Shown here piece by piece: positions 1 through 64,000 of a DNA stretch of 64,000 nt. This DNA is from Kribbella jejuensis (GTDB lineage Bacteria > Actinomycetota > Actinomycetes > Propionibacteriales > Kribbellaceae). A program made the translations under genes and the position numbers. The notes below the pieces were generated by a model that ran no database searches, was not told where the DNA came from, and saw nothing but the letters and a program-made list of their open reading frames with translations. How positions within the stretch are numbered: the first letter of the stretch is position 1; the number at the start of each line of letters is the position of its first letter. Location of the stretch: assembly GCF_006715085.1 (NCBI RefSeq), contig NZ_VFMM01000001.1, positions 3,782,001 through 3,846,000 of the forward strand. The letters are read 5' to 3'.

Positions 1-35
1 CCGTAGCGCTTGGTCAGGTTCTCGACGGTGATCAT
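1..35 (-). CDS. ABC transporter ATP-binding protein (5' end only)
   Basis: Only the first 11 or so codons lie in the window. They read MITVENLTKRYG on the minus strand, the usual N-terminus of an ABC transporter nucleotide-binding subunit just before the Walker A loop. The gene diverges from the two-component system that starts at 178. Such pairs often consist of a sensor/regulator and the exporter it controls. Substrate cannot be judged from this fragment. Confidence 0.75.
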   Translation of the reverse strand, partial: MITVENLTKRY

Positions 36-110
36 GACGTCGAGTCAACCGTCCGGGACCCCCTCCGCACATCGGACGACCGGCTGCTCCGACCCCCTAC
101 GAAAGTTGCC

Positions 111-154
111 GGTTCCGCGCCGGAACCTACCCGGAAGGGGGACGCGATCGCGTC
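111..154. promoter_or_regulatory. Divergent promoter region with two palindromes
   Basis: The 142-bp gap between the ABC ATPase start (35) and the histidine kinase start (178) holds an inverted repeat GGTTCC-5-GGAACC (111-127) and a perfect 14-bp palindrome GACGCGATCGCGTC (141-154). Both lie where a response-regulator or repressor site controlling one or both genes would be expected. Binding by the adjacent NarL-type regulator is inference. Confidence 0.4.
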
Positions 155-177
155 GCCGGCCGAACTACAGTGACGGA

Positions 178-1368
178 ATGCGACGGTTGCGCGAGTGGTA
201 CGCCTGGTGGGCCAGGTATGCCCCGCGACTGCGCGACATCCTGTACGTCGGGTTCAGCCTGCTGTCCATCGTCGCCCAGGCCGCCTCGGGCGGAGGCGGC
301 TGGAGCCCCAAGGACTGGTACGTGCTGGGCGCCGGGATCGTTGCCTCGGGCGCCTTGTTCTGGCGCCGGCGGTTCCCGGTCACGGTCACCGTGGTCGCCG
401 TGTTCGCGATGCTCACCGGGGGAATCTTCGTCCCGATGGGCCTTGCCCTGTTGACGTTGTCGATCCGCCGCCGCGACTACGCGCTGGCCATCCTGGGCCT
501 CGCGGCGTACGCGGCGTACATCCTGAACGGCCTCGGCAACAACAACCAGGTCTGGGTGTCCGTCTTCACCGGGCCCTTCATCGTCGGCACGTGGATCGCG
601 GTCGGCGCGTACGTCGGCGCGCGCCGCGACCTGATGGCGTCGCTGCGGGACCGCGCCGAGCGCGCCGAAGCAGAACGAGAGCTACGCAGCGAGCAGGCCC
701 GGCTCGGCGAGCGTGCCCGGATCGCCCAGGAGATGCACGACGTACTCGCCCACAAGGTCTCGCTGATCGCGCTGCACGCCGGCGGCCTCGAGGTGAACCC
801 GACGGTCGGCCCGGACAAGGTCGAGGGCTCGGCCCGGCTGATCCGCGAGACGGCCCGGCAGGCAATGGAGGACCTTCGCGAAGTTCTCGGTGTACTGCGC
901 TCCGACGTCAGCGTGGCCGGCGCCGACCTGGCTCCGATCCCGAAGGCGTCCGACCTGGAACGCCTCATCACCGCCTCGCGGGACGCGGGCGTGACCGTCG
1001 GGTACGCCGGTGCACTGCCGGACGACGTACCGGTACTGGTCGGGCGGACCGTCTACCGGATCGTGCAGGAGTCGCTGACGAACGTCCACAAGCATGCCCG
1101 CGGTGCGGCGACCGAGGTGGAAGTACACGGTGCGCGCGGCGCCGGCGTGACGGTCCGGGTGACGAACGTACGGCCGGTGGCTGCTGGTTCACTGCTGCCA
1201 GGAGCGGGCGCCGGGCTGGTCGGGCTCCGCGAGCGGGTGCAGCTGACCGGCGGCCGGCTGTCCACCGGGCCGACGCCGGACGGCGGCTGGCGGGTCGAGG
1301 CCTGGATACCGTGGGACGACCATCGGCAGGACAGCGAGCCAGTGCTCGTGGACGAAGGAGAACGATGA
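178..1368 (+). CDS. Sensor histidine kinase, NarL/DesK type (HisKA_3)
   Basis: A 396-residue membrane sensor kinase that should autophosphorylate and pass phosphate to the regulator encoded next. Residues about 20-150 are hydrophobic, with several membrane segments and no large extracellular domain. The dimerisation box reads ERARIAQEMHDVLAHKVS with the phospho-acceptor at H187. An ATPase domain follows, with an N-box (QESLTNVHKHA) and a glycine-rich box (GAGLVGLRERV). The ATG at 178 is preferred over upstream in-frame starts because the protein then begins directly before the membrane domain. Its stop overlaps the regulator's start (ATGA). The signal sensed is unknown. Confidence 0.93.
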   Translation: MRRLREWYAWWARYAPRLRDILYVGFSLLSIVAQAASGGGGWSPKDWYVLGAGIVASGALFWRRRFPVTVTVVAVFAMLTGGIFVPMGLALLTLSIRRRDYALAILGLAAYAAYILNGLGNNNQVWVSVFTGPFIVGTWIAVGAYVGARRDLMASLRDRAERAEAERELRSEQARLGERARIAQEMHDVLAHKVSLIALHAGGLEVNPTVGPDKVEGSARLIRETARQAMEDLREVLGVLRSDVSVAGADLAPIPKASDLERLITASRDAGVTVGYAGALPDDVPVLVGRTVYRIVQESLTNVHKHARGAATEVEVHGARGAGVTVRVTNVRPVAAGSLLPGAGAGLVGLRERVQLTGGRLSTGPTPDGGWRVEAWIPWDDHRQDSEPVLVDEGER

Positions 1369-2021
1369 CACGGCTGCTGATCGTGGACGACGAGGCGCTG
1401 GTGCGGGCCGGGCTGAAGATGATCCTCGAGTCGGATCCCGACCTCGAGGTGGTCGCCGAGGCCGAGGACGGCGCCGACGCGGCGGCGATGGTCAAGGAGT
1501 ACCACCCGGACGTGGTGCTGATGGACATCCGGATGCCGCGGCTGGACGGGTTGGCCGCGACCCGCGAGGTGCAGGCGCTGCCGGACCCGCCGAAGATCGT
1601 CGTCCTGACGACGTTCGACCTGGACGACTACGTGTTCCGGGCGTTGCAGGCGGGGGCGAGCGGGTTCCTGCTGAAAGACACGCCGCCGCGCGAACTGGTG
1701 CAGGCGATCAAGGTGGTCGCGGCCGGAGACGCAATGCTGTCGCCGGCGGTGACCCGGCGGCTGATCGGGCACTTCGCCGGCGACCCGCGGGCCGACCGCA
1801 AGCGCGCCGCGCAGGAGCGGATCGCCAAGCTGACCGAACGCGAGCGAGAGGTGCTGATCGAGGTCGGCCGCGGCCTGCAGAACGCCGACATCGGCCGGAA
1901 GCTGTTCATGAGCGAGGCGACCGTGAAGGCGCACGTCTCCCGGGCCCTGGTGAAACTCGACGCGACGAACCGCGTCCAGGTGGCGATCCTGGCGTACGAA
2001 GCAGGGCTGCTCGACGGCTAG
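1365..2021 (+). CDS. Response regulator, NarL/LuxR family
   Basis: A 218-residue regulator made of a CheY-like receiver and a LuxR-type helix-turn-helix. The receiver has the acidic pair in VDDE (residues 8-9), phospho-acceptor D54 in LMDIRMP, a switch threonine in VLTTF and the conserved lysine in LLKD. The HTH spans about 150-215 (LTEREREVL...ATVKAHVSRALVKL). Its ATG overlaps the kinase stop by 4 nt, so the two are translationally coupled. The divergent ABC transporter upstream is a plausible target. Confidence 0.95.
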   Translation: MTRLLIVDDEALVRAGLKMILESDPDLEVVAEAEDGADAAAMVKEYHPDVVLMDIRMPRLDGLAATREVQALPDPPKIVVLTTFDLDDYVFRALQAGASGFLLKDTPPRELVQAIKVVAAGDAMLSPAVTRRLIGHFAGDPRADRKRAAQERIAKLTEREREVLIEVGRGLQNADIGRKLFMSEATVKAHVSRALVKLDATNRVQVAILAYEAGLLDG

Positions 2022-2263
2022 GTCCGCTGTTCGCGCGAGAAGACGTACACGGCGGTGAGGGCTCCGGTGAAAACCGTGGTCCCGATCAGCACCGGGTAGT
2101 ACCACCCCGGGGCGCCGTGCCAGATGAAGAACTCCTGGCCGGAGAAGAGCACGCGCCAGAAAGGTTTCCCGTTCGCCTGTGCCTTGGCGGACATCGCGTG
2201 CATCGTGCCGTACGTCTCCAACGCCACCGTGACGACCCAGAACCCCACGGTCAGGCGCTTCAC
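2018..2263 (-). CDS. Small membrane protein of unknown function
   Basis: An 81-residue protein with two likely membrane helices, about residues 5-22 and 55-75, separated by a loop rich in aromatic residues (FFIWHGAPGWYYP). The C-terminus ends in SREQRT. It converges on the response-regulator gene with a 4-nt overlap of stop codons. The start is GTG with only a weak ribosome site. No family is recognised. Length and composition argue for a real gene rather than a shadow frame. Confidence 0.6.
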   Translation of the reverse strand: MKRLTVGFWVVTVALETYGTMHAMSAKAQANGKPFWRVLFSGQEFFIWHGAPGWYYPVLIGTTVFTGALTAVYVFSREQRT

Positions 2264-2297
2264 GCCGGTCAGCTTAGTGAGCGGTGCCGGACAAAAG

Positions 2298-2431
2298 GAA
2301 ACCGGTCCGGCCGTCGGAGGGGTGGGGGATCGACGGCTCGAACCGGTTTCGGGTCAGCGTGCCGGGGAGGGACGCTGACGACCGCCCGGCGCCCGCTTGG
2401 GGACTGCCTGTACAGGCAGAATGGGCGCCGG
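2298..2431. other. Intergenic cluster of inverted repeats
   Basis: Between the NlpC/P60 gene end and the small membrane gene lie four nested or adjacent inverted repeats: GAAACCGGT (2298-2306) with ACCGGTTTC (2342-2350), extended by CGGCCGTCG/CGACGG; CAGCGT/ACGCTG (about 2355-2377); CCGGCGCCC (2386-2394) with GGGCGCCGG (2423-2431); and inside the last a perfect palindrome CTGCCTGTACAGGCAG (2404-2419). One may end NlpC/P60 transcription, but none has a clear U-tract. Confidence 0.45.
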
Positions 2432-2442
2432 CCGGTCAGGAC

Positions 2443-3294
2443 TCAGACCCGCCCGAAGGCGATGCTGCTGGTCCAGATCTTCGCCTTCGCGACCGGGCGA
2501 CCCGGCTTCGAGGCGTGCCACAGCATGTTGCCGCCGGCGTAGATGCCGACGTGGTACACACCGCCGCCACCGTTGCGGAAGAACACCAGGTCGCCGGGCT
2601 TCGCGGCGCTGCGGCTGATGTGCTTGGTCGCGGCGTACTGCTGGCGTGCCGTACGCGGCAGCTTCTTGCCGGCGTACTTGTAGACGTAACCGGTGTAGCC
2701 GGAGCAGTCGAAGCCGCGGGTCGTCGTGCCGCCGTAACGGTACGGCGTGCCCTTGAGCTTGGCGGCCTCCCGGAGCACCTTGGCCCGGAACGTCGTCGTA
2801 CCGCTCGAGGCGCCGTGGTTGCCGTAGAGCACCTTGTGCTTCGCGGCCCAGGTCAGCCGGCCCCAGGTCTTCTTGTCCGTGGTACCGGTGGCCTTCAGGC
2901 CCCAGGACGCCTGGAACTTCTTCAGCACCCGGACGGTGCTGCTGCCGAAGTACCCGTCCGGACCCAGGTGCAGGGCCTTCTGGACGTACTTGACGGTCGG
3001 GCCGGAGTCGCCGAGCCGGAGGAGGGGCCGGCTCGGGATGCTGGTGTGACCGCGCTGCTGGGCGGCGGTCATGGCGGTCGTCGAGGCAGACGCCGGGGCG
3101 GCGGTCGTGGTCAGGCTGAGTGCGGCTCCACCACCGACAGCGAGGCCGACCGAGAGGACGGCGGCTGCGGCCCGGGGAGTCCCCGGACGGGAGGAGCGGC
3201 GGTGCTTCGCCAGGGTCCGGCCGGTCGGCCGGTCAGTACTGGACTCAGCGTTGACGGCGCGCGAAAGCGGCGTCCGTCGGGCAGTGACGGGCAT
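2443..3294 (-). CDS. Secreted NlpC/P60 peptidoglycan hydrolase with peptidoglycan-binding domain
   Basis: A 283-residue exported cell-wall endopeptidase, expected to cleave within peptide stems. It has a long basic N-region followed by a hydrophobic signal segment (about 42-70), a PG_binding_1 domain (about 93-150, LRLGDSGPTVKYVQKAL) and an NlpC/P60 domain from about 172. Catalytic residues visible are C197 in FDCSGY, H248 in YHVGIY and H260. The ATG has a GGGAGA ribosome site. Upstream are a c-di-AMP riboswitch and two Crp-like boxes, an arrangement known for actinobacterial wall-remodelling genes such as resuscitation factors. Confidence 0.93.
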   Translation of the reverse strand: MPVTARRTPLSRAVNAESSTDRPTGRTLAKHRRSSRPGTPRAAAAVLSVGLAVGGGAALSLTTTAAPASASTTAMTAAQQRGHTSIPSRPLLRLGDSGPTVKYVQKALHLGPDGYFGSSTVRVLKKFQASWGLKATGTTDKKTWGRLTWAAKHKVLYGNHGASSGTTTFRAKVLREAAKLKGTPYRYGGTTTRGFDCSGYTGYVYKYAGKKLPRTARQQYAATKHISRSAAKPGDLVFFRNGGGGVYHVGIYAGGNMLWHASKPGRPVAKAKIWTSSIAFGRV

Positions 3295-3306
3295 GGTTGT
3301 CTCCCG

Positions 3307-3476
3307 ACGCCTGTGAAGTTAGCTGTCGGGTTCGGGCTGGGATTCATAGCCCGGTCCGCTCCCGCGGACTTCACCCCAGGGTTTCGACCACTCACGGTCG
3401 AGACCCAACTTCCTGGGTCCCCCACCTCCGCCATGGTTGTTCGAGGGGAGCACACGAGCCTGGCGGAGCTCGGCGT
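3307..3476 (-). promoter_or_regulatory. Cyclic di-AMP riboswitch (ydaO/yuaA class)
   Basis: On the minus strand this leader carries the family's hallmark blocks: ACGCCGAGCTCCGCC at the 5' end, GGGGGACCCA, TGGGGTGAA, and the highly conserved 3' block CCCGAACCCGACAGCTAAC followed by AGGCGT. The closing stem pairs ACGCC (3476-3472) with GGCGT (3311-3307). The ribosome site GGGAG of the NlpC/P60 gene (3305-3301) abuts the stem and only 12 nt separate aptamer and start codon. That leaves no room for a terminator, so control by access to the ribosome site is more likely. Confidence 0.92.
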
Positions 3477-3756
3477 TGACTCGTGTGCGATTCGTGTTGG
3501 TTACCGAACCGCCGACGACTGTATAACAGAACGATCACGACGCAAACCCTCAGCCCCACAATCTCGTTCTCAAATGGCCCTGAAAGGGCCCCTGACGGCT
3601 CAACAAGTGTGGGTGAACAGTGGGTGTCGTGAGCGCGTCTGAGCGGGGCTCAGGCGGGAACTGAGGGGTTCGGTGTGACCTCAGTCACATTCGGTGGTGG
3701 CTTTCTGTGACAACGGGCACAGAGGGTGGTCAGGGCACCCTAAAGTCCTTGCGTGT
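3477..3756 (-). promoter_or_regulatory. Promoter region of the NlpC/P60 gene
   Basis: A 280-bp gap without a gene. On the minus strand a possible -10 hexamer TATACA lies at 3525-3520, about 45 nt before the riboswitch. No convincing -35 is seen. A small perfect hairpin GGCCCT-GAA-AGGGCC sits at 3576-3590. The two Crp-like boxes listed separately lie upstream of it. The assignment to NlpC/P60 follows from orientation, because no plus-strand gene starts before 4815. Confidence 0.5.
3674..3721. promoter_or_regulatory. Two Crp/GlxR-like boxes
   Basis: TGTGACCTCAGTCACA at 3674-3689 matches the TGTGA-N6-TCACA consensus of cAMP-receptor proteins exactly. TGTGACAACGGGCACA at 3706-3721 matches with one changed base. 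They start 32 bp apart, about three helical turns, so two dimers could bind one face. They lie upstream of the riboswitch-controlled NlpC/P60 gene. Crp-type control of wall hydrolase genes is established in mycobacteria and Streptomyces. Its operation here is inference. Confidence 0.65.
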
Positions 3757-4719
3757 TCAGCTAGTTCCGACCAGCTCGCGGAAGCGTTCCAGGCCCACGT
3801 TTCCACCGGAAAGCACCACTCCGACGCGCTCCGGCAGCCCGTGGATCCGCCCGGCAAGCAGGGCGGCCAGGGCGCTGGCCCCGCTCGGCTCGAGCACCAC
3901 CTTGAGCCGCTCGAAGGCGAACGCCATCGCGGCCACGATCTCCGCGTCGCTGACCAGCTCGAACGACTCGACCAGCTTCCGGTTCACCTCGAACGTCAGC
4001 TCGCCCGGCGTCGCGACCGCCTGCCCGTCCGCGATCGTCCGCGGTACGGCGATCTGCTGCCGCTCACCCGCCGCCAATGACCGGGCGTGGTCGTCACCCG
4101 CCTCCGGCTCGACCCCGATCATCCGGATCCCCGACGACTTCATCGTCGCGGCGGTCGCGCAGCCGGCCATCAATCCACCGCCACCGACCGGAACGAGCAG
4201 CGCACCCAGGTGCCCGACCTCCTCGATCAGCTCGAGCGCGACGGTGCCCTGCCCGGCCATCACGTCGTAGTGGTCGTACGGCGGGATCAGCGTCCGCCCG
4301 CGTTCGGCGGCCAACTCGTGGGCCAGAGCGGTCCGGTCCTGCGTGTACCGGTCGTACGTCACCACCTCCGCGCCGTACCCGCGGGTCGCGGCCAGCTTCG
4401 TCGGCGGTGCGTCCTCCGGCATCAGGATCACCGCCGGCGTACCGACCAGGCGGGCCGCCAGTGCGACCGCCTGCGCGTGGTTCCCCGACGAGTACGCCGC
4501 CACGCCCGCCGCGCGCTGCTCCGGGCCGAGTCGGCTGATCGCGTTATACGCGCCGCGGAACTTGAACGCCCCGATCCGCTGGAAGTTCTCCGCCTTGAGG
4601 AACACCCGCGCCCCGACCCGTTCGTCGAGCGTCCGCGAGGTGAGTACCGGCGTACGGTGCGCGACTCCGGCGAGCCGGTCGGCGGCGGCCTGGACATCTG
4701 TGAGACTCAGCCCGGTCAT
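3757..4719 (-). CDS. PLP-dependent threonine/serine dehydratase
   Basis: A 320-residue fold-type II pyridoxal-phosphate enzyme that probably deaminates threonine (or serine) to a 2-oxoacid. The cofactor lysine is K53 in AFKFRGAYN. The SSGNHAQA substrate loop is at 77-84 and the glycine-rich phosphate-binding loop GGGG at 179-182. It lacks the C-terminal ACT regulatory domain of the isoleucine-biosynthetic enzyme, which points to a catabolic form. Serine racemase and threo-3-hydroxyaspartate dehydratase share this architecture and cannot be excluded. It diverges from the gene at 4815. Confidence 0.88.
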   Translation of the reverse strand: MTGLSLTDVQAAADRLAGVAHRTPVLTSRTLDERVGARVFLKAENFQRIGAFKFRGAYNAISRLGPEQRAAGVAAYSSGNHAQAVALAARLVGTPAVILMPEDAPPTKLAATRGYGAEVVTYDRYTQDRTALAHELAAERGRTLIPPYDHYDVMAGQGTVALELIEEVGHLGALLVPVGGGGLMAGCATAATMKSSGIRMIGVEPEAGDDHARSLAAGERQQIAVPRTIADGQAVATPGELTFEVNRKLVESFELVSDAEIVAAMAFAFERLKVVLEPSGASALAALLAGRIHGLPERVGVVLSGGNVGLERFRELVGTS

Positions 4720-4814
4720 GGGAGAAAACTAGGGCATGTCAAGAAGCGGCGTCCCGCTCCGTACTGATGGTTGAAGGCACCCGATCGGCGGGCGCCAGCT
4801 CCGAAGGAGACATC

Positions 4815-5177
4815 GTGAAGTACCTACTGATCCTCAACATCAACACCGAGGTGCTCGAGGCGCTGCCCGAGGAGGAGCAGCAGGCCATCGGTGCCGGGCA
4901 CCAGAAGTTCATGGACACGATCAAGGCGTCCGGTGAGTTCCACAGCACGGTCGCGCTGACCCAGCCGTCGGAGTCCGCGGTGGTCAAGGTGCGCAACGGC
5001 GTGCCGGCCGTGACCGACGGGCCGTTCGTGGAGTCGAAGGAGTTCCTCGGCGGCTTCTACCTGATCGACGTCGAGTCCCGGGAGCGGGCCTGCGAGCTGG
5101 CCGCGATGATCCCGGACGCGGGTATCGAGGGGCTCGGCGTGGAGATCCGCGGAGTGGTCTTTTCCGAAGGCGTCTGA
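4815..5177 (+). CDS. YCII-related (DGPF-type) protein
   Basis: A 120-residue protein of the YCII/DGPF family, dimeric alpha-beta proteins often found near ECF sigma factors but without a firm function. The family signature is visible as VTDGPFVESKEFLGGFYLIDV. The GTG at 4815 is chosen over an upstream in-frame GTG at 4767 because GAAGGAGA lies just before it and homologues begin KYLLI. A strong terminator follows at once. No sigma-factor gene is adjacent here. Confidence 0.82.
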   Translation: MKYLLILNINTEVLEALPEEEQQAIGAGHQKFMDTIKASGEFHSTVALTQPSESAVVKVRNGVPAVTDGPFVESKEFLGGFYLIDVESRERACELAAMIPDAGIEGLGVEIRGVVFSEGV

Positions 5178-5190
5178 CTGCTTCGAGCGG

Positions 5191-5233
5191 AAGGGGGTTT
5201 CTCCGGTGCCTCGGAGAAACCCCCTTGTTTTCT
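5191..5233 (+). terminator. Rho-independent terminator
   Basis: A perfect 15-bp stem, AAGGGGGTTTCTCCG with its complement CGGAGAAACCCCCTT, around a 6-nt loop, followed by GTTTTCTT. It ends the YCII-type gene and separates it from the convergent small gene at 5241. Confidence 0.92.
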
Positions 5234-5240
5234 TGACGTT

Positions 5241-5426
5241 TCAGTCGGTCTGGTCGTCGACGTTCGCCTCGGCGGCGTTCCGCTTGATCGAGTCGATGCC
5301 GTTCAGCGCGCCGGCCTTGGTCTCGTAGCTCTCGCTGCTGGTGGCGATCACCTCGCCGTTACCCGCCTTCAAGCGGAACCGGAACTCGCCGGACTTGTCC
5401 TTGTACAGCTCGAACTTCCCCGCCAT
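5241..5426 (-). CDS. YegP-like DUF1508 protein
   Basis: A 61-residue protein with the repeat-type motif GKFELYKDKSGEFRFRLKAGNGEVIATSSESYETKAGALNGI, matching the small DUF1508/YegP fold of unknown function. It is one repeat long, whereas E. coli YegP has two. The start at 5426 is fixed by a GGAGGT ribosome site 7 nt upstream. That site overlaps an alternative ATG further upstream, which is therefore rejected. Confidence 0.85.
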   Translation of the reverse strand: MAGKFELYKDKSGEFRFRLKAGNGEVIATSSESYETKAGALNGIDSIKRNAAEANVDDQTD

Positions 5427-5498
5427 TCGATGTACCTCCATAGAGAGTGGTATCGGCTCCGCTTCGGAGCGTAGTCCTCTCCGGCAGGTTCGTCCCGC

Positions 5499-6185
5499 TC
5501 AGACACTCGTTCTCAGCGTAGGCTGGTCGACTACGCCGCGAATGCCGGCGACCACCAGGTCGACGCCGATCGCGTAGTACCGATCGCGGGACGACGGGCA
5601 GATCAGCGCGCCGGCGGCCGACGTCACCAGCGGGTACTGCGTGGGCGACAGCGCGCTGAGCGAGGCCCGCTTGCGGCGCAGCGACGCCTCGCGCGCCTCC
5701 GGATCGCTCACCTCGCGGGCGACCGGGTCCGTGGTGACGAGCGCGATCAGCGAGCAGATCGACTGCCGGCCGATCTCGGCCGCGTCGTCCACCGAGAAGC
5801 CGCCCTCGATCAGCAGCTCCAGTGCCCGCTCGGCCAGTGCCAGACCTGGCGTCGCGACCAGGATCCGCGGCAGCGTGAGGTCCGCCAGCCGCGGATGCGC
5901 ACGCAGTGCGTCGACGAACGCGGTCAGCAGCGCGTGCAGCTGCTTGTCCCACGGCTCGTCGGTCGGCTCGGGCAGTACGACGTCCGCGAGCAGCCGGTCG
6001 CCCAGCGCCGCGAGCAGGTCGTCCTTGTCCTTGAAGTGCCGGTACAGCGCCATCGGGGTGACGTCGTGCTGCGCGGCCAGTTTCCGGAACGAGACCGCGG
6101 CCGGGCCCTCGTCGTCGGCAATGGCCAGCGCGGTGTCCACGACGCGCTCCGGATCGAGCCGGCGGGAGGTCTCCTTGGTGATCAC
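5499..6185 (-). CDS. TetR-family repressor
   Basis: A 228-residue regulator with an N-terminal TetR helix-turn-helix (residues about 14-60, ending VTPMALYRHFKDKDDLLAAL) and a C-terminal ligand domain resembling TetR_C classes that bind hydrophobic drugs. It is divergent from the MFS exporter at 6281, and the 95-bp gap between them is packed with palindromes. Repression of both itself and the exporter, relieved by an exporter substrate, is the likely role. Confidence 0.92.
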   Translation of the reverse strand: MITKETSRRLDPERVVDTALAIADDEGPAAVSFRKLAAQHDVTPMALYRHFKDKDDLLAALGDRLLADVVLPEPTDEPWDKQLHALLTAFVDALRAHPRLADLTLPRILVATPGLALAERALELLIEGGFSVDDAAEIGRQSICSLIALVTTDPVAREVSDPEAREASLRRKRASLSALSPTQYPLVTSAAGALICPSSRDRYYAIGVDLVVAGIRGVVDQPTLRTSV

Positions 6186-6193
6186 GTTGACAA

Positions 6194-6254
6194 GTCTACA
6201 CCGTAGACCTAGTGTCTACTCCGTAAGCTTACGGCGTATACATACGGCGTAGAC
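6194..6254. promoter_or_regulatory. Operator cluster between TetR and MFS genes
   Basis: The region contains GTCTAC-ACC-GTAGAC (6194-6208), a perfect 14-bp palindrome CCGTAAGCTTACGG (6221-6234), and two copies of TACGGCGTA starting 13 bp apart (6230-6238 and 6243-6251). An outer GTCTAC (6214-6219) pairs with GTAGAC (6249-6254). Overlapping sites of this type suit cooperative TetR binding that closes both divergent promoters. Confidence 0.75.
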
Positions 6255-6280
6255 CTGACTAACGGTAATGAGGTACGGCG

Positions 6281-7705
6281 ATGCGACGCAGTCCTTGGGC
6301 CACCCTGGCCGTGCTGGCTCTCGCGCAGTTCATCGTGGTGCTCGACGTGACGATCGTGAACGTCGCGCTGCCCCACATCCAGGCGGATCTGAAGTTCTCC
6401 GCCGACTCCCTGCAGTGGGTGATCAACGCGTACACCCTGCTGTTCGGCGGCTTCCTGCTGCTCGGCGGGCGGATGGCCGATCTGCTCGGCCCGCGCCGCG
6501 TCTTCACCGCGGGCCTCGTGCTCTTCGGCGCCACGTCGCTGATCGCGGGTCTGTCCAACTCGCCCGAGTTCCTGATCGGAGCGCGGGCGGTCCAAGGCCT
6601 CGGCGGCGCTCTGCTCTCCCCGGCAGCGCTTGCCATCCTGACGATGACCTTCGCCCACGGCCGCGAACGCAACATCGCGATGGGCGTCTGGGGCGGCCTC
6701 GCCGGATTGGGCGGCACGCTCGGAGTCGTCGCAGGCGGCGTACTCGTCGACTCGCTGAGCTGGCAGTGGGTCTTCTTCGTCAACGTCCCGATCGTGATCG
6801 CTCTTGTCGTCTTGATCCCGTTCTTCGTGCCTGACCTGCGCCACAGCGTCGGCCGGCGCACCTTCGACACGCTCGGGGCAGTGCTTGGTACTGCTGGGCT
6901 GATGGCGGTCGTCTACGGCGTAGTGCGCTCGGAGCCCGCGGGTTGGGGTTCTTTCGAGGTGATCGGCGTACTCACTGCAGGCGTGCTGCTGCTGGCGGCG
7001 TTCGTTTTCGTGGAATCACGCTCGGCCGCTCCGCTGGTACCGCTGCGGCTGTTCCGGTCGCGGGCGTTGAGTGTCTCCGGTGCTTCGCTGGCATTGAACG
7101 GCGCCGGGTTCCTGTCGATGTTCTTCCTGACCGCGATCTACCTGCAGCAGGTCCGCGGCGACAGCGCGCTCCAGGCCGGCGTCCACTTCCTCCCGATGGG
7201 CGGCGCGGCGATCATCGGCGCCGTACTCGCGTCACAACTCGTCCAGCGCCTCGGTACTCGCACGGTCCAGCTGGGCGGTGCCGTCCTGAGCCTCGGCGGT
7301 CTGCTCCTGCTCTCACAGGCCGATGCGACCGGCAGCTACGCGAGCCAGCTCCTCCCCGGCCTGATCGTCTTCGGCTTCGGCATCATCGGAGTCGGCGTAC
7401 CGGGCCAGATCAACGCGGTCTCCGAAGTACGGCCCGCTGAAGCCGGCGCCGCGTCCGGCGTGGTCAACGCGATGTACCAGGTGGGCGGCGCACTGGGCCT
7501 GGCGATCGTCACCACCCTCTCCATCACCCACACCACCCACCAACTCACCCACGGCGCCACCCAACTACAAGCCCTCCAGTCCGGCTACGAACGAGGCCTC
7601 CTGGCCGCCGCCGTGTTCGCCTTGGCCAACGTCCTCCTCACCCTCGCCACCCCCCAACTCCAACCCACCCAAGCCCAACTAACCGAAGCTACCGTCGCCG
7701 CCTAA
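6281..7705 (+). CDS. DHA2-type MFS drug exporter (EmrB/QacA family)
   Basis: A 474-residue proton-driven exporter, predicted to have 14 membrane helices. Helix 1 carries the family motif LDVTIVNVALP (about residues 21-31). The ADLLGPRRVFTAG loop matches the MFS loop between helices 2 and 3, and a motif-C-like stretch GLGGTLGVVAGGVL lies near helix 5. The ATG at 6281 follows GAGG. The C-terminal codons run through a C-rich stretch (about 7500-7690). Drug specificity is unknown. Control by the divergent TetR protein is likely. Confidence 0.9.
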   Translation: MRRSPWATLAVLALAQFIVVLDVTIVNVALPHIQADLKFSADSLQWVINAYTLLFGGFLLLGGRMADLLGPRRVFTAGLVLFGATSLIAGLSNSPEFLIGARAVQGLGGALLSPAALAILTMTFAHGRERNIAMGVWGGLAGLGGTLGVVAGGVLVDSLSWQWVFFVNVPIVIALVVLIPFFVPDLRHSVGRRTFDTLGAVLGTAGLMAVVYGVVRSEPAGWGSFEVIGVLTAGVLLLAAFVFVESRSAAPLVPLRLFRSRALSVSGASLALNGAGFLSMFFLTAIYLQQVRGDSALQAGVHFLPMGGAAIIGAVLASQLVQRLGTRTVQLGGAVLSLGGLLLLSQADATGSYASQLLPGLIVFGFGIIGVGVPGQINAVSEVRPAEAGAASGVVNAMYQVGGALGLAIVTTLSITHTTHQLTHGATQLQALQSGYERGLLAAAVFALANVLLTLATPQLQPTQAQLTEATVAA

Positions 7706-7726
7706 TTGCCCCAGGCAACCATGCTG

Positions 7727-7759
7727 AGCAGCTGTACGACTTCTCGTACAGCTGCTTTG
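7727..7759 (+). terminator. Rho-independent terminator
   Basis: A perfect 13-bp stem (AGCAGCTGTACGA, loop CTTC, TCGTACAGCTGCT) followed by TTT, placed 22 bp after the MFS exporter stop codon. Confidence 0.88.
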
Positions 7760-7870
7760 GCGTTGCTGGAGAACTGGGTGGTTTGTGTAGTCGGCTTACC
7801 GGGTGATCCCTGATGTTTGAACGAGCTGTGGAAGGGAGGGTGGGGCAACGGACTAGTGAGGGAGAACGGG

Positions 7871-8923
7871 ATGTTGGCGGCATTGGTGACTGTTGGGGCT
7901 TTGGTTTTTGGGATGGGGGGTCCGGCGGGGGAATTGCAGCGGGGGCTTGATGGGGTGGTGGGGATCGGGGCGGTGGCTGAGGTGCGTAGTGGTGGGGAGG
8001 TTTGGCGGGGGAGCAGTGGGGTCGCGGAGCTCGGGTCTTCGCGGAAGGTGCCGGTGAACGGACGGTTCCGGGCCGGGAGTATTTCGAAGACGTTTGTCGC
8101 CACCGTCGTACTGCAACTTGTCGGCGAAGGGCGGTTGCGGCTCGACGATTCCGTCGAACGCTGGTTGCCCGGCGTCGTACCGAACGGCGCGAATATCACC
8201 GTGCGCCAATTGCTCAACCACACCAGCGGATTGTTCGACTACAAGAACACATTGTCGATGCCGCCGAATCCCGAGTTCTACACGTACCAGTACCGCACCT
8301 GGACCGCCGCCGAGCAGATCCAGCGGGCGCTCGCGCATCCACCCGTCTTCGACAAACCCGGTACGCAGTTCAGCTATTCGAACACCAACTACCTGCTCGC
8401 CGGCGAAATCATCCAGAACGTCACCGGCCGGACGTACGGCGAGGAGATCGAACGCCGCCTGATCCGCCCGCTCGGCCTCGGCGGTACGACGATGCCCGGT
8501 ACGTCGACGTACCTGCGAGGCCCGCACCTGCACGGGTACGTACCGAAGGACGGCGGGCTGATCGACTTCACCGAGATGAACCCGTCACTGTTCGGCGCGT
8601 CCGGCGAGCTGATCTCCACCACGCGCGACCTGAACCGGTTCTTCGCCGCGCTGCTCGGCGGCCGGCTGCTCCCGGCGCCGCTGCTGCACGAGATGAAGCA
8701 GCCGGGCGTCGAGGGCGGTACGTACGGCCTCGGGCTGTCCTGGCACCGGACCGCGTGCGGGGTCGAGGTCTACGGCAACGACGGCGACGCGCTCGCGTAC
8801 CAGGCTTACTCGTACGCGACCGAGGACACCCGGCGGCAGGTCACCATCGCGGTCACGCCGAACTTCAGGACGAACCCCGACGAGTCGGTCGAGGCGTTCG
8901 TCGACCAGGCGATCTGCGACTGA
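7871..8923 (+). CDS. Secreted serine hydrolase, class C beta-lactamase/D-Ala-D-Ala carboxypeptidase fold
   Basis: A 350-residue penicillin-binding-like hydrolase. The active-site motif is S70-I-S-K73, the second motif is Y169-S-N171 (QFSYSNTNY), and the third is a GNDG-type loop (YGNDGDALAY) instead of KTG. HTSGL follows the pattern of esterase EstB and peptidase relatives. The start at 7871 is preferred (GGGAGAACGGG before ATG) and gives a short hydrophobic signal-like N-terminus. An upstream GTG is possible. The first 170 bases are unusually G-rich in codon use. True substrate is unknown. Confidence 0.85.
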   Translation: MLAALVTVGALVFGMGGPAGELQRGLDGVVGIGAVAEVRSGGEVWRGSSGVAELGSSRKVPVNGRFRAGSISKTFVATVVLQLVGEGRLRLDDSVERWLPGVVPNGANITVRQLLNHTSGLFDYKNTLSMPPNPEFYTYQYRTWTAAEQIQRALAHPPVFDKPGTQFSYSNTNYLLAGEIIQNVTGRTYGEEIERRLIRPLGLGGTTMPGTSTYLRGPHLHGYVPKDGGLIDFTEMNPSLFGASGELISTTRDLNRFFAALLGGRLLPAPLLHEMKQPGVEGGTYGLGLSWHRTACGVEVYGNDGDALAYQAYSYATEDTRRQVTIAVTPNFRTNPDESVEAFVDQAICD

Positions 8924-9032
8924 AACCGGTCACCGCCGGTGACATTGTGCACTGATCGGTTTGGTGATCCGGCGAAACGGCGACACTGGAGTGGATGCAC
9001 ACGCTGTCCATCTCCCGAAGGGGTCCGGGACC

Positions 9033-9506
9033 TTGGAACTCGCCATGCTCGGTGCCGATGACTGGCCGCTCGCCCGGGAGGTTCGCCTCCGCGCACTGAA
9101 GGACTCGCCGACGGCGTACCTCGCCGACTACGAGGACGAGGTGACCGTCGGTGAAGCCGGCTGGCGCGAACGGTTCCGCCGGATGCAGTGGGTCGTCGCC
9201 CGGGACGAGGCCCGCGTCGTCGGGCTGGCGAGTTCGGTCCGGGTGGCCGGGCGGCCGACGTACGAACGGCACATCGAGTCGGTCTGGGTCGACCCGCGGT
9301 ACCGCCGCAACGGCGTACTGCGGGCGATCCTCGGCCGGCTCGCCGACGAGGAGCCGGACGTCACCGAGTGGCGGGTCTGGGTGCTCGACACCAACGCGAT
9401 CGCACGGCAGGTGTACGAGCGTCTCGGTTTCAGCCCCACCGGAGAACGTCAGCTGCTAGCAGACGGCTCCGGCCGGCGCGAGATCCGCCTGCGATTCGGT
9501 CGGTAG
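9033..9506 (+). CDS. GNAT-family N-acetyltransferase
   Basis: A 157-residue acetyltransferase of the GNAT fold. The acetyl-CoA loop is visible in ESVWVDPRYRRNGVLRAIL, and the C-terminal strand-helix in NAIARQVYERLGFSPTGERQ. A TTG start at 9033 is preferred because AAGGGG lies 9 nt upstream and the domain begins there. A longer frame starts at 8961. The 3' end overlaps the convergent glycosyltransferase-like gene by 51 nt. Substrate unknown. Confidence 0.82.
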   Translation: MELAMLGADDWPLAREVRLRALKDSPTAYLADYEDEVTVGEAGWRERFRRMQWVVARDEARVVGLASSVRVAGRPTYERHIESVWVDPRYRRNGVLRAILGRLADEEPDVTEWRVWVLDTNAIARQVYERLGFSPTGERQLLADGSGRREIRLRFGR

Positions 9507-10658
9507 GCCGTACCCGCAGGAGATCCAGTTCGGCAGCTGCAGCTCGGCCAGCGCGTCGCGGTCGTTCAGGCCGGTCGGCAGGTGGTGGTACATCTTCTGC
9601 CAGCGCTTCTCGTCCTGCTGCCAGCTGTCGATGAAGTCGGCGCACAGGTCCGGAGAGATGCCGGCGGCAACATTCTGCGCGGTCAGCAGCGACGTCCGCA
9701 TCCGGTCGTACTCGTCGTGCAGCAGCCGGTGCTCCACCTGCTCGAGCCGGGTGATCGTCTGCTCGATCGTGTCGAGGCGGACGTCCTTGTACTCCTTCCA
9801 GTGCCCGGCGCTCATCGCCGTGACGAGGTGGTCGTCGAAACCCTGCGGCCCGCTCTCGAGCGCGGCGTACAGGCCCTCGGCCAGCAGGTCGCCGAACTCC
9901 TCGCGGGCGGCGCGCAGCGGATCCGCGAACGGATCGTACTGCAGCTGGCTGACCTCGCCGATCTTCGGCAGCGCCCGCTCCGCGGCGTGCCGGGCGAAGA
10001 AGAACCAGTCCTCGTTGTACACATCGGCGAAGAACGACAGGTCCGGGGCGCGCAGGTTGACGCCGAGCGTCGCACCGCTGACGAACACGTCCTGCCGGAA
10101 CCCGACCCGTCGGCGCGCGTGGCAGACGACCGAGTTGTCCGGGAACTGCCGGCTCACCATCGACGCGACCGGATGCCGGTCGAGCTGGCCGGCCAGCCGC
10201 CGGACGTCCCAGGACTTGAGCGCCCGGATGTCGTCGTCGATGAACATGATCTTGTGCCACCCGCGCAGCCGGCCCAGCAGCAGCCCGATGTTGCGCTTCG
10301 CGCTGAGATCGCTGGTGCGGTTGGCCGAGGCCTCCTGGAACCGCTCCGCCGACGTCAGCGGCGGCGCGCACGGCGGCCGGTAGTTCTCGGGTACGTCGAT
10401 GACGAGCGCCTGGGCGCCGAACGTCTTCTTCACCCGCCGAACGACCTGCTCGATCTGCGCCTGGCGGCTGCACAGGATGACGAGCGGTACGTCGAGCCGG
10501 GCCGCCAGCGAGATCACGGTCTGCAGCTCGGACGCGGGGCGCGCGGCGGGTACGACGATCGCGTCGGGAGCGGCGTTGGCGGAGGCCGGTAGCGCGGCGG
10601 AGCCGTCGCAGAGCAGGCCCGCGTGGGACGACTGGATGTGTCTGGACCGGCGGCTCAT
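9456..10658 (-). CDS. Glycosyltransferase-like protein coupled to an XRE regulator
   Basis: A 400-residue cytoplasmic protein. Residues about 35-150 look like the nucleotide-binding half of a GT-A fold, with DAIVVPAARPASEL, LDVPLVILCSR and a metal-binding-like FIDDDIRAL. An acceptor-side region (FVSGATLGVNLRAPDLSFFADVYNEDWFFFARH) follows, then a long charged helical tail. No signal peptide or membrane helix is seen. Its ATG overlaps the stop of the XRE gene (ATGA), so the two form one translational unit. Substrate unknown. The GT assignment rests on these motifs only. Confidence 0.62.
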   Translation of the reverse strand: MSRRSRHIQSSHAGLLCDGSAALPASANAAPDAIVVPAARPASELQTVISLAARLDVPLVILCSRQAQIEQVVRRVKKTFGAQALVIDVPENYRPPCAPPLTSAERFQEASANRTSDLSAKRNIGLLLGRLRGWHKIMFIDDDIRALKSWDVRRLAGQLDRHPVASMVSRQFPDNSVVCHARRRVGFRQDVFVSGATLGVNLRAPDLSFFADVYNEDWFFFARHAAERALPKIGEVSQLQYDPFADPLRAAREEFGDLLAEGLYAALESGPQGFDDHLVTAMSAGHWKEYKDVRLDTIEQTITRLEQVEHRLLHDEYDRMRTSLLTAQNVAAGISPDLCADFIDSWQQDEKRWQKMYHHLPTGLNDRDALAELQLPNWISCGYGLPTESQADLAPAGAVC

Positions 10659-11803
10659 TCGTCCTCGTCCTCCGGAGACCACTCGAACAACCGGTTCTCC
10701 GGAATCTCCAGGTCCGGCGTGACCGCCTCGCCGTTGACCACCGGTACGCGCATCAGCAGGCCGAAGACGCCGCCCGGGAACCTGTTCGCCAGGTAGGCCT
10801 CGTTCCGCTCGCGGACCGAGTCGTCGGTCAGCGTACGGACCGCGCCGAGGACGCCGCGGCTGTAGACGCCGTTGCAGATCGTGATGGTCCGGCTGTGGTT
10901 GAACGGGTTGGGGAGCCGGGCGAACAGTGCCACGTCCTCGACGAGTTCGCGCGGGGTGTCGCCGCGCCAGGCGTCCTGGGCCTGCTCGGCCTCGAGCTCG
11001 GCCTTCGAAGGAGCCTCTTCGACCACCGGCTCCTTGCTCTCTTCCCAGACCGGCCGGTACTCGCGGCCGTCGCGGGACCGGAAGATCTCACCGTCGGCCA
11101 GATCCGGGACCGACATCTGCCGGATCGGCAGGTTGTCGAGGACCCGCAGCAGGCGGCTGGTGACGCGGTTCCAGGCGATGCCGCCGATCAGGATCAGATG
11201 GCCGGACAGGTGGTCCGCGCTGACCTCCGACGGCAGCCGGTGCCGGACCCGGAGTTCCGGGTTCGAGGCGCGGACGTGTCCCCACATCTCGATCAGCGCG
11301 TCGAGGTCGGCGTACTTGTACAGCTTGGTGAAGTTCGGGTTGTTCTCCTGGCCGAGGCTCGAGCGCCCGTCCTCCGGTACCTCCGGACAGATCAGCGTGA
11401 TCCGGCCGGACTCGAAGTCGAAGGTGTACGAACTGCTGGACTGCGGCCGTCCGGTCTGGTGCTGGCGGATCTCGTCGCGCAGGTTGACCAGCTCGCGGTG
11501 CAGCGAATTGAAGCGCTCGCGGTGCGCGGGCGCCAGCTCCTGCTCACGCGGCACCCGTTTCGGCGCCGGGGAGCTGGCGAAGAGCAGCGCGTACGCACGC
11601 AACCGCTCCTCCGGCGGGAGCTTCGGGTTCGACTGCGACTCCCACGAGCTGATCGTCGCCACCGCGACCCGGCCGTCGCCGACGCTCAGGGCGTTCGACA
11701 ACTCCTTCTGCGTGAGTCGCTCGGACTCTCTTAGCTCACGGAGCCGCCTGGCGAGTCGTACGGCCTCTGGAGAGGGCGCCACTGTCACTCCCGTAATGGT
11801 CAA
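10655..11803 (-). CDS. XRE-type HTH regulator with unrecognised C-terminal sensor-like domain
   Basis: A 382-residue protein. An XRE helix-turn-helix occupies about residues 15-75 (ARRLRELRESERLTQKELSNALSV...ISSWES). A charged linker follows. A C-terminal domain from about 130 contains HLILIGGIAWNRVTSRLL, reminiscent of a nucleotide- or sugar-binding Rossmann turn, and ends in an acidic SPEDEDE. The TTG start at 11803 is the longest option. A GTG at 11782 has a better ribosome site (GGGAG). It is first in an operon with the glycosyltransferase-like gene and may both regulate and partner it. Confidence 0.72.
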   Translation of the reverse strand: MTITGVTVAPSPEAVRLARRLRELRESERLTQKELSNALSVGDGRVAVATISSWESQSNPKLPPEERLRAYALLFASSPAPKRVPREQELAPAHRERFNSLHRELVNLRDEIRQHQTGRPQSSSSYTFDFESGRITLICPEVPEDGRSSLGQENNPNFTKLYKYADLDALIEMWGHVRASNPELRVRHRLPSEVSADHLSGHLILIGGIAWNRVTSRLLRVLDNLPIRQMSVPDLADGEIFRSRDGREYRPVWEESKEPVVEEAPSKAELEAEQAQDAWRGDTPRELVEDVALFARLPNPFNHSRTITICNGVYSRGVLGAVRTLTDDSVRERNEAYLANRFPGGVFGLLMRVPVVNGEAVTPDLEIPENRLFEWSPEDEDE

Positions 11804-11959
11804 CCAAGTGTGGGTGCGCCAACACCCAGCTCTACCGACTTCACCGAGCCCTGCTGTACCGCACGCCTCCGAGGGTTACCCGGAAGCCTTTCCGTCGCAC
11901 GCCTGCTGGGCCCTGCCACGCGGTTCGTCGCCCCATTGCTCCTGACAAACTGGCGATTG

Positions 11960-11987
11960 ACCGTAGTACACCGTAGCTCTACCGTAG
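11960..11987. promoter_or_regulatory. Three helically phased direct repeats upstream of the XRE gene
   Basis: ACCGTAG occurs at 11960-11966, 11970-11976 and 11981-11987, spaced 10 and 11 bp, one DNA turn each. They lie 157-184 bp upstream of the XRE start, in the AT-richer part of a 237-bp gap between two minus-strand genes. Direct repeats at helical spacing suggest cooperative binding by a regulator, most simply the XRE protein itself. Confidence 0.55.
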
Positions 11988-12040
11988 TACCGAAGTCGAC
12001 CTGAAGCCAACTGAAGCCACACGCCACGCCGCTGACGGGT

Positions 12041-12667
12041 TCAGACCGCGGGGCGTTCGACGGCGAGTCCGACACCGAAGGCCGTCAGGATCGCGCCGCC
12101 GGCGCGCAGAATCACGCGCGTTATCCGCGCATCGCGCAAGAGTTTCGTCGCGGCGCTGAAGACCAGGGCGTAGGAGACCAGCGACAGGAAGCCGATCCCT
12201 GCGAACACCGCACCGAGAATCAGGGTGTCGACCGGCCGCGCGCCGTGGTGGATGAACTGCGGGATGACGCTGGTGAAGACGATCACGGTCTTCGGGTTGG
12301 ACAGATCGCTGACCAGACCTTCGCGGAACGCGCGGACGCGGCTTCGCGGTTTGCCGGTCAGTACTGCCGTATCTGGGGACGTGATGGTTCCACGGGTCAG
12401 CAGGAGCTTGATGCCGAGGTAGATCAGGTACGCGGCTCCGACGTATCGGACGACGTCGAAGGCGATCTGCGAAGACACGAGTACGGCGGTCAGGCCGGCA
12501 ACCGACGCCAAGGCCCACACCAGATCGGCCGTCAGGACGCCCAACGCGGTGACGAGCGCCGGGCCGCGGCCACGAGCGACCGCACTCTTGAGAACGAGCA
12601 TGACCGCGGGTCCCGGAATGATGACGAGAACCACGGACAGCGCAGCGAATCCGAGTATCGATGACAT
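12041..12667 (-). CDS. LysE/RhtB-family exporter
   Basis: A 208-residue membrane protein, expected to export amino acids or related small molecules. The family signature VLVIIPGPAVMLVLKSAVARGRGPAL sits at about 12-40, followed by five or six hydrophobic helices and the LSNPKTVIVFTSVIPQF loop typical of LysE/RhtB proteins. It begins 7 bp after the phosphotransferase-like gene ends, so they are probably co-transcribed. Confidence 0.9.
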   Translation of the reverse strand: MSSILGFAALSVVLVIIPGPAVMLVLKSAVARGRGPALVTALGVLTADLVWALASVAGLTAVLVSSQIAFDVVRYVGAAYLIYLGIKLLLTRGTITSPDTAVLTGKPRSRVRAFREGLVSDLSNPKTVIVFTSVIPQFIHHGARPVDTLILGAVFAGIGFLSLVSYALVFSAATKLLRDARITRVILRAGGAILTAFGVGLAVERPAV

Positions 12668-12674
12668 GAGCGCA

Positions 12675-13625
12675 TTATCGCCGCGCCATCAGCTCGTCGA
12701 GGGCCCGATGGCCGCGCTCGACGACCCCTGGAACGACACCGTGACGCCCGTGACCGATGGGGAACTCGAGCATCAGGAGGATCTTGGTCGCCGTGAGTAC
12801 TGCGGCCCCGTGCCAGCCGACCAGGTCGAGGATCGTCTCCCACAGTCGCCTTCGGACTCCGTCCAGCTGTGGATCCTCGAACGTGTGCCACTGCAGGGTG
12901 TTGAGATCCGTTGCCCGTGTACCGCTTCCGGCATTCCCGATATCCACGACCGCCACGACGGCCCCGTCGCGGACGACGACATTGTCGGGCTTGAAATCGG
13001 CATGAACCATGTCAGGCGCTTCCCTTGGCGGCGAAGCGTCGGCACACATGCCTCGCAGCCGCTCGACGAGCCCTGACACCCCAGATGAATACCCCGAAAG
13101 CCCCGCCACAGCCCTCGACAAGCTCGGGGCCAAGTCCTGACCGAATTCCTGCCCGGTAGCGAGCCGCCAGGCATACGCCCAATGATCGTAGGGCTCGGAG
13201 GCTTGACCGGCTTGGAGTTCGTTGATCTCCATCAACTGCTCGACGATGGACGGGGTCAGCTCTTTTACGGGATTCCCATCAACAAAGTCGATCAAGTGCC
13301 ACACATGACTGTCCGTCGCCCCCACCGCGAGCCAGGCCGGTGTGGGATAACCGCGCCCACGCATGTGCTCGACAATTCGCTGCGCTCGCAATGACTCGTC
13401 CAACTGGTCGGAACGCACCCGAGGCCATGCTTTCAGTACCGCCTTTGCCTCGCCGTCCAACTGGACCCGGATGGCCCCAACATCGAGGCCTCCCGGTAGT
13501 CGACCGAGAAGACTGACCTCTACCCCAACCGCCCTGCCTACATCATCCAGAACCCCGCGCGGCAGCCCTTCACCTCTCACTGCGGCATCACGAGCTACCT
13601 CTCTCCGGCCGATCACCACCAACAC
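12675..13625 (-). CDS. Aminoglycoside phosphotransferase-like (APH) kinase
   Basis: A 316-residue member of the APH/choline-kinase fold. The catalytic loop is VHADFKPDNVVV (Brenner-type HxD...N), and the metal-binding loop reads VVDIGNAGSG where most relatives have D-W/F-E or DFG-like forms. The N-lobe lysine is likely in AVLKAW. The substrate may be a drug, sugar or small metabolite. Resistance cannot be claimed. It precedes a LysE exporter by 7 bp. The exact start among several tandem GTG/TTG codons is uncertain. Confidence 0.8.
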   Translation of the reverse strand: MLVVIGRREVARDAAVRGEGLPRGVLDDVGRAVGVEVSLLGRLPGGLDVGAIRVQLDGEAKAVLKAWPRVRSDQLDESLRAQRIVEHMRGRGYPTPAWLAVGATDSHVWHLIDFVDGNPVKELTPSIVEQLMEINELQAGQASEPYDHWAYAWRLATGQEFGQDLAPSLSRAVAGLSGYSSGVSGLVERLRGMCADASPPREAPDMVHADFKPDNVVVRDGAVVAVVDIGNAGSGTRATDLNTLQWHTFEDPQLDGVRRRLWETILDLVGWHGAAVLTATKILLMLEFPIGHGRHGVVPGVVERGHRALDELMARR

Positions 13626-13707
13626 GGTAGCCGCCTTGGGGACCGCGGCCCTGACCCGAAGCGGTGGTAGTCGTTGAGCGACCCCCGCCGGAAAGACAGG
13701 GACGACG

Positions 13708-14718
13708 ATGACCGACGCGCCTTTCGAAAGCTCTCGGCCGTACTACGAGAGTCGCACGTGGCCGAGCATGTACGGGCGATGGACGTACGCCGCGTTGTGG
13801 CGCGACGAGTCCGGTGCGTACAACCTGACCCCGGTCGGACCGTCCGTGCGCTCGCGTGACAACGTACCGCGCTTCGACGGCGACCTGCGGTCGATCGGGC
13901 AGAGCAGGCCCGACCCGGCCACCATTTTCGACCGCGATACGCGACCGAACCCCGACGTACGGCCGTCTGACCGGATGCCGGAGGACACTTGGGTGCTGGC
14001 GGTGATGTCGGAGAACCCCGGAGAGGTTCCGCACTACCGGTTCACCCCGTGCGGACCTGTGCGCTCGGGCGACCCGCTACCGCTCGTCGAGCGGCTGCAC
14101 TTAGAACGCGCCGAGGGCCCACTGCGCGCAATGGACAACGGGCTCGGCCGGACCTCGCTCCCGGACGAACTGGCAGCCGATGGCACGACCTTCACTCCGC
14201 GGAGCGCCTGGGAGCGAACCGGCGCCCAGCCCTCGTCGAGAAACTGGCGGTACGCGGCGTTCTGGACCGACTCGTCCAGCGAGACACGCGGTGAAGTGCT
14301 TCGGTATACGCCATTGGGTGAGCCGCAGCAGACCCGCGACGTGCGACCGGTGTGGGACGGCGGCGTGCGCCCGGTCGTGCCGACACCCGCCGGGATGGAA
14401 CCCCTTAGGCAGCAGGCATGGTCGTCCGATCGGCTCCCCTCGGACGAGTGGGTGCTGGGCGTCGTGTCCGAGACGCCCGGACAGATACCTCCCGTCACCT
14501 TCGCCGTCGCAGGAGACACCCGGTACGGCGACCCGCGCCCTGTGGTGCGCGCCCTACTCCACGAGGCCACGACCGCCCGACCAGCCGCAGACACCACCAT
14601 CGGCCTGACCGGCGTAGCCCGCGCCGCCGACATCGCCCGCCCAGCAACCACCCCAACAGCAACCCAAGACCCAACCCGCAAACCCAGCCCAGCAAAAGAC
14701 CCCCGCACCCCCATCTAG
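13708..14718 (+). CDS. Uncharacterised protein built from a duplicated two-repeat unit
   Basis: A 336-residue soluble protein of no family I know. It contains an A-B-A-B arrangement. The A units (about 24-60 and 179-219) share a W-x-YAA-W core and a TP-x-G tail. The B units (about 89-133 and 240-286) share DR-[ML]-P, WVL-V-SE-PG and GDP-P-V---L. The last 50 residues are rich in Thr, Pro and Ala and look disordered. No signal peptide. Tryptophan- and tyrosine-rich repeats of this size suggest a beta-rich binding module. Confidence 0.7.
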   Translation: MTDAPFESSRPYYESRTWPSMYGRWTYAALWRDESGAYNLTPVGPSVRSRDNVPRFDGDLRSIGQSRPDPATIFDRDTRPNPDVRPSDRMPEDTWVLAVMSENPGEVPHYRFTPCGPVRSGDPLPLVERLHLERAEGPLRAMDNGLGRTSLPDELAADGTTFTPRSAWERTGAQPSSRNWRYAAFWTDSSSETRGEVLRYTPLGEPQQTRDVRPVWDGGVRPVVPTPAGMEPLRQQAWSSDRLPSDEWVLGVVSETPGQIPPVTFAVAGDTRYGDPRPVVRALLHEATTARPAADTTIGLTGVARAADIARPATTPTATQDPTRKPSPAKDPRTPI

Positions 14719-15070
14719 TCCGGGCGCCCACCAACTCGCGGAGGATCGCCAGACAACATCGCTGGACGAGCAGGAGAATCGGCCAAGAAACCGCAGGTAC
14801 TAAAGGTTGGCCAGGTACGCCCTCGAACCGCCGACCTTCCGCCGTCAGCTCGACCGCACATCCCACCGGCGGCAACAGATGGCCTGCTGACACAGGGTTT
14901 CCGTCGTACGGCGGTTGTGGCTAGCGGCTGGTGTTGCTGGAATCGCTGGACTCCATCGCCAGAAGATAAGCGCATGAACTTCGACACCACGAGTGAGCGC
15001 GAGTTCGCGTGAGCTGGTTCACGGTGTGGGAGGTGGCCGGCGGGGCGGTGGAGGCGCGCGCTACGCGCGC
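14719..15070. other. Gene-free region beside the tRNA operon
   Basis: About 350 bp with no credible coding frame. It holds a degraded copy of part of tRNA-Phe (listed separately) and a GCGCGC inverted repeat near 15055-15070. The rest shows nothing recognisable. Confidence 0.7.
14806..14842 (-). pseudogene. Partial duplicate of tRNA-Phe
   Basis: Twenty-one bases (14822-14842) are identical to 15131-15151 in the intact tRNA-Phe gene, covering the T arm, variable region and 3' side of the anticodon stem. The next 16 bases outward (14806-14821) resemble the acceptor end with several changes. The 5' half of the tRNA is absent. Such a 3' tRNA fragment is what remains when an element that integrated into the tRNA has been lost. 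No integrase gene is present nearby. Confidence 0.65.
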
Positions 15071-15091
15071 AAAACGCGGGCGGTAGCCCGC
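15071..15091 (-). terminator. Terminator of the tRNA operon
   Basis: On the minus strand a GCGGGC-TACC-GCCCGC hairpin followed by GTTTT lies about 25 nt beyond the 3' end of tRNA-Phe, the last gene of the operon. Confidence 0.75.
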
Positions 15092-15113
15092 AGTTCGCCG
15101 AGCGCTGGGTGGA

Positions 15114-15189
15114 TGGTGGTCAGGGGCGGTCTCGAACCGCCGACCTTCCGCTTTTCAGGCGGACGCTCTACCAGCTGAGCTACCTGACC
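15114..15189 (-). tRNA. tRNA-Phe (GAA)
   Basis: A full cloverleaf of 76 nt including an encoded CCA. Acceptor stem GGTCAGG/CCTGACC, D arm GCTC/GAGC, anticodon stem TCCGC/GCGGA with loop CTGAAAA (anticodon GAA), T arm GGCGG/CCGCC. It is last in a Glu-Asp-Phe operon. Confidence 0.97.
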
Positions 15190-15202
15190 GGGGAGAAAGT
15201 TC

Positions 15203-15228
15203 GGCGGCGGTGTTTGGACACCGCCGCC
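15203..15228. other. Perfect hairpin between tRNA-Asp and tRNA-Phe
   Basis: GGCGGCGGTGT (15203-15213) and ACACCGCCGCC (15218-15228) form an 11-bp perfect stem around a 4-nt loop in the spacer between two tRNA genes. No U-tract follows on the minus strand, so it may act as a processing or stability element rather than a terminator. Confidence 0.6.
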
Positions 15229-15234
15229 TTCTCC

Positions 15235-15311
15235 TGGCGACCCAGACGGGACTCGAACCCGCGACCTCCGCCGTGACAGGGCGGCACGCTAACCAACTGC
15301 GCCACTGGGCC
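15235..15311 (-). tRNA. tRNA-Asp (GTC)
   Basis: Seventy-seven nt with encoded CCA. Acceptor GGCCCAG/CTGGGTC, anticodon stem CCGCC/GGCGG with loop CTGTCAC (anticodon GTC), T arm GCGGG/CCCGT. Middle gene of the operon. Confidence 0.97.
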
Positions 15312-15369
15312 TTGCGACTCGATGATCTTACAGCATCTTCGAGCTAGGTTTTGCACCGGCCTTCGGCCG

Positions 15370-15442
15370 TATCCCCAACGGGATTCGAACCCGCGTTACC
15401 GCCTTGAAAGGGCAGCGTCCTAGGCCACTAGACGATGGGGAC
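15370..15442 (-). tRNA. tRNA-Glu (TTC)
   Basis: Seventy-three nt without an encoded CCA. Acceptor GTCCCCA/TGGGGAT, anticodon stem CTGCC/GGCGG with loop CTTTCAA (anticodon TTC), T arm GCGGG/CCCGT. First gene of the operon, 32 nt after the predicted transcription start. The other two genes of this operon do encode CCA. Confidence 0.96.
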
Positions 15443-15480
15443 TCGGACCCGCGGGAGCCGAAGCTCCAGGGACAGCCGTA

Positions 15481-15509
15481 AGCATAGAGGAGACCGCGCC
15501 AGCTTCCAA
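15481..15509 (-). promoter_or_regulatory. Promoter of the tRNA-Glu-Asp-Phe operon
   Basis: On the minus strand TTGGAA (-35) and TATGCT (-10) are separated by 17 nt, about 40 nt upstream of tRNA-Glu. This matches the housekeeping sigma-70-type consensus well. Confidence 0.75.
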
Positions 15510-15535
15510 AACGAGTTCCCGGACAGGCGAAAGGG

Positions 15536-15573
15536 GGGTGCCGTGCGCCGCAGGTGGTCGGCGCACGGCACCC
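15536..15573 (-). terminator. Strong hairpin terminator
   Basis: A perfect 15-bp GC-rich stem, GGGTGCCGTGCGCCG with its complement, around an 8-nt loop, 6 bp beyond the stop of the secreted peptidase gene. The tail on the minus strand is only weakly U-rich (CCCTTTC). Confidence 0.8.
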
Positions 15574-15578
15574 GGGAA

Positions 15579-16754
15579 TCAGCTGGTCGCGTCAGGAGCG
15601 ATCAGCTGCGGGTAGTACGCCTTGAACAGCCCGGCGAACGTCTGCGCGGGCAGGATGTGGCCGCGGGGCAGGGTGGTTGCCGCCAGGCCGGATCCCCACT
15701 CGGCCGACCGCATCCGCTGGTTCGGCGTTCCGTGGTGGCCGGCGCCGGTGAAGCCGCAGTCGCCCAGCTGGTAGAACATCTGGCCGAAGTCGCGCACGCG
15801 CTGCCAGTTCATCGCCTCGCCGCGCGCGTGGGTGAGGAAGTACGCGCTGAACGAGTCCGCCATCAGCTCGGCCCACCGCGACGCCTCAGGCGCCGGCAGG
15901 TCGGGGCGCATCAGGCCGTCGGCGTACTGCACCTGGTGGCCGTACTCGTGCCCCAGGATCGCGGCCGGTGCCACGTCGTCGAGGCCGACCAGCTTGAACC
16001 CGTCGAGTACGCCGTCGCCGTAAGCGATCCGCCGCGGCGACTTCCCGTACCCGGGGATGTCCTCGCCACCAGGAGCGGCGTACGCGTTGAACGTGAACAG
16101 CGGGAGGTCGCCGTACCCCAGCGTCGCGCTGTTGAGCTCCCGGGCGACCAGGTCGGCCGAGACCCGCGACGCGGCCGGGTTGGCGCCGTAGAGCACGGTG
16201 AACACCCGGTAGTCACGGTCGGCGTCCAGCATCACCCGGCCGTGTGCCGGGACCAGCTCTATGTCGCTGCTGTCGATGTCCCAGAAGCCCTTCAGGTCCT
16301 TGAACGTCTTCTCGACCTTGTGAGTGAACTCACCTCGCGCGCCGTAGGTGAACGGCCCGGTCTGCGGGAAGTAGACCGCGTCCATCAGTGCCATGTCGAA
16401 AAGCAGTACGTGCAGCACCGCGAGCCGCTGCTCGAACGTCCAGGTGCTCAGGTCGGGCATGATCGCCGCGACGACCGGCGGGGTCGCGGCTGAGCATTCG
16501 TACTGCGTGGGGTCGATCGCCGCGAGCAGGGCGTCCCGCACCGGGCTTTCGCCCAGGCCGAGCCTGGCCCGGCCGGCTTCGGCCGCGGCACGCATCGCGG
16601 GCAGGTTGTCGACGACCTGCTGGACCTCGGGGGACAGGTTCTGGGGTACGGCGCTCTGCGCCGCAACGGGGGCGGGCGTCGCGGTCGCGGGGATCGCGAC
16701 ACCGAGCGACAGGCCGACGGCGGCGACTGCCGACCAGACGATGCTCTTTCTCAT
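15579..16754 (-). CDS. Secreted zinc metallopeptidase (HEYGH)
   Basis: A 391-residue exported protein. The signal peptide (residues 1-26) ends near IPATATPAPVA. The zinc motif is H269-E270-Y-G-H273 in ILGHEYGHQVQYADG, and the third ligand is probably an acidic residue in WAELMADSFSAYF about 25 residues later, as in gluzincin-like enzymes. ATG at 16754 is chosen because AGGAG lies 7 nt upstream. A TTG one codon earlier is less likely. Substrate unknown. It stands alone, with its own terminator. Confidence 0.82.
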   Translation of the reverse strand: MRKSIVWSAVAAVGLSLGVAIPATATPAPVAAQSAVPQNLSPEVQQVVDNLPAMRAAAEAGRARLGLGESPVRDALLAAIDPTQYECSAATPPVVAAIMPDLSTWTFEQRLAVLHVLLFDMALMDAVYFPQTGPFTYGARGEFTHKVEKTFKDLKGFWDIDSSDIELVPAHGRVMLDADRDYRVFTVLYGANPAASRVSADLVARELNSATLGYGDLPLFTFNAYAAPGGEDIPGYGKSPRRIAYGDGVLDGFKLVGLDDVAPAAILGHEYGHQVQYADGLMRPDLPAPEASRWAELMADSFSAYFLTHARGEAMNWQRVRDFGQMFYQLGDCGFTGAGHHGTPNQRMRSAEWGSGLAATTLPRGHILPAQTFAGLFKAYYPQLIAPDATS

Positions 16755-16883
16755 CAAGTGCTCCTAGGGGGACGGACGGGGGAGAGCGGCATCAGTATCG
16801 GCAGCCAGGAGCGGCAACTACGAGGCCCGGCGTTGTCAGAATCCGGCATGGCGGGAATCTGTCGCTCGGTGGTACACAGGGGC

Positions 16884-17808
16884 ATGGAACCGCTGCAGGC
16901 GCTGGGTCTTTCGCCCGAAGCGGAAGCCCCTCTACCTCGACCTGCTGCACAACCGCGACGGTGATCACAGCCGTCCCGGTGTGCAGGAGCTGCTCGAGCT
17001 GGGACTGGTCGAGCAGGACGGCGACAACGTCGTACTCCGCCCGCCCCGGCTGGCGATGGGTGCGCTGGCGGAGCGGTACAGCCAGCAGGCCGAGGTCGCC
17101 CGTGAGAGCGCCGACGCGTACTCCGAGCTCTGGAAGGCGGCCGCCGGCCGGCAGGACTACGTCGAGGTGCTGCCGACGTACGCCGCCTCCCAAGCGGTCC
17201 TCAACTCCGTGCAGAAGGACGCCCGGGAGCAGGTCCGGGCGATGACGGTGGGCAATCTCGCGGCCCGCGAGCTGCGGATCGTCGACGGCATGTTCGAGGC
17301 GCTCGGCCGTGGCGTCCGGTACGACGTGATCTACGGCGCGCACGTACTCCAGGACGCCAACGCGCTGCACATGGTGCAGTCGTGCATCGAGGCCGGTGAG
17401 CAGGCCCGGGTGTTCCCGCACGTACCGCTGAACATCACGATCGTCGACGACCGGTGGGCCCTGGTCGGGGCGCGGGCCGAGGTACGCCGGGGGCCCGAGT
17501 TCGTCGCGCTGGTGGTGCACGACTCGCCGCTGCTCGGCGGCCTGGAACGTATCTTCGAGGCGCTCTGGCGGATCGCCGTACCGATCACGGGCGGGACCGA
17601 GCTGAACGACGTCACGGCCGGGCCCAGCCTGGAGGCGAAGCGGCTGCTGACGTACCTGAGCGCCGGGCTCACGGACGAGTCGATCGCCCGCGAGTTCGGG
17701 GTCAGTGAGCGGACGGTCGCGCGCCGGATCGGCCGGTTGCAGGAGGCGCTCGGCGCGCAGACGCGGTTCCAGCTCGGCGTACAGGCATCCCGCCAGGGCT
17801 GGTTGTAG
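16884..17808 (+). pseudogene. LuxR/TrmB-type regulator interrupted by a one-base frameshift
   Basis: The start region MEPLQALGLSPEAEA (from ATG 16884) lies in one frame. The rest, LYLDLLHNRDGDHSRPGVQELLELGLVEQDG onward, lies in another and runs to 17808. They join perfectly if one C is removed from the CCCC run at 16927-16930. The joined protein of about 307 residues has an N-terminal winged-helix, a middle sensor-like domain and a C-terminal LuxR HTH (TYLSAGLTDESIAREFGVSERTVARRIGRL). As written, translation from 16884 stops at 16964. A shorter product from GTG 16981 would lack most of the winged helix. Confidence 0.82.
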
Positions 17809-17847
17809 CTCACGACGCGGTCACCAGGCGGTTACTAGGCTGGCACC

Positions 17848-18198
17848 GTGATCGAGATGAGCCGGGCCGACTTCGAGGTGCTGGTGTCCCAGGCGCTGGA
17901 CGAGGTACCCGAGGAGCTGGCCGCGCTGCTCGACAACGTGGCGATCTTCGTCGAGGACGAGCCGCCGGCCGGTGAGCCGGAGTTGCTCGGGATCTACGAG
18001 GGCATCCCGCTGACCGAACGCGGGCACTACTACGGCGGCGTACTCCCGGACCGGATCACGATCTACCGCAATCCGACGCTGCGGATCTGCGACAGCCTCG
18101 ACGACGTGGTGGACGAGGTGAACATCACCGTCGTGCACGAGATCGCCCACCACTTCGGCATCGACGACGCCCGGCTGCACGAACTCGGCTACGGCTAA
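17848..18198 (+). CDS. Small zincin-fold metallopeptidase-like protein (PF06262 type)
   Basis: A 116-residue protein with a near C-terminal HExxH motif (VVHEIAHHFGIDDARLHELGYG), matching the short bacterial zincin-like family common in actinobacteria. The family is predicted, not proven, to be proteolytic. GTG at 17848 or ATG at 17857 may be the start. The stop overlaps the convergent mannosyltransferase gene by 4 nt. Confidence 0.85.
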   Translation: MIEMSRADFEVLVSQALDEVPEELAALLDNVAIFVEDEPPAGEPELLGIYEGIPLTERGHYYGGVLPDRITIYRNPTLRICDSLDDVVDEVNITVVHEIAHHFGIDDARLHELGYG

Positions 18199-18920
18199 CG
18201 GCCGAAGAGGAGCTTCCAGGGCATCAGGGCCGACTCGAGCTGGACCTTGAGCGACATCTTGGAGACGCCCTCGGTGCGTTCTTCGAAGCGGATCGGGGTT
18301 TCGGCGATCTTCAGGCCGCGCTTGACCGTGCGGTAGTTCATCTCGACCTGGAACGAGTAGCCGTTGCTGGCGATCGAAGCGACGTCGATCCAGCGCAGTG
18401 TGTCGGCCTTCCAGGCCTTGAACCCGGCCGTGGCGTCCTTCACGTGCAGGCGCAGGATCGCGTTCACGTAGAAGTTCGCCCACGCGGACAGCGCTCGCCG
18501 GTGCCAGCCCCACTCCGCGGCGGCCGAGCCGCCCGGGACGTACCGTGAGCCGATCACGACGCCGGCGTCGGTGGTGCGCAGGATGTCGATCATGGTCGGG
18601 ATGACCGAGGCGGGGTGCGACAGGTCGGCGTCCATCTGGATGACGATGTCGGCACCCTCGTCGAGCGCGCGGGTGATCCCGGCCACGTACGCACGGCCGA
18701 GGCCGTCCTTCACGGTCCGGTGCAGTACGCCGACCTTCTCCGGCGAGGCCTTCGCCAGCTCGTCGGCGACGTCGCCCGTGCCGTCGGGGGAGTTGTCGTC
18801 GACGACGAGAAGCTCCAGGCCGGGCAGGTTCAGGTCGGACAGCAGCCCGGCCAGCACGGGCAGGTTCTCCCGCTCGTTGTAGGTCGGTACGACGACCACG
18901 ATCTTGGCTAGCTCACCCAT
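18195..18920 (-). CDS. Polyprenol-phosphate mannosyltransferase (Ppm1/DPM1-like)
   Basis: A 241-residue GT2 enzyme expected to transfer mannose from GDP-mannose to polyprenol phosphate at the inner membrane face, feeding lipoglycan and protein mannosylation. Visible motifs are VVPTYNERENL at the N-terminus, DDNSPDGTGDVA, the metal-binding DADLSHP, and GSRYVPGG. The C-terminus is short and lacks membrane helices, as in catalytic-subunit-only forms. The ATG at 18920 fits homologue starts. It lies divergent to a sugar kinase, 58 bp away. Confidence 0.92.
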   Translation of the reverse strand: MGELAKIVVVVPTYNERENLPVLAGLLSDLNLPGLELLVVDDNSPDGTGDVADELAKASPEKVGVLHRTVKDGLGRAYVAGITRALDEGADIVIQMDADLSHPASVIPTMIDILRTTDAGVVIGSRYVPGGSAAAEWGWHRRALSAWANFYVNAILRLHVKDATAGFKAWKADTLRWIDVASIASNGYSFQVEMNYRTVKRGLKIAETPIRFEERTEGVSKMSLKVQLESALMPWKLLFGR

Positions 18921-18978
18921 GACTTTCCTTCGTCGGAGACACCGGACGCTATCGCATCGCCGGTTTAGGGTCGTGCAG

Positions 18979-20310
18979 GTGACAGCTCTCGGTGTCGATG
19001 TCGGTACGACGAACCTGAAGGTGTGCCGAGTTCCCGACGGCTCGGTGCGTTCGGTGCGTACGCCGGACGACGCCGAAGCCCTGCAGCACGCCGTACGGCG
19101 ATTGGTCGCGGAGCTGTCGGTGGGACAGCAGGTCGATGCTATCGGGATCACCGCGATGGCCGAGACCGGCGTACCGCTGGACCGTGACTTCCGCCCGCTC
19201 ACCAAGCTGATCACCTGGCGTGACCAGCCCGGTGTCGAGCAGGCCAGGGAGCTCGATCCGGTCGAGCTGTACGCCCGTACCGGCCTGCGGCTCAGCCCGA
19301 AGCTCCCCGTGGTGACGTGGCGCTGGCTGCGGGACACGCGGCCCGAGCTGCTCGCGCGGACCCGGCTCTGGACCGGTGCGCCCGACCTGGTCCTGGCCGC
19401 GCTGACGGGCGTACACGCGATGCACCTCACGCATGCGCAACGCCTCGGGGCGCTCGATCTCCGGAGCCGGCAGTGGAACGAGGAGCTGCTCCGGTACGGC
19501 GGTCTGGACCGCTTGCCGGACGTAGTCGAGCCGATGACGGTCGCCGCGACCACTCCGAACGGTGTGCCTGTGGTGCTCTGCGGGCACGACCATCTGGTCG
19601 GCGCCTGGTCCGCCGGAGTGCGGCATCCAGGACAGGTCGCGGACTCGCTCGGTACGGCGGAGGCGATCATCACACCGAGCCAGGGCCTCGTACTGGACGA
19701 CGTACTCCGGCAGCAGGGCATCAGCACCGGCTGGTACGTCGACGGGGTACGCGGGTGCGCGGTGTCCGGCAACGGGGCAGCGGGCGGCCTGGTCGAGCAA
19801 CGGCTCGCCTCGCTGAACCGCGAGTACGACTGGCTGAACGACGTACTCGAGCCCGTTGGTGCGCCCAGCGAGCTGAGCATCGCCCCTTACCCACAGGGCC
19901 GCCAGGCGCCGTCGCCGGATCCCACTCCGACGTACGACGCGACGCGGCCGGTGGACGATCCGGCCGAGGAGATGCGGGCGCTGGTGGACGCGCTGAGTTT
20001 CCACGCGCGCTGGATGGCCGAGGAGCAGACGCGGTTGCTCGGGATCGATTGGCAGAGCACGGTCGCATTCGGTGGTCCGGTACGGCTGCGTGGCTGGATG
20101 CTGCGCAAGGCCGCCGCGTCCGGTGGGCGCGCCTTCGCCGTCCTCGACAGTCCTGCGACCGCCGCGGAAGGAGCGGCGCTGATGGCGGCGGAGGTGGTCA
20201 CGGGGCAACCGGCGGAGCCGTTGCAGGCAAGGACTTTCGAGGTTTGTCCACAGCTGACCGAGCAGTGGGATGGCGCATTCTGGCATCGATTCCATAAGGT
20301 GGTGCCATGA
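18979..20310 (+). CDS. FGGY-family carbohydrate kinase
   Basis: A 443-residue kinase of the FGGY/ASKHA fold, which phosphorylates ketoses, alditols or related sugars. The N-terminal ATP-phosphate motif is LGVDVGTTNLKV. The central region has ITWRDQ and the adenosine-side loop is CGHDHLVGAWSAG...DSLGTAEAI. It is shorter than typical xylulokinases (about 480-500). GTG at 18979 is chosen as just before the domain. The stop overlaps the aldolase start (ATGA), so kinase and aldolase probably act in sequence: phosphorylation of a ketose, then cleavage. Confidence 0.86.
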   Translation: MTALGVDVGTTNLKVCRVPDGSVRSVRTPDDAEALQHAVRRLVAELSVGQQVDAIGITAMAETGVPLDRDFRPLTKLITWRDQPGVEQARELDPVELYARTGLRLSPKLPVVTWRWLRDTRPELLARTRLWTGAPDLVLAALTGVHAMHLTHAQRLGALDLRSRQWNEELLRYGGLDRLPDVVEPMTVAATTPNGVPVVLCGHDHLVGAWSAGVRHPGQVADSLGTAEAIITPSQGLVLDDVLRQQGISTGWYVDGVRGCAVSGNGAAGGLVEQRLASLNREYDWLNDVLEPVGAPSELSIAPYPQGRQAPSPDPTPTYDATRPVDDPAEEMRALVDALSFHARWMAEEQTRLLGIDWQSTVAFGGPVRLRGWMLRKAAASGGRAFAVLDSPATAAEGAALMAAEVVTGQPAEPLQARTFEVCPQLTEQWDGAFWHRFHKVVP

Positions 20311-21152
20311 GCCTGGATGCACTCGCGTACCCCGACGGCACCTTCGCGATGGTGGCGATGGACCAGCGTGAAAGCCTGCGCACGATGCTGGCCGGGCACG
20401 GCCGGCCGGACGACGCCGAGGCGATCCGTTCGTTCAAGGCGGCCGTCGCCGAGCACCTCGCGCCGCTGGCGTCCGGCTTCCTGATCGACCAGGGGTACGA
20501 CGCACCGCCGCGACCGGGCTGGATCCTGGCGGCCGACGCACTCACACAGGACCGTGGCGGTCCGGTGACGGACACCCACCTGGACGAATCGATCGATCCG
20601 GCTGCGGCCCGGGAAGCCGGTGCGGTCGCGCTGAAACTCCTCGTGATCTGGAAACGGGACGACCAGCAGACCCGGCGCCTCGAGATGGCCGCGGAGTTCG
20701 TCCGCCGTTGCACCGACGCAGGCCTGCTCTCCGTTCTCGAGCCGGTCGCACAACCGGCTGCCGATGAGCACGACTTCGACCTGGACACGGCGATCCTGGA
20801 GGCCGCCGAGGCGCTCGCGCCGGTTCGCCCTGATCTCTACAAGGCCCAGGTGCCTAGTCGCGGCCTGGGGGACGAGGCTGCCATCGTCGACACCTGCCGG
20901 CAGCTCACCGAAACCGTGCAGGGCCCGTGGGTCGTCCTGTCGAACGGTGTTGCGCGCGACGACTTCCCGCGAGCGGTGGAGCTCGCCTGCCGCGGCGGCG
21001 CCTCCGGCACCTTGGCCGGACGGGCGCTGTGGACACCTGCCCTCGAGACCGCCGACCCGTCCGCGGTCCTGGCGACGACCTGCCGCGACCGCCTCGCCCT
21101 GATCGCGGACATCGTCCACCGGCACGCGAGGCCCTGGCAGAAGGCGGTGTGA
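20307..21152 (+). CDS. Class I aldolase, LacD/YihT (tagatose-bisphosphate/sulfofructose-phosphate aldolase) family
   Basis: A 281-residue Schiff-base aldolase. The N-terminus FAMVAMDQRESLR and the ALKLLVIWK segment (K110) match the LacD/YihT family. A second conserved lysine, K179 in PDLYKAQVP, is the likely Schiff-base residue. It is coupled to the upstream FGGY kinase and converges on the mannosidase operon. The true substrate could be a ketose 1-phosphate or 1,6-bisphosphate. The kinase family here differs from the PfkB kinase of sulfoglycolysis, so that pathway is not assumed. Confidence 0.82.
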   Translation: MSLDALAYPDGTFAMVAMDQRESLRTMLAGHGRPDDAEAIRSFKAAVAEHLAPLASGFLIDQGYDAPPRPGWILAADALTQDRGGPVTDTHLDESIDPAAAREAGAVALKLLVIWKRDDQQTRRLEMAAEFVRRCTDAGLLSVLEPVAQPAADEHDFDLDTAILEAAEALAPVRPDLYKAQVPSRGLGDEAAIVDTCRQLTETVQGPWVVLSNGVARDDFPRAVELACRGGASGTLAGRALWTPALETADPSAVLATTCRDRLALIADIVHRHARPWQKAV

Positions 21153-21363
21153 CCCGAGGCGTAGTACCTTTCAGCCAGTGCGGGGAACCGTCCGGCGCCG
21201 GCACCTCGAAGCGGAGGCGCGCATCGATCGGCTCGGGCCCGTGGTAGCGCACTCTCAGCCGGATGACCTGTTCGTCAGGGTCCCCCGGCCGGACGTGCAA
21301 TTCCGTGGTCCAGTCGTCCTCGCTCAGCGGCGATCCGTCACCAGCTTCCAGAGTCAGTCGCAT
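21153..21363 (-). pseudogene. Truncated N-terminal remnant downstream of the beta-mannosidase
   Basis: About 70 codons start at ATG 21363, overlapping the beta-mannosidase stop by 10 nt. They read MRLTLEAGDGSPLSEDDW, then RLRVRYHGPEPIDARLRFEVP, like the first beta-sandwich of a larger glycan-active protein. After PHWL the frame loses sense and runs into the aldolase gene on the other strand, ending at 20905 only by chance. I read it as a gene cut off by a deletion that brought the kinase/aldolase pair next to the operon. Confidence 0.6.
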
Positions 21364-23774
21364 CGAACCAATCTTTCGTCGAGACCCAGGCCGTCAACTG
21401 CGATCAGCCGGTGACCACCTGCCGCCTCCCACCGCACGTCGAGCACCCGCTCCTCGCCAGGAAGCAGGACGAACCCGCTGTCCGAGACGCGCAACCATCC
21501 GGCGGAGTCGTCGGACAGCGGCCGTCCGTCGCGCACCCGGACGAAGGGCGCGACCGGCCCGGCGACATGCCGGACCACCAGGCGATCGTCCACCAGATCG
21601 ACCTCGATCTCGGGGTGCCAGTCGAGCAGCTCCGCGAAGTCGTCGGAGCCGGTCAGCACATACCGCCTCGACGTCCGTACCTCACCCGCCGTCAGCATCA
21701 CCTCGACCACGAACGGCCCCGGCGGCGTCGGGGCGATCAGCTCGCCGACGTCCGGTGAATCGACGTCCTTGTAGCTGACCTCGGCAAGCACCGAGCCGTC
21801 CGGAGCGATGAGGCGGGCGGTAACTGTGGCCGGCTCGATCGGCTGATCGGCGTGGAACCACAGTGGCAAACGGAGCTCGCCGGACCAGGATTGCCGCGCG
21901 CAGGTCGCGCCGACGAGGACAGAACGGTAGGCCGCGGCCACCGCGAAGTACGCGGGCTTGGGTTCCCCGGCGTGAGTGACCGCGGCCGTGCACCAGGCGT
22001 TCGGATAGGGCTCGTTGAACTGCCACGGGAGCGTCCCGACGCAGCGCGGCCAGCGGCGGCGATGTGCCTCGACGGCGTACCCGAGACCGTCACGCTGCAG
22101 GAACTGACTGGCCAGGCCGAGGGTGTCGACGTCCTGGATGCGGTGGCCGAATGAGGCCTGGACCAAGGATTCGTTGTTCCACCAGCGTCCGAGGTGATCC
22201 CACACCGGGCGGCCCCGGGTCGGCAGCCGGCGGTCGGCCTCGGGAATCACCCGGGCGAGCGTGCGCGGCATCGTCATCCCCTCGACGCCGAACTCGCTGA
22301 GCAGCTGTGCCGTACCGGCGTCGTACAAGGTGTAGTGGTCCCGCAGACCCTGGTGTTCCCACGGTCCGTGCACGTCGTGCTGGTCGTCCGGTGCGTCGCG
22401 GATCAGGTCGAGCCGGTTGAGGAACGCCGGCCCGCTCGGCGAGGTCGGCAGCCACAGCCGCTCGGGATCGAGCCGACGTACGACGTCGCCGAGCGCCGTC
22501 AGTACCGGGGCGTCCGCGAGCGGTTCGCCCTCGCCGGCCTGGAGTTCGTTGCCGGCGCCCCAGATCACCAGCGACGGATGATGTTTGCGGGACGGCACGA
22601 GCTGCTCCGCCTGTGCCCGCATCAACGCGACGAACTCCAGATCGTCGGACGGTGTCGACGAGATCCCCGAACTGGACTGCGAGAACTCCTGCCACACCAT
22701 CAGACCGCGCCGATCGCAGGCGGCGTAGAAGTCGGACGTCTCGATCAAACCGCCGCCCCAAACGCGCAACAGGTTCACGCCGGCGTCGACGGCGAGATCG
22801 AGAAGATGCGCGAGCCGTTCCGGTCGCGGTACGCCGTAGCTGAGGTCGAGCGGCACCCGGTTCCAGCCCTTGGCGAAGACCTGCGTGCCGTTGATCTCCA
22901 TCCCGTACGGCGCGGCGTCTCCGGACGCGCCCGCGGCCCGGAAGAACCGCACCGTCCGGAACCCGATGTCGAACTCGCGCCGATCGCTGACGAGTCCGCC
23001 CGAGTACGCCGTAGCGGTCAGGTGGTACAGGTACGGCGTACCACTGCCGTTGGGCCACCACAGCTGGGGATGCTCCACCCGCAGCACACGATCGCCGGTC
23101 GCAACCACCGCACCGGCGGCGTCGGTCAGCACCAGCTCGACGGTTTCGTTGCCGGAAGCATCGACCGTGACGTGGTCCGGGCCGATGTCGACGCCGGTGA
23201 TCCGGGCCGGTCCGGTCAGCTCGACGTACACGGACTGCCAGATGCCCTGGTGGACGAGGCGCGGGCAGAAATCCCAGCCGTACGTCATCCGGGACTTGTG
23301 CACGCGGACGCTCGACGTGTGCCCGACCTGCGGCTCGCTCACCGGCGCCGGCTCCACGACGATCACCAGCACGTGATCGGACGCGTCCCGGAGCAGCTCC
23401 GTGACGTCGAACCGGGTGGCGACGAACATGCCGTCGACCCGTCCGAGCTCCTGACCGTCGAGGTAGACGACCGCGCTGTGGTCAACGCCGTCCAGGCACA
23501 GGTGCGCCTGCCGATCGCCCGGTGGATCCAGGTGGAACTCGTGCCGGTACGCCCAGTGCCGATCGGAGACCCACTCGATCGCGCGGGTGTTCAGGCCCGC
23601 ATACGGATCCGGTACGACGTTCGCGCGCCACAGGTCGTCGACGACGCTGCCCGGGACCCGCGCGGGCAGCCACGCGTCCCGGTCTCGCAGCGGCCCCCAG
23701 ACGCGATGGTGTTGCCACTCGTCGCCGAGGAACCCCCGGACCCGCCAGGGCGCCCGGTCGAGAGGTATCCGCAT
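21354..23774 (-). CDS. Beta-mannosidase (GH2)
   Basis: An 806-residue glycoside hydrolase of family 2 in the beta-mannosidase branch. It shows an N-terminal jelly roll (VPGSVVDDLWRANVVPDPYAG), a beta-sandwich, and a TIM barrel with LLRVWGGGLIE. The acid/base is E410 (WGAGNE) and the nucleophile E494 (LLSEFGVEGM). No signal peptide, so it acts in the cytoplasm on imported oligosaccharides. It begins 1 bp after the alpha-mannosidase ends, in the ABC-importer operon. It would remove beta-linked mannose, such as the innermost mannose of N-glycans or mannan ends. Confidence 0.92.
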   Translation of the reverse strand: MRIPLDRAPWRVRGFLGDEWQHHRVWGPLRDRDAWLPARVPGSVVDDLWRANVVPDPYAGLNTRAIEWVSDRHWAYRHEFHLDPPGDRQAHLCLDGVDHSAVVYLDGQELGRVDGMFVATRFDVTELLRDASDHVLVIVVEPAPVSEPQVGHTSSVRVHKSRMTYGWDFCPRLVHQGIWQSVYVELTGPARITGVDIGPDHVTVDASGNETVELVLTDAAGAVVATGDRVLRVEHPQLWWPNGSGTPYLYHLTATAYSGGLVSDRREFDIGFRTVRFFRAAGASGDAAPYGMEINGTQVFAKGWNRVPLDLSYGVPRPERLAHLLDLAVDAGVNLLRVWGGGLIETSDFYAACDRRGLMVWQEFSQSSSGISSTPSDDLEFVALMRAQAEQLVPSRKHHPSLVIWGAGNELQAGEGEPLADAPVLTALGDVVRRLDPERLWLPTSPSGPAFLNRLDLIRDAPDDQHDVHGPWEHQGLRDHYTLYDAGTAQLLSEFGVEGMTMPRTLARVIPEADRRLPTRGRPVWDHLGRWWNNESLVQASFGHRIQDVDTLGLASQFLQRDGLGYAVEAHRRRWPRCVGTLPWQFNEPYPNAWCTAAVTHAGEPKPAYFAVAAAYRSVLVGATCARQSWSGELRLPLWFHADQPIEPATVTARLIAPDGSVLAEVSYKDVDSPDVGELIAPTPPGPFVVEVMLTAGEVRTSRRYVLTGSDDFAELLDWHPEIEVDLVDDRLVVRHVAGPVAPFVRVRDGRPLSDDSAGWLRVSDSGFVLLPGEERVLDVRWEAAGGHRLIAVDGLGLDERLVRCD

Positions 23775-23775
23775 C

Positions 23776-26241
23776 TCATGCGCTCGGGATCGGCGGCGGG
23801 CGGCTCGGGTCCCACTCGATCAGGTCGACCTCGGTCGCGACGGCACCGGCGTCCGCGGGAAGTCGTAACGTCTTCACCTCGTGCGGCCCGAACCTGGTCT
23901 CGATCGATCGGCCCAGGAACGGTACGTCGATGGTGACCTCGGCCGCCGTCCCCGCCGTCTCGTACGCGCGCAGGATCGTGGCGCCATCGTTGTCCTCGGC
24001 ACGCTTGAGGACCGCGACGACGATCTGATCGCTGCCGTTGACGCTCAGGTAGGACTCGGACGACGGCAGCGGTCCGTCGTGGAAGCACTCGATCAACGGG
24101 GTCGCCGGCTGATTCAGCTCGGCGGCGTGGCGGACCACAGCGGCCGCGCGCCAGTCTCCGGCGTGGGGGAGCAGTCGGTACGTGAAGCGCTGGATTCCCT
24201 GGTCGAGGTACTCGTACACGCCGTCGTCGTCCAGCCGTCGCGGATCGTGCCAGGCGTACACCGGCGACCGGACCGCGGTCATCGCCAGCACCGACCGCCC
24301 GTCGACCGTCCCGTCGACGGCGAACGAGTACTTGCCGTCGTTCAGCACGGCGACGCCGCCGTCGTTGCCGGAGACATCGACCCACGCGTGCGACGGGACC
24401 TCCTCGCGGTTCTGCTCGCGCACGAGCGACCCGTACGGAATCTCGTGCGTCGCGACCGCGTCGGTGACTGCGAACGGAAAGCACAGCTTGAGCGCCTTCA
24501 GTCGCTCACGCCAGTCCACTGTCACCCGGACCTCGACCGCGGCCGACTCGGCGTCGAGCACGAATTCCTCGACCAGGCGGGATTCGCCGTACGCCGACTC
24601 GACCCGGATCAGCTGCCGCACCGGGCCGTCCGCGAGCCGCCGGACCCGCTGGACCTTGAAGGCACCCTCCGTCTTCCACAGCGACCGCACCCCGTGGCTC
24701 CAGGTGTCGGTGTCGTCGTCGATCACCTGCGCGTGCGGAACCCCGGAGGCCAGCAGATTCGGACCGTCACCCGCGGCGAGCTTCTTCAGCCACCCGGTCC
24801 GCCGGTCGATCTCCGCGCGCACGATGCCGTTGTCCAGGGTCAGCCGGTCGTCGGCAGCGGCGCCGAGGTGGTACGACGCGTCACCGGGCCGCATCGTGAA
24901 CAGCTGGTACCCCAGTGGCGGAACGCTGGCCCGGAAGGCGATCCGGCGCCGCCCGTTCGCCGTCGCCGCGGACCGGACCTCCTGTACGTCGAGCTGCCGA
25001 CCGTCGAGGCCTTCGCGCAGCTCGATCGCGCCTCGCAGCGGGGCCGGGTACCCGAGCTCGAGCTCCACGGTCGTGGACACCGGCCACGCGTGCGGGTTGA
25101 ACACCGCGACCGGCACCATCGCGGACTCGGCCGGGATGTCGATCTGCCGTGCGATCGACTGGATCGAACGATTCGCCAGCCGGCCTGCGATCGACTTCGC
25201 CTCGCCCAGCTGGTCGCGGGCGTCGTCGTACGCCGGCTCGATCGCGGTACCCGCGGCGATGTCGTGGAACTGGTTGAACAGCACCTGCTTCCACGCGTGC
25301 CCGAGCTCGCCGGTCGCGTCCGGCATGCCGCTCACCGTCGACGCGATCGTGGACCACTTCTCGGCCGCGAGCAGCGCCTGCTCCGCCAGCCGGTTCTGTC
25401 GCTTCACGCCGGAGTGCGCCGCGTAGCAGCCGATCGCGTGTGGTTGCAGCTCGGTCGGGTGCACCGGCAGACCGTCGAAGGTGCGTGCCTCGTCGAAGAA
25501 CCGGCGCATGGTCGACGGGAACATCTCCGGGTACAGGTCGCGCTGGGCGAGCTGGTTGATCGACTCGATGTTCTCGATCGTCGGGCCGCCGCCGTGGTTG
25601 CCGACGCCGTAGAAGACCATCAGTGGTTCGGTGGTCACCGGCAACTGCTGGAGCGCCTTGGTGACGTGACCGGAGATCTCGCCGCCGGGTGAGCAGTACT
25701 CGTGCGGGATCCGGTAGGCGAGCACCTGCGAGCCGTCGGCCGACTCCCACCAGAACTTCTGGCCCGGCAGCTCCCGCTCGTGCGCCTGCGGTCGGAGAAA
25801 CGCATACGAGTCCAGACGCGCCTTGCTGAGCAGTTGGGGGAGGTTGGCGTTGTGGCCGAACGGGTCGACGTTGCACCCGACGGTCGCGATCACGCCGAGG
25901 TGCTCGGCCAGCCAGCGCTGCGAGTACAGCGCGTGCCGGGCGAACGCCTCACCGCCCGGGATGTTGCAGTCCGGCTCGACCCACCAGCCGCCGACGATCT
26001 CGAACCGGCCCTCGGCCACCCGCTTGCGGATCCGGTCGAACAGCCCCGGATCGTGTTCGGCGATCCAGCTGAAGTACGCGACCGAGTCGGCGGTGAAGAC
26101 GTAGTCCGGATACTCGTCCATCCGGTCGAGCGCGGACCGGAACGTCGCGCGCACTTCCTGATAGCCCTCCTGCCACTGCCAGAGCCACACTGCGTCGATA
26201 TGGGCGTTGCCGATCATGTGGAGCGGTCCACGGGGGGTCAT
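23776..26241 (-). CDS. Alpha-mannosidase (GH38)
   Basis: An 821-residue cytoplasmic alpha-mannosidase. The zinc site begins GNAHIDAVWLW (H14, D16), and the nucleophile is D126 in VGCNVDPFGHNANLPQ. A helical linker and C-terminal beta-sandwich domains follow as in GH38. Its start overlaps the SIS gene stop by 4 nt. Together with the GH2 enzyme encoded next, it would strip alpha- then beta-linked mannose from an imported glycan. Confidence 0.94.
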   Translation of the reverse strand: MTPRGPLHMIGNAHIDAVWLWQWQEGYQEVRATFRSALDRMDEYPDYVFTADSVAYFSWIAEHDPGLFDRIRKRVAEGRFEIVGGWWVEPDCNIPGGEAFARHALYSQRWLAEHLGVIATVGCNVDPFGHNANLPQLLSKARLDSYAFLRPQAHERELPGQKFWWESADGSQVLAYRIPHEYCSPGGEISGHVTKALQQLPVTTEPLMVFYGVGNHGGGPTIENIESINQLAQRDLYPEMFPSTMRRFFDEARTFDGLPVHPTELQPHAIGCYAAHSGVKRQNRLAEQALLAAEKWSTIASTVSGMPDATGELGHAWKQVLFNQFHDIAAGTAIEPAYDDARDQLGEAKSIAGRLANRSIQSIARQIDIPAESAMVPVAVFNPHAWPVSTTVELELGYPAPLRGAIELREGLDGRQLDVQEVRSAATANGRRRIAFRASVPPLGYQLFTMRPGDASYHLGAAADDRLTLDNGIVRAEIDRRTGWLKKLAAGDGPNLLASGVPHAQVIDDDTDTWSHGVRSLWKTEGAFKVQRVRRLADGPVRQLIRVESAYGESRLVEEFVLDAESAAVEVRVTVDWRERLKALKLCFPFAVTDAVATHEIPYGSLVREQNREEVPSHAWVDVSGNDGGVAVLNDGKYSFAVDGTVDGRSVLAMTAVRSPVYAWHDPRRLDDDGVYEYLDQGIQRFTYRLLPHAGDWRAAAVVRHAAELNQPATPLIECFHDGPLPSSESYLSVNGSDQIVVAVLKRAEDNDGATILRAYETAGTAAEVTIDVPFLGRSIETRFGPHEVKTLRLPADAGAVATEVDLIEWDPSRPPPIPSA

Positions 26242-26837
26242 GCAGGCTCCTGGGGGTCGGAGTCGGAGGCCCAGCGGTCGACGAGTTCGCTGACCAGGTG
26301 GAGGGCGAGAACGTGCATTTCCTGGATCCGGGCCGTCTCGTCGGCCGGTACGACGACCGCCAGGTCGGCGTCCGCCGCGAGGTCCTTGCCGCGCTGCGAG
26401 GTGAACGCGACGGTGCAGGCCCCGTTGGCCCGGGCCGCCGCGAGGCCTTTGACCACCGTAGGCGAGGTCCCGGACGTACTGAAACCGACGACCATGTCCT
26501 GCGGGCGCACCAGCGCGGTCACCTGCCGGGCGAACACGTCGTCGTAGGCGTAGTCGTTGGCGATGCAGCTGACCACGGCGGCGTCGCCGATCAGCGCGAC
26601 CGCGGGCAGTGGGCGGCGTTCGCGCAGGTAGCGGCCGATCAGCTCGCCGGCCAGATGCTGCGCGTCCGCTGCGGATCCGCCGTTGCCGAACGTGTAGAGC
26701 ACGCCGCCGGCGTCCAGGCGCCGGATGAGCTCGTCGGCCACCGCCTGGACCTCGGGCAGTTGGGCCCGCATCGCCGCGGCTACCTCCGAGTGCCGGTCGA
26801 GCTGACCGTCGAGGAGTCCCTGCAGGCGGGTGGTCAT
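26238..26837 (-). CDS. SIS-domain protein, GmhA (phosphoheptose isomerase)-like
   Basis: A 199-residue single-SIS-domain protein. The nucleotide/sugar-phosphate loop GNGGSAADAQHLAGELIGRY is at about 56-75, and FSTSGTSPTVVKGL at about 119-132, as in GmhA. Known GmhA enzymes isomerise sedoheptulose 7-phosphate. In sugar-catabolic operons such proteins may instead isomerise or sense other sugar phosphates. It overlaps both neighbours by 4 nt (ROK kinase before, alpha-mannosidase after). Confidence 0.85.
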   Translation of the reverse strand: MTTRLQGLLDGQLDRHSEVAAAMRAQLPEVQAVADELIRRLDAGGVLYTFGNGGSAADAQHLAGELIGRYLRERRPLPAVALIGDAAVVSCIANDYAYDDVFARQVTALVRPQDMVVGFSTSGTSPTVVKGLAAARANGACTVAFTSQRGKDLAADADLAVVVPADETARIQEMHVLALHLVSELVDRWASDSDPQEPA

Positions 26838-27841
26838 GATTCTCCCAGTCGTTCGTAGGCGATTGCGGCCGCGCCGAGCACGCCGACCGCCTCGCCGTGC
26901 CTGCTCAGGACGACGTCACAGGCCGCCGCGGCCGGCGGCATCGCTTGCCGCAGCGCCGCCTCGCGGACGGGGTCGAGCAGTTGCGCCCCGGCCCGGGTGA
27001 CGCCACCGCCGAGGACGACGAGCTCGGGTTCGCAGACGTTGATGATCACCGCGACCATTCGCCCGAGCATCGCGGTCGTCTCGTCCCAGACCGCCCGTGC
27101 GATCGGGTCGCCGGCGCGCGCGTGGTCCGCGACGTCCTTGGCGGTGATCGCCAGTCCGGCCAGGGTCGAGTCGGAACCTGCCACGGCCTCGGCGGCGCGG
27201 CGCGCGATCGACGTACCGGAGACGTAGGCCTCGGCGCAGCCGCGGGCGCCGCAGCCGCATTGCCGGCCTTGCCAGTCGACCACCACGTGGCCCAGCTCGC
27301 CGCCCTGCCGGGCGGCGCCCTGGAACAACTTGCCGGAGGCAACGATGCCGCCACCGAAGCCGGTGGACACGGTCAGGTAGACGAGGTTCTCGACACCCCA
27401 GCCGCTCCACCGGTACTCGCCGAGCGCGGCCGCGGTCGCGTCGTTCTCCACGTACGTCGGCAGGCCGAACCGCTCCGCGACGAGCGCACCGAGCGGCACC
27501 GCGTCCCAGCCGGGCAGGCCGGGCGGTCCGAGGATCACCCCGGTCGCCGGATCAAGCGGCCCGCCACAACCAACCCCAACCGCCGCCAACGGCACCTCGG
27601 CAGCTCCCCGGCTGGACCCGCCGGCCTCCACCGCGCCGGCGGACCCCCGGCCCGACCATCCGGCTTCGATGGCTGCCTGTTCGCCGAGGTCGAGCAGACG
27701 TTTGACGACCGCGGTCGGGCCTTCGCCGACCGCGGTCTCGATCTGGCAGTAGGACTGGATGGTGCCGTCACGGGCGACGACGCCGGCGGCGAGCTTGGTG
27801 CCGCCGACGTCGAGAGCGAGGACGGGCTGTTGCTGGGTCAC
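26834..27841 (-). CDS. ROK-family sugar kinase
   Basis: A 335-residue kinase of the ROK family (glucose, mannose, fructose or N-acetylmannosamine kinases). ATP motif LALDVGGTKLAAG, catalytic D134 in VENDATAAALGEYRWS, zinc-site residues H185, C195, C197 and C202 in GELGHVVVDWQGRQCGCGARGCAE. No HTH domain, so it is an enzyme rather than a repressor. GTG at 27841 follows AAAGG. A phosphorylated mannose or glucose product would suit the mannosidases encoded downstream. Confidence 0.9.
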   Translation of the reverse strand: MTQQQPVLALDVGGTKLAAGVVARDGTIQSYCQIETAVGEGPTAVVKRLLDLGEQAAIEAGWSGRGSAGAVEAGGSSRGAAEVPLAAVGVGCGGPLDPATGVILGPPGLPGWDAVPLGALVAERFGLPTYVENDATAAALGEYRWSGWGVENLVYLTVSTGFGGGIVASGKLFQGAARQGGELGHVVVDWQGRQCGCGARGCAEAYVSGTSIARRAAEAVAGSDSTLAGLAITAKDVADHARAGDPIARAVWDETTAMLGRMVAVIINVCEPELVVLGGGVTRAGAQLLDPVREAALRQAMPPAAAACDVVLSRHGEAVGVLGAAAIAYERLGES

Positions 27842-27843
27842 AC

Positions 27844-28674
27844 TCAACCTTTCTGCGCGGTCGTGGCCACGCCGTCCAGGATGTATCGCTGGCCGAAGGC
27901 GAACAGGACGATCATCGGCGCCACGGCGAGAACGCTGGCCGCGATGGCGATCTCCCACTCGTAGTGCCCCGACAGGGCGAAGGAGTCGATGATCTGCTTC
28001 AGGCCCCGCGGCATCGTGAAGTAGTCCGGGGTCTGCAGGTAGATCAGCGGTTTCAGCAGGTCCGACCAGCTCGCCTTGAACTCGAAGACGAACACGATCA
28101 CCAGGGCGGGCTTGCACAGCGGGAACGCGATCCGCCGGAACAGGCTGAAGTACCCGCAGCCGTCGACCCGGGCGGCCTCGAACAGCTCACGCGGGATGCC
28201 CAGGAAGAACTGCCGGAGCAGGAACACGTAGAACGCGGAACCGAACAGGTTCTGCGCCCACAGCGGGATCTGGGTGTCGATCATGCCGAGCTTGTTCCAG
28301 ATCAGGTAGACCGGGATCATCGTCACCGCGCCGGGCAGCATCATCGTCGACAGCAGGATGCCGAACGCGATGTTCCGGCCGCGGAAGCGGAAGTACGCGA
28401 AGCCGAACGCGACCAGCGCACTCGACAGCGTCACGGTCGCGGCGGCCATGAAGCCGACGGTCAGCGAGTTCAGCAGCCAGCGCAGCACCGGCGCGGCGTC
28501 CCAGACCTTGACGTAGTTCGACGGCTGGAAGATCTCGGGGATCAGCCGGTTGTCGAAGACCTGTGACCGCGGCTTCAGTGACGCGGACACGAGCCACACG
28601 AGCGGATACACGAAGGCGAGGGTCGCCAGCGCCAGCAAGACGAAGAACGGTAGACGTCTCCACGGAACGGTCAT
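27844..28674 (-). CDS. Carbohydrate ABC transporter permease (MalG type)
   Basis: A 276-residue inner-membrane permease with six predicted helices. The EAA loop that contacts the ATPase reads ELFEAARVDGCGYFSLFRRIAFPL. ATG at 28674 shares one base with the stop of the first permease gene (TGATG), so they are coupled. No ATPase gene lies in the cluster, so a shared MsiK-type ATPase encoded elsewhere must energise it, as is known for actinobacterial sugar importers. Confidence 0.93.
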   Translation of the reverse strand: MTVPWRRLPFFVLLALATLAFVYPLVWLVSASLKPRSQVFDNRLIPEIFQPSNYVKVWDAAPVLRWLLNSLTVGFMAAATVTLSSALVAFGFAYFRFRGRNIAFGILLSTMMLPGAVTMIPVYLIWNKLGMIDTQIPLWAQNLFGSAFYVFLLRQFFLGIPRELFEAARVDGCGYFSLFRRIAFPLCKPALVIVFVFEFKASWSDLLKPLIYLQTPDYFTMPRGLKQIIDSFALSGHYEWEIAIAASVLAVAPMIVLFAFGQRYILDGVATTAQKG

Positions 28675-29642
28675 CAGCGGTCCCCGTGGTAGTACACGTA
28701 ACGGTTGCCGATCCGGACCTGGATGAACGTGATCAGCATGATGATCACGAACAGCAGCCAGGCCATCGCCGACGCGAAGCCCATCTTGAAGAACTGGAAG
28801 GCGTTCTGGAACAGGTAGACCATGTAGACCAGCGACTCGTCCGAGGCGGTCGCCTTCTGCTGCGGGCCGTAGAACATCGTGTAGGCCTGGTCGAACATCT
28901 GCATGGCGGCGATCGTGTGCGTGATCACCGTGAAGAACAGCGCCCCGGAGATCATCGGCACGGTGATCCGGAAGAACCGGGTCACCGGACCGGCACCGTC
29001 CAGCTCGGCGGCCTCGTAGAGCTGCTTGGGTACGCCGTTGAGCGCGGCCAGGTAGATGATCACGGTGCCGCCGACGGTCCACAGGCTGACGATCGCGAGC
29101 GACGGTTTCAGCCAGTTCGGATCGGCGGTCCAGTTCGGTCCGTTGATGCCGAACCAGCCGAGCACCTTGTTGATCAGGCCCTGCTGGCCGTTGAGCAACA
29201 GCAGGAACATCGCGCCCGCGGCGACCGCGGGTGTCATCTCCGGCAGGTAGAAGGCGGTCCGGAAGAAGCCGCCGGCCTTGCCGACCCGCTGCAGCATCAT
29301 TGCCAGCGCCAGCGCGAAGATCGTGCCGAGCGGGACGAACATCGCGGCGTACACGAAGGTGTTGCTGAGCGACTTGAGCACCCGCGGGTCGTCGAACAGC
29401 TGGCGGTAGTTGTCCAGCCCGACCGCGTGCGGTGCCTGGATCATCTGGTAGTCGGTGAACGACAGCACCAGGCTGGCGATCATCGGTCCCGCGGTGAAGA
29501 CCACGAACCCGATCACCCACGGCGAGATGAACAGCCAACCGGCCCGGTCCTCCCGCTTCGCGAGCGGGCTGCGCTTCGGTCGCCGGCGGGGCGCGGGCTG
29601 GGTCTGCCCGCTCCCCGCCGAACGCTCGACGGTTGTCGTCAT
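28674..29642 (-). CDS. Carbohydrate ABC transporter permease (MalF type)
   Basis: A 322-residue permease. A basic cytoplasmic N-terminus (RRRPKRSPLAKRED) precedes six predicted helices. The EAA loop is QLYEAAELDGAGPVTRFFRITVPM. It begins 1 bp after the binding-protein gene ends and overlaps the second permease gene by one base. It forms the membrane channel with the MalG-type protein. Confidence 0.93.
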   Translation of the reverse strand: MTTTVERSAGSGQTQPAPRRRPKRSPLAKREDRAGWLFISPWVIGFVVFTAGPMIASLVLSFTDYQMIQAPHAVGLDNYRQLFDDPRVLKSLSNTFVYAAMFVPLGTIFALALAMMLQRVGKAGGFFRTAFYLPEMTPAVAAGAMFLLLLNGQQGLINKVLGWFGINGPNWTADPNWLKPSLAIVSLWTVGGTVIIYLAALNGVPKQLYEAAELDGAGPVTRFFRITVPMISGALFFTVITHTIAAMQMFDQAYTMFYGPQQKATASDESLVYMVYLFQNAFQFFKMGFASAMAWLLFVIIMLITFIQVRIGNRYVYYHGDR

Positions 29643-29643
29643 G

Positions 29644-31014
29644 TCAGCCCTGGCTGACCTTGTCGTAGGCGGCCTTGGCGTCCGCCTGCGCCTGGTCGAG
29701 CGCGGCCTGCGGGGTGGCGGAGCCGGCCAGGGCCTTGGCGACCGCGCTCTGCCAGGCCGCGTCGATCTCCGCGCCGGCCGGTGACGGGTTCAGCGGCTTC
29801 GCGGTCTCCAGCACGTCGTAGCAGTTCTTGATCGCCGCGTCGAAACCGGCATCGCCGGTGGGCTTCAGGTACTGCGCCTTGATCTCGTCGTCGGCCACCT
29901 TGTTGCCGGTGAACAGGCCGGTGAAGAAGGTCTTGTCCTTCGCGACGGTCTGCATCCGCGCCTCGGCCGCCTTGTGCCAGGTCGCGATCGAGGTCATCGT
30001 CTTGGCCCACTGGCAGGCGGCGTTCGGGTTCTTCGCGCCCTTCGGCACGACCCAGGCGGAGCCGCCGAGCATGCTGATCGGCTTGCCCTGCCGATCCGTG
30101 AACGGCGTCGACTGCAGCTGCAACCCGTTCGGCCGGGAGTCCAGGAGAACGTTCAGGTACCAGTTCTCGATCGGGAAGGCGGCCAGCTGGTCCTTGGTGA
30201 ACTGGTTCTTGGCGCCGAACAGGTCGAAGGTGTCGCGGAAGGTCTTGAAGTTCGCCCAACCACCCTGGTCGTTGATCAGCTTGATCGTGTATTGCAGGGC
30301 CTCGACGGCCTTCGGGTCGTTCAGGTTCGGCGCGCCGCCAGGCTTGACCAGCTCGGCGCCGTTGGCCATCGCCCAGAGCGGGAAGAACTCGGGCATCTTC
30401 GGGTCGAAGCCGATCCGCGCGGGCCGGCCGTTCTTCGCCTTGTAGAGCTTCTTCACGGTCTGCTCGAGCTTGTCCCAGTCGGCGGTCTGGATGTCGCTGA
30501 CCGCGACGCCCGCGGACTTCAGTGCCGGGACGCTGATCAGGTTGGTCGAGACGCCGTAGAACTCCGGGATGCCGTAGGTCTTGTCCTTCAGCTTGACCTC
30601 GTTCATCGCCGCTTCGCGATATTGTGTGGTATCGATTCCATTGTTCTTGATGCAGTCGTCCAGCGGCTGGATCGCGCCCTTGGCCGCATACGTGCCGACC
30701 AGCTTGCGGTCCATGTACACCACGTCCGGTGGGTTGCCGCTGGACACCGCGGTGAGGAACTGCTGGGCGTCGAAGTCGCCCTTGTTGTTCTGCACGGTGA
30801 CACCGGGGAAGGCGGTCTTGAACGCGGTGACGCGCGACTGGGCGACCTCGTCGTCACCGCCGAAACCCATCACCTTCAGGGTTCCGGTCGGGGTCGAGCC
30901 GGCCGAGCTCTGGTCGCTGCTTCCGCCGCCGGCGTCCTTCTTCCCGACCCCCGCGCAGGCGGTCAGGGCCAGCGCACCGGCCGCGAGCACCACGGGAAGG
31001 CGAAGGTGCTTCAT
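29644..31014 (-). CDS. Extracellular sugar-binding lipoprotein of the ABC importer
   Basis: A 456-residue solute-binding protein of the family-1 (MalE-like) class. A lipoprotein signal ends at LALTAC (C20). The body has KVMGFGGDDEVAQSRVTAFKTAFPGV and the conserved NGRPARIGFDPK...FPLWAMANG region. It is the first gene of the importer/mannosidase operon. A LacI-type operator lies 38-61 bp before the start, and a second partial site lies inside the gene (30627-30640). Probable ligand is a mannose-containing oligosaccharide, inferred from the enzymes encoded downstream. Confidence 0.93.
   Translation of the reverse strand: MKHLRLPVVLAAGALALTACAGVGKKDAGGGSSDQSSAGSTPTGTLKVMGFGGDDEVAQSRVTAFKTAFPGVTVQNNKGDFDAQQFLTAVSSGNPPDVVYMDRKLVGTYAAKGAIQPLDDCIKNNGIDTTQYREAAMNEVKLKDKTYGIPEFYGVSTNLISVPALKSAGVAVSDIQTADWDKLEQTVKKLYKAKNGRPARIGFDPKMPEFFPLWAMANGAELVKPGGAPNLNDPKAVEALQYTIKLINDQGGWANFKTFRDTFDLFGAKNQFTKDQLAAFPIENWYLNVLLDSRPNGLQLQSTPFTDRQGKPISMLGGSAWVVPKGAKNPNAACQWAKTMTSIATWHKAAEARMQTVAKDKTFFTGLFTGNKVADDEIKAQYLKPTGDAGFDAAIKNCYDVLETAKPLNPSPAGAEIDAAWQSAVAKALAGSATPQAALDQAQADAKAAYDKVSQG
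30627..30640. promoter_or_regulatory. Possible intragenic LacI half-consensus site
   Basis: TGGTATCGATTCCA inside the binding-protein gene differs by one base from the perfect palindrome at 35641-35654. It lies about 375 bp into the gene and could serve as a secondary site for looping or road-blocking, or be chance. Confidence 0.3.
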
Positions 31015-31051
31015 TGATTCTCCTCACGTCGACAGGGGGACGAGCGGCGGA

Positions 31052-31075
31052 AAATGTGGCATCGATGCCACATTT
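31052..31075. promoter_or_regulatory. LacI-family operator before the importer operon
   Basis: A perfect 24-bp palindrome centred on ATCGAT, with arms AAATGTGGCATC. It lies just upstream of the sugar-binding protein gene. The core TGGCATCGATGCCA shares TGG-x-ATCGAT-x-CCA with the site at 35641-35654. The central CG and length are typical of LacI-family operators. The LacI gene begins downstream in the same cluster. Confidence 0.88.
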
Positions 31076-31146
31076 CCGGATTGCACGAACCGTAAGTGCG
31101 CGGAGCACACCCCGTCAAGGCGTCGATGAACAGCCTGTGGACAACG

Positions 31147-32205
31147 TCAGCGAGGAGCCGGACCGGTCGACCCGCGGACGACGAGCCGCGCCGGCACCTT
31201 CACGATCCGGCGGCGCGGCGGGAGTTCGCCGCGGATCCGGGCGAGCAGCAGCCGGGCGCAACTGCGGCCCATCTCGACGGTGCTCTGGTCGACCGTGGTC
31301 AGGGCCGGCTGGACCAGCGACATCCACGGCACGTCGTCGTACGCGGCCAGGCTGAGCTGGCGCGGGATCTTGATCCTGCGGTCCTTCAGCTCGGCCAGGG
31401 CACCCTGCGCGAGCACGTTGTTCGCCGAGATGATCGCGGTGACGTGGTGGTCGTTCAGCAGCTTCCGGGTCGTCCGCCGGGCCGCGTCCGCGTCGAAGCT
31501 GGTGTAGGCGATCAGGTCCTCGTCCACCTCGAGGTCGTGCGCGGCGTGCGCAGCCCGGAAGCCGGCCAGCCGCCCGGCGCCCGTGGACCACTTGGTCTCG
31601 TCGATGAGCATCCCGATCCGGGTGTGGCCGAGCCCGATCAGATGCTCGGTCAGCTCCTCCGAACCGGTCTTGTTGTCGCTCAGCACGACATCGCTGTTCG
31701 ACCGTCCCAGCTCCCGGTCCGCGCAGACCACGTGCACGCCGTTGTCCTGCAGCACCTGCGGGCACTTCGCGGTCACCGGTGTCACGATCACGCCGGGCAC
31801 CCGCATCGCCAGCAACGTCTCGGCGGCCTGCAGCTCCTCGGCGGGGTCACCGTTGTCGTTGACGAGCACCATCTGGTACTCCGCCGCGCGCAGCTCCTCC
31901 TCGATGCCGGCCGCGAGGTCGGCGTAGAACGGGTTCCGCAGGTCCGAGATCAGCACGCCGATCGAGGTCGACGTCCGGCTGCGGAGGTTGCGCGCGTTGT
32001 GGTCGGTGACGTACCCGATCCGCTCCGCGGCCGCCCGGACCCGCGCCCGTACGGCAGGAGACGCGTACCCCCGGGTGTGCAGGGCCCGGGACACCGTCGA
32101 CGGTGACACCCCGGCCTCCCGGGCGACGTCCTGCACCGTGGGACGCCGTACCGGTTGCTGTGCCGGCTGTGACACTGCACGCGCGGCCTGCCCCCGGGGA
32201 CTCAT
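31147..32205 (-). CDS. LacI-family transcriptional repressor
   Basis: A 352-residue regulator. HTH at about 22-45 (TVQDVAREAGVSPSTVSRALHTRGYAS), hinge-region helix (NARNLRSRTS), then a periplasmic-binding-protein-like sensor (IGVLISDLRNPFYADLAAGIEEELR...). It is third in an operon behind the double MBL protein and the GH-D glycosidase, whose promoter carries one palindromic site. It should therefore repress its own operon and the importer operon until a sugar binds. ATG at 32205 is chosen over an upstream frame extension without a homologous N-terminus. Confidence 0.93.
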   Translation of the reverse strand: MSPRGQAARAVSQPAQQPVRRPTVQDVAREAGVSPSTVSRALHTRGYASPAVRARVRAAAERIGYVTDHNARNLRSRTSTSIGVLISDLRNPFYADLAAGIEEELRAAEYQMVLVNDNGDPAEELQAAETLLAMRVPGVIVTPVTAKCPQVLQDNGVHVVCADRELGRSNSDVVLSDNKTGSEELTEHLIGLGHTRIGMLIDETKWSTGAGRLAGFRAAHAAHDLEVDEDLIAYTSFDADAARRTTRKLLNDHHVTAIISANNVLAQGALAELKDRRIKIPRQLSLAAYDDVPWMSLVQPALTTVDQSTVEMGRSCARLLLARIRGELPPRRRIVKVPARLVVRGSTGPAPR

Positions 32206-32215
32206 GGTCCGAAGT

Positions 32216-33877
32216 CTAGATGCTCCGTGCCGCCCTGTACCGGCTCCAGGTGTCGTTGACAGCGTCGAAGTCCGCTGCGCGGAAGTCGTACAGGTCGGTG
32301 TCGGTACCGTCCACGTAGTACAGCGCAGGCACGCCCAGCGAGTCCTGAATCTCCAGGTAGGCGAGCCATTCCGCATGGCTGGGCATCATCCAGCCATCGG
32401 TGTCCACACCAAGCTCTGGTAGTACGGAACGAACCACACCGGCTCGGTAGCTCATGTGACGAGCCACATATCCCGGCTCGGCCGAGTGGTCGTGCAGTAC
32501 GTCGTTCAGCCGGATCATGTCCGTCACGTCGCGGAACGCCGGGTTCGGGGTGTGCGTGACCACCAGGGCGTCCGGCTTGACCCGCTTCGCGGTGTCGTAG
32601 ACCAGGCGGAGCTGCTCGTGCAGCAACGCCGTACCCCAGCGAGGCCCGGCATGCCGCAACGATGAACCGGACGGTGTCCGCGCGGTGAAGTCGATCTTGA
32701 ACCCGTCGGCGTCCAGACCATCGGCCGACAGCATGTACGTGACCGCGTCGGTGATGAGCTCGATGCAGTCCGGGGCCTCTGGGTCGAGCCCGACAGGTGC
32801 ACCGGACACATCTGTCACGCAGGCGCTGGCCGGGGCGCCCTCCTCGTCCCAGGCCTTCCACCACAGCAGTACCCGCTGCCCGGCCGCGTGCCGAGCCGCA
32901 ATCCAGCCCTTCAGATCGGTCCACTTCGACGGGTCGGGCCGGCAGGTCGCGTACGACGCCTGCCATTTGTCGTCGATCACTACGGTCTCCGGGACGATCC
33001 CCTGCTTGGCCAGAGTCGCCAGGAAGGTGTCGTAGTTGGCCTGAGTCGCCAGCGGTTGCGGCGGCTGATCCGTCCGAACCCCCAACGCACACTGAGCACC
33101 CCAGCCGCAGAAGATCGTCCCGGACCACCACTCCGGTCGCTCAGCCGGACGTGGGGGCACGGCGCCTGCCTCGTCCAGCAACGCGCGGTGCCGCACCAGC
33201 ACGTCCTCCGGCGAGCTACCACCCAGCTGGACGACGAGCAGCGGCGTCGTGAACGTACCGTCGACCGCGGTCTGGCCCTCGTAGTCCAGCTGCAGACTGA
33301 ACCCCGCAGTCACCGGCCGGTAGTGGTAGCTGGTGAAGTTCTGTTCCGCGATCGGAGCGACCAGGCTGAAGCCGATCCACTCCGCGGCGTCGGCCGTCGC
33401 CGCGAAGCACCACGGAGCCGGAGTGAACAACCAGCGCTCGATCCCCGGCTCGCCACCCTCACCGCAGACACTGATCGTCGCCGGCTCGACCGCCTCCCGG
33501 ACGACCCGGGTCGGATGGTCCGGATTGGGCGAGTACACCTTCTGCAGCCCCGAGCCGCTCGGCAGAAACCCACGAGGAGTACGGCGGCCGCCCAGCAGAT
33601 GGACGTCGGTCAACCGGCCCTGACCGGTCACCGTCGTCTGCGTCTCGATCCGGTCCGGCAGGAACCGCGTGGTCGTCACCCTGCTCTCCCAGGCCGAACT
33701 GCGGGCGGTCGCTGTCCACACGCCGGCAGCCGGCGACTCGACCACCAGCGAGGCGCTCTCGTCGAGCCCGCCGATCGTGTCGAGGGACGCGAACAGCCGC
33801 AGCCGGAACAGCTCCTGTCCGTGCCGGCTGACGGTGGCGAACGCCTTCTGGAGGTCAACGTCCACGGAGTAGTCCAC
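32216..33877 (-). CDS. Clan GH-D glycosidase (GH36/alpha-galactosidase-like)
   Basis: A 553-residue protein with an N-terminal beta-sandwich and a TIM barrel of clan GH-D. The likely nucleophile is D396 in DADGFKIDFTAR, following the motif VVIDDKWQ (about 299-305). It lacks a signal peptide. It is somewhat shorter than classical GH36 (about 700). Alpha-galactosidase or alpha-N-acetylgalactosaminidase activity is possible, but the substrate is not settled. GTG at 33877 is preceded by GAGGAA. It sits between the MBL and LacI genes with 10-bp gaps. Confidence 0.82.
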   Translation of the reverse strand: MDYSVDVDLQKAFATVSRHGQELFRLRLFASLDTIGGLDESASLVVESPAAGVWTATARSSAWESRVTTTRFLPDRIETQTTVTGQGRLTDVHLLGGRRTPRGFLPSGSGLQKVYSPNPDHPTRVVREAVEPATISVCGEGGEPGIERWLFTPAPWCFAATADAAEWIGFSLVAPIAEQNFTSYHYRPVTAGFSLQLDYEGQTAVDGTFTTPLLVVQLGGSSPEDVLVRHRALLDEAGAVPPRPAERPEWWSGTIFCGWGAQCALGVRTDQPPQPLATQANYDTFLATLAKQGIVPETVVIDDKWQASYATCRPDPSKWTDLKGWIAARHAAGQRVLLWWKAWDEEGAPASACVTDVSGAPVGLDPEAPDCIELITDAVTYMLSADGLDADGFKIDFTARTPSGSSLRHAGPRWGTALLHEQLRLVYDTAKRVKPDALVVTHTPNPAFRDVTDMIRLNDVLHDHSAEPGYVARHMSYRAGVVRSVLPELGVDTDGWMMPSHAEWLAYLEIQDSLGVPALYYVDGTDTDLYDFRAADFDAVNDTWSRYRAARSI

Positions 33878-33887
33878 AGGGTTCCTC

Positions 33888-35618
33888 TCAGGAAAGGTGT
33901 ACGTCGATGAGCGCCTCGGCCAGCTGACCGAGGTAGAGGCCGTCCCGCGTGATCCCGGCCGCGATGCGCGCCCGGCGTACCGGTTGATCCACCCGCGGGA
34001 TCACCACGAACTCTCTGGCGTCGACGCGGCGGCACTCCCACCCCGCCGGCACCACGAGATCGGCCGGCACGCTGACCTGCACGGTGAACGGCTGCCCGTT
34101 CACCGCGTCGATCCGGTACGGCGAGATCCGCACGGGACCCGTGAAGACCGGGTCGGACGGTGGCAGCAGTGCCCGGTGCGCCCGGGCGACCTCGTCTCCC
34201 AGCCGGGTCAACTCGTCGAGGTACGGCGGAGTCACGGGCAGCGGGTCCCAGTGCCCGGAGATCATCAGCTCGGGCTGCAGCCGCTGGTAGAGCGCAGCGG
34301 ACGCCGCGTAGTCGTCCGCGGCGAAGGCGTTCGCGTACTGGAAGTTCGGGATCTCGGCGACACCGTCAGGTGACCAGGTGCCGGTCTGCTGATCGCCGGT
34401 CGCCAGTACTCGTCGACCGTCCGCTTCGAACTCGATGGCGGAGGCGTAGAGCGTGTGACCGGGCAACGCATGCATGGACAGCTCGTACTCGCGCCAGCGG
34501 ATCCCGGCGCCGTTCTCGATGTGTCGCGCGCACGGGATCGGCTCGTACCAGAGACAGGGCAGGTCGTAGTGCGTCGGGTTCTCCAGGACGTGTGCGACCG
34601 GAGCAGAGGCCCACACCTCGGTGCCGTGTACCTCGCGCAGCAGGTTGAAGGCGGCGACGTGGTCGTCGTGGTAGTGCGTCGGGATCGCGACCTCGACGCG
34701 CTCGATGCCGTAGTCCCGGTGCAGTGCGCGCAGACTCGGCAGCCACGGCCGGACGACGTGGCGCGGACCACCGGTCGGGATGTTGGTGGTCAGGTCGTAG
34801 CCGTAGTCGATCAGCAGTGCCGTACCGGAGTCGCTCAGCAGCGCGTAGCTCCGAGACTCGCTGGTGCGGTTCATCAGCAGGTGCGGGCTGAGCGCGACGT
34901 ACGGATCCTCGAGCTTGTCGAGCAGCCCGTACGGTGTCCCGAGCCGTACGGTCATCAGGTCCTGCAGCGCCGCACAGGTCGACTTCACGGCGGTCGACGG
35001 ATCGTCCATCCGGATGCCGTGGCTGGGCAACAAAGCCCGTGGCTGGTGGTCCAGCAGTTGTACGAGCGACGCCATCGTCATCGCTGCGCCCTCGAGACCG
35101 ACGTACGACCACTGCAGCGCCGCGGCCGACCACACCTTCCCCGGACTGTGGATGAGGTCACCGGTGAACGCGTAGCCGTCGATGAGATAGCTCACGCTGC
35201 CCGGGGTGTGGCCAGGTGTCGGCAGTGTCTGCACCGACAGATGGCCGATCTCCGAGGTGCTGTAGTCCTTCATCACACCGGCGACCGGGACCGACGAGAG
35301 TAAAGAGAAGCGGTCCGTGTGCAGATCGTAGTTGTTGGTGAGATTCCGTCGCTGCCAGTGATGGTCGGCGTCCGCGATCAGCTCGGCCTCGTTCTCCGGC
35401 ACCCAGATCCGTGTCCCGCTGGCTGCCAGCAACGGCAGTCCCTCGACCTGGTCACGGTGGTGATGGGTGACGAGTACGTCGGTCACCACGTCCACGCCGT
35501 ACGACGCCAACTGCTCGAGCCAGCGCCCGCTGCCGGCGTCGATCGCCACGGCGGACCGGGTCGCCGGGTCGGCCAGGAGGTACACCAGGCAGGTGTCCTC
35601 GATGGTGTGCACAATCAC
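33888..35618 (-). CDS. Tandem metallo-beta-lactamase-fold hydrolase
   Basis: A 576-residue protein made of two MBL-fold domains. Domain one (about 1-215) has THHHRDQ (51-57), where the canonical final metal histidine is Gln, then HTPGS and FTGDLIHS. Domain two (about 240-480) has an intact THYHDDH (314-320), PGHTLY and ATGDQQTG. The remaining 100 residues look beta-rich. It leads the operon with the GH-D glycosidase and LacI, 23 bp after an operator. MBL enzymes hydrolyse esters, amides, thioesters or lactones. A role on sugar lactones or acylated sugars is only a guess. Confidence 0.8.
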   Translation of the reverse strand: MIVHTIEDTCLVYLLADPATRSAVAIDAGSGRWLEQLASYGVDVVTDVLVTHHHRDQVEGLPLLAASGTRIWVPENEAELIADADHHWQRRNLTNNYDLHTDRFSLLSSVPVAGVMKDYSTSEIGHLSVQTLPTPGHTPGSVSYLIDGYAFTGDLIHSPGKVWSAAALQWSYVGLEGAAMTMASLVQLLDHQPRALLPSHGIRMDDPSTAVKSTCAALQDLMTVRLGTPYGLLDKLEDPYVALSPHLLMNRTSESRSYALLSDSGTALLIDYGYDLTTNIPTGGPRHVVRPWLPSLRALHRDYGIERVEVAIPTHYHDDHVAAFNLLREVHGTEVWASAPVAHVLENPTHYDLPCLWYEPIPCARHIENGAGIRWREYELSMHALPGHTLYASAIEFEADGRRVLATGDQQTGTWSPDGVAEIPNFQYANAFAADDYAASAALYQRLQPELMISGHWDPLPVTPPYLDELTRLGDEVARAHRALLPPSDPVFTGPVRISPYRIDAVNGQPFTVQVSVPADLVVPAGWECRRVDAREFVVIPRVDQPVRRARIAAGITRDGLYLGQLAEALIDVHLS

Positions 35619-35640
35619 GGAGGCACCCTACGTGCACACC

Positions 35641-35654
35641 TGGAATCGATTCCA
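35641..35654. promoter_or_regulatory. LacI-family operator before the MBL/GH-D/LacI operon
   Basis: TGGAATCGATTCCA is a perfect 14-bp palindrome placed 23-36 bp before the first gene of the operon. It shares the TGG-x-ATCGAT-x-CCA core with the operator at 31052-31075, which implies one regulator for both operons. Confidence 0.85.
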
Positions 35655-35670
35655 CTCCGGCCGGAGCCGG

Positions 35671-36051
35671 TCACCGATCGGCGAGCGCCTCCGTGACCGT
35701 GCCGTAGATCCGGAACTGCCCGCCGAGACCGGTGACGGTGAGCGGGCGGTCGACCGGGCGGCCGACGCCGACCAGGGCCAGCGTGATGTTGTGCCGGCCC
35801 GCCAGGTTGCGGGCCTCGACCAGGTTGCCGAGGCCGGCCGAGCTGCAGAACGTGACGGCGGACACGTCGATCAGCACCAGCCGGGCCGGCGGTGCGACCG
35901 CGGCCCGGATCGCCTCGGCGGCGAACTCGGTGCTGGCGATGTCGATCTCACCGGACATCCGGATCAGCAGTACGCCGGGCTCGAGTTCGTCGGTGACCGC
36001 GTCGAACGTGGTCTTGATCATGCCGTCCCGCGGCTCGGGAATGCTGGTCAC
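35671..36051 (-). CDS. STAS-domain anti-sigma-factor antagonist
   Basis: A 126-residue STAS protein of the SpoIIAA/RsbV type, expected to switch by phosphorylation of a serine and to bind an anti-sigma kinase. The conserved loop is VLIDVSAVTFCSSAGLGNLVEA, with the target serine in FCSSAG. GTG at 36051 (GGGAGAAA upstream) gives the usual short N-terminus. The frame stays open further upstream. No kinase or sigma-factor gene is adjacent. Confidence 0.86.
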   Translation of the reverse strand: MTSIPEPRDGMIKTTFDAVTDELEPGVLLIRMSGEIDIASTEFAAEAIRAAVAPPARLVLIDVSAVTFCSSAGLGNLVEARNLAGRHNITLALVGVGRPVDRPLTVTGLGGQFRIYGTVTEALADR

Positions 36052-36207
36052 GCGGGTTTCTCCCCCGGGTAGCGCCACGAACGCGGGTCCTGGCGGAACG
36101 GAACTGCCCTGCCCCCACACCGTATGCCTGATCGCGCAGGCGTCACAACGGTTCCGTTAACGATGACCCCGGAGCGTGACCTCGCCCGGATGTAAGCGCT
36201 GTCAGCG

Positions 36208-36978
36208 ATGTCGGAGTCAAGCAAACCGATGATAGACAAGGCGCTTGTGGACACGAAGCAACTGCTCGCCGAGGTTGACGCGGCGGCCGACCCGACGACG
36301 GCGGTGATCCTCTCGCGCTACTTCAAGCTCGGGCCGGGTGAGTACGGTCACGGCGACCGGATGATCGGCGTGAAGCTGTCCACGATCCGCGGCATCCTCA
36401 AGCCGTACCTGCGCGCCGGGCTCCCGCTCGACGAGCTCGAGCAGGCGCTGACCAGCCCGATCCACGAGCACCGCCTGACCGTCCTGTGCCTGCTGGCCGA
36501 CCGCGCGACACAAGCCCTCAAGCCTCGTACGGCGAACCCGGCCGAGCTGCACGCGTTGTACGAGATCTACCTGCGCGGTACGCCGTACATCAACAACTGG
36601 GACCTCGTCGACTGCAGCGCACCGCAGATCGTCGGCGGGTACCTTCTCGACAAGCCGCGCGACCCGCTCTACGAGCTCGTCCGCTCGACGTCGCTGTGGG
36701 AACGGCGGATCGCCCTGGTCGCCACGCAGTACCTGATCAACCGCGACCAGACTGCCGACACGTACAAGCTGTCCGCCGAGGTGCTCGGGGACCGGGAGGA
36801 CCTGATCCACAAGGCGTCCGGGTGGATGCTCCGCGAGGCCGGCAAGCGCGTCGACGAGGCCGAGCTGCGCGCGTTCCTCGACGAGTACGCCACCCGGATG
36901 CCGCGCACGATGCTGCGGTACGCGATCGAACGACTGGACCCGGACAGCCGCAAGCACTACCTGGCCTTGCGGCGATAA
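36208..36978 (+). CDS. DNA alkylation repair protein (AlkD-like HEAT-repeat glycosylase)
   Basis: A 256-residue all-helical protein of the AlkC/AlkD superfamily, which removes bulky or positively charged alkylated bases. Diagnostic segments are YFKLGPGEYGHGDRMIGVKLSTIR near the N-terminus, NWDLVDCSAPQIVGGYL, and HKASGWMLREAGKR...RYAIERL near the C-terminus. ATG at 36208 or 36229 may be used. It diverges from the STAS gene and converges on the MFS gene with a 9-bp gap. Confidence 0.92.
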   Translation: MSESSKPMIDKALVDTKQLLAEVDAAADPTTAVILSRYFKLGPGEYGHGDRMIGVKLSTIRGILKPYLRAGLPLDELEQALTSPIHEHRLTVLCLLADRATQALKPRTANPAELHALYEIYLRGTPYINNWDLVDCSAPQIVGGYLLDKPRDPLYELVRSTSLWERRIALVATQYLINRDQTADTYKLSAEVLGDREDLIHKASGWMLREAGKRVDEAELRAFLDEYATRMPRTMLRYAIERLDPDSRKHYLALRR

Positions 36979-36987
36979 GTCGACAAA

Positions 36988-38460
36988 TCAGTTCGATGTC
37001 CGGCTGTACGGCGGAGCCTCGAGCGCGCAGTGCACGTGATGGTCGACACGATGGACCCGCCGCGGCGTGCCGCGCTCGCCGAGGGTGAACCAGGCGATCG
37101 CGCCACCGGCCGCGGCCAGCACCGCGGAGATGATCAGCGCGTTGCCGAATCCGTTGTGGAAGGCAACGGGATTGCGGTACGAGTCCCCGGTGATGCCGGC
37201 CGCCATCGGGATCGCCGCGACCGCCATCAGCTGGGCCGACCGCGCGACCGCGTTGTTCACGCCGGACGCGATCCCGGCGTGATGGTCCTCGACCGAGGAC
37301 AGCACGGTCGCGGTCAGCGGCGCGACGGTTGCGACGAGTCCGAGCCCGAGGAGTACGACGCCGGGCAGTACGGCGGTGACGTAGCTCGAATCGGCGTCGA
37401 TCCGCAGCATCAACAGGAAGCCTCCGGCCATCAGCACCGGGCCGACCGTCATCGGGATCCGCGCGCCGATCCGGTCCGCCAGGCCGCCGGCGTACCCGGA
37501 CAGGAAGAACATCAGGAACGTCATCGGCAGCAACGACGCGCCTGCCCAGAGCGCCGAGTAATGCAGTGCGGTCTGCAGATAGACCACGACCAGGAAGGTC
37601 GCCGTACCGAGTGCGCCGTACACGACGACCGTGACCAGGTTCGCGCCGGTGAAGCGGCGGTTGGCGAAGATGTTCAGCGGCAGCATCGGATGCGTGCCGC
37701 GCCGTTCGGCCACGACGAAGGCGGCGAACGCGACAACCCCGATCGCCAGACTGGTGACGACCATCGGGTCGCCGAAGCCGTGGTCGCCCGCGCTGATCAG
37801 GCCGTACGTGAGCCCCGCCAGGCCGACCGTGGCCAGGATCGCGCCGTTGAAGTCGAGCTTGCCGGCGGCCTCCTCGTCGCGAGTCTCGGGGACGTGTCGC
37901 AGCGTGACCAGGACGGTGACGAGTGCGATCGGTGCGTTGATCAGGAAGATCAGCTGCCAGTACCCGCTGTCGACCAGCGTGCCGCCGACGAACGGGCCGA
38001 CCGCGGCGGCCACCGAGGTCAGCCCGGACCAGGTGCCGACCGCTTTGCCGCGATCGGAGTGCTGGAACGTGGTCTGCAGGATCGCCAGGCTGCCCGGCGT
38101 CAGCAGCGCACCGCCGATGCCCTGCAGGACGCGGCCCGCGATCATCACCTCCAGGTTCGGCGCGAACGCGCAGACGACCGACGCGGCCGCGAACCAGATC
38201 ACCCCGACCACGAACGTCCGCCGCCGTCCGAGCCGGTCGCCGAGCGAACCGCTGAGCAGGACCAGCGAGGCGAGCATCAGCATGTACCCGTTCACGATCC
38301 ACTGAAGGCCGGCCATGCCCGCGTCGAGGTCCCGGCCCATCGCCGGCAGCGCGACGTTGACGACCGTGCCGTCGAGGAACGCCATGCCCGACCCGAGCGC
38401 CGTCGCGGCCAGCACCCACCGGCCGCGGGGCGTACCCAGGGCAATCCGCTCATCACTCAT
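36988..38460 (-). CDS. DHA2-type MFS exporter (EmrB/QacA family)
   Basis: A 490-residue exporter with about 14 predicted helices. Helix 1 has FLDGTVVNVALPAM, followed by the cytoplasmic loop GSLGDRLGRRRTFVVG and a motif-C-like GPFVGGTLVDSGYWQLIFLINAPIAL. The C-terminus is cytoplasmic (VHRVDHHVHCALEAPPYSRTSN), with several histidines. It ends 5 bp before the gene at 38466 begins on the same strand, so the two may be co-transcribed. Substrate unknown. Confidence 0.9.
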   Translation of the reverse strand: MSDERIALGTPRGRWVLAATALGSGMAFLDGTVVNVALPAMGRDLDAGMAGLQWIVNGYMLMLASLVLLSGSLGDRLGRRRTFVVGVIWFAAASVVCAFAPNLEVMIAGRVLQGIGGALLTPGSLAILQTTFQHSDRGKAVGTWSGLTSVAAAVGPFVGGTLVDSGYWQLIFLINAPIALVTVLVTLRHVPETRDEEAAGKLDFNGAILATVGLAGLTYGLISAGDHGFGDPMVVTSLAIGVVAFAAFVVAERRGTHPMLPLNIFANRRFTGANLVTVVVYGALGTATFLVVVYLQTALHYSALWAGASLLPMTFLMFFLSGYAGGLADRIGARIPMTVGPVLMAGGFLLMLRIDADSSYVTAVLPGVVLLGLGLVATVAPLTATVLSSVEDHHAGIASGVNNAVARSAQLMAVAAIPMAAGITGDSYRNPVAFHNGFGNALIISAVLAAAGGAIAWFTLGERGTPRRVHRVDHHVHCALEAPPYSRTSN

Positions 38461-38465
38461 GTAGG

Positions 38466-39176
38466 TCAGCGTGGCAGATCGAGTTGCAGTACCACGAGGG
38501 CCTTGGCGGCCGGGATGTCCGGCCTGACCATCAGGTGGGGTGGATCGCCCACCGCGCAGCGCGGTTCGCTCAGCAGCGGGCAGACCGCGTTGAGCAGGCC
38601 GCTGGTCACGGTGATGGTTGTCGGCAGCGAGCCGTCGGTGTTCGCGGTCAGCGGCCGGATCGCCGCGCCGGCGCGGTTCGTCGCCGACGGCGAGGCGAAC
38701 ACCGTGGAGCCGGACAGCCGGTACGTCAGTTGGAGTTCGGCGGCCGCCACGGTCAAGGGGATCAGGTCGGCCCCGGGCACGCTGGTGGTCTCGAGCGGTA
38801 CGGACTGGTCGTCGGCGACCACCTTGAGGTTGGTCACCTGCGGCTTGGTCGGCGCCATCATCCCGGGCAGTTGGTCACCGGAGGCGGGCAGCTGCAACTG
38901 CAACATGTCGGTCGGGCGCGGCAGCAGCACCCGCTCGGTGATGTCGAACGACCCGTCGCTGTGCGGTACGACGGTCAACTCGACGCCCGGCTTCGTCTGC
39001 GGGCTCGTAGTGGTCCCGGACGCAGGCCCGGTCGGGCGCACGGTGCCCAGACCGGGACTCGGTGCGGTCGGTCCGGGCGTGTTCGCTGAACAGGCCACGG
39101 TCGCGCTGTACCCCAGCACCAGCGCGACCGTGGCCAGGTACCAGGCCCGCTCGTGCACCCCCGATGTCACCCCCAC
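38466..39176 (-). CDS. Probable exported protein of unknown function
   Basis: A 236-residue protein with one hydrophobic N-terminal segment (YLATVALVLGYSATVAC) ending in a possible lipobox cysteine. A Pro/Thr/Ser-rich linker and a beta-rich domain follow, beginning GVELTVVPHSDGSFDITERVLLP. That segment resembles domains in which a protein presents boundary or interface strands, but I recognise no family. Several GTG start choices exist near 39176. It lies 5 bp upstream of the MFS exporter gene. Confidence 0.6.
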   Translation of the reverse strand: MGVTSGVHERAWYLATVALVLGYSATVACSANTPGPTAPSPGLGTVRPTGPASGTTTSPQTKPGVELTVVPHSDGSFDITERVLLPRPTDMLQLQLPASGDQLPGMMAPTKPQVTNLKVVADDQSVPLETTSVPGADLIPLTVAAAELQLTYRLSGSTVFASPSATNRAGAAIRPLTANTDGSLPTTITVTSGLLNAVCPLLSEPRCAVGDPPHLMVRPDIPAAKALVVLQLDLPR

Positions 39177-39315
39177 GTAGACGGACCGGGGCCACCTTTT
39201 GCAAGATCGATTCGTCCTCTGGCGGCCGGGTCGAGCAGGTGTTTAGGATACGCCTGAATTCGTGGGTACGGACAATTATGGCGGTATTTTCCGGTGCACG
39301 AAGAGGGGGAGACAA

Positions 39316-40212
39316 ATGCGGAGACGGAGTGTGTCCGAGCAATTCCGCGCGGTATGCGGGAATTTATCGAGAATTCCCGGTCCGGTAATTCGAAGAGTGC
39401 TGCCGCTGCTACTCGCGGCGATGGTCGCGGCGGCACCCGTGATGTTCAGCGCGCCCGCGGAGGCGGCCGCCGGCGCCAATCTGTACTTCGTCCAGGGCCT
39501 GCCCGGGAAGACGTTGGACATCAGCGTGGACGGGCGTCAGGTCGCTGCCGGTGTGGCGGGTGGCAAGCTGGTCGGGCCGTTCGCGGTGGCGGCCGGGAAA
39601 CGGATGATCACCGCGAAGCAGGGCAGCCAGACGGTGATCCAGCGGGAAGTGACGGCCGCGGCCGGGGCGAGCCTGGACGTGGTCATTCATCAGCCGGTGT
39701 CGCCGAGTGGCGCGCCGCTGTTGACGACGTACCCGAACAAACTCACCGCGGTACCGAAGGACAAGGCCGGTTTGCGGGTCGCGCATGACGCGGCGGTAGG
39801 TCCGGCCGACATCCGGGTGAACGGAAAGGTCCTTTTCCAGAACGTCGCGAACGGGGAATCACTCGACGTGGTGGTTCCGGCCGCGACCTACAAGGTGGAG
39901 ATCGTGCCGACCGGCGCGACCTCGCCGGTGGTGCTCGGGCCGCTCGACCTGCCGGTGAAGGCCGGTTACCTGACCCGGGTGTTCGCGATCGGTGCGCCGA
40001 GCCAGAAGACGATGACGGTCGCGCTCGGCACGATCAAGGTGCCGGCGTCCGGGTCGGACAAGCCCGGTGTGGTGAACACCGGAACCGGTGGACAGGCGGC
40101 AGGGCTCAACCAGGTGCAGAGCCCCGCTGATCAGTCCGGACTGTGGATCCTGGCATTCCTCGCGCTGCTCGGGATCGTGGTCGTGACGGGGCGGAAGGTG
40201 GTACGTCGCTGA
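39316..40212 (+). CDS. DUF4397 surface protein with C-terminal membrane anchor
   Basis: A 298-residue exported protein. A signal peptide lies at about 25-50 (RRVLPLLLAAMVAAAPVMFSAPAEAA). One or two DUF4397 beta-domains follow (NLYFVQGLPGKTLDISVDGRQVA; RVAHDAAVGPADIRVNGKVLF). The protein ends in a hydrophobic helix plus RKVVRR, the layout of a sortase-type or tail-anchored wall protein, but no clear LPxTG is seen. ATG at 39316 follows AGAGGGGGAGA. It is directly followed by, and overlaps, a class F sortase gene, a pairing common in actinobacteria. Confidence 0.88.
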   Translation: MRRRSVSEQFRAVCGNLSRIPGPVIRRVLPLLLAAMVAAAPVMFSAPAEAAAGANLYFVQGLPGKTLDISVDGRQVAAGVAGGKLVGPFAVAAGKRMITAKQGSQTVIQREVTAAAGASLDVVIHQPVSPSGAPLLTTYPNKLTAVPKDKAGLRVAHDAAVGPADIRVNGKVLFQNVANGESLDVVVPAATYKVEIVPTGATSPVVLGPLDLPVKAGYLTRVFAIGAPSQKTMTVALGTIKVPASGSDKPGVVNTGTGGQAAGLNQVQSPADQSGLWILAFLALLGIVVVTGRKVVRR

Positions 40213-40859
40213 AGCAAGGGCTCCTGGGTACGGCGCTGTGCTGTCTCGCCCTGGCCGGGTGCTCGGCCGGGGTGGGCAGCGCCGCGCCCGCACCCACGAC
40301 CACGTTCGGCTTCGCGACCACCGGTACGCCGTCCGTCCCGCAGCCGAGTACGCCGCGCACCGCGCCGCCGGGCGGGATCGGTACACCCGCGCCCAGCCAG
40401 CGGATCCGGTTCGTACCGGAGCAGGTCGTGCTGCCCGGTGGCGCGAACGCATCGGTGCTCACGGCAACTACCGTGAACGGTCAGCTGCAGGTGCCGGCGA
40501 AGGCGCAGAACGTCGGCTGGTGGGACGGCGGCGCCGAGGCCGGAGATCCGTACGGCTCGGTCGTGCTGGCCGGTCACATCGACACGAAGACCCAGGGCCT
40601 CGGGTTCTTCGCCCGGTTGCTCGACGTACGAGTCGGTGAGGTCGTCGTACTACGCGGCTCCGGCCACGTGGCGTCGTACCGGGTCACCTCGATCGCCTCC
40701 GTGCGCAAGGACGCCCTCGCCACGAAGAGCGGCGCCTTCGACCAGACGACCGCCCACCGCCTCGTCCTGATCACCTGCACCGGCGCCTACAACCGCTCCC
40801 AAGGCGGCTACCAGGACAACCTGGTGGTGACCGCCGCACCGATCGGCCTGGCGCAGTGA
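40209..40859 (+). CDS. Class F sortase, possibly with a CTG start
   Basis: A 216-residue class F sortase. Catalytic H123 is in VLAGHIDT and C190 in LITCTGAYN, with a following arginine (R196). Starting at CTG 40209 gives a textbook lipoprotein signal, KQGLLGTALCCLALAGC (C18). GGAAGGTGG lies 7 nt upstream and the CTGA overlaps the DUF4397 stop. The only other in-frame start is GTG 40143, 66 nt inside the previous gene, which would bury the signal behind 22 hydrophilic residues. The partner DUF4397 protein is a likely substrate. Confidence 0.85.
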   Translation: MKQGLLGTALCCLALAGCSAGVGSAAPAPTTTFGFATTGTPSVPQPSTPRTAPPGGIGTPAPSQRIRFVPEQVVLPGGANASVLTATTVNGQLQVPAKAQNVGWWDGGAEAGDPYGSVVLAGHIDTKTQGLGFFARLLDVRVGEVVVLRGSGHVASYRVTSIASVRKDALATKSGAFDQTTAHRLVLITCTGAYNRSQGGYQDNLVVTAAPIGLAQ

Positions 40860-40883
40860 GGGCATGCCCTAAGCTCGGCCGTC

Positions 40884-41501
40884 ATGGCCAGGTATTTCGA
40901 TATCCATCCGGAGAACCCTCAGCGGCGGTCGATCGGGCAGGTGGTGGAGCTGCTGCGGGCGGACGGGTTGATCGCGTACCCGACCGACTCCTGCTACGCG
41001 CTCGGCTGCCAGCTGGGGAACCGGGACGGGATCGACCGGATCCGGACGATCCGGCAGCTGGACGACCGGCACCACTTCACGCTGGTGTGCGAGAACTTCG
41101 CGCAACTCGGGCAGTTCGTGCACATCAGCAACGCGGTGTTCCGGTCGATCAAGGCGGCCACGCCGGGCAGCTACACGTTCATCCTGCCGGCCACCAAGGA
41201 GGTGCCGCGGCGACTGCTGCACCCGAAGAAGAAGACGGTCGGCGTGCGCATCCCGGACCACGTCGTCACCCAGGCGCTGGTCGCCGAGCTCGGTGAGCCG
41301 CTGGTCTCCAGCACGCTGCTGCTCCCCGGCCACGAGGAGCCGATGACGCAGGGCTGGGAGATCAAGGAAGAGCTCGACAACCAGATCGACGCCGTCATCG
41401 AGGGCGACGTCGGCATCGAACCCACGACCGTGATCGACTTCTCCGACGATGCCCCCGAGGTGGTCCGCGTCGGCGCGGGCGACCCGGCTCCGTTCGAATG
41501 A
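40884..41501 (+). CDS. Sua5/YciO/YrdC-family protein (YciO-like)
   Basis: A 205-residue protein with the YrdC fold that binds ATP/threonylcarbamoyl-AMP in tRNA t6A synthesis. The N-terminal SIGQVVELLRADGLIAYPTDSCYALGCQLGN and SYTFILPATKEVPRRLLHPKKKTVGVRIPDH segments are diagnostic. The MARYFDIHPENPQ N-terminus and the C-terminal TTVIDFSDDAPEVVRVGAGD match the YciO branch, whose members may not be the main t6A enzyme. It starts 24 bp after the sortase gene. Confidence 0.9.
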   Translation: MARYFDIHPENPQRRSIGQVVELLRADGLIAYPTDSCYALGCQLGNRDGIDRIRTIRQLDDRHHFTLVCENFAQLGQFVHISNAVFRSIKAATPGSYTFILPATKEVPRRLLHPKKKTVGVRIPDHVVTQALVAELGEPLVSSTLLLPGHEEPMTQGWEIKEELDNQIDAVIEGDVGIEPTTVIDFSDDAPEVVRVGAGDPAPFE

Positions 41502-41513
41502 GAGCATCGACCG

Positions 41514-42161
41514 GTGACGTACACACTCGACCTGAACCCCGATGAGCTGCTGACCACCACCCGGACCGTTCGGAAGCGACTGGATCTCGAGCGGGCGGTA
41601 CCGCTGGAGGTGGTCAAGGAATGCATCGAGATCGCGCTGCAGGCGCCGTCGGGGAGCAATCGGCAGACGTGGCACTGGGTGGTGATCACGGACGCCGAGA
41701 AGCGTGCCGCGGTCGGGGAGTACTACCGGCGGGCTGTGGAGAAGTACCTCGAGGGCCCCGGCGCGGCCGGGAAGCTGTACGCCGACGACCCGGTCCGCGG
41801 GCCGATCCAGCGCCGCATCGGAGACGGCGTCGCGTACCTGGGTGAGCGGATGGGCCAGGTGCCCGTGCTGGTCATCCCGTGCCTGCAGGCGGCCAAGCTG
41901 TCCGCCGGGAACCAGTCCGGGTTGTGGGGCTCGATCTTGCCGTCCGCGTGGAGCTACATGCTCGCGGCCCGCGCCCGCGGCCTCGGTACCGCGTGGACGA
42001 CGCTGCACCTCACGTACGAACAGGAAGTCCAGGAGCTGCTCGGGCTGCCCGAGGACATCCGCCAGACGGTGCTGATCCCCACCGCGTACTCGATCGGGAC
42101 CGATTTCAAGCCGGCACCGCGCCAGCCGCTGGACGACGTACTGCACATCGACGGCTGGTGA
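41514..42161 (+). CDS. Nitroreductase-family oxidoreductase
   Basis: A 215-residue FMN-dependent nitroreductase-fold protein. The FMN-binding TTTRTVRKRLDL...IEIALQAPSGSNRQTWHWVVI segment is at about 15-60, and a C-terminal TAYSIGTDFKPAPRQPLDDVLH resembles the phosphate-binding end. GTG at 41514 lies 12 bp after the YciO-like gene, with GAGAGC... only weakly suited as a ribosome site. Physiological substrate unknown. The stop abuts the convergent phosphoesterase gene with no spacer. Confidence 0.9.
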   Translation: MTYTLDLNPDELLTTTRTVRKRLDLERAVPLEVVKECIEIALQAPSGSNRQTWHWVVITDAEKRAAVGEYYRRAVEKYLEGPGAAGKLYADDPVRGPIQRRIGDGVAYLGERMGQVPVLVIPCLQAAKLSAGNQSGLWGSILPSAWSYMLAARARGLGTAWTTLHLTYEQEVQELLGLPEDIRQTVLIPTAYSIGTDFKPAPRQPLDDVLHIDGW

Positions 42162-42653
42162 TCAGGAGGCGGCCATCTCCTCGATGGTGAGGCCGCTCAG
42201 CACGGACCGCGGCTCGGTGACGGTCAGGTCGAGTCCGGGATCGGCGTCCGCGTCCTTCACCTTGACCAGCAGCCAGTCGCCGTTGGTCCGGGTGAACGCC
42301 CAGGCGCCGTTCAACTTGACGCCGTGCAGTTGCACCTTCAAGTGTCCGCGTTCGATCGCCTCCGCCGGGTCGATGAGCCGGCGCCGGTCGTCGCGGGTGA
42401 GGTTCGTGTAGACGCCGGCGTCCCAGACGATCACCGCACCGCTGCCGTACTGCGCGTCCCGGTGCACGCCCTCGTACGACGCGTACTCGAGATCGTGGTC
42501 GGTGGTGAACACAGCCAGCCGCTTCACGATCGGATCCAGCGAGGGCCCCCGCGGCACCGCCCACGACTTGAGCACCCCATCCACCTCCAACCGCACGTCG
42601 TAATGCAACCGCCTGGCATCGTGCAGTTGCACCACGAAGATGGGACTGGTCAC
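42162..42653 (-). CDS. Stand-alone LigD-type 3'-phosphoesterase (PE) domain
   Basis: A 163-residue protein equal to the phosphoesterase domain of DNA ligase D, which trims 3' phosphates and ribonucleotides during end-joining. The signature FVVQLHDARRLHYDVRLEVDGVLKSWAVPRGPS carries the metal-binding histidines H11 and H17 and the acidic residue after. The canonical E in VQEHDA is L here. No ligase or polymerase domain is fused or adjacent, so it may act with a ligase encoded elsewhere. Confidence 0.9.
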   Translation of the reverse strand: MTSPIFVVQLHDARRLHYDVRLEVDGVLKSWAVPRGPSLDPIVKRLAVFTTDHDLEYASYEGVHRDAQYGSGAVIVWDAGVYTNLTRDDRRRLIDPAEAIERGHLKVQLHGVKLNGAWAFTRTNGDWLLVKVKDADADPGLDLTVTEPRSVLSGLTIEEMAAS

Positions 42654-42658
42654 GTGGC

Positions 42659-42757
42659 CTCCCGTCCTGGACTGAGGAGCGCAGGGAGCGTAGCGACTGG
42701 AGCGACGAGGGAAGGACGGGAGTCACAGCCACGTGACCCGCCGCGACGGAGTCGCGG
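42659..42757. repeat. Structured intergenic repeat element
   Basis: CTCCCGTCCT (42659-42668) and AGGACGGGAG (42713-42722) are perfect 10-bp arms. The 44-bp core between them repeats a GAGCG unit (GGAGCGCAGGGAGCGTAGCGA, then GGAGCGACGAGG). A second hairpin, CCGCGAC-GGA-GTCGCGG, follows. The GAGCG-rich core resembles dispersed extragenic elements of GC-rich actinomycetes, but copies elsewhere cannot be checked here. Confidence 0.5.
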
Positions 42758-42901
42758 CATCAGTGCAGACATGAGGCTCCGTACGATTTCGAGTTACGGC
42801 TAACGGTCGGTCATCTTGCGGTTGTAGGCTTGCGTCTGGTTGGGAAGCCAGCCCCTCAAACCTCCTCTTCCATCATCCGCCCCTGTCCCGAAGCAGGTGC
42901 C

Positions 42902-43078
42902 ATGCCCGTAGCCCCTTCCCCGGCGCGGCCGATCGCCGTGCAGATCCTGATCGGCGGCCGCTGGATCGCCGGCCAGGAGCTGGGCCGCCGGACCGGGACG
43001 GCCGGGACCGACGAAGTTCTCGTCAGTCACCACGGCCATCTCGTCTGGGTCGACCACAGCTCGGTCCGCTCCTCCTGA
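42902..43078 (+). CDS. Small hypothetical protein
   Basis: A 58-residue protein, MPVAPSPARPIAVQILIGG then RWIAGQELGRR and GTDEVLVSHHGHLVWVDHSSVRSS. It has an alternating hydrophobic pattern typical of a small beta-barrel. A terminator-like hairpin directly follows the stop, which supports a real gene. An opposite-strand frame at 42800-43057 is less protein-like. No family recognised. Confidence 0.5.
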   Translation: MPVAPSPARPIAVQILIGGRWIAGQELGRRTGTAGTDEVLVSHHGHLVWVDHSSVRSS

Positions 43079-43080
43079 CC

Positions 43081-43111
43081 GCTGAAAACCCTTTCCCTAA
43101 AGGGTTTCAGC
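43081..43111. terminator. Hairpin terminator
   Basis: GCTGAAAACCCTTT pairs with AAAGGGTTTCAGC (one bulged A) around CCCT. It lies between the small gene ending at 43078 and the oxidoreductase gene ending at 43155, so it may serve both strands. No clear U-tract. Confidence 0.65.
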
Positions 43112-43154
43112 AAAAGCTTTCGCAACCAGGTTACCGATCACGACGCCCGGTCAG

Positions 43155-44054
43155 TTACACGTAGTCGAGCGCGAACCTGACGGTGCGCCGCAGCTCCGCG
43201 TCGGTGCCGACCGGGCAGAAGAGGAACTCCGTCGTACCCGCGTCCTTGTACTGCTGGAGCTGCCTGGCCACCGCCTCCTCGTCGCCGACCACCGCGGTGT
43301 CCTCCGGCCCCGCGTTGCCGCCACGATCAAGGATGGCGCGGTACGCCGGCATCGAACCGGCGGCGCCGTAGTGGTCCCGGATCCAGCCGCGGGTGGCGTC
43401 CGGGTCGTCGGTGACCGCGACGCAGGTGCCCGCGACGACCTGCGGCTCCGGGCGGCCCGCGGCGGCTGCGGCCCGGTCGAGCGTGGGGCGGATGAAGCCC
43501 TCGATCACCTGCGGGGTTGCCCAGCTGGTCGTCGTACCGGCGGTCAGCTCGCCGGCGGTCCTGAGCATCCGCGGGCCGAGGGCCGCCAGGATGAGTTCGG
43601 GTGCCTCCGTTCCGGGGATGGTGACCTGGCCGCGGGCGGTCACCCGCTCACCCGCGTACTCGGCCGGCTCACCCGTGAGCAGCGGGCCGAGCGCTTCGAC
43701 GTACTCGCGGACGTACGCAGCGGGGCGGTCCATCGACAGGCCGAGCATGCCCTCGACCAGGTGCGGGTGGCCCGAGCCGAGCCCGACCGTCAGCCGGTTG
43801 CCGATCAGCGCCTGCACACTGAGCGCCTGCGCAGCGAGCGCGAGTGGATGCCGCGGGTACACCGGCGCGACGCCGACCGCGTACCCGATCGTCGTGGTGT
43901 ACGGCGCGACGCCCGCGATCAGCGTCAGCGCGTCCCAGCCGAGCCGCTGGCTGAACCAGATCCGGTCGATGCCGGCGTCCTCGGCGGCCTTCGCGGCGGC
44001 GCCGAGCTCGTCGATGGTCTTGCCTTCTTCGTCGATCCACAGTCCGATCCTCAT
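43155..44054 (-). CDS. LLM-class (F420-dependent type) oxidoreductase
   Basis: A 299-residue TIM-barrel oxidoreductase of the luciferase-like monooxygenase family. The N-terminal RIGLWIDEEGKTIDELGAAAKAAEDAGIDRIWFSQRLGWDAL and the barrel strands LTVGLGSGHP and ELILAALGPRMLRTAGE fit F420-dependent members common in actinomycetes. The cofactor (F420 or FMN) and substrate are inferred only from family. ATG at 44054. It is divergent from a LysR gene, a common regulator-target layout. Confidence 0.9.
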   Translation of the reverse strand: MRIGLWIDEEGKTIDELGAAAKAAEDAGIDRIWFSQRLGWDALTLIAGVAPYTTTIGYAVGVAPVYPRHPLALAAQALSVQALIGNRLTVGLGSGHPHLVEGMLGLSMDRPAAYVREYVEALGPLLTGEPAEYAGERVTARGQVTIPGTEAPELILAALGPRMLRTAGELTAGTTTSWATPQVIEGFIRPTLDRAAAAAGRPEPQVVAGTCVAVTDDPDATRGWIRDHYGAAGSMPAYRAILDRGGNAGPEDTAVVGDEEAVARQLQQYKDAGTTEFLFCPVGTDAELRRTVRFALDYV

Positions 44055-44142
44055 GTCGACCAGTGAACGGTTGATCGGACCGCCGACCCAGACGCAGTTA
44101 CGCTGTGCAGCGATAAGGAATCGTGATCGCCGGGGGTGCCCG

Positions 44143-44994
44143 ATGGAGCTGCGGCAACTGCGGTACTTCGTCACGGTCGCCGAGGAACTGCACTTCGGCC
44201 GGGCTGCCGAACGACTGAACATCGTCCAGCCCGCGGTCAGCCAGCAGGTCGCCCGGCTGGAACGCGAACTCGGCCTGCAACTCCTCGACCGCTCCTCTCG
44301 CCACGTCCGCCTCACCGGCGACGGCGAACGCATGCTGCACGAAGCGCGCGCGGTCCTGGCCGCCGCCGACCGGGCGACAGAAGTAGCCGCCGCCCTGGCC
44401 GCCGGCACATCCGGCGTCCTGCGCATCGGCACCGCTCCCGGCCTCCGCGACCGCCTGGAACGAGGCCTGACCGGCCTTCGAAAGCAAACGCCGGACCTTG
44501 CCGTCCAACTCAGTTCTGGGACCACGGCTGAGCATCTGGCCGCGCTGCGTTCGGGGGAGTTGGACGTCGCGTTCGTCCGCGGCGAGGTGGTGGCCGCCGA
44601 CGTACAGGTGACCGAGCTGTGGCGCGACCCGCTCTCGGTGCTGGTACCAACCGCGTACCGCGCGGACGACGGGGTGAAGCTGATCGACCTCGCCGCCCTG
44701 CCGCTGCGGTTGCCCGACGACGCGTGGCTGCGCGACCACCTGGTGGCCGCATGCCGGGACGCCGGGTTCGAGCCGGTCCTCGGGCGGCCGATCGACGACT
44801 TCGAGGCGGCGGTCGTGGAGATGTCGACCGGCTCGCCGGCCTGGACGGTCGTGTACGGGACTGCCTGTGAAGCCGCTGAAGGTGCCTTGTGGATGGGACT
44901 GCTCAATCCACCCAGAACTGCCCCGGGGAATCTGCTGACCTTGGCGGGCCGGTCCCCGGAGTGCCTGCGGGAGCTGATCGAGGCGTTCAGGTGA
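44143..44994 (+). CDS. LysR-family transcriptional regulator
   Basis: A 283-residue LysR regulator. The winged HTH fills residues 1-60 (MELRQLRYFVTVAEELHFGRAAERLNIVQPAVSQQVARLERELG). An inducer-binding domain follows (GVLRIGTAPGLRDRLERGL...). It is divergent from the LLM oxidoreductase gene at 88 bp, which makes that gene its likely target. A terminator follows the stop. Confidence 0.93.
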   Translation: MELRQLRYFVTVAEELHFGRAAERLNIVQPAVSQQVARLERELGLQLLDRSSRHVRLTGDGERMLHEARAVLAAADRATEVAAALAAGTSGVLRIGTAPGLRDRLERGLTGLRKQTPDLAVQLSSGTTAEHLAALRSGELDVAFVRGEVVAADVQVTELWRDPLSVLVPTAYRADDGVKLIDLAALPLRLPDDAWLRDHLVAACRDAGFEPVLGRPIDDFEAAVVEMSTGSPAWTVVYGTACEAAEGALWMGLLNPPRTAPGNLLTLAGRSPECLRELIEAFR

Positions 44995-44997
44995 GAA

Positions 44998-45033
44998 GGT
45001 CTCCGGCGGGCCCTGACAGCTCCGCCGGAGACC
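44998..45033 (+). terminator. Hairpin terminator after the LysR gene
   Basis: GGTCTCCGGCGG (44998-45009) pairs perfectly with CCGCCGGAGACC (45022-45033), 4 bp after the LysR stop. No U-tract follows, as often in high-GC actinomycetes. Confidence 0.75.
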
Positions 45034-45039
45034 GGGGGG

Positions 45040-45055
45040 TGTTGATTACTCAACA
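45040..45055. promoter_or_regulatory. Palindromic operator candidate upstream of the MFS exporter
   Basis: TGTTGA-TTAC-TCAACA is a perfect inverted repeat in an otherwise AT-richer 250-bp region upstream of the exporter at 45287. Sites of this shape are bound by TetR- or MarR-type repressors. The regulator is not encoded nearby except for the preceding LysR gene. Confidence 0.45.
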
Positions 45056-45286
45056 AGCACCGGATCGTACGGCGGAAATCGCCTTCCGAGGAGCCCTCGT
45101 CTCATAATTCATCCGACAAGCATTTGATGCCTCCCGGTGACGAGTTGCTGACGGCGCGGGATTAAAGTTGGGAGTTGCAACCAAATATCGGGCTGGGTGA
45201 GGATCCCAAGTCAGCCGTTTCCGCCCCGGGACAGTGCGTACCGCGCTGCCCCGGTCGACGCGTCCCGCCGTACGAAACGGAAGCTG

Positions 45287-47617
45287 ATGTCTGCCACCCA
45301 GACCACGCACTACCGCTCCAGGTTCGCCGATCCGGAGGAGCCTGCACCGGCCGCGCCACCGGCTGCCGCGGCCGGCAATCCCGAGCTCTCGCACCGGGAG
45401 ATCCTGGAGATCCTCGCCGGGCTGCTCGCGGCGCTGTTCACCGCGGTGCTCAGCTCGACGATCGTCAGCAATGCGCTGCCGACGATCATCGCGGACCTGG
45501 AAGGAACCCAGACGCAGTACACCTGGGTCGTCACCGCCAGCCTGCTCGCGATGACCGTCTCCACGCCGGTGTGGGGCAAGCTGTCCGACCTGATCAGCAA
45601 GAAGCTGCTGGTCCAGCTCGCGATCGTCACGTTCGTGATCGGCTCGATGCTGGCCGGCGCCTCGCAGAACGTACCGTTCCTGATCGGCGCCCGGGTCCTG
45701 CAGGGCCTCGCGATGGGCGGGCTGATGGCGCTCGCGCAGGCGATCGTCGGTGCGGCGATCCCGCCCCGCTCACGCGGCCGGTACTCCGGCTACATGGGCG
45801 CGGTGATGGCGCTGGCCACGGTGAGTGGTCCGCTCGTCGGCGGTGTCATCGTCGACACCTCGTGGCTGGGGTGGCGCTGGTGTTTCTACGTCTGCGTACC
45901 GCTCGCCGTGGTGTCGCTGATCGTGCTGCAGAAGTTCCTGCACCTGCCGGTCGTGAAGCGGCGCGTCCGGATGGACTACCTCGGAGCGATCCTGATCGCG
46001 GGCGCGGCCAGCCTGCCGCTGATCTGGGTGTCGTTCGCGGGCGAGCACTTCCCGTGGTGGTCGTGGCAGACCGGTGCGTACCTCGGCGGTACGGCGGTGC
46101 TCGCGATCCTGGCCGTCGTCGTCGAGACGCGCGCGGCCGAGCCACTGGTACCGGTACGGGTCGTGCGCGAGCGGACGACAGCGCTGGCGATCCTCGCGAG
46201 CCTCTCGGTGGGACTCGCGATGTTCGGCAGCGCGGTGTTCCTCGGCCAGTACTTCCAGGTCGCCCGCGGGTACAGCGCGACCGAAGCGGGGTTGCTGACG
46301 ATCCCGATGATGTTCGGGTCGTTCCTCGGGTCGGTGGGGTCGGGTCAGCTGATCACCCGGTTCGGGAAGTGGAAGCGGTACCTGGTCATCGGCGGGCTGT
46401 TCCTGACCGCGGGCCTCGGCGTACTCGGCACGATCGACCACGAGTCGCCGTACTGGTACGTCGGGCTGGGGATGCTCGGGATGGGCATCGGCATGGGCAT
46501 GACGATGCAGAACCTGGTACTCGCGGTGCAGAACACCGTCGACGTCAGCGAGGTCGGGGCGGCCTCGGCGACGGTCACGTTCTTCCGCAGCCTGGGTGGT
46601 GCGGTCGGGGTGTCGGTGCTCGGCGCGGTCCTGGCGACACGGGTGACCGACCTGATCACCGAGCACCTTCGCGCCCTCGGCCCGGCCGCTGTCGCCGCTG
46701 CCCAGGGCGGGTCGGGCAGCGTCCTCGACGTGAACGCGCTGCCGGCTCCGGTGCAGGAGATCGTGCGGCACGCGTACGGCGACGCCACCGGACGGATCTT
46801 CATCATCGCCGCCGGCGCCGCCGTGGTCAGCCTGCTCGCTATGTTGTTCATCCGTGAGGTCCCGCTGCGCCGTACGGTCGCGATAGGGGCATCGGAGGAA
46901 GCCTCGTCGGAGGGGCCGGTGCGCGAAACCGTTCCGGACGACCCTGCTGAGCGGGCGGCCGTGATCGCGCTGGACGTGATCACGTCGGCCGAACGTACGG
47001 CCCGGGAACGTGAGCGCGAGGCCAGCGAGCGGGTACAGGCCGCGGCGAACACGATCCGGCAGATGCGGACCGACGTCGCGGACCTGTTCACCCGGGTCGA
47101 CCAGCAGATCGCGGAGCTCGAGAGCAGCCTGCCTGTTGCGGAGATCCCGCAGCCGGTCGCCACGATCCTGGACGCGCAGCGCCCGGCGGGTGAGCTGGTC
47201 GACGAGCTGCGCAGGTACGAACTGAGCGTCCTCAGTGCCAGCCAACGCACAGCCGACCACCTCCGCGAAACGGCACGCAACGACGCCGAGGCCGTCCGCT
47301 CGACTGCCCAGGCCGACGCCGAGAACTTCCGTACGGCAGCCCGCACCGAGGCCGAGAACCTGCTGGCCGAGGCTCGCGCCGAGGAACAGGAGATCCGCAG
47401 CCGCATCGCCGAGCTCGAAGCCGTCGAACGCCGCCTGCTCGGCACCATCCGCGACAACCTCTCCGACACTCCCGCTCCGCCTGCCGCTCCGGCGCCATCG
47501 GCCCACCCGGACGGGCGGCCCGCGCACGCACCCAGCACCCACCAGACCCATGCCCCCACCCACACCACCGGCAACGGTTACCCGGAAGAACACCAGCACC
47601 GCCAGCCCTTCGGCTGA
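45287..47617 (+). CDS. DHA2-type MFS exporter with long C-terminal coiled-coil tail
   Basis: A 776-residue protein. Residues about 40-525 are a 14-helix DHA2 exporter (ALFTAVLSSTIVSNALPTI; VWGKLSDLISKKLLVQ; GPLVGGVIVDTSWLGWRWCFYV). Residues about 560-735 are charged and heptad-like (TAREREREASERVQAAANTI; ARTEAENLLAEARAEEQEI), recalling DivIVA-like coiled coils with Glu/Ala/Arg repeats. The last 40 are Pro/His/Thr-rich. Typical DHA2 exporters stop near 500-550. ATG at 45287 starts just before the conserved region. The tail may tether the exporter to poles, septa or partner proteins. Confidence 0.88.
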   Translation: MSATQTTHYRSRFADPEEPAPAAPPAAAAGNPELSHREILEILAGLLAALFTAVLSSTIVSNALPTIIADLEGTQTQYTWVVTASLLAMTVSTPVWGKLSDLISKKLLVQLAIVTFVIGSMLAGASQNVPFLIGARVLQGLAMGGLMALAQAIVGAAIPPRSRGRYSGYMGAVMALATVSGPLVGGVIVDTSWLGWRWCFYVCVPLAVVSLIVLQKFLHLPVVKRRVRMDYLGAILIAGAASLPLIWVSFAGEHFPWWSWQTGAYLGGTAVLAILAVVVETRAAEPLVPVRVVRERTTALAILASLSVGLAMFGSAVFLGQYFQVARGYSATEAGLLTIPMMFGSFLGSVGSGQLITRFGKWKRYLVIGGLFLTAGLGVLGTIDHESPYWYVGLGMLGMGIGMGMTMQNLVLAVQNTVDVSEVGAASATVTFFRSLGGAVGVSVLGAVLATRVTDLITEHLRALGPAAVAAAQGGSGSVLDVNALPAPVQEIVRHAYGDATGRIFIIAAGAAVVSLLAMLFIREVPLRRTVAIGASEEASSEGPVRETVPDDPAERAAVIALDVITSAERTAREREREASERVQAAANTIRQMRTDVADLFTRVDQQIAELESSLPVAEIPQPVATILDAQRPAGELVDELRRYELSVLSASQRTADHLRETARNDAEAVRSTAQADAENFRTAARTEAENLLAEARAEEQEIRSRIAELEAVERRLLGTIRDNLSDTPAPPAAPAPSAHPDGRPAHAPSTHQTHAPTHTTGNGYPEEHQHRQPFG

Positions 47618-47630
47618 TCAGCCTGTTCTC

Positions 47631-47664
47631 GCCACCCACCCAGCGGCTGTCGGGGGTGGGTGGC
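47631..47664 (+). terminator. Hairpin terminator after the MFS exporter
   Basis: GCCACCCACC (47631-47640) pairs with GGTGGGTGGC (47655-47664), 13 bp after the exporter stop. It isolates the five-gene operon that begins at 47698 from upstream transcription. Confidence 0.78.
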
Positions 47665-47697
47665 AGGATTTGGGTACTGCCGGGTGTGAGGAGTGGT

Positions 47698-48987
47698 GTG
47701 GGTTCGTGGGACGTGGAACAGGTGCTTGGTCTGGCGTCTGATCCTGCGTCCGCGAAGGCCGGTCAGGGGCTGGCCCGCCCGGAGAAGTGGTCGTCCACCG
47801 GCGCGACCGACCGCGCCCTGTGGGGCCTGTGTCAGGGCAGCGGCAAACAGCCGTACCAAACAGCGGTCGAACTGGCCGGACCGGCGTACAAGTGTTCTTG
47901 TCCTTCGCGGAAGTTCCCGTGCAAGCATGCGCTCGGGTTGATGGTGTTGTGGGCGCGGGACGGGGTGCCGGCGGGGGAAGAGCCGGAGTGGGTGTCGGGG
48001 TGGATCGATCAGCGGGCGGCGCGGACGGAGCGGAAGCCGGGCGAGGTGGTGGATCCGGTGGCGGCGCAGGAGCGGGCGGCGCGGCGAGCGGATCGGGTTT
48101 CGGCGGGGCTGGCGGAGTTGGCGGGGTGGTTGGACGACCAGGTGCGCCAAGGGCTCGGCGCGTTCGACCAGCGCGCGTACGGCGAACTGAACCGGCTCGC
48201 CGCGCGCATGGTCGACGCACAGGCCCCCGGCGTGGCAGGCGCCGTACGCCGAGCGGCAAACGTCGTCGGACGCGGCCACGGCTGGCCGGGTGAACTACTC
48301 GAGGAGCTCTCGCTCATCCACCTGATCGTCTCGGCGCACGCGCACCTGCCCGACCTGCCACCGTCTCTCGCCGACACCGTGCAGACCCGCATCGGCTGGC
48401 CGACCGAAACCGCCCGGGTACTCGCGAACGGCGAGAAACTCCACGACGACTGGCTGATGCTCGGCCGCGTCGTCGAACCCGACGACCGGCTCACCGTCCG
48501 CCGCGTATGGTTGCGCGGAGCAACTACCGGGCGGATCGGGCTGATCCTCACCTTCGCCGCCGCCGGTCGCCCGCTCGACCCGCTCCCGGCCCGCCCCGGC
48601 GAGTACGTCCCCGGCGACCTCTCGTTCTACCCCGGCGCGCTCCCGATGCGCGCGCTCCTCACCCAGACCGATCCGCGGACCCCGGCCCCGCGCCCTACCG
48701 GTCGCACCGTCCGCCAGGCGTTGGCGTCGTACGTCGAAGCCCTCGCCGCCGATCCGTGGAACGAACGCTGGCCGCTCGTCCTGCAAGACGTCCGCCCCGC
48801 GCGCCACGGCGAGGGCTGGGCGCTGGTGGACGAAGCCGGCGACGGACTGGAGATCCAGGCCGGCTGGGATCCGCTGAAACTGCTCGCGGTGTCCGCCGGC
48901 GACCCGATCACCGTCGCCGCCGAGTGGAACCGCGCCGGCCTGCGGCCGATGACCTGCTGGCATCTCGACCGGCCGGTGACGCTGTGA
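47698..48987 (+). CDS. SWIM zinc-finger protein, first gene of the MoxR/VWA operon
   Basis: A 429-residue protein. A SWIM-type zinc site is seen as C66, C68, C75 and H77 (YKCSCPSRKFPCKHALGLM), a motif for DNA or protein contact. The rest is mostly helical with a beta-rich C-terminal third (VWLRGATTGRIGLILTFAAAGRPLDPL). GTG at 47698 with GAGGAG upstream is preferred over a frame extension to 47656. The gene overlaps the next by 4 nt (GTGA). SWIM proteins commonly accompany MoxR/VWA clusters. The precise role is unknown. Confidence 0.87.
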   Translation: MGSWDVEQVLGLASDPASAKAGQGLARPEKWSSTGATDRALWGLCQGSGKQPYQTAVELAGPAYKCSCPSRKFPCKHALGLMVLWARDGVPAGEEPEWVSGWIDQRAARTERKPGEVVDPVAAQERAARRADRVSAGLAELAGWLDDQVRQGLGAFDQRAYGELNRLAARMVDAQAPGVAGAVRRAANVVGRGHGWPGELLEELSLIHLIVSAHAHLPDLPPSLADTVQTRIGWPTETARVLANGEKLHDDWLMLGRVVEPDDRLTVRRVWLRGATTGRIGLILTFAAAGRPLDPLPARPGEYVPGDLSFYPGALPMRALLTQTDPRTPAPRPTGRTVRQALASYVEALAADPWNERWPLVLQDVRPARHGEGWALVDEAGDGLEIQAGWDPLKLLAVSAGDPITVAAEWNRAGLRPMTCWHLDRPVTL

Positions 48988-50387
48988 AGGGCTGGGACGG
49001 GCTGGTCAGCTCGATGCTGCTGGGCACGGACCGGCGCCCGGCGGACTTCGACGAGCTGCCGGAGCCGGTACGCGAACGCTTGGGCGACGGTGGTCTGCTC
49101 GATGCAGCCGCGCTCGCGACCCTGTACAAGCGGGCGGGGCGGAAACCGCTGCGCGACCTCAAGCCCTTGGAGGCGGCGGGTGGCGAGGACCGGCCGTTGC
49201 CGCGGTCCGGGGCGGTGCGGCGGTTGGCGGCGATGCTCGGCGGGTTCCAGACCGCGGCGCTGGGCGAATGGTTGCGGACGGCCGACGCGAACGGGTGGGG
49301 CGTACCGCCGGAGCAGTTGCCGGCGCTGGCGGACTTTGCGCGCAACAGGCCCGAGTACCGTCCGCTGGTGATCGCGGCGGCCGGCCGGCGGGCGCGCTGG
49401 TTGGCGGAACTGAACCCGGAGTGGCGGTTCCTGTACGCGGCGGATGTCGAGAGCAACGATCCGGAGTTGTGGACGCACGGCAACGCGGTCCAGCGGCGTA
49501 CCTGGTTGCGCGCGTTGCGTTGGCGGGATCCGGCGGCTGCGCGCGAGGCGCTCGCCGAGGTGTGGCCGAGCGAGTCGGCGCTGACGCGGACCGAGTTCCT
49601 CGGGTTGTTCGCCGAGGAGCTATCGGCGGCGGACGAGGAGTTCCTGGAGGCGGCGCTCGACGATCGGTCGCGGGAGGTACGCCGGGTCGCGGCGCGGCTG
49701 CTCGCGCGGTTGCCGGGGTCGCAGTACGGCGTACGGATGGCGGCTCGTTTGCATGCGCATCTCACGGCGACGCAGGGTGTGCTGGCGGTGGAGCTGCCGC
49801 GGACGCTGACGCAGTCGATGGAGCGCGACGGCATCGACTCCCAGAACCCGGAAGGCATTGGCAAACGGGCCTGGTGGTTCCACCAGATCGTTGCCAACAC
49901 ACCCCTTTCGGAGATGGATCTCACCTGGCTGCAACTGCCGGTCGAGGGTTGCGCCCCTGAGTTACTGCAGTCAGCCTGGACCGAAGCCACAATCCGCGAA
50001 GGCGCGGCGCAGTGGGCGCGGGAGCTGTTGGTGGCGAATGCCGACACGGGGAGTAGGAATCCGGCTGAGCTCCTGCGGCTGCTGCCGCGGGAGGAGTGGG
50101 CGCAGGCCGTCGAGGCGTTGCGGAGCACCGTGGATGTGACGGAGTTGGTGGGCGGATTGACGGTGCCGTGGCCGCCGGCGCTCGGCGCGATGATTCTTGA
50201 CCAGCTGGCAAAGGTCGGCACCAACCGGGCCTGGGCGCGGCTTGCGAGTATTGCCGCGCGGGCCGTACCACCCGACGTACTCGACCATCCGATCACCCGC
50301 GAACCCACCGGCGACGAGGACACCTGGCGCCGCCGCCTCGTGGAAACCCTGGCCTTCCGCCGTGAAATGTACGAGGAGCTGACATGA
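48984..50387 (+). CDS. Helical-repeat protein, DUF5691-like
   Basis: A 467-residue, almost entirely helical protein with HEAT-like pairs rich in Leu, Ala, Arg and Trp. A conserved-looking start is GWDGLVSSMLLGTDRRP and the core is RRTWLRALRWRDPAAAREALAEVWPSE...DDRSREVRRVAARLLARLP. I believe it matches DUF5691 (from memory). GTG at 48984 overlaps the SWIM stop, and its own stop overlaps the MoxR ATG. Its position makes it a candidate adaptor or substrate of the ATPase. Confidence 0.8.
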   Translation: MKGWDGLVSSMLLGTDRRPADFDELPEPVRERLGDGGLLDAAALATLYKRAGRKPLRDLKPLEAAGGEDRPLPRSGAVRRLAAMLGGFQTAALGEWLRTADANGWGVPPEQLPALADFARNRPEYRPLVIAAAGRRARWLAELNPEWRFLYAADVESNDPELWTHGNAVQRRTWLRALRWRDPAAAREALAEVWPSESALTRTEFLGLFAEELSAADEEFLEAALDDRSREVRRVAARLLARLPGSQYGVRMAARLHAHLTATQGVLAVELPRTLTQSMERDGIDSQNPEGIGKRAWWFHQIVANTPLSEMDLTWLQLPVEGCAPELLQSAWTEATIREGAAQWARELLVANADTGSRNPAELLRLLPREEWAQAVEALRSTVDVTELVGGLTVPWPPALGAMILDQLAKVGTNRAWARLASIAARAVPPDVLDHPITREPTGDEDTWRRRLVETLAFRREMYEELT

Positions 50388-51463
50388 CCGAGGTACTGCG
50401 CCCGCATGCGGAAGTCGAGTATGCCGACGAGTTGCGGGCTCTGCGTGCGAACGATGACAAACCACGCCCGCCCGCGTGGGAGCTGTCGCCGAGTGCGGTC
50501 GTCACGTATCTGCTCGGCGGGAAGGCGGGCGACACCGAGGTCTCCCCGAAGTACGTCGGTCCGCGCCGGCTGATCGAGGTCGCCGTCGCCACCCTCGCGA
50601 CCGACCGCGCGCTGCTGCTCCTCGGCGTACCGGGCACCGCGAAGACCTGGGTCAGCGAGCACCTGGCCGCGGCGATCAGCGGCGACTCCACCCTGCTCGT
50701 GCAAGGCACCGCGGGCACCGCCGAGGAAGCGATCCGCTACGGCTGGAACTACGCCCAGTTGATTGCCCAAGGCCCCAGTGAGGCGGCGTTGGTACCGAGC
50801 CCGGTGCAGCGCGCGATGACCGAGGCGAAGATCGCCCGGATCGAGGAACTGACCCGGATGCCGTCCGACGTGCAGGACGCGCTGATCACGATCCTGTCCG
50901 AGAAGACGCTGCCGATCGCCGAGCTGGCCACCGAAGTCCAAGCCCGCAAGGGTTTCAATGTCATTGCCACCGCCAACGATCGGGACAAAGGCATCAACGA
51001 ACTGTCCAGCGCACTGCGCCGCCGGTTCAACACGGTCGTCCTGCCGCTGCCCGATTCCGCCGAGGACGAGGTGGAGATCGTCTCCCGCCGGGTCGCGCAG
51101 CTCGGTTCCGCGCTCGAGCTGCCGCAGCCCGACGACGCGCTCGACGAGATCCGCCGGGTGGTGACGATCTTCCGCGAGCTCCGCTCCGGCCGCACCGAGG
51201 ACGGCCGGACGGCGGTCAAGTCCCCGTCCGGCACGCTCTCCACCGCCGAGGCGATCAGCGTCGTCACCGGCGGCATCGCGCTCGCAGCGCACTTCGGCGA
51301 CGGCGTACTGCGCCCCACTGACGTCGCCGGCGGCATCCTCGGCGCGGTGGTCAAGGACCCGTCGGCCGATCGTGTGGTCTGGTCGGAGTACCTCGAAACC
51401 GTCGTCCGGGAACGCGACGACTGGGCACCGTTCTACCGGGCCTGCCGAGAGATCTCCGGATGA
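50384..51463 (+). CDS. MoxR-family AAA+ ATPase
   Basis: A 359-residue AAA+ ATPase of the MoxR branch. Walker A is GVPGTAKT (81-88). Later are a Walker B-like stretch around IEELTRMPSDVQDALITILSEKTLPI, sensor-1 NVIATANDRDKGINEL and the arginine-rich ALRRRFN. MoxR ATPases work with VWA proteins as chaperone-like remodellers or metal-insertion factors. The VWA partner is the fifth gene of this operon. ATGA overlaps with both neighbours indicate tight stoichiometric expression. Confidence 0.94.
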   Translation: MTEVLRPHAEVEYADELRALRANDDKPRPPAWELSPSAVVTYLLGGKAGDTEVSPKYVGPRRLIEVAVATLATDRALLLLGVPGTAKTWVSEHLAAAISGDSTLLVQGTAGTAEEAIRYGWNYAQLIAQGPSEAALVPSPVQRAMTEAKIARIEELTRMPSDVQDALITILSEKTLPIAELATEVQARKGFNVIATANDRDKGINELSSALRRRFNTVVLPLPDSAEDEVEIVSRRVAQLGSALELPQPDDALDEIRRVVTIFRELRSGRTEDGRTAVKSPSGTLSTAEAISVVTGGIALAAHFGDGVLRPTDVAGGILGAVVKDPSADRVVWSEYLETVVRERDDWAPFYRACREISG

Positions 51464-53628
51464 CCGTTCACCTCCTCGGGATCCGCCACCACGGGCCGGG
51501 CTCGGCGCGCGCCGTCGCCACCGCGCTGGCCGAGCTCGCGCCGGACATCGTGCTGATCGAGGGGCCGCCGGAGGCGGACAAGCTGGTCGAGTTGGCCGCG
51601 TCGGAGGAGATGGAACCGCCGGTCGCGCTGCTCGCGTACGCCGTCGACGATTCGACCCGGGCGGCGTTCTGGCCGTTCGCCGTCTTCAGCCCGGAGTGGC
51701 AGGCGATCAAGTACGGGCTGGCCGCGGGGGTGCCGGTGCGGTTCTGCGACCTGCCCGCGGCGCAGCAGTTCGCGTCGTCGGGCGGGCGGTCCTCGTCGAT
51801 GGACCCGATCGGCACGCTGGCCGCGGCCGGTGGGTACGACGACCCGGAACGCTGGTGGGACGACGTGATCGAGTCCCGCCGCGACGGCGCCGAACCGTTC
51901 ACGGTGATCGCCGACGCGATGCGCGAACTCCGCCACGGCGAGGAGGCAACGGGCCGGGAAGCCCAGCGCGAGGCGTACATGCGGACCGTGATCCGCAAGG
52001 CCCAGCGCGAAGGGTTCGAGCGGATCGCCGTGGTCTGCGGCGCCTGGCACGTACCCGCCCTGGAGCTACCGTTGCCTCCGGCAACACATGACCAACGGAT
52101 CCTGAAAGGCCTGCCCAAGCGGAAGATCGCCTGCACTTGGGTCCCGTGGACGCACGGCCGGCTCGCGGCGACGAGCGGGTACGGCGCCGGCATCACCTCG
52201 CCTGGTTGGTACCACCATCTGTTCACCGCCCCTGACCAGATCACCACGCGCTGGCTGACGAAGGTAGCTCAGGTACTGCGTGCCGAGGACCTGCCCGTGT
52301 CGAGCGCGCACGTGATCGAAGCGGTCCGGCTCGCCGACACGCTCGCCGCCATGCGCGAACGTCCGCTCGCGGGCCTCAGCGAGGTCACCGAAGCCACGCG
52401 CGCAGTCCTCTGCGGCGGGAACGACGTACTTCTCGACCTCGTCACCCGCGAGGCGGTCGTGGGTGAACTGCTCGGATCGGTTCCCGGTGAGACGCCGCAG
52501 GCGCCGGTCGCGGCGGACTTCGCGGCGCACGCGCGGCGGTTGCGGATGAAACGGGACGCGACCGAGCGGGTGATCGAGCTCGACCTGCGGAAGCCGAACG
52601 ACCTCGACAAGTCCAGACTCCTGCACCGGTTGCGTATCCTCGGGGTGCACTGGGGCGTACCGGCCACGGACGAGCGCCGGGCCCAGGGCACGTTCCGCGA
52701 GATGTGGCGGTTGGCATGGGACCCCGGCCTGGAGGTGGAGCTCGTCGCGGCCGGTGCCCATGGTACGACCGTGCTCGGCGCCGCAACGACCGTGATGCTC
52801 AAGGCCGCCGACTCGACCACGCTGGCCGACGTCACTGCCGCGCTCGAGAAGTCGCTGCTCGCGGACCTCGCCGACGCGCTACCGCCTTTGCTGCAAGGCA
52901 TCGACACCCGCGCCGCGGCCGACGCCGACGTCGGGCACCTGATGGCGGCGCTCCCGTCGCTGGCACGGGCTTCGCGGTACGGCGACGTACGCGGAACCGA
53001 TACGGCCGGACTGGCCGCGGTCGCCGGGCGGATGGTGTCGCGGGTGTGTGCGGGCCTCGCACGGACCGTCCACGGACTCGATCCGGACGCCGCTGCCGCC
53101 GTACAGGAGCTGATCGACGGCGTCCAGGACGCGACCGCGTTGCTCGCCGAGGAGGTGCGGGCGGAGTGGCTGGACACCTTGCAGGGGTTGAGCGATCGCG
53201 CCTCGGTACCGCCGCTGATCCGCGGGCGGTTGACGCGGTTGATGCTGGACACGTCGCGGTTGCCGGATCATGAGGTAGAGCTTCGGCTTGGCAGGTCGCT
53301 GTCGCCCGGTACGCCGACGGCGGACGCGGCCGGGTACGTCGAGGGCTTCCTCGCCGGTGGCGGGTTGTTGCTGGTGCACGACGAGCGGTTGCTCGCGTTG
53401 GTCGACGCGTGGCTGGGTGGAATTCCGGACGACGCGTTCGTCGAGGTGTTGCCGTTGTTGCGGCGTACGTTCGGTACGTTCGCGGCGCCGGAACGCCGAT
53501 CGATCGGCGCCCGGGCGCGGGTGCTGGCCGACCCGTCGTCCGTTGTTGTTGCTGACGACAACGACCTGGACGCCGAGCTGGCGGTTGCGCCGTTGCCGGT
53601 GGTGGCGCGCTTGCTGGGGGTCGGATGA
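51460..53628 (+). CDS. DUF5682-like protein with TraB/ChaN-type motifs
   Basis: A 722-residue soluble protein. The N-terminal 240 residues carry LLGIRHHGPGSARAV, IVLIEGPPEADKLVEL and, about residue 195, VVCGAWHVPALELP. A G-x-RHHGP motif with a later GA-x-H motif is the pattern of the TraB/ChaN/EreA-like superfamily, whose members act as metallo- or esterase-like hydrolases. The large helical C-terminal part is unlike anything I know. DUF5682 is named from memory. Overlaps of 4 nt with the MoxR and VWA genes place it in their complex. Confidence 0.8.
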   Translation: MTVHLLGIRHHGPGSARAVATALAELAPDIVLIEGPPEADKLVELAASEEMEPPVALLAYAVDDSTRAAFWPFAVFSPEWQAIKYGLAAGVPVRFCDLPAAQQFASSGGRSSSMDPIGTLAAAGGYDDPERWWDDVIESRRDGAEPFTVIADAMRELRHGEEATGREAQREAYMRTVIRKAQREGFERIAVVCGAWHVPALELPLPPATHDQRILKGLPKRKIACTWVPWTHGRLAATSGYGAGITSPGWYHHLFTAPDQITTRWLTKVAQVLRAEDLPVSSAHVIEAVRLADTLAAMRERPLAGLSEVTEATRAVLCGGNDVLLDLVTREAVVGELLGSVPGETPQAPVAADFAAHARRLRMKRDATERVIELDLRKPNDLDKSRLLHRLRILGVHWGVPATDERRAQGTFREMWRLAWDPGLEVELVAAGAHGTTVLGAATTVMLKAADSTTLADVTAALEKSLLADLADALPPLLQGIDTRAAADADVGHLMAALPSLARASRYGDVRGTDTAGLAAVAGRMVSRVCAGLARTVHGLDPDAAAAVQELIDGVQDATALLAEEVRAEWLDTLQGLSDRASVPPLIRGRLTRLMLDTSRLPDHEVELRLGRSLSPGTPTADAAGYVEGFLAGGGLLLVHDERLLALVDAWLGGIPDDAFVEVLPLLRRTFGTFAAPERRSIGARARVLADPSSVVVADDNDLDAELAVAPLPVVARLLGVG

Positions 53629-54770
53629 ACGACGAGCGAATGCGCCGCTGGCGGCTGGTGCTCGGCTCCGAGGCGGAGGAGGAGACCGGTACGACGCTGT
53701 CGTCCCAGGACCGTTCCGTCGACGCCGCGTTGGCCGCGTTGTACGACGCCGGCGAGAGTTCCGGGACGCAGCGGGCCTCCGGGTTGGGGTCGTCCGCGCC
53801 GCGGGTGGCCCGATGGCTCGGCGACATCCGGCAGTACTTCCCGAGCACTGTCGTCCAGGTCATGCAGCGGGACGCCGTCGAGCGGCTCGGCATCACCCGG
53901 ATGCTGATGGAGCCGGAGCTGCTCGGCGCGGTCGAGCCCGACGTCCACCTGGTGACCACGCTGCTGGCGTTGAACGAGGTGATGCCGGAGGAGACCAAGC
54001 AGACCGCGCGCGAGGTGGTCGGCCGGGTCGTCGCCGAGCTCGAGGCGCGGCTGGCGGAGCGGACCCGCGCGGCCGTGACCGGCGCGCTCGACCGGGCCGG
54101 GCGGACGGCCCGGCCGCGGCATTCCGACATCGACTGGGACCGGACGATCCGGGCGAACCTCAAGCACTTCTCGCCGGCACTCGGGACGATCGTGCCGGAT
54201 CGGCTGGTCGGGTACGCGCGGCGCAACCACAGCGTGCAGCGGGACATCGTGCTCGCGATCGACCAGTCCGGGTCGATGGCGGAGTCGGTCGTGTATGCGT
54301 CGCTGTTCGGCGCGGTGCTCGGGTCGATCCGGACCTTGCGGACGTCGCTGGTCGTCTTCGACACGGCCGTCGTCGACCTGACCGATCAGCTGGAGGATCC
54401 GGTCGACGTGCTGTTCGGGACCCAGCTCGGCGGTGGGACGGACATCAACCGGGCGCTCGCGTACTGCGAGGCGCTGATCACCAAGCCCGCGGACACGGTA
54501 CTGGTGCTGATCTCGGACCTGTACGAGGGCGGCGTCCGGGAAGAGATGCTGCGGCGGACGCGTTCCTTGGTGGAGTCCGGCGTACAAGTGATCGCGCTGC
54601 TGGCGCTCGCGGACTCGGGTTCACCGTCGTACGACGCCGAGAACGCGGCCGCGCTGGCGGACCTCGGCGTACCGGCGTTCGCGTGTACTCCGGACAAGTT
54701 CCCCGACCTGATGGCCGCCGCCATCCGCCACGAGGACATCGGCGGCTGGGCGGCCACCAACATCACTTGA
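53625..54770 (+). CDS. VWA-domain protein (CoxE-like) of the MoxR operon
   Basis: A 381-residue protein. The N-terminal 200 residues are helical. The VWA domain begins IVLAIDQSGSMAES (about 210) with the MIDAS metal motif DxSGS, then GGTDINRAL and LVLISDLYEGG supply the remaining ligands. VWA proteins deliver targets to MoxR ATPases. It closes the five-gene operon. The next gene begins 10 bp later and may be co-transcribed. Confidence 0.92.
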   Translation: MNDERMRRWRLVLGSEAEEETGTTLSSQDRSVDAALAALYDAGESSGTQRASGLGSSAPRVARWLGDIRQYFPSTVVQVMQRDAVERLGITRMLMEPELLGAVEPDVHLVTTLLALNEVMPEETKQTAREVVGRVVAELEARLAERTRAAVTGALDRAGRTARPRHSDIDWDRTIRANLKHFSPALGTIVPDRLVGYARRNHSVQRDIVLAIDQSGSMAESVVYASLFGAVLGSIRTLRTSLVVFDTAVVDLTDQLEDPVDVLFGTQLGGGTDINRALAYCEALITKPADTVLVLISDLYEGGVREEMLRRTRSLVESGVQVIALLALADSGSPSYDAENAAALADLGVPAFACTPDKFPDLMAAAIRHEDIGGWAATNIT

Positions 54771-54780
54771 GAGGATCTCG

Positions 54781-55068
54781 ATGTCGACCGTCGAACTGAC
54801 CCGTTTCCGCGTCCTGCCGGCCAACACGGCCGAGCTGCTCGAAGCACGCGCGGACATGCTGAAGGACTTCGAGGCGGACCGGGCCGGCTTCCTCGGCGCG
54901 CGCCTCGTGCAGCTGCCGGACAACGAATGGCTGGACATCGTCGACTGGGCGACCCCGGAGGACTTCGCCGCCTCTCGGGAGAAGGGCGCGAACCTGCCGG
55001 GTATCGCCCGGTTCTTCGCCGCGATCGACTCGCTGGTGGTCGCCGAGGAAGGCGTCAGCGCGCCGTAA
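54781..55068 (+). CDS. Antibiotic-biosynthesis-monooxygenase-fold (ABM-like) protein
   Basis: A 95-residue alpha/beta protein resembling the dimeric ferredoxin-like ABM fold (VELTRFRVLPANTAELLEARADMLKDFEADRAGFLGARLVQLPDNEWLDIVDWATPEDFAAS). Such proteins act as small monooxygenases, isomerases or ligand binders. It follows the VWA gene by 10 bp. GAGAGGATCTC before the ATG provides a ribosome site. Function unknown. Confidence 0.75.
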   Translation: MSTVELTRFRVLPANTAELLEARADMLKDFEADRAGFLGARLVQLPDNEWLDIVDWATPEDFAASREKGANLPGIARFFAAIDSLVVAEEGVSAP

Positions 55069-55101
55069 TTCGCCTGACAGGCCGGGGCGGGCGGTGCGAC
55101 C

Positions 55102-55539
55102 GTGAGCGGCATGGAGATCACCGAGATCGGGCCGGACGAGTACGACCGGGCCGCCGAGTTGTGGGAGGCGTCGGTGCGGGCGACGCACGCGTTCGTCACC
55201 GAGGCGGACCTGGACGTCTTCCGGCCGCTCGTCCGCGCGTCGTTCGGTGAGATCGCGCAGCTCGCCGGCCTCCGGGACGGCGAGCGGCTGGTCGGGTTCA
55301 TCGGGGTCGAGGACGGGAACGTCGAGATGCTGTTCCTCGACCCGTCGTTTCGCGGTCGCGGCGGCGGGAGCCTGCTGCTGCGGCACGCGTTCACGTCCTT
55401 CGCGGCAACCACAGTCGACGTCAACGAGCAGAACCCGCAGGCCATCGGCTTCTACGAACACCACGGCTTCCGTGTCGTGTCACGCAGTACCCACGACTCC
55501 ACCGGCAAGCCCTACCCGATTTTGCATATGAAGGTCTAG
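55102..55539 (+). CDS. GNAT-family acetyltransferase
   Basis: A 145-residue GNAT protein. The acetyl-CoA loop is EMLFLDPSFRGRGGGSLLLRHAF and the C-terminal NEQNPQAIGFYEHHGFRVVSRSTHDSTGKPYPILHM matches YjaB/PA-like GNATs that acetylate small molecules or proteins. GTG at 55102 or ATG at 55111 may be the start. The stop overlaps the convergent YCII gene by 4 nt. Confidence 0.88.
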   Translation: MSGMEITEIGPDEYDRAAELWEASVRATHAFVTEADLDVFRPLVRASFGEIAQLAGLRDGERLVGFIGVEDGNVEMLFLDPSFRGRGGGSLLLRHAFTSFAATTVDVNEQNPQAIGFYEHHGFRVVSRSTHDSTGKPYPILHMKV

Positions 55540-55880
55540 TCAGCGACCTCGAGGATGTCGATCGGGGTGTAGGGATCGGCCTCGGCGAAGCGGAGTGCCC
55601 AGCGGACCGCTTCCTCCTTGGAGTCGACGCGGATGATCGAGACGCCCGCGACCAGCTCCTTGGTCTCCGCGAACGGCCCGTCGATCACCCGAGGCTGCCC
55701 CGGCACCGGGAACGTCACCCGCGCCCCACGGGAGCTCGGCATCAGCCCCTCGCCGAGCACCAGCACCCCGGCCTGACGCATCTCCTCGAGCACCGCGTCC
55801 GCGCGCTCCAGGATCTCCGGATCCGGCGGCTTCCCGGCCTCCAGATTGTCGTTGGTCTTGTGCAGCAGCATGTACCTCAT
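55536..55880 (-). CDS. YCII-related (DGPF-type) protein
   Basis: A 114-residue DGPF/YCII-family protein (MRYMLLHKTNDNLEAGKPPD...RVIDGPFAETKELVAGVSIIRVDSKEEAVRWALRFAEAD). ATG at 55880 is used. It overlaps the stop of the aldo/keto reductase gene by 4 nt, and an upstream extension lies inside that gene. It resembles the YCII-type gene at 4815 in family but is not a recent duplicate. Function unknown. Confidence 0.87.
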   Translation of the reverse strand: MRYMLLHKTNDNLEAGKPPDPEILERADAVLEEMRQAGVLVLGEGLMPSSRGARVTFPVPGQPRVIDGPFAETKELVAGVSIIRVDSKEEAVRWALRFAEADPYTPIDILEVAD

Positions 55881-56827
55881 AGCGCTGACCTTAGTGCGCT
55901 CCAGAACGCCGGCGGGATCTCGAGCGCATGCCACGCCACCGCGTCGGCGATCTCGCGCGGGCTGCGTGCACCCACGAGGACGGCCGGTACGGCGGGATGC
56001 GTCAGCGGGAACTGCAGCGCAGCGGCCAGCAGGGGTACGTCGTACCGTCGGCAGAGGTCACGCAGTACGTCGATCCGCCGCAGTACGTCCCGCGGGACCC
56101 GCGCGTACCCGTCGGGCGTGCCGTGTGCGGTTTCCGCGAGTACCCCGCCCTGGAACACGCCGGCCGCCAGCACCGCGACGCCGTACTTCTCGCACAACGG
56201 CAGCAGTTCGTCGGCGCCGGTCTGGTCGAGCAGCGTGTACCGCCCGGCGAGCAGGACGAGGTCCGGGCCGCCGTCGGTCTCGCGCAGGAACCGCGCGGCG
56301 ACGTCGGCGTGGTTGACGCCCAGCGAGATCGCCCGGATCGTGCCGCGCCCGCGCAGTTCGCAGAGCGCCCGGAACGCCTCGGTCGCCGCACGTGGGAAGT
56401 CCAACTCCGGATCGTGGACGTGGAGCACGTCGACGCGATCGATCCCCATCCGCTCCAGGCTCGCTTCGAACGAGCGGATCGTCGCGGCGTACGAGTAATC
56501 GAGCCGCGGTCCGACCCTGGGCGGTGGCTCCGCCCAGATCGGCTGCCCGTCCGGGCCGCCCGGCTCGATCAGCCGGCCGACCTTCGTACACAGGACGAAC
56601 TCGTGCCGCGGCCGCCCGCGGAGCGCGAGCCCGGCGCGCTGCTCGGACAGGCCGTACCCGTACAGGGGCGCGGTGTCGAAGAGCCGCACGCCGAGCTCCC
56701 AGGCGCGATCGATCGTCGCCACCGCCTGCCGCTGCGGAACGGGTGCGAACATCCCGCCGACGGACGCGAGCCCCAGGCCCAGCTCACTGACCCGCAACCC
56801 CGTCCGCCCCAGCTCCACCGTCCGCAT
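55877..56827 (-). CDS. Aldo/keto reductase
   Basis: A 316-residue NADPH-dependent TIM-barrel reductase. The catalytic D and Y are in VRLFDTAPLYGYGLSEQRAG, and the catalytic lysine in EFVLCTKVGRLIEPGG. IDRVDVLHVHDPE shows a His-containing substrate loop. It resembles the L-fucose/D-threo-aldose dehydrogenase branch, but substrate is unproven. It is coupled to the YCII-type gene that follows. Confidence 0.9.
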   Translation of the reverse strand: MRTVELGRTGLRVSELGLGLASVGGMFAPVPQRQAVATIDRAWELGVRLFDTAPLYGYGLSEQRAGLALRGRPRHEFVLCTKVGRLIEPGGPDGQPIWAEPPPRVGPRLDYSYAATIRSFEASLERMGIDRVDVLHVHDPELDFPRAATEAFRALCELRGRGTIRAISLGVNHADVAARFLRETDGGPDLVLLAGRYTLLDQTGADELLPLCEKYGVAVLAAGVFQGGVLAETAHGTPDGYARVPRDVLRRIDVLRDLCRRYDVPLLAAALQFPLTHPAVPAVLVGARSPREIADAVAWHALEIPPAFWSALRSAL

Positions 56828-56860
56828 ACCTCCAGACGGTAGAAGGCGCCACCGACAAGA

Positions 56861-57313
56861 TCAGCGCGGTACGTCTCCGCGCCACGCGCCCGTCTCGCCG
56901 GGACGCTCCTCGATGAACTTCTTGAACCGCTCCAGGTCACCCTTCACGCGTCCCTCGATCACACCGAACCGGTCCGCGACCTTTTCGACGAACCCCTCGG
57001 GGTCGATCTCCATCTGCGCGGTGACGCGGGTGCGCTGCGGTGTCAGCTCGTGGAAGGTGATCACGCCGGCGTGCTGCGGCCCGGAGTCGGATCGCCAGGC
57101 CACCCGTTCGTCCGGGTGCTGCTCGGTGATCGTCGCGTCGAACTCCCGCTGCGCGCCGCCCACCTTCGTCACCCAGTGGGTGTGCGTGTCGTCGAGCTGG
57201 CGAACCTCTTCGACACCCTCCATGAACTGCGGGAACGACTCGAACTGGGTCCACTGGTTGTAGGCCGTCGTGATCGGTACGTCGACGTCGACGGACTGGG
57301 TGATGCCACTCAT
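56861..57313 (-). CDS. SRPBCC-family (polyketide cyclase/dehydrase-like) protein
   Basis: A 150-residue START/SRPBCC-fold protein. The segment VDVDVPITTAYNQWTQFESFPQFMEGVEEVRQLDD and the C-terminal RVKGDLERFKKFIEER are typical of the cyclase/dehydrase group found next to membrane or stress proteins. It probably binds a hydrophobic ligand. It is divergent from the gene at 57417. Confidence 0.88.
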   Translation of the reverse strand: MSGITQSVDVDVPITTAYNQWTQFESFPQFMEGVEEVRQLDDTHTHWVTKVGGAQREFDATITEQHPDERVAWRSDSGPQHAGVITFHELTPQRTRVTAQMEIDPEGFVEKVADRFGVIEGRVKGDLERFKKFIEERPGETGAWRGDVPR

Positions 57314-57416
57314 CGTGCGTTCCTCCTCGTTCGTTCGTGGAACGATCCCGGTACCCGGTCGGCACTGTCATATGCCCGGTCTTCCGTGCGGCCTGGTCAG
57401 GCGTCACCATGCGGGG

Positions 57417-57962
57417 ATGGGTGAGATCGCGGAGCGGTACCGCCGGCGGGCCGACGCCTTCGAGCGGAAGGTCGCCGCGGTCAGGGCGGACCAGTGGGCG
57501 AACCAGTCGCCCTGCGCCGGCTGGACGGCGCGGGACGTGGTCGAGCACGTGGTGTCGCTGCACGCCACGATGCTGCCGCCGGTCGCGCGCAAGCTGGAGC
57601 CCGCCGACCACCCACTGACCGCATTCCAGGAGGCGCGCGCCGCGATCGAGGACGTGCTCGACGACCCGATCGCCGCGCTGACCGAGACCGACACCCCGAC
57701 CGGCCGGATGACGACCGAGCAGCACATCGACTCGGTGGTCTCCGACGACTTGGTGGTGCACGGCTGGGACCTCGCCCGCGCGACCGGCCAGGACGAGCTG
57801 ATGGACCCGGTCGACATCGAAAGGCTCTGGGCGATCGCGGTCGCGATCCCGCCGGAGCTGATGGAGAAGTACCGCGAGAGTGTCTACGGCGCTGAAGTAC
57901 CGGTTGCGGCGGACGCGCCGCTCCAGGACCGTCTACTCGGGTTGCTGGGCCGTGAGCCGTGA
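57417..57962 (+). CDS. TIGR03086-family protein (mycothiol-dependent enzyme-like, DinB fold)
   Basis: A 181-residue protein of the actinobacterial TIGR03086 type, related to mycothiol-dependent maleylpyruvate isomerase and DinB-fold metalloproteins. The segment WANQSPCAGWTARDVVEHVVSLHATMLPP provides a metal histidine, with HGWDLARATGQDELMDP as the second part. ATG at 57417 fits family starts. The 3' end overlaps the convergent gene by 30 nt. Substrate unknown. Confidence 0.86.
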   Translation: MGEIAERYRRRADAFERKVAAVRADQWANQSPCAGWTARDVVEHVVSLHATMLPPVARKLEPADHPLTAFQEARAAIEDVLDDPIAALTETDTPTGRMTTEQHIDSVVSDDLVVHGWDLARATGQDELMDPVDIERLWAIAVAIPPELMEKYRESVYGAEVPVAADAPLQDRLLGLLGREP

Positions 57963-59237
57963 GAGGTCGCTGGGCGCGTAGTAGCTGCCGGGGTCGTCGC
58001 ACAGCGGCGCCTGGGTGAGCTGCGCGGGGTCGTGCATCAGTAGAGCGTGGCCCTTGGCGACAGCGGGCTCCAGGTACTCGTGGCCGGGGAGGTGCGCCAC
58101 CGCCGTACGGCAGCCAAGCGCCATGCCCTCGAAGAGTGCTGTGGTCGAGACGCCGACCTGGTAGGTCGCGGTCGCTAGCAGGTCGAGTGTGCTGCCGCCT
58201 GTGGACAGCTGGACGTTGTCGGGAATCGTGTAGTCGTCAGAGCGTTCGCTCGGGTGCAGCCGGTACAGGACCTCGATGTCCGGGTGCTGCTTGGCGACAG
58301 CCTCCGCGGTGTGGATCAGTTCCGCACCGATCGTGCCTTGGGAGAGGAACACGGCCTGGTTCTTCTTGAGGCCTGGCTTCGGTAGGAACGCGGCGCCCAT
58401 CACCTCGGTGCGCATGCCCGCGGGGAGATCCGCGACGTCGGTCCAGTACGAGCCGAAGCACCACAGCTCGTCCGGCTGATCCGCGACTGCCGGGCGTCCC
58501 GGGTAGCTGTAGCCGAGATGGAACGGGCTGATCGCGCCGTGCTGCAGCTCGACCACGCGGATCCCGAGGTCGCGGGCAGCGCCGACGATGTGCTGGTGGA
58601 AGTACGCGACGACCAGGTACACCGTCTTGATCCGGTGCTTCTTCAGCAGCGCCCGGTAGAGCACTCGCAGTCTTGCGTGCTTCGGTATTTCGCGGGCTAG
58701 AAGCGCACCGATCGGGACTCGGACACCGGTCAGTTTCTGCAGCGCTTCCTGGATGCCGCGGTCGTCGACGGTCCGGCGATGCAGTGCGCCGGCGGCCGAG
58801 GTGAAGAAGTCGAGGTTCTTGCTGCCGTCGAGTGGTACGCCGTTGATGCCGGAGTCGAGGATCAGGGCGTTGTCGCCGAGGATCGCGCGGAGCTCGTCGG
58901 TGTAGATCTCGACACCGTTCGGTTTCCGCGGGTGCGGTACGACGAGCGCGTCGTACCGGCCGGGGAACGGGCTGCGGGTGACGATGCCGCTGACGTGTTT
59001 GCCGACCAGGGCGGCCTTGTCGTACGGCGTACGACGTACCGGATGGGGTGCGCCGTGGATGCGCGCGCGGCGGGTCAGCTCATGGAAGACGCGCATCCGG
59101 ATGATCGGCCAGGGATGCATCCCCTTCAGCTGCCAGCTCAGCAGCTCCAGGTCGCGCTCCACCGTCCAGATCGCGCGGCACAACTCCGCCACCGTCGGCG
59201 GAGTGCTCGGCACCGTGCCGTTCCCGGTACTCGTCAT
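57933..59237 (-). CDS. GT-B-fold glycosyltransferase/polysaccharide polymerase-like protein
   Basis: A 434-residue protein resembling surface-polysaccharide transferases with a GT-B fold. Visible are HQHIVGAARDLGIRVVELQHGAISPFHLGYSYPG, then LYRLHPSERSDDY and the donor-side STLDLLATATYQVGVSTTALFEGMALGCRTAVAHLPG, a pattern like CDP-glycerol or sialyl/capsule transferases. No membrane helix. ATG at 59237 is used. It overlaps the GT2 gene upstream by 158 nt in another frame. Donor and acceptor unknown. Confidence 0.75.
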   Translation of the reverse strand: MTSTGNGTVPSTPPTVAELCRAIWTVERDLELLSWQLKGMHPWPIIRMRVFHELTRRARIHGAPHPVRRTPYDKAALVGKHVSGIVTRSPFPGRYDALVVPHPRKPNGVEIYTDELRAILGDNALILDSGINGVPLDGSKNLDFFTSAAGALHRRTVDDRGIQEALQKLTGVRVPIGALLAREIPKHARLRVLYRALLKKHRIKTVYLVVAYFHQHIVGAARDLGIRVVELQHGAISPFHLGYSYPGRPAVADQPDELWCFGSYWTDVADLPAGMRTEVMGAAFLPKPGLKKNQAVFLSQGTIGAELIHTAEAVAKQHPDIEVLYRLHPSERSDDYTIPDNVQLSTGGSTLDLLATATYQVGVSTTALFEGMALGCRTAVAHLPGHEYLEPAVAKGHALLMHDPAQLTQAPLCDDPGSYYAPSDLSRLTAQQPE

Positions 59238-60141
59238 GGTTGATCCCAACTATCCCGGCGAGACTACCGACGCCCGAGAAGAACCGGCGGACTGCCTTCA
59301 GCAGGTGCGTCTTCCGCCCGAGCAGCAGCCCGGCGAGGGCGAGCCCGAACGCCGAGATCACCCGGGCCGAAGCATAGGCCAGCACGAGGACGTAGCTGAT
59401 CACGCCCGGGCGGATCAGCAGCCGGCTGATCGTGTCGCCGCTGCCGGAGCGGAAAGCACGCCGTACCAGCCAGCGCAGTGTCGTCCGGGCCTCCGGGACG
59501 TCCTCGGCGATGCACGCCTCCTCGCACCACACGATCCGGAACCCGGCGCGGTGCACGCGGAGGAAGAAGTGCAGATCGCTGGAGCCGGTGTACCGGAACG
59601 CGGGGTGGAAGCCGGGCGTGACAGCGTGGTAGACCCTGCGGCTGACCAGCGTGTTGTTGGTGTACGCCTTCCGCAGTTCCTCGCCGGTGGTGTGCCGGCC
59701 GGTGGAGTCGTGCACGTCGCTGTACGCGTTCCACTGGGGCGCGCCCGGGGGCAGGTTGCCCTTCACGGGGCCCGTGACCACGTCGGCGCCGGTGGTCTCC
59801 CACGCCTGGAGCAGCGTCTGCAGCCAACCCGGCGGCGCGACCTCGTCGTCGTCCACGAAAATCAGCGCGTCGTCGTTCCAGCAGAGCTCCACGGAGCGCT
59901 CGCGGGCGAAGGGGATCCCCGGCTCCGGTTCCACCACCGATTCGATCGGGTACGGCGTACCGCGCCCGAACTCCCGTAGCACCTGAGCCGCCGACCCCTC
60001 CGCGTCGTTGTCCACCACGACGATCCGGACCGAGTAATCCGACCCCGGCGCCAACTCCTGCGCCTGCAAACTCGTCAACAACCCCCGCAACAGAGCAGGT
60101 CGCCTGAAGGTAATCACCGCAATGGCGACGCAGGTGCTCAT
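59080..60141 (-). CDS. Family 2 glycosyltransferase with C-terminal membrane segment
   Basis: A 353-residue GT2 enzyme. The N-terminal VAIAVITFRRPALLRGLLTSL, the acidic DNDAEGSAAQVL and the metal motif FVDDDE are canonical, with GSSDLHFFLRVHRAGFRIVWCEEACIAED as the acceptor/catalytic region. A hydrophobic segment (about 265-290) probably anchors it to the membrane. The last 50 residues, after the domain ends at DEYRERHG, run in a second frame through the next gene and look non-conserved. It forms an operon with the GT-B-type gene. Confidence 0.87.
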   Translation of the reverse strand: MSTCVAIAVITFRRPALLRGLLTSLQAQELAPGSDYSVRIVVVDNDAEGSAAQVLREFGRGTPYPIESVVEPEPGIPFARERSVELCWNDDALIFVDDDEVAPPGWLQTLLQAWETTGADVVTGPVKGNLPPGAPQWNAYSDVHDSTGRHTTGEELRKAYTNNTLVSRRVYHAVTPGFHPAFRYTGSSDLHFFLRVHRAGFRIVWCEEACIAEDVPEARTTLRWLVRRAFRSGSGDTISRLLIRPGVISYVLVLAYASARVISAFGLALAGLLLGRKTHLLKAVRRFFSGVGSLAGIVGINHDEYRERHGAEHSADGGGVVPRDLDGGARPGAAELAAEGDASLADHPDARLP

Positions 60142-60836
60142 GGCGCCCGAGACTATCGGTCCCACCCAGCAACCGCCCATCCACCAGGTGTGACATCCCT
60201 CCAACCCCCCGCAAAAAGGACGCCGCTCCGCGGCGGTAGTTCTTTGCGCCTTCGGCGGCCGTGGAGGTGGTTGCGGTGTGCCGCGCCGCCGCGAGGTGGT
60301 GTGGTGGGTGGGTGCTGCTGGTGTCTCCGGAGCGGACGCCGCTTCGCGGCGGCTGTCTTTTGCGCCTTCGGCAGTACGGGGAGGTGGTGGCGGGGTGCTG
60401 CGGTGCCGCGAGGTGCTGTGGTAGGGGGGCAGGGGGGCGTGGTGCGGCGTACGGGGGTCGGGGCTGTTCAGTGGAAGTGGGTGGGAGCCGGCAGGGCCGC
60501 CCACATGGCGGCTTGTGTGACTGCTGGCGGGTTGTAAAGCGCTAGCGATGAAGTAACCCGGCAGCCGCGCCCACCGCGCCGCCGCCGTGAGGGGGTGGTA
60601 GGACGAGCGGGTGCGGGGGCACGAGGAGTCGTGGGCGCGCGAGGTCGGTACGCGCGCCCGCGCGCACCTGTTGATGCGGATCCGGCCCGGTCACGTTGGG
60701 CTGGCGCTCGGACATCTCGGTCCGGACACGGTTGCCGACGGGCCGCGCGATCCTGTAACGCCGAGGTGCCTCCCAACGATTGAGGACTGGACCGAATGTG
60801 GTCTTTTCCGCCCTGTCGAAGCCCTTGGGGGTTGTG
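60142..60836. other. Long intergenic region before the subtilisin gene
   Basis: About 695 bp without a credible gene. The first 290 bp hold the direct-repeat element listed separately. The part from about 60440 to 60780 shows GGGGTGG-rich and CGCGCGC-rich stretches but no protein-like frame. Promoter elements for the subtilisin gene should lie near its end. I see none that is convincing. Confidence 0.7.
60218..60430. repeat. Two imperfect tandem copies of a 116-bp element
   Basis: The copy at 60218 begins GGACGCCGCTCCGCGGCGG, the copy at 60334 begins GGACGCCGCTTCGCGGCGG. Both continue through a TTTGCGCCTTCGGC block and a CCGCGAGGTG block about 75 bp in. Overall they are about 80-85 % alike by eye. 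Each starts with a hairpin (CGCCGC/GCGGCG). The short C/G-rich spacers and hairpins suggest an extragenic repeat, not protein-coding. Confidence 0.65.
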
Positions 60837-63704
60837 GTGTTCAGTAAGCGTTTGCTGCGGCTGGTCGTGCCCGCGGCGATGATCGCGGGGGGCGTGGTTG
60901 TCGTCACCGGGTCGGGCGGGTCGGCGGCCGAGCCGAAGCCGTACCGGCCGGCCTTCGCCGCCGGGCACCACGGTGCCAAGTCGGAGTTCGAGCCGAATTC
61001 GGTGTTGATCAAGTTCAAGCCGAAGGCGTCCTCGTCGGCGCGGAAGGCCGCGGTGTCGAAGTACGGCGCGACGGCCGAAGACTCGGTGGCGTCGAAGGTC
61101 GTGAAGCTCAAGAGCGACGTACCGGCGCCGGAGCTGCTCAAGAAGGTCAAGGCCGACCCGACGGTCGAGCTCGCCTCGCTGAACTACAAGCGCTACGTCT
61201 CGGCCGTTCCGAACGACGAGTACTACGCCACTGATCAGAAGACGTACCTCAACACCGTCCGCATGCCGCAGGCGTGGGATCTGTCGAAGTCCACCGGCAG
61301 CCAGATCGTCGCCGTCCTCGACACCGGCGTCGACGCCGGTCATCCGGATCTGGTAGGTCACCTGGTCCCGGGTTACAACGCCGTCTCCAGCACTCGGCCG
61401 AACCCGGTCGACGACAACGGCCACGGCACGATGACGCTCGGCATCATTGCCGCCGCCGCGAACAACGGCGTCGGCGTCGCCGGCGTCGGCTGGAACGTCA
61501 AGGCAATGCCGGTCAAGGTGATGGGCGCCGACGGCAGCGGCTACGACTCCGACATCGCCGAAGGCATCGACTGGGCCGTCGCCCACGGCGCCAAGGTCAT
61601 CAACATGTCCCTCGGCGGCCCCGACAACGACCCGGTCCTGTACGACGCGATCAAGCGTGCGTACGCCAGCGGTGTCGTGACCGTGGTCGCTGCTGGGAAC
61701 GACGGTAGCGGCGACCGCCAATACCCGGCCGTGTACCCCGAGGTGATCGCGGTCGCGGCGACCGATGCGACGGGTTCGCTGACCGACTTCAGCTCGTTCG
61801 GCTACTGGTTGGACATCGCGGCACCTGGCGTGGACATCCTGAGCACCGGACCGCGGAACCTGACTCCCGCGGGCTACGAGCCTTACTGGTACTGCACCGG
61901 CACCTCCTGCTCGACGCCGATCGTCGCCGGCGTCGCGGCGCTGGTACGGAACAAGTGGCCGTCGCTCACGCCGGCACAGGTCGCGCAGCGCCTCGAAGGG
62001 TCCTCCCGGGACGCAGGGCCGCGCGGCATCGACGACTACTACGGTTACGGCAACCTCGACGCGTACGCCGCGCTCGGCGGCCGCTTCGCCCCGGACTTCC
62101 CGACGGCGGTCGCGGATGGTAACGACCAGCCGATCCGCGCGCAGAAGCTGACCGGCTTCGGCTCGACCACGGGTGCGCTCGACTCCGAGGGTGACGTGGA
62201 CTGGTACTCGATCGACCTCGCCGCGGCCCAGGACGTGCATGTCGCGGTCACCGGGCCCAGCTACGACGAGCGCACCACCTACTCGAACGTCGGTCCGGTC
62301 GTCGATGTCTACGACACAGATCTGCAGTTCCTTGGCCATGCGGAGAACGAGTTCCCGGTGGTGGACCCGGTCAAGGGTCCGCTCTGGGGTCCGCTGACCG
62401 CGGCGGTCGACGTCAAGTCGGGCGCGGGTACGACGTACGTTGCCGTCCGCAACTACAACGGTTCGAAGGTGACCCGGCCGTACAGGCTGACGCTGGCGAG
62501 CAGCACTTCGGGCGTGACCGCCACTGGCTGGGCGTACGGGCTCCGGGACGTGTCCCCGGCGAACCGGGCGTCCGGTGTGCCGGCGTCGGTGACCCCCAAG
62601 GTGACGTTCGCGCGGGACATGGACGCGGCCTCCGTGACCGGGTCCATGGAGCTACGCGACGCCGGCAACAACACGTATGTCAGCGCGTCCACCACCTACG
62701 ACGCTGCAACGCGGACGGCCACGATCACCCCGCAGCAGCCGCTCCTCGACAACCACTCGTACGTGATCGAGTGCACGTTGTACCTCATGGACGCGAACCG
62801 CACGCAGGTGCAACCGTTCCACACGGTCTTCACCACGGCTGACCTCGCGCCGAAGGCGTTGACCACGTTCACCGGTAGTGGTGCGTACCTGGCCGCCAGC
62901 CTGGCCTGGACGATTCCGCCGACGAACGACCTTGACGAGGTGATCGTTCGGCGGAACGTTGGGAGTAAGGCGCCGACGGCTACGACCGGGACGCTCGTGT
63001 ATGCGGGTATGGGTTCTTCGGTGAAGAACACCGGGCTCGCGCAGAACACGACGTACACGTATGGGGCCTGGGTGCTTGACCGGACCGGGCACTACAGCCC
63101 GATCGCGGTGAAGCAGTTGCTGGGGATGAAGTCGGGGATTGCGGTCACGTCGACGTTGGTCACGTATGGCGGGGCGGTCACCATAAAGGGCAGTACGTTG
63201 CGGATCGACAACAGGGCGTACGCCGGGCTGCCGGTGAACGTGTACGTCCGTCCGAAGACGTCGTCGAAGTTCACGTTGCTCGCGGCGTTGAAGACGTCGT
63301 CCACCGGGACCCTGGCGGTCACCGCGAAGCCGACGGTGTCGTCGGTGTACATGCTGACCTTCCCGGGTAACGCCGACCTGATGGGCACCCGGACCGCCGA
63401 CGTCACCGTCCAGGTGCGCCCGGCCATCTCGGCTGTGCTGTCGCCGACCGCCATCAAGCTGGGCAAGACCACCGCGTTCAGCGGCTACGTCGCCCCGGCG
63501 CACGCCGGCAAGCTCGTCTACCTCCAGCAGTACGGCAACAAGGTCTGGAAGTCGATCGCGTCGGTGAAGCTCAGCACCTCCGGCAAGTACGCCTTCGGCA
63601 TCAAGCCGGCCGTCCGCGGCCAGATCGCCTACCGCGTCTGGTTCCCGGCCGACGCGGACCACGCCACCAACTACAGCCCGACCAAGATCGTCACCGTCAG
63701 CTGA
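60837..63704 (+). CDS. Secreted subtilisin-like S8 serine peptidase
   Basis: A 955-residue exported protease. The signal peptide is RLLRLVVPAAMIAGGVVVV, followed by a propeptide (PNSVLIKFKPKASSSARKAAVSKYG). The S8 catalytic triad is D162 (AVLDTGVD), H196 (DNGHGTMTLG) and S357 (GTSCSTP). After the catalytic domain come a pre-peptidase-type beta domain, a Big_5-like domain (SPANRASGVPASVTPKVTFARDMDAAS) and C-terminal Ig-like repeats. GTG at 60837 with GGGGG just upstream is preferred. TTG at 60780 and GTG at 60798 are alternatives. Target unknown. Confidence 0.92.
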   Translation: MFSKRLLRLVVPAAMIAGGVVVVTGSGGSAAEPKPYRPAFAAGHHGAKSEFEPNSVLIKFKPKASSSARKAAVSKYGATAEDSVASKVVKLKSDVPAPELLKKVKADPTVELASLNYKRYVSAVPNDEYYATDQKTYLNTVRMPQAWDLSKSTGSQIVAVLDTGVDAGHPDLVGHLVPGYNAVSSTRPNPVDDNGHGTMTLGIIAAAANNGVGVAGVGWNVKAMPVKVMGADGSGYDSDIAEGIDWAVAHGAKVINMSLGGPDNDPVLYDAIKRAYASGVVTVVAAGNDGSGDRQYPAVYPEVIAVAATDATGSLTDFSSFGYWLDIAAPGVDILSTGPRNLTPAGYEPYWYCTGTSCSTPIVAGVAALVRNKWPSLTPAQVAQRLEGSSRDAGPRGIDDYYGYGNLDAYAALGGRFAPDFPTAVADGNDQPIRAQKLTGFGSTTGALDSEGDVDWYSIDLAAAQDVHVAVTGPSYDERTTYSNVGPVVDVYDTDLQFLGHAENEFPVVDPVKGPLWGPLTAAVDVKSGAGTTYVAVRNYNGSKVTRPYRLTLASSTSGVTATGWAYGLRDVSPANRASGVPASVTPKVTFARDMDAASVTGSMELRDAGNNTYVSASTTYDAATRTATITPQQPLLDNHSYVIECTLYLMDANRTQVQPFHTVFTTADLAPKALTTFTGSGAYLAASLAWTIPPTNDLDEVIVRRNVGSKAPTATTGTLVYAGMGSSVKNTGLAQNTTYTYGAWVLDRTGHYSPIAVKQLLGMKSGIAVTSTLVTYGGAVTIKGSTLRIDNRAYAGLPVNVYVRPKTSSKFTLLAALKTSSTGTLAVTAKPTVSSVYMLTFPGNADLMGTRTADVTVQVRPAISAVLSPTAIKLGKTTAFSGYVAPAHAGKLVYLQQYGNKVWKSIASVKLSTSGKYAFGIKPAVRGQIAYRVWFPADADHATNYSPTKIVTVS

Positions 63705-63724
63705 GACAGGCGGCCACCTCCTCG

Positions 63725-63742
63725 CTGTACCTCTGGGTACAG
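63725..63742. promoter_or_regulatory. Palindromic operator before the TetR gene
   Basis: CTGTACC-TCTG-GGTACAG is a perfect 7-bp inverted repeat ending 7 bp before the TetR-type start codon. This placement fits autorepression. Confidence 0.72.
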
Positions 63743-63749
63743 TGAGGGG

Positions 63750-64000
63750 GTGGAGACGGTCGAGCGGTTGATTCGTAGTACGCAGGAGCTGTTGTGGGAA
63801 CGCGGGTACGTCGGTACCTCGCCGAAGGCTATTCAGCGGGAGGCGGGGGCCGGGCAGGGGAGCATGTATCACCACTTCGCCGGGAAGGCGGAGTTGGCGA
63901 AGGTGGCGATCGAGCGGTCGGCGGAGGAACTGCGCGCGGCCGCAGCGGAACAGCTCGCCGGTGACGGTACGGCGGGGGAGCGGATCGGTGCGTACCTGAG
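63750..64000 (+). CDS. TetR-family regulator (5' part)
   Basis: The first 83 residues are present, VETVERLIRSTQELLWERGYVGTSPKAIQREAGAGQGSMYHHFAGKAELAKVAIERSAEELR, a standard TetR helix-turn-helix. The gene runs past the window end, so the ligand domain is unseen. GTG at 63750 is the likely start. An upstream palindrome suggests it represses itself. Confidence 0.87.
   Translation, partial: METVERLIRSTQELLWERGYVGTSPKAIQREAGAGQGSMYHHFAGKAELAKVAIERSAEELRAAAAEQLAGDGTAGERIGAYL

Follow-up and report, generated by a model that had tools for sequence, protein, structure and literature searches.

An operon of five genes in Kribbella, a soil actinobacterium, probably belongs to a widespread MoxR-DUF5682-VWA system, represented in E. 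coli by YehL-YehM-YehP, that acts in the DNA-damage response. The reading that we favour, and regard as likely, is that of a DNA-damage-inducible MoxR-VWA machine that activates a predicted hydrolase of the TIKI fold, with the fast-evolving SWIM and DUF5691 proteins choosing its target. No function for this operon, near-core in streptomycetes and Kribbella and with relatives in E. coli, was found in the literature searched. An enzyme fold for the third core protein, together with the tie to a damage promoter, would make the system a directly testable part of the bacterial damage response, and MoxR-VWA chaperones would gain a new kind of client.

Organization of the operon and its E. coli relatives

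The five genes lie in a window of 64,000 nucleotides, the whole stretch of DNA that was analysed. The gene coordinates bear out the first-pass annotation in that all five run in one direction and each overlaps the next by exactly 4 nt. Domains were assigned by Pfam profile matches, and the genes and their principal motifs are as follows:

47698..48987, + strand: SWIM zinc-finger protein, 429 aa, GTG start (PF04434, 24 bits against a cut-off of 19.6)
47893..47928, + strand: SWIM zinc-binding motif CxC...CxH, residues 66-77, found in 78/83 homologues
48984..50387, + strand: DUF5691 helical protein, 467 aa, GTG start (PF18944, E 3e-118)
50384..51463, + strand: MoxR AAA+ ATPase of the YehL subfamily, 359 aa (AAA_5, 1.6e-37)
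50624..50647, + strand: Walker A motif GVPGTAKT of MoxR, residues 81-88, with G81, P83, G84, T85 and K87 invariant in 123 homologues
51460..53628, + strand: DUF5682 protein, homologue of E. coli YehM, 722 aa (PF18934, E 3e-264)
53625..54770, + strand: VWA (CoxE-type) protein, homologue of YehP, 381 aa (PF05762, VWA_CoxE, 3e-55)
54261..54275, + strand: MIDAS motif DxSGS of the VWA protein, residues 213-217, which together with T272 and D298 is at least 98% conserved in 122 homologues

Within Kribbella, dN/dS values of about 0.06-0.24 indicate purifying selection on all five genes. The pairing of MoxR with VWA proposed at first pass is supported, and the GxRHHGP, GAWH and MIDAS motifs named there were recovered, with strong conservation among 122-129 relatives. 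The upstream terminator said to isolate the operon fared less well, as a GC-rich hairpin does lie at about 47632-47664 (z -1.8) but is followed by no T tract, and a terminator scan upstream of the SWIM gene listed none at that position.

The description of the system as undescribed was too strong, given that yehL, yehM and yehP of E. coli are homologues and the YehL subfamily of MoxR proteins has already been named. By BLASTP, MoxR is 42% identical to YehL over 356 aa (E 1e-84), DUF5682 is 28% identical to YehM over 573 aa (E 3e-36) and the VWA protein is 37% identical to YehP over 366 aa (E 3e-79). We found no paper on the function of yehL-yehM-yehP-yehQ in the literature searched. As in Kribbella, the three E. 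coli homologues are adjacent and stand next to a SWIM gene, yet their order is MoxR-DUF5682-VWA-SWIM, and the cluster (the molR region) carries yehF (WGR) and yehI (DUF4132) in place of DUF5691. YehQ is larger than the Kribbella SWIM protein and not clearly alignable with it outside the finger; both match PF04434, and their profile alignment is weak (hhalign P 0.0017, probability 16%). None of nine DUF5691 loci scanned contained a DUF4132-like match and no DUF5691 was found in DUF4132 loci. The Kribbella operon is of subtype 1 (DUF5691) and not of the E. coli-like DUF4132/WGR subtype 2. DUF5691 was also compared with DUF4132, with the C-terminal half of DUF5682 and with YehQ, and no remote homology emerged.

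Fold and predicted active site of DUF5682

The features of the DUF5682 protein that bear on its function lie in its N-terminal domain:

51460..52089, + strand: N-terminal domain with the TIKI/TraB/EreA/ChaN fold, residues 1-210 (AlphaFold model, pLDDT 86.6)
51478..51498, + strand: motif 1, GIRHHGP (G7xxH10), with H10 and H11 in 127/127 covering sequences
51559..51561, + strand: conserved Glu34, in 127/127 covering sequences
51967..51981, + strand: RExxM motif, residues 170-174, with R170, E171 and M174 invariant in 129 sequences
52039..52050, + strand: GAWH motif (G194xxH197), with G194 and H197 invariant in 129 sequences

With the full-length protein, helical repeats dominated the fold search, and it was the N-terminal domain alone that resolved the superfamily. 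Ranks 1-12 of the structure search with this domain (Z 6.0-10.0) are a Tetrahymena complex IV subunit, ChaN, HopBA1, EreC, Ere-like proteins and RRSP, all of which we take to belong to the TIKI/TraB/EreA/ChaN superfamily; unrelated folds begin at Z 5.6. The Foldseek E-values are weak (best 0.012), and a sequence search against solved structures gave nothing convincing. In a profile alignment with the TraB family (TraB/YbaP) the DUF5682 motifs pair in register with GxxH, RNxxW and GALH, a sequence-profile link of marginal strength (probability 12-19%, P about 0.002) that was similar when the comparison was repeated without one row in the wrong reading frame. The assignment of a hydrolase fold and motifs of the TIKI/TraB/EreA/ChaN type to residues 1-210 is supported by the predicted structure and the motif alignment, and with it the earlier guess that DUF5682 is a TraB/ChaN/EreA-like effector, the fold having turned out to be related to that superfamily.

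The C-terminal half of DUF5682 forms a helical-repeat-like scaffold, as might be expected if the protein were a structural adaptor, and not an enzyme, within a general protein-quality chaperone. In E. coli, RavA and ViaA work together as a chaperone (PMC10585395). The His, Glu and Arg residues of the TIKI site are, however, conserved in 98-100% of 129 sequences, as expected for catalysis, and we regard an adaptor role as very improbable.

Some proteins of the TIKI fold are not known to be hydrolases, and ChaN, one of the structural matches of DUF5682, is described as binding haem. MoxR-VWA might load DUF5682, or some other enzyme, with a metal or haem, much like CoxD/CoxE and NorQ/NorD. The VWA protein does fall in the CoxE family, metalloenzyme maturation has been described for NorQ/NorD (PMC9976466) and CoxD/CoxE (PMC3893208), and E. 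coli MolR has been linked to molybdate (PMC8533742). Nevertheless, the DUF5682 motifs agree with those of TIKI hydrolases, inspection of the neighbouring genes by eye revealed no recurrent gene for a metalloenzyme or cofactor, and the damage promoter described below does not predict metal or cofactor insertion, which we consider unlikely.

A DNA-damage promoter motif in related loci

The PafBC/RecA-NDp motif was scored at 12 positions as TTGTCRGTG-N8-TAnnnT, a definition taken from PMC5656591. A perfect 12/12 site lies at most 150 bp upstream of the SWIM gene in 17 of 65 actinobacterial loci (0.006 expected), and 30 of the 65 have a site of at least 11/12 within 150 bp of it (0.06 expected), while the other 35 have none of that quality. 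Four streptomycete genomes contain 21-40 perfect sites each, one of which is at the SWIM promoter in 4/4, and the motif is also found upstream in two divergent subtypes (2 and 3). The main texts of two papers, searched for MoxR and SWIM, do not name these genes among the targets of PafBC, and the PafBC-type promoter of the system in many relatives appears to be new here. In Kribbella the site is less well preserved:

47647..47669, + strand: degenerate PafBC/RecA-NDp-like site CTGTCGGGG-N8-CAGGAT, 9/12, at the aligned position of 10/12 sites in other Kribbella

This site is weak alone, a score of at least 9 being reached by 4.2% of 150-bp stretches drawn at random from the window; the operon sites of other Kribbella score up to 10/12, which is also the score of the Kribbella recA site. 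Because the operon's own site is degenerate, we infer PafBC control of this copy from its relatives. The same genome has perfect sites before rarA, xseA, uvrA and a DnaQ/GIY-YIG gene, and encodes pafB/pafC-like genes (a WYL protein and an HTH_PafC-WYL protein) near a Pup-ligase/Dop-family gene. The first-pass annotation included neither the damage promoter in relatives nor the observation that the E. coli-like subtype has DUF4132 in the place of DUF5691.

The actinobacterial LexA box GAACN4GTTC was considered as well; it is absent from the window and scattered elsewhere. Simple pattern searches revealed no LexA pattern at the operon in Rhizobium, Agrobacterium, Methylosinus and Thiofilum loci, and no damage-type site in the alphaproteobacterial or Thiofilum loci. 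In E. coli a CTG-N10-CAG box lies 25 nt before yehF, which is not significant alone, a region of 23 kb containing 14 of these patterns. In Deinococcus, DUF4132/WGR genes rise upon depletion of DdrO (PMC8533742).

Distribution, proposed mechanism and comparison with known systems

The module is widespread, and near-core in streptomycetes and Kribbella. The five genes occur together in Actinomycetota, Cyanobacteria, Thiofilum and one Bacteroidia MAG, as well as on plasmids of Rhizobium, Hymenobacter and Methylosinus. DUF5682 was present in 18/18 actinobacterial genomes with DUF5691 over the cut-off, a few kb apart (Fisher p 5e-26). The five families, whose linkage the first-pass annotation had proposed to check, are tightly linked and not scattered. 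Single open frames that join DUF5682 with VWA, or SWIM with DUF5691, occur, and in streptomycetes the SWIM-DUF5691 and MoxR-DUF5682-VWA blocks are divergently arranged; these fusions and arrangements define two sub-modules. Judged by eye, the recurrent neighbours comprised nothing beyond housekeeping genes particular to single lineages, for example sucC/sucD and a pcrA-like gene. SWIM and DUF5691 diverge much faster than the other three and are the two least conserved proteins in all 58 loci, which fits their suggested role as adaptor and recogniser.

Such fast divergence on the recognition side would also suit a thresholded conflict system of the ternary style, leading to anti-phage defence or altruistic death, in which SWIM and DUF5691 sense an invader and release a toxic DUF5682 hydrolase, the damage promoter only priming the response. 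MoxR-vWA pairs have been proposed as conflict systems of multicellular bacteria (PMC7159879), plasmid-borne copies exist, and extra, divergent copies are frequent in Streptomycetaceae. On the other hand, DUF5682 is near-universal in Kribbella (38/38 genomes), where the flanks of the operon are largely conserved, and in Streptomycetaceae (118/121), unlike patchy defence islands; the VWA protein has no variable effector, DUF5682 occurs in only one phage record, and no PADLOC 2.0 family scored above chance level (best E 0.004). A conflict role thus seems fairly unlikely.

In the damage-response reading that we favour, DNA damage would activate PafBC, whose activator is single-stranded DNA (PMC11804915), and PafBC would induce the operon. 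At the expense of ATP, the MoxR ring with its VWA partner would then load DUF5682, assemble it or render it active. DUF5682 would be a cytoplasmic hydrolase (peptidase or esterase), which the SWIM and DUF5691 proteins may bring to its target or trigger. A more specific version, which we consider quite improbable and each molecular step of which we infer, is a bacterial counterpart of protein-cleaving machines directed at damage, such as SPRTN/Wss1 with Cdc48: after damage, SWIM and DUF5691 would locate proteins that are trapped on DNA or at breaks, MoxR-VWA would feed them to a predicted DUF5682 peptidase, and in subtype 2 WGR-DUF4132/SWIM would serve as the target finder.

Among known systems, CoxD/CoxE, NorQ/NorD and RavA/ViaA likewise combine a MoxR ATPase with a VWA partner to remodel a client but, unlike the Kribbella operon, lack SWIM and DUF5691, and we know of no dedicated hydrolase-fold partner for any of them. 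With the TIKI/TraB/EreA/ChaN superfamily (erythromycin esterases, RRSP, HopBA1, ChaN) DUF5682 shares the fold and the order GxxH...E...RxxxM/W...GxxH, yet it differs in being predicted to be cytoplasmic, in its size (722 aa, including an extended helical C-terminal half), and in its tie to an AAA+ machine. The ternary conflict systems (PMC7159879) have in common with the Kribbella set a MoxR protein (bpMoxR 26.7 bits, just below the 27-bit cut-off), a CoxE-type vWA and a third core component. That component is here DUF5682, no VMAP, iSTAND or beta-propeller being found in the five proteins, and the vWA is short, conserved and free of a fused effector tail. The set further differs from them in its near-core distribution in two lineages and in the DNA-damage promoter of its relatives, whose motif is that of the RecA-NDp promoters of the actinobacterial PafBC regulon and lies upstream of this system in many genera.

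The five-gene operon and its relatives

The operon under study lies on the forward strand:

47698-54770 (+): SWIM, DUF5691, MoxR AAA+, DUF5682 and CoxE-type VWA genes in that order, with a 4-nt overlap at every junction

This arrangement and the five families confirm the first-pass annotation; the terminator it had placed ahead of the operon was not borne out, since only a hairpin without a T tract is found there. All five genes are under purifying selection when compared with Kribbella homologues, none of their products has a clear transmembrane segment, and the P loop of MoxR and the MIDAS of VWA are conserved across homologues. The Walker B motif of MoxR (50843-50848) has EE (E154-E155) in place of the DE typical of this motif, is invariant in 123 homologues and is possibly a signature of the YehL subfamily.

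The system had also been called possibly undescribed, which holds only in part: yehL, yehM and yehP are E. coli K-12 homologues (42%, 28% and 37% identity) and a MoxR subfamily is named after YehL (PMC3893208), but no functional study of yehLMPQ was found in the literature searched. The adjoining yehQ also has a SWIM finger. No mention of DUF5682 or DUF5691 was found in that literature. The operon is a new variant of a MoxR-VWA machine whose gene families are known. On the conjugative IncF E. coli plasmid NZ_CP103756 (locus L156), a chromosomal yeh segment lies between IS26 flanks and adjoins resistance genes, among them CTX-M-15.

Scanning 85,000 species genomes turned up at least 584 relatives, and among the 80 loci kept the same five genes recurred in Actinomycetota, cyanobacteria, Thiofilum and one Bacteroidia MAG; annotated plasmids supplied further five-gene loci in Rhizobium, Methylosinus and Hymenobacter. 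Across 296 actinobacterial genomes, DUF5682 exceeded the cut-off in 21 and DUF5691 in 18, and all 18 of the latter also have DUF5682 a few kb away (Fisher p 5e-26), in keeping with the linkage first proposed. DUF5682 is present in every one of the 38 Kribbella genomes and in 118 of the 121 from Streptomycetaceae, and the operon flanks are mostly kept across Kribbella, which marks the operon there as a core gene set and not a mobile island.

Some individual copies are altered. In Kribbella steppae (L052, 8664-10000) a 1.3-kb insertion at the MoxR/DUF5682 junction contains an open frame that by eye resembles TnpB. On a Methylosinus plasmid (L153, 11226-12331) VWA is divided among three frames, and in Rhizobium sp. 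Kim5 (L154, 5117-6462) SWIM is divided between two; both are likely broken copies.

Two halves and three subtypes

Single open frames join DUF5682 to VWA in several loci and SWIM to DUF5691 in Hymenobacter and in the compared locus L168, and in most streptomycete loci SWIM-DUF5691 is transcribed divergently from MoxR-DUF5682-VWA. With the window as reference, median identity over 58 non-Kribbella loci having all five genes is 77% for MoxR, 67% for VWA, 54% for DUF5682, 43% for SWIM and 34% for DUF5691, the last two being the lowest in every one of these loci. The fusions, divergent blocks and low identities suggest that MoxR-DUF5682-VWA may be a conserved engine and SWIM-DUF5691 a diversifying recognition half. 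The loci fall into three subtypes:

Subtype 1: the window; DUF5691 present
Subtype 2: E. coli, Agrobacterium vitis and some actinobacteria; DUF4132, often with WGR
Subtype 3: VWA ahead of MoxR; neither DUF5691 nor DUF4132 detected

Among the loci examined, DUF5691 and DUF4132 never occur together. A relationship between these two families was considered and rejected, as they have no detectable homology.

DNA-damage promoters

The motif tTGTCRgtg-8-TannnT (the RecA-NDp site) drives RecA-independent damage genes (PMC5656591), and PafBC works through it (PMC8223512). Within 150 bp upstream of the SWIM gene, a perfect motif is found in 17 of 65 actinobacterial loci against 0.006 expected, and at least 11 of its 12 consensus positions match in 30 (0.06 expected), covering 15 of 32 genus-level groups; a strong site is absent in 35. 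Related loci make these counts non-independent, so that p-values overstate the effect, yet the enrichment is large despite this relatedness. At the divergent MoxR gene, 11/12 sites occur in ten loci. Four complete streptomycete genomes hold 21-40 perfect sites each (0-1 in the reversed control), one of them at the operon's SWIM promoter in all four. Perfect sites also occur in loci of subtypes 2 and 3, mainly upstream of DUF4132 or the first gene. The damage link has good support in relatives with the promoter site.

The window's own site (47647-47669) matches at 9/12 and could be chance; sites at the homologous position in other Kribbella reach 10/12. Its genome has pafB/pafC-like genes, a 10/12 site at recA, and perfect sites upstream of rarA, xseA, uvrA and a DnaQ/GIY-YIG gene, among others. 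For this copy we infer a damage link. A further perfect site lies near the operon:

56836-56858 (-): perfect RecA-NDp site; the whole genome contains just 12 such sites

It is 8 nt upstream of the start codon of an aldo/keto reductase gene (55877-56827, -), an operon neighbour that, judged from sequence, is probably damage-inducible and leaderless. A WYL-domain regulator elsewhere in this genome (L205, 1080-1811), possibly a second-tier damage regulator, also has a perfect site upstream.

Outside Actinobacteria the evidence is thinner: DdrO depletion in Deinococcus raises DUF4132/WGR genes, a LexA-regulon link around MolR is mentioned in the same paper (PMC8533742), and simple patterns revealed no damage site in the alphaproteobacterial loci.

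The DUF5682 fold

DUF5682 is predicted to be a hydrolase at the centre of the machine, whose mechanism and substrate are hypotheses. A confident predicted model of residues 1-262 (pLDDT 86.6) gave VIA-align ranks 1-12 (Z 6.0-10.0) to a Tetrahymena complex IV subunit, ChaN, HopBA1, EreC, Ere-like proteins and RRSP, with matches of unrelated fold starting at Z 5.6; the first three have the TIKI/TraB/EreA/ChaN fold. Foldseek ranked the same Tetrahymena chain first, weakly (E 0.012). RRSP and Ere have this fold (PMC6254334). A TraB/YbaP profile alignment places all four DUF5682 motifs in register with a marginal score, and together these matches fit the TraB/ChaN-like assignment of the first-pass annotation. 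H10, H11 and E34 occur in all sequences covering them, and no substitution is seen at R170, E171, M174, G194 or H197 across 129 sequences. A DUF5682 protein with 27% identity is encoded in the human-gut phage record MT835988.1 (10560-12758), the sole one among 50,697 phage records. As an overall pattern, the conserved His and Glu residues of DUF5682 resemble those of RRSP, with its 2His/2Glu site, and of the Ere enzymes, with their His-Glu pair.
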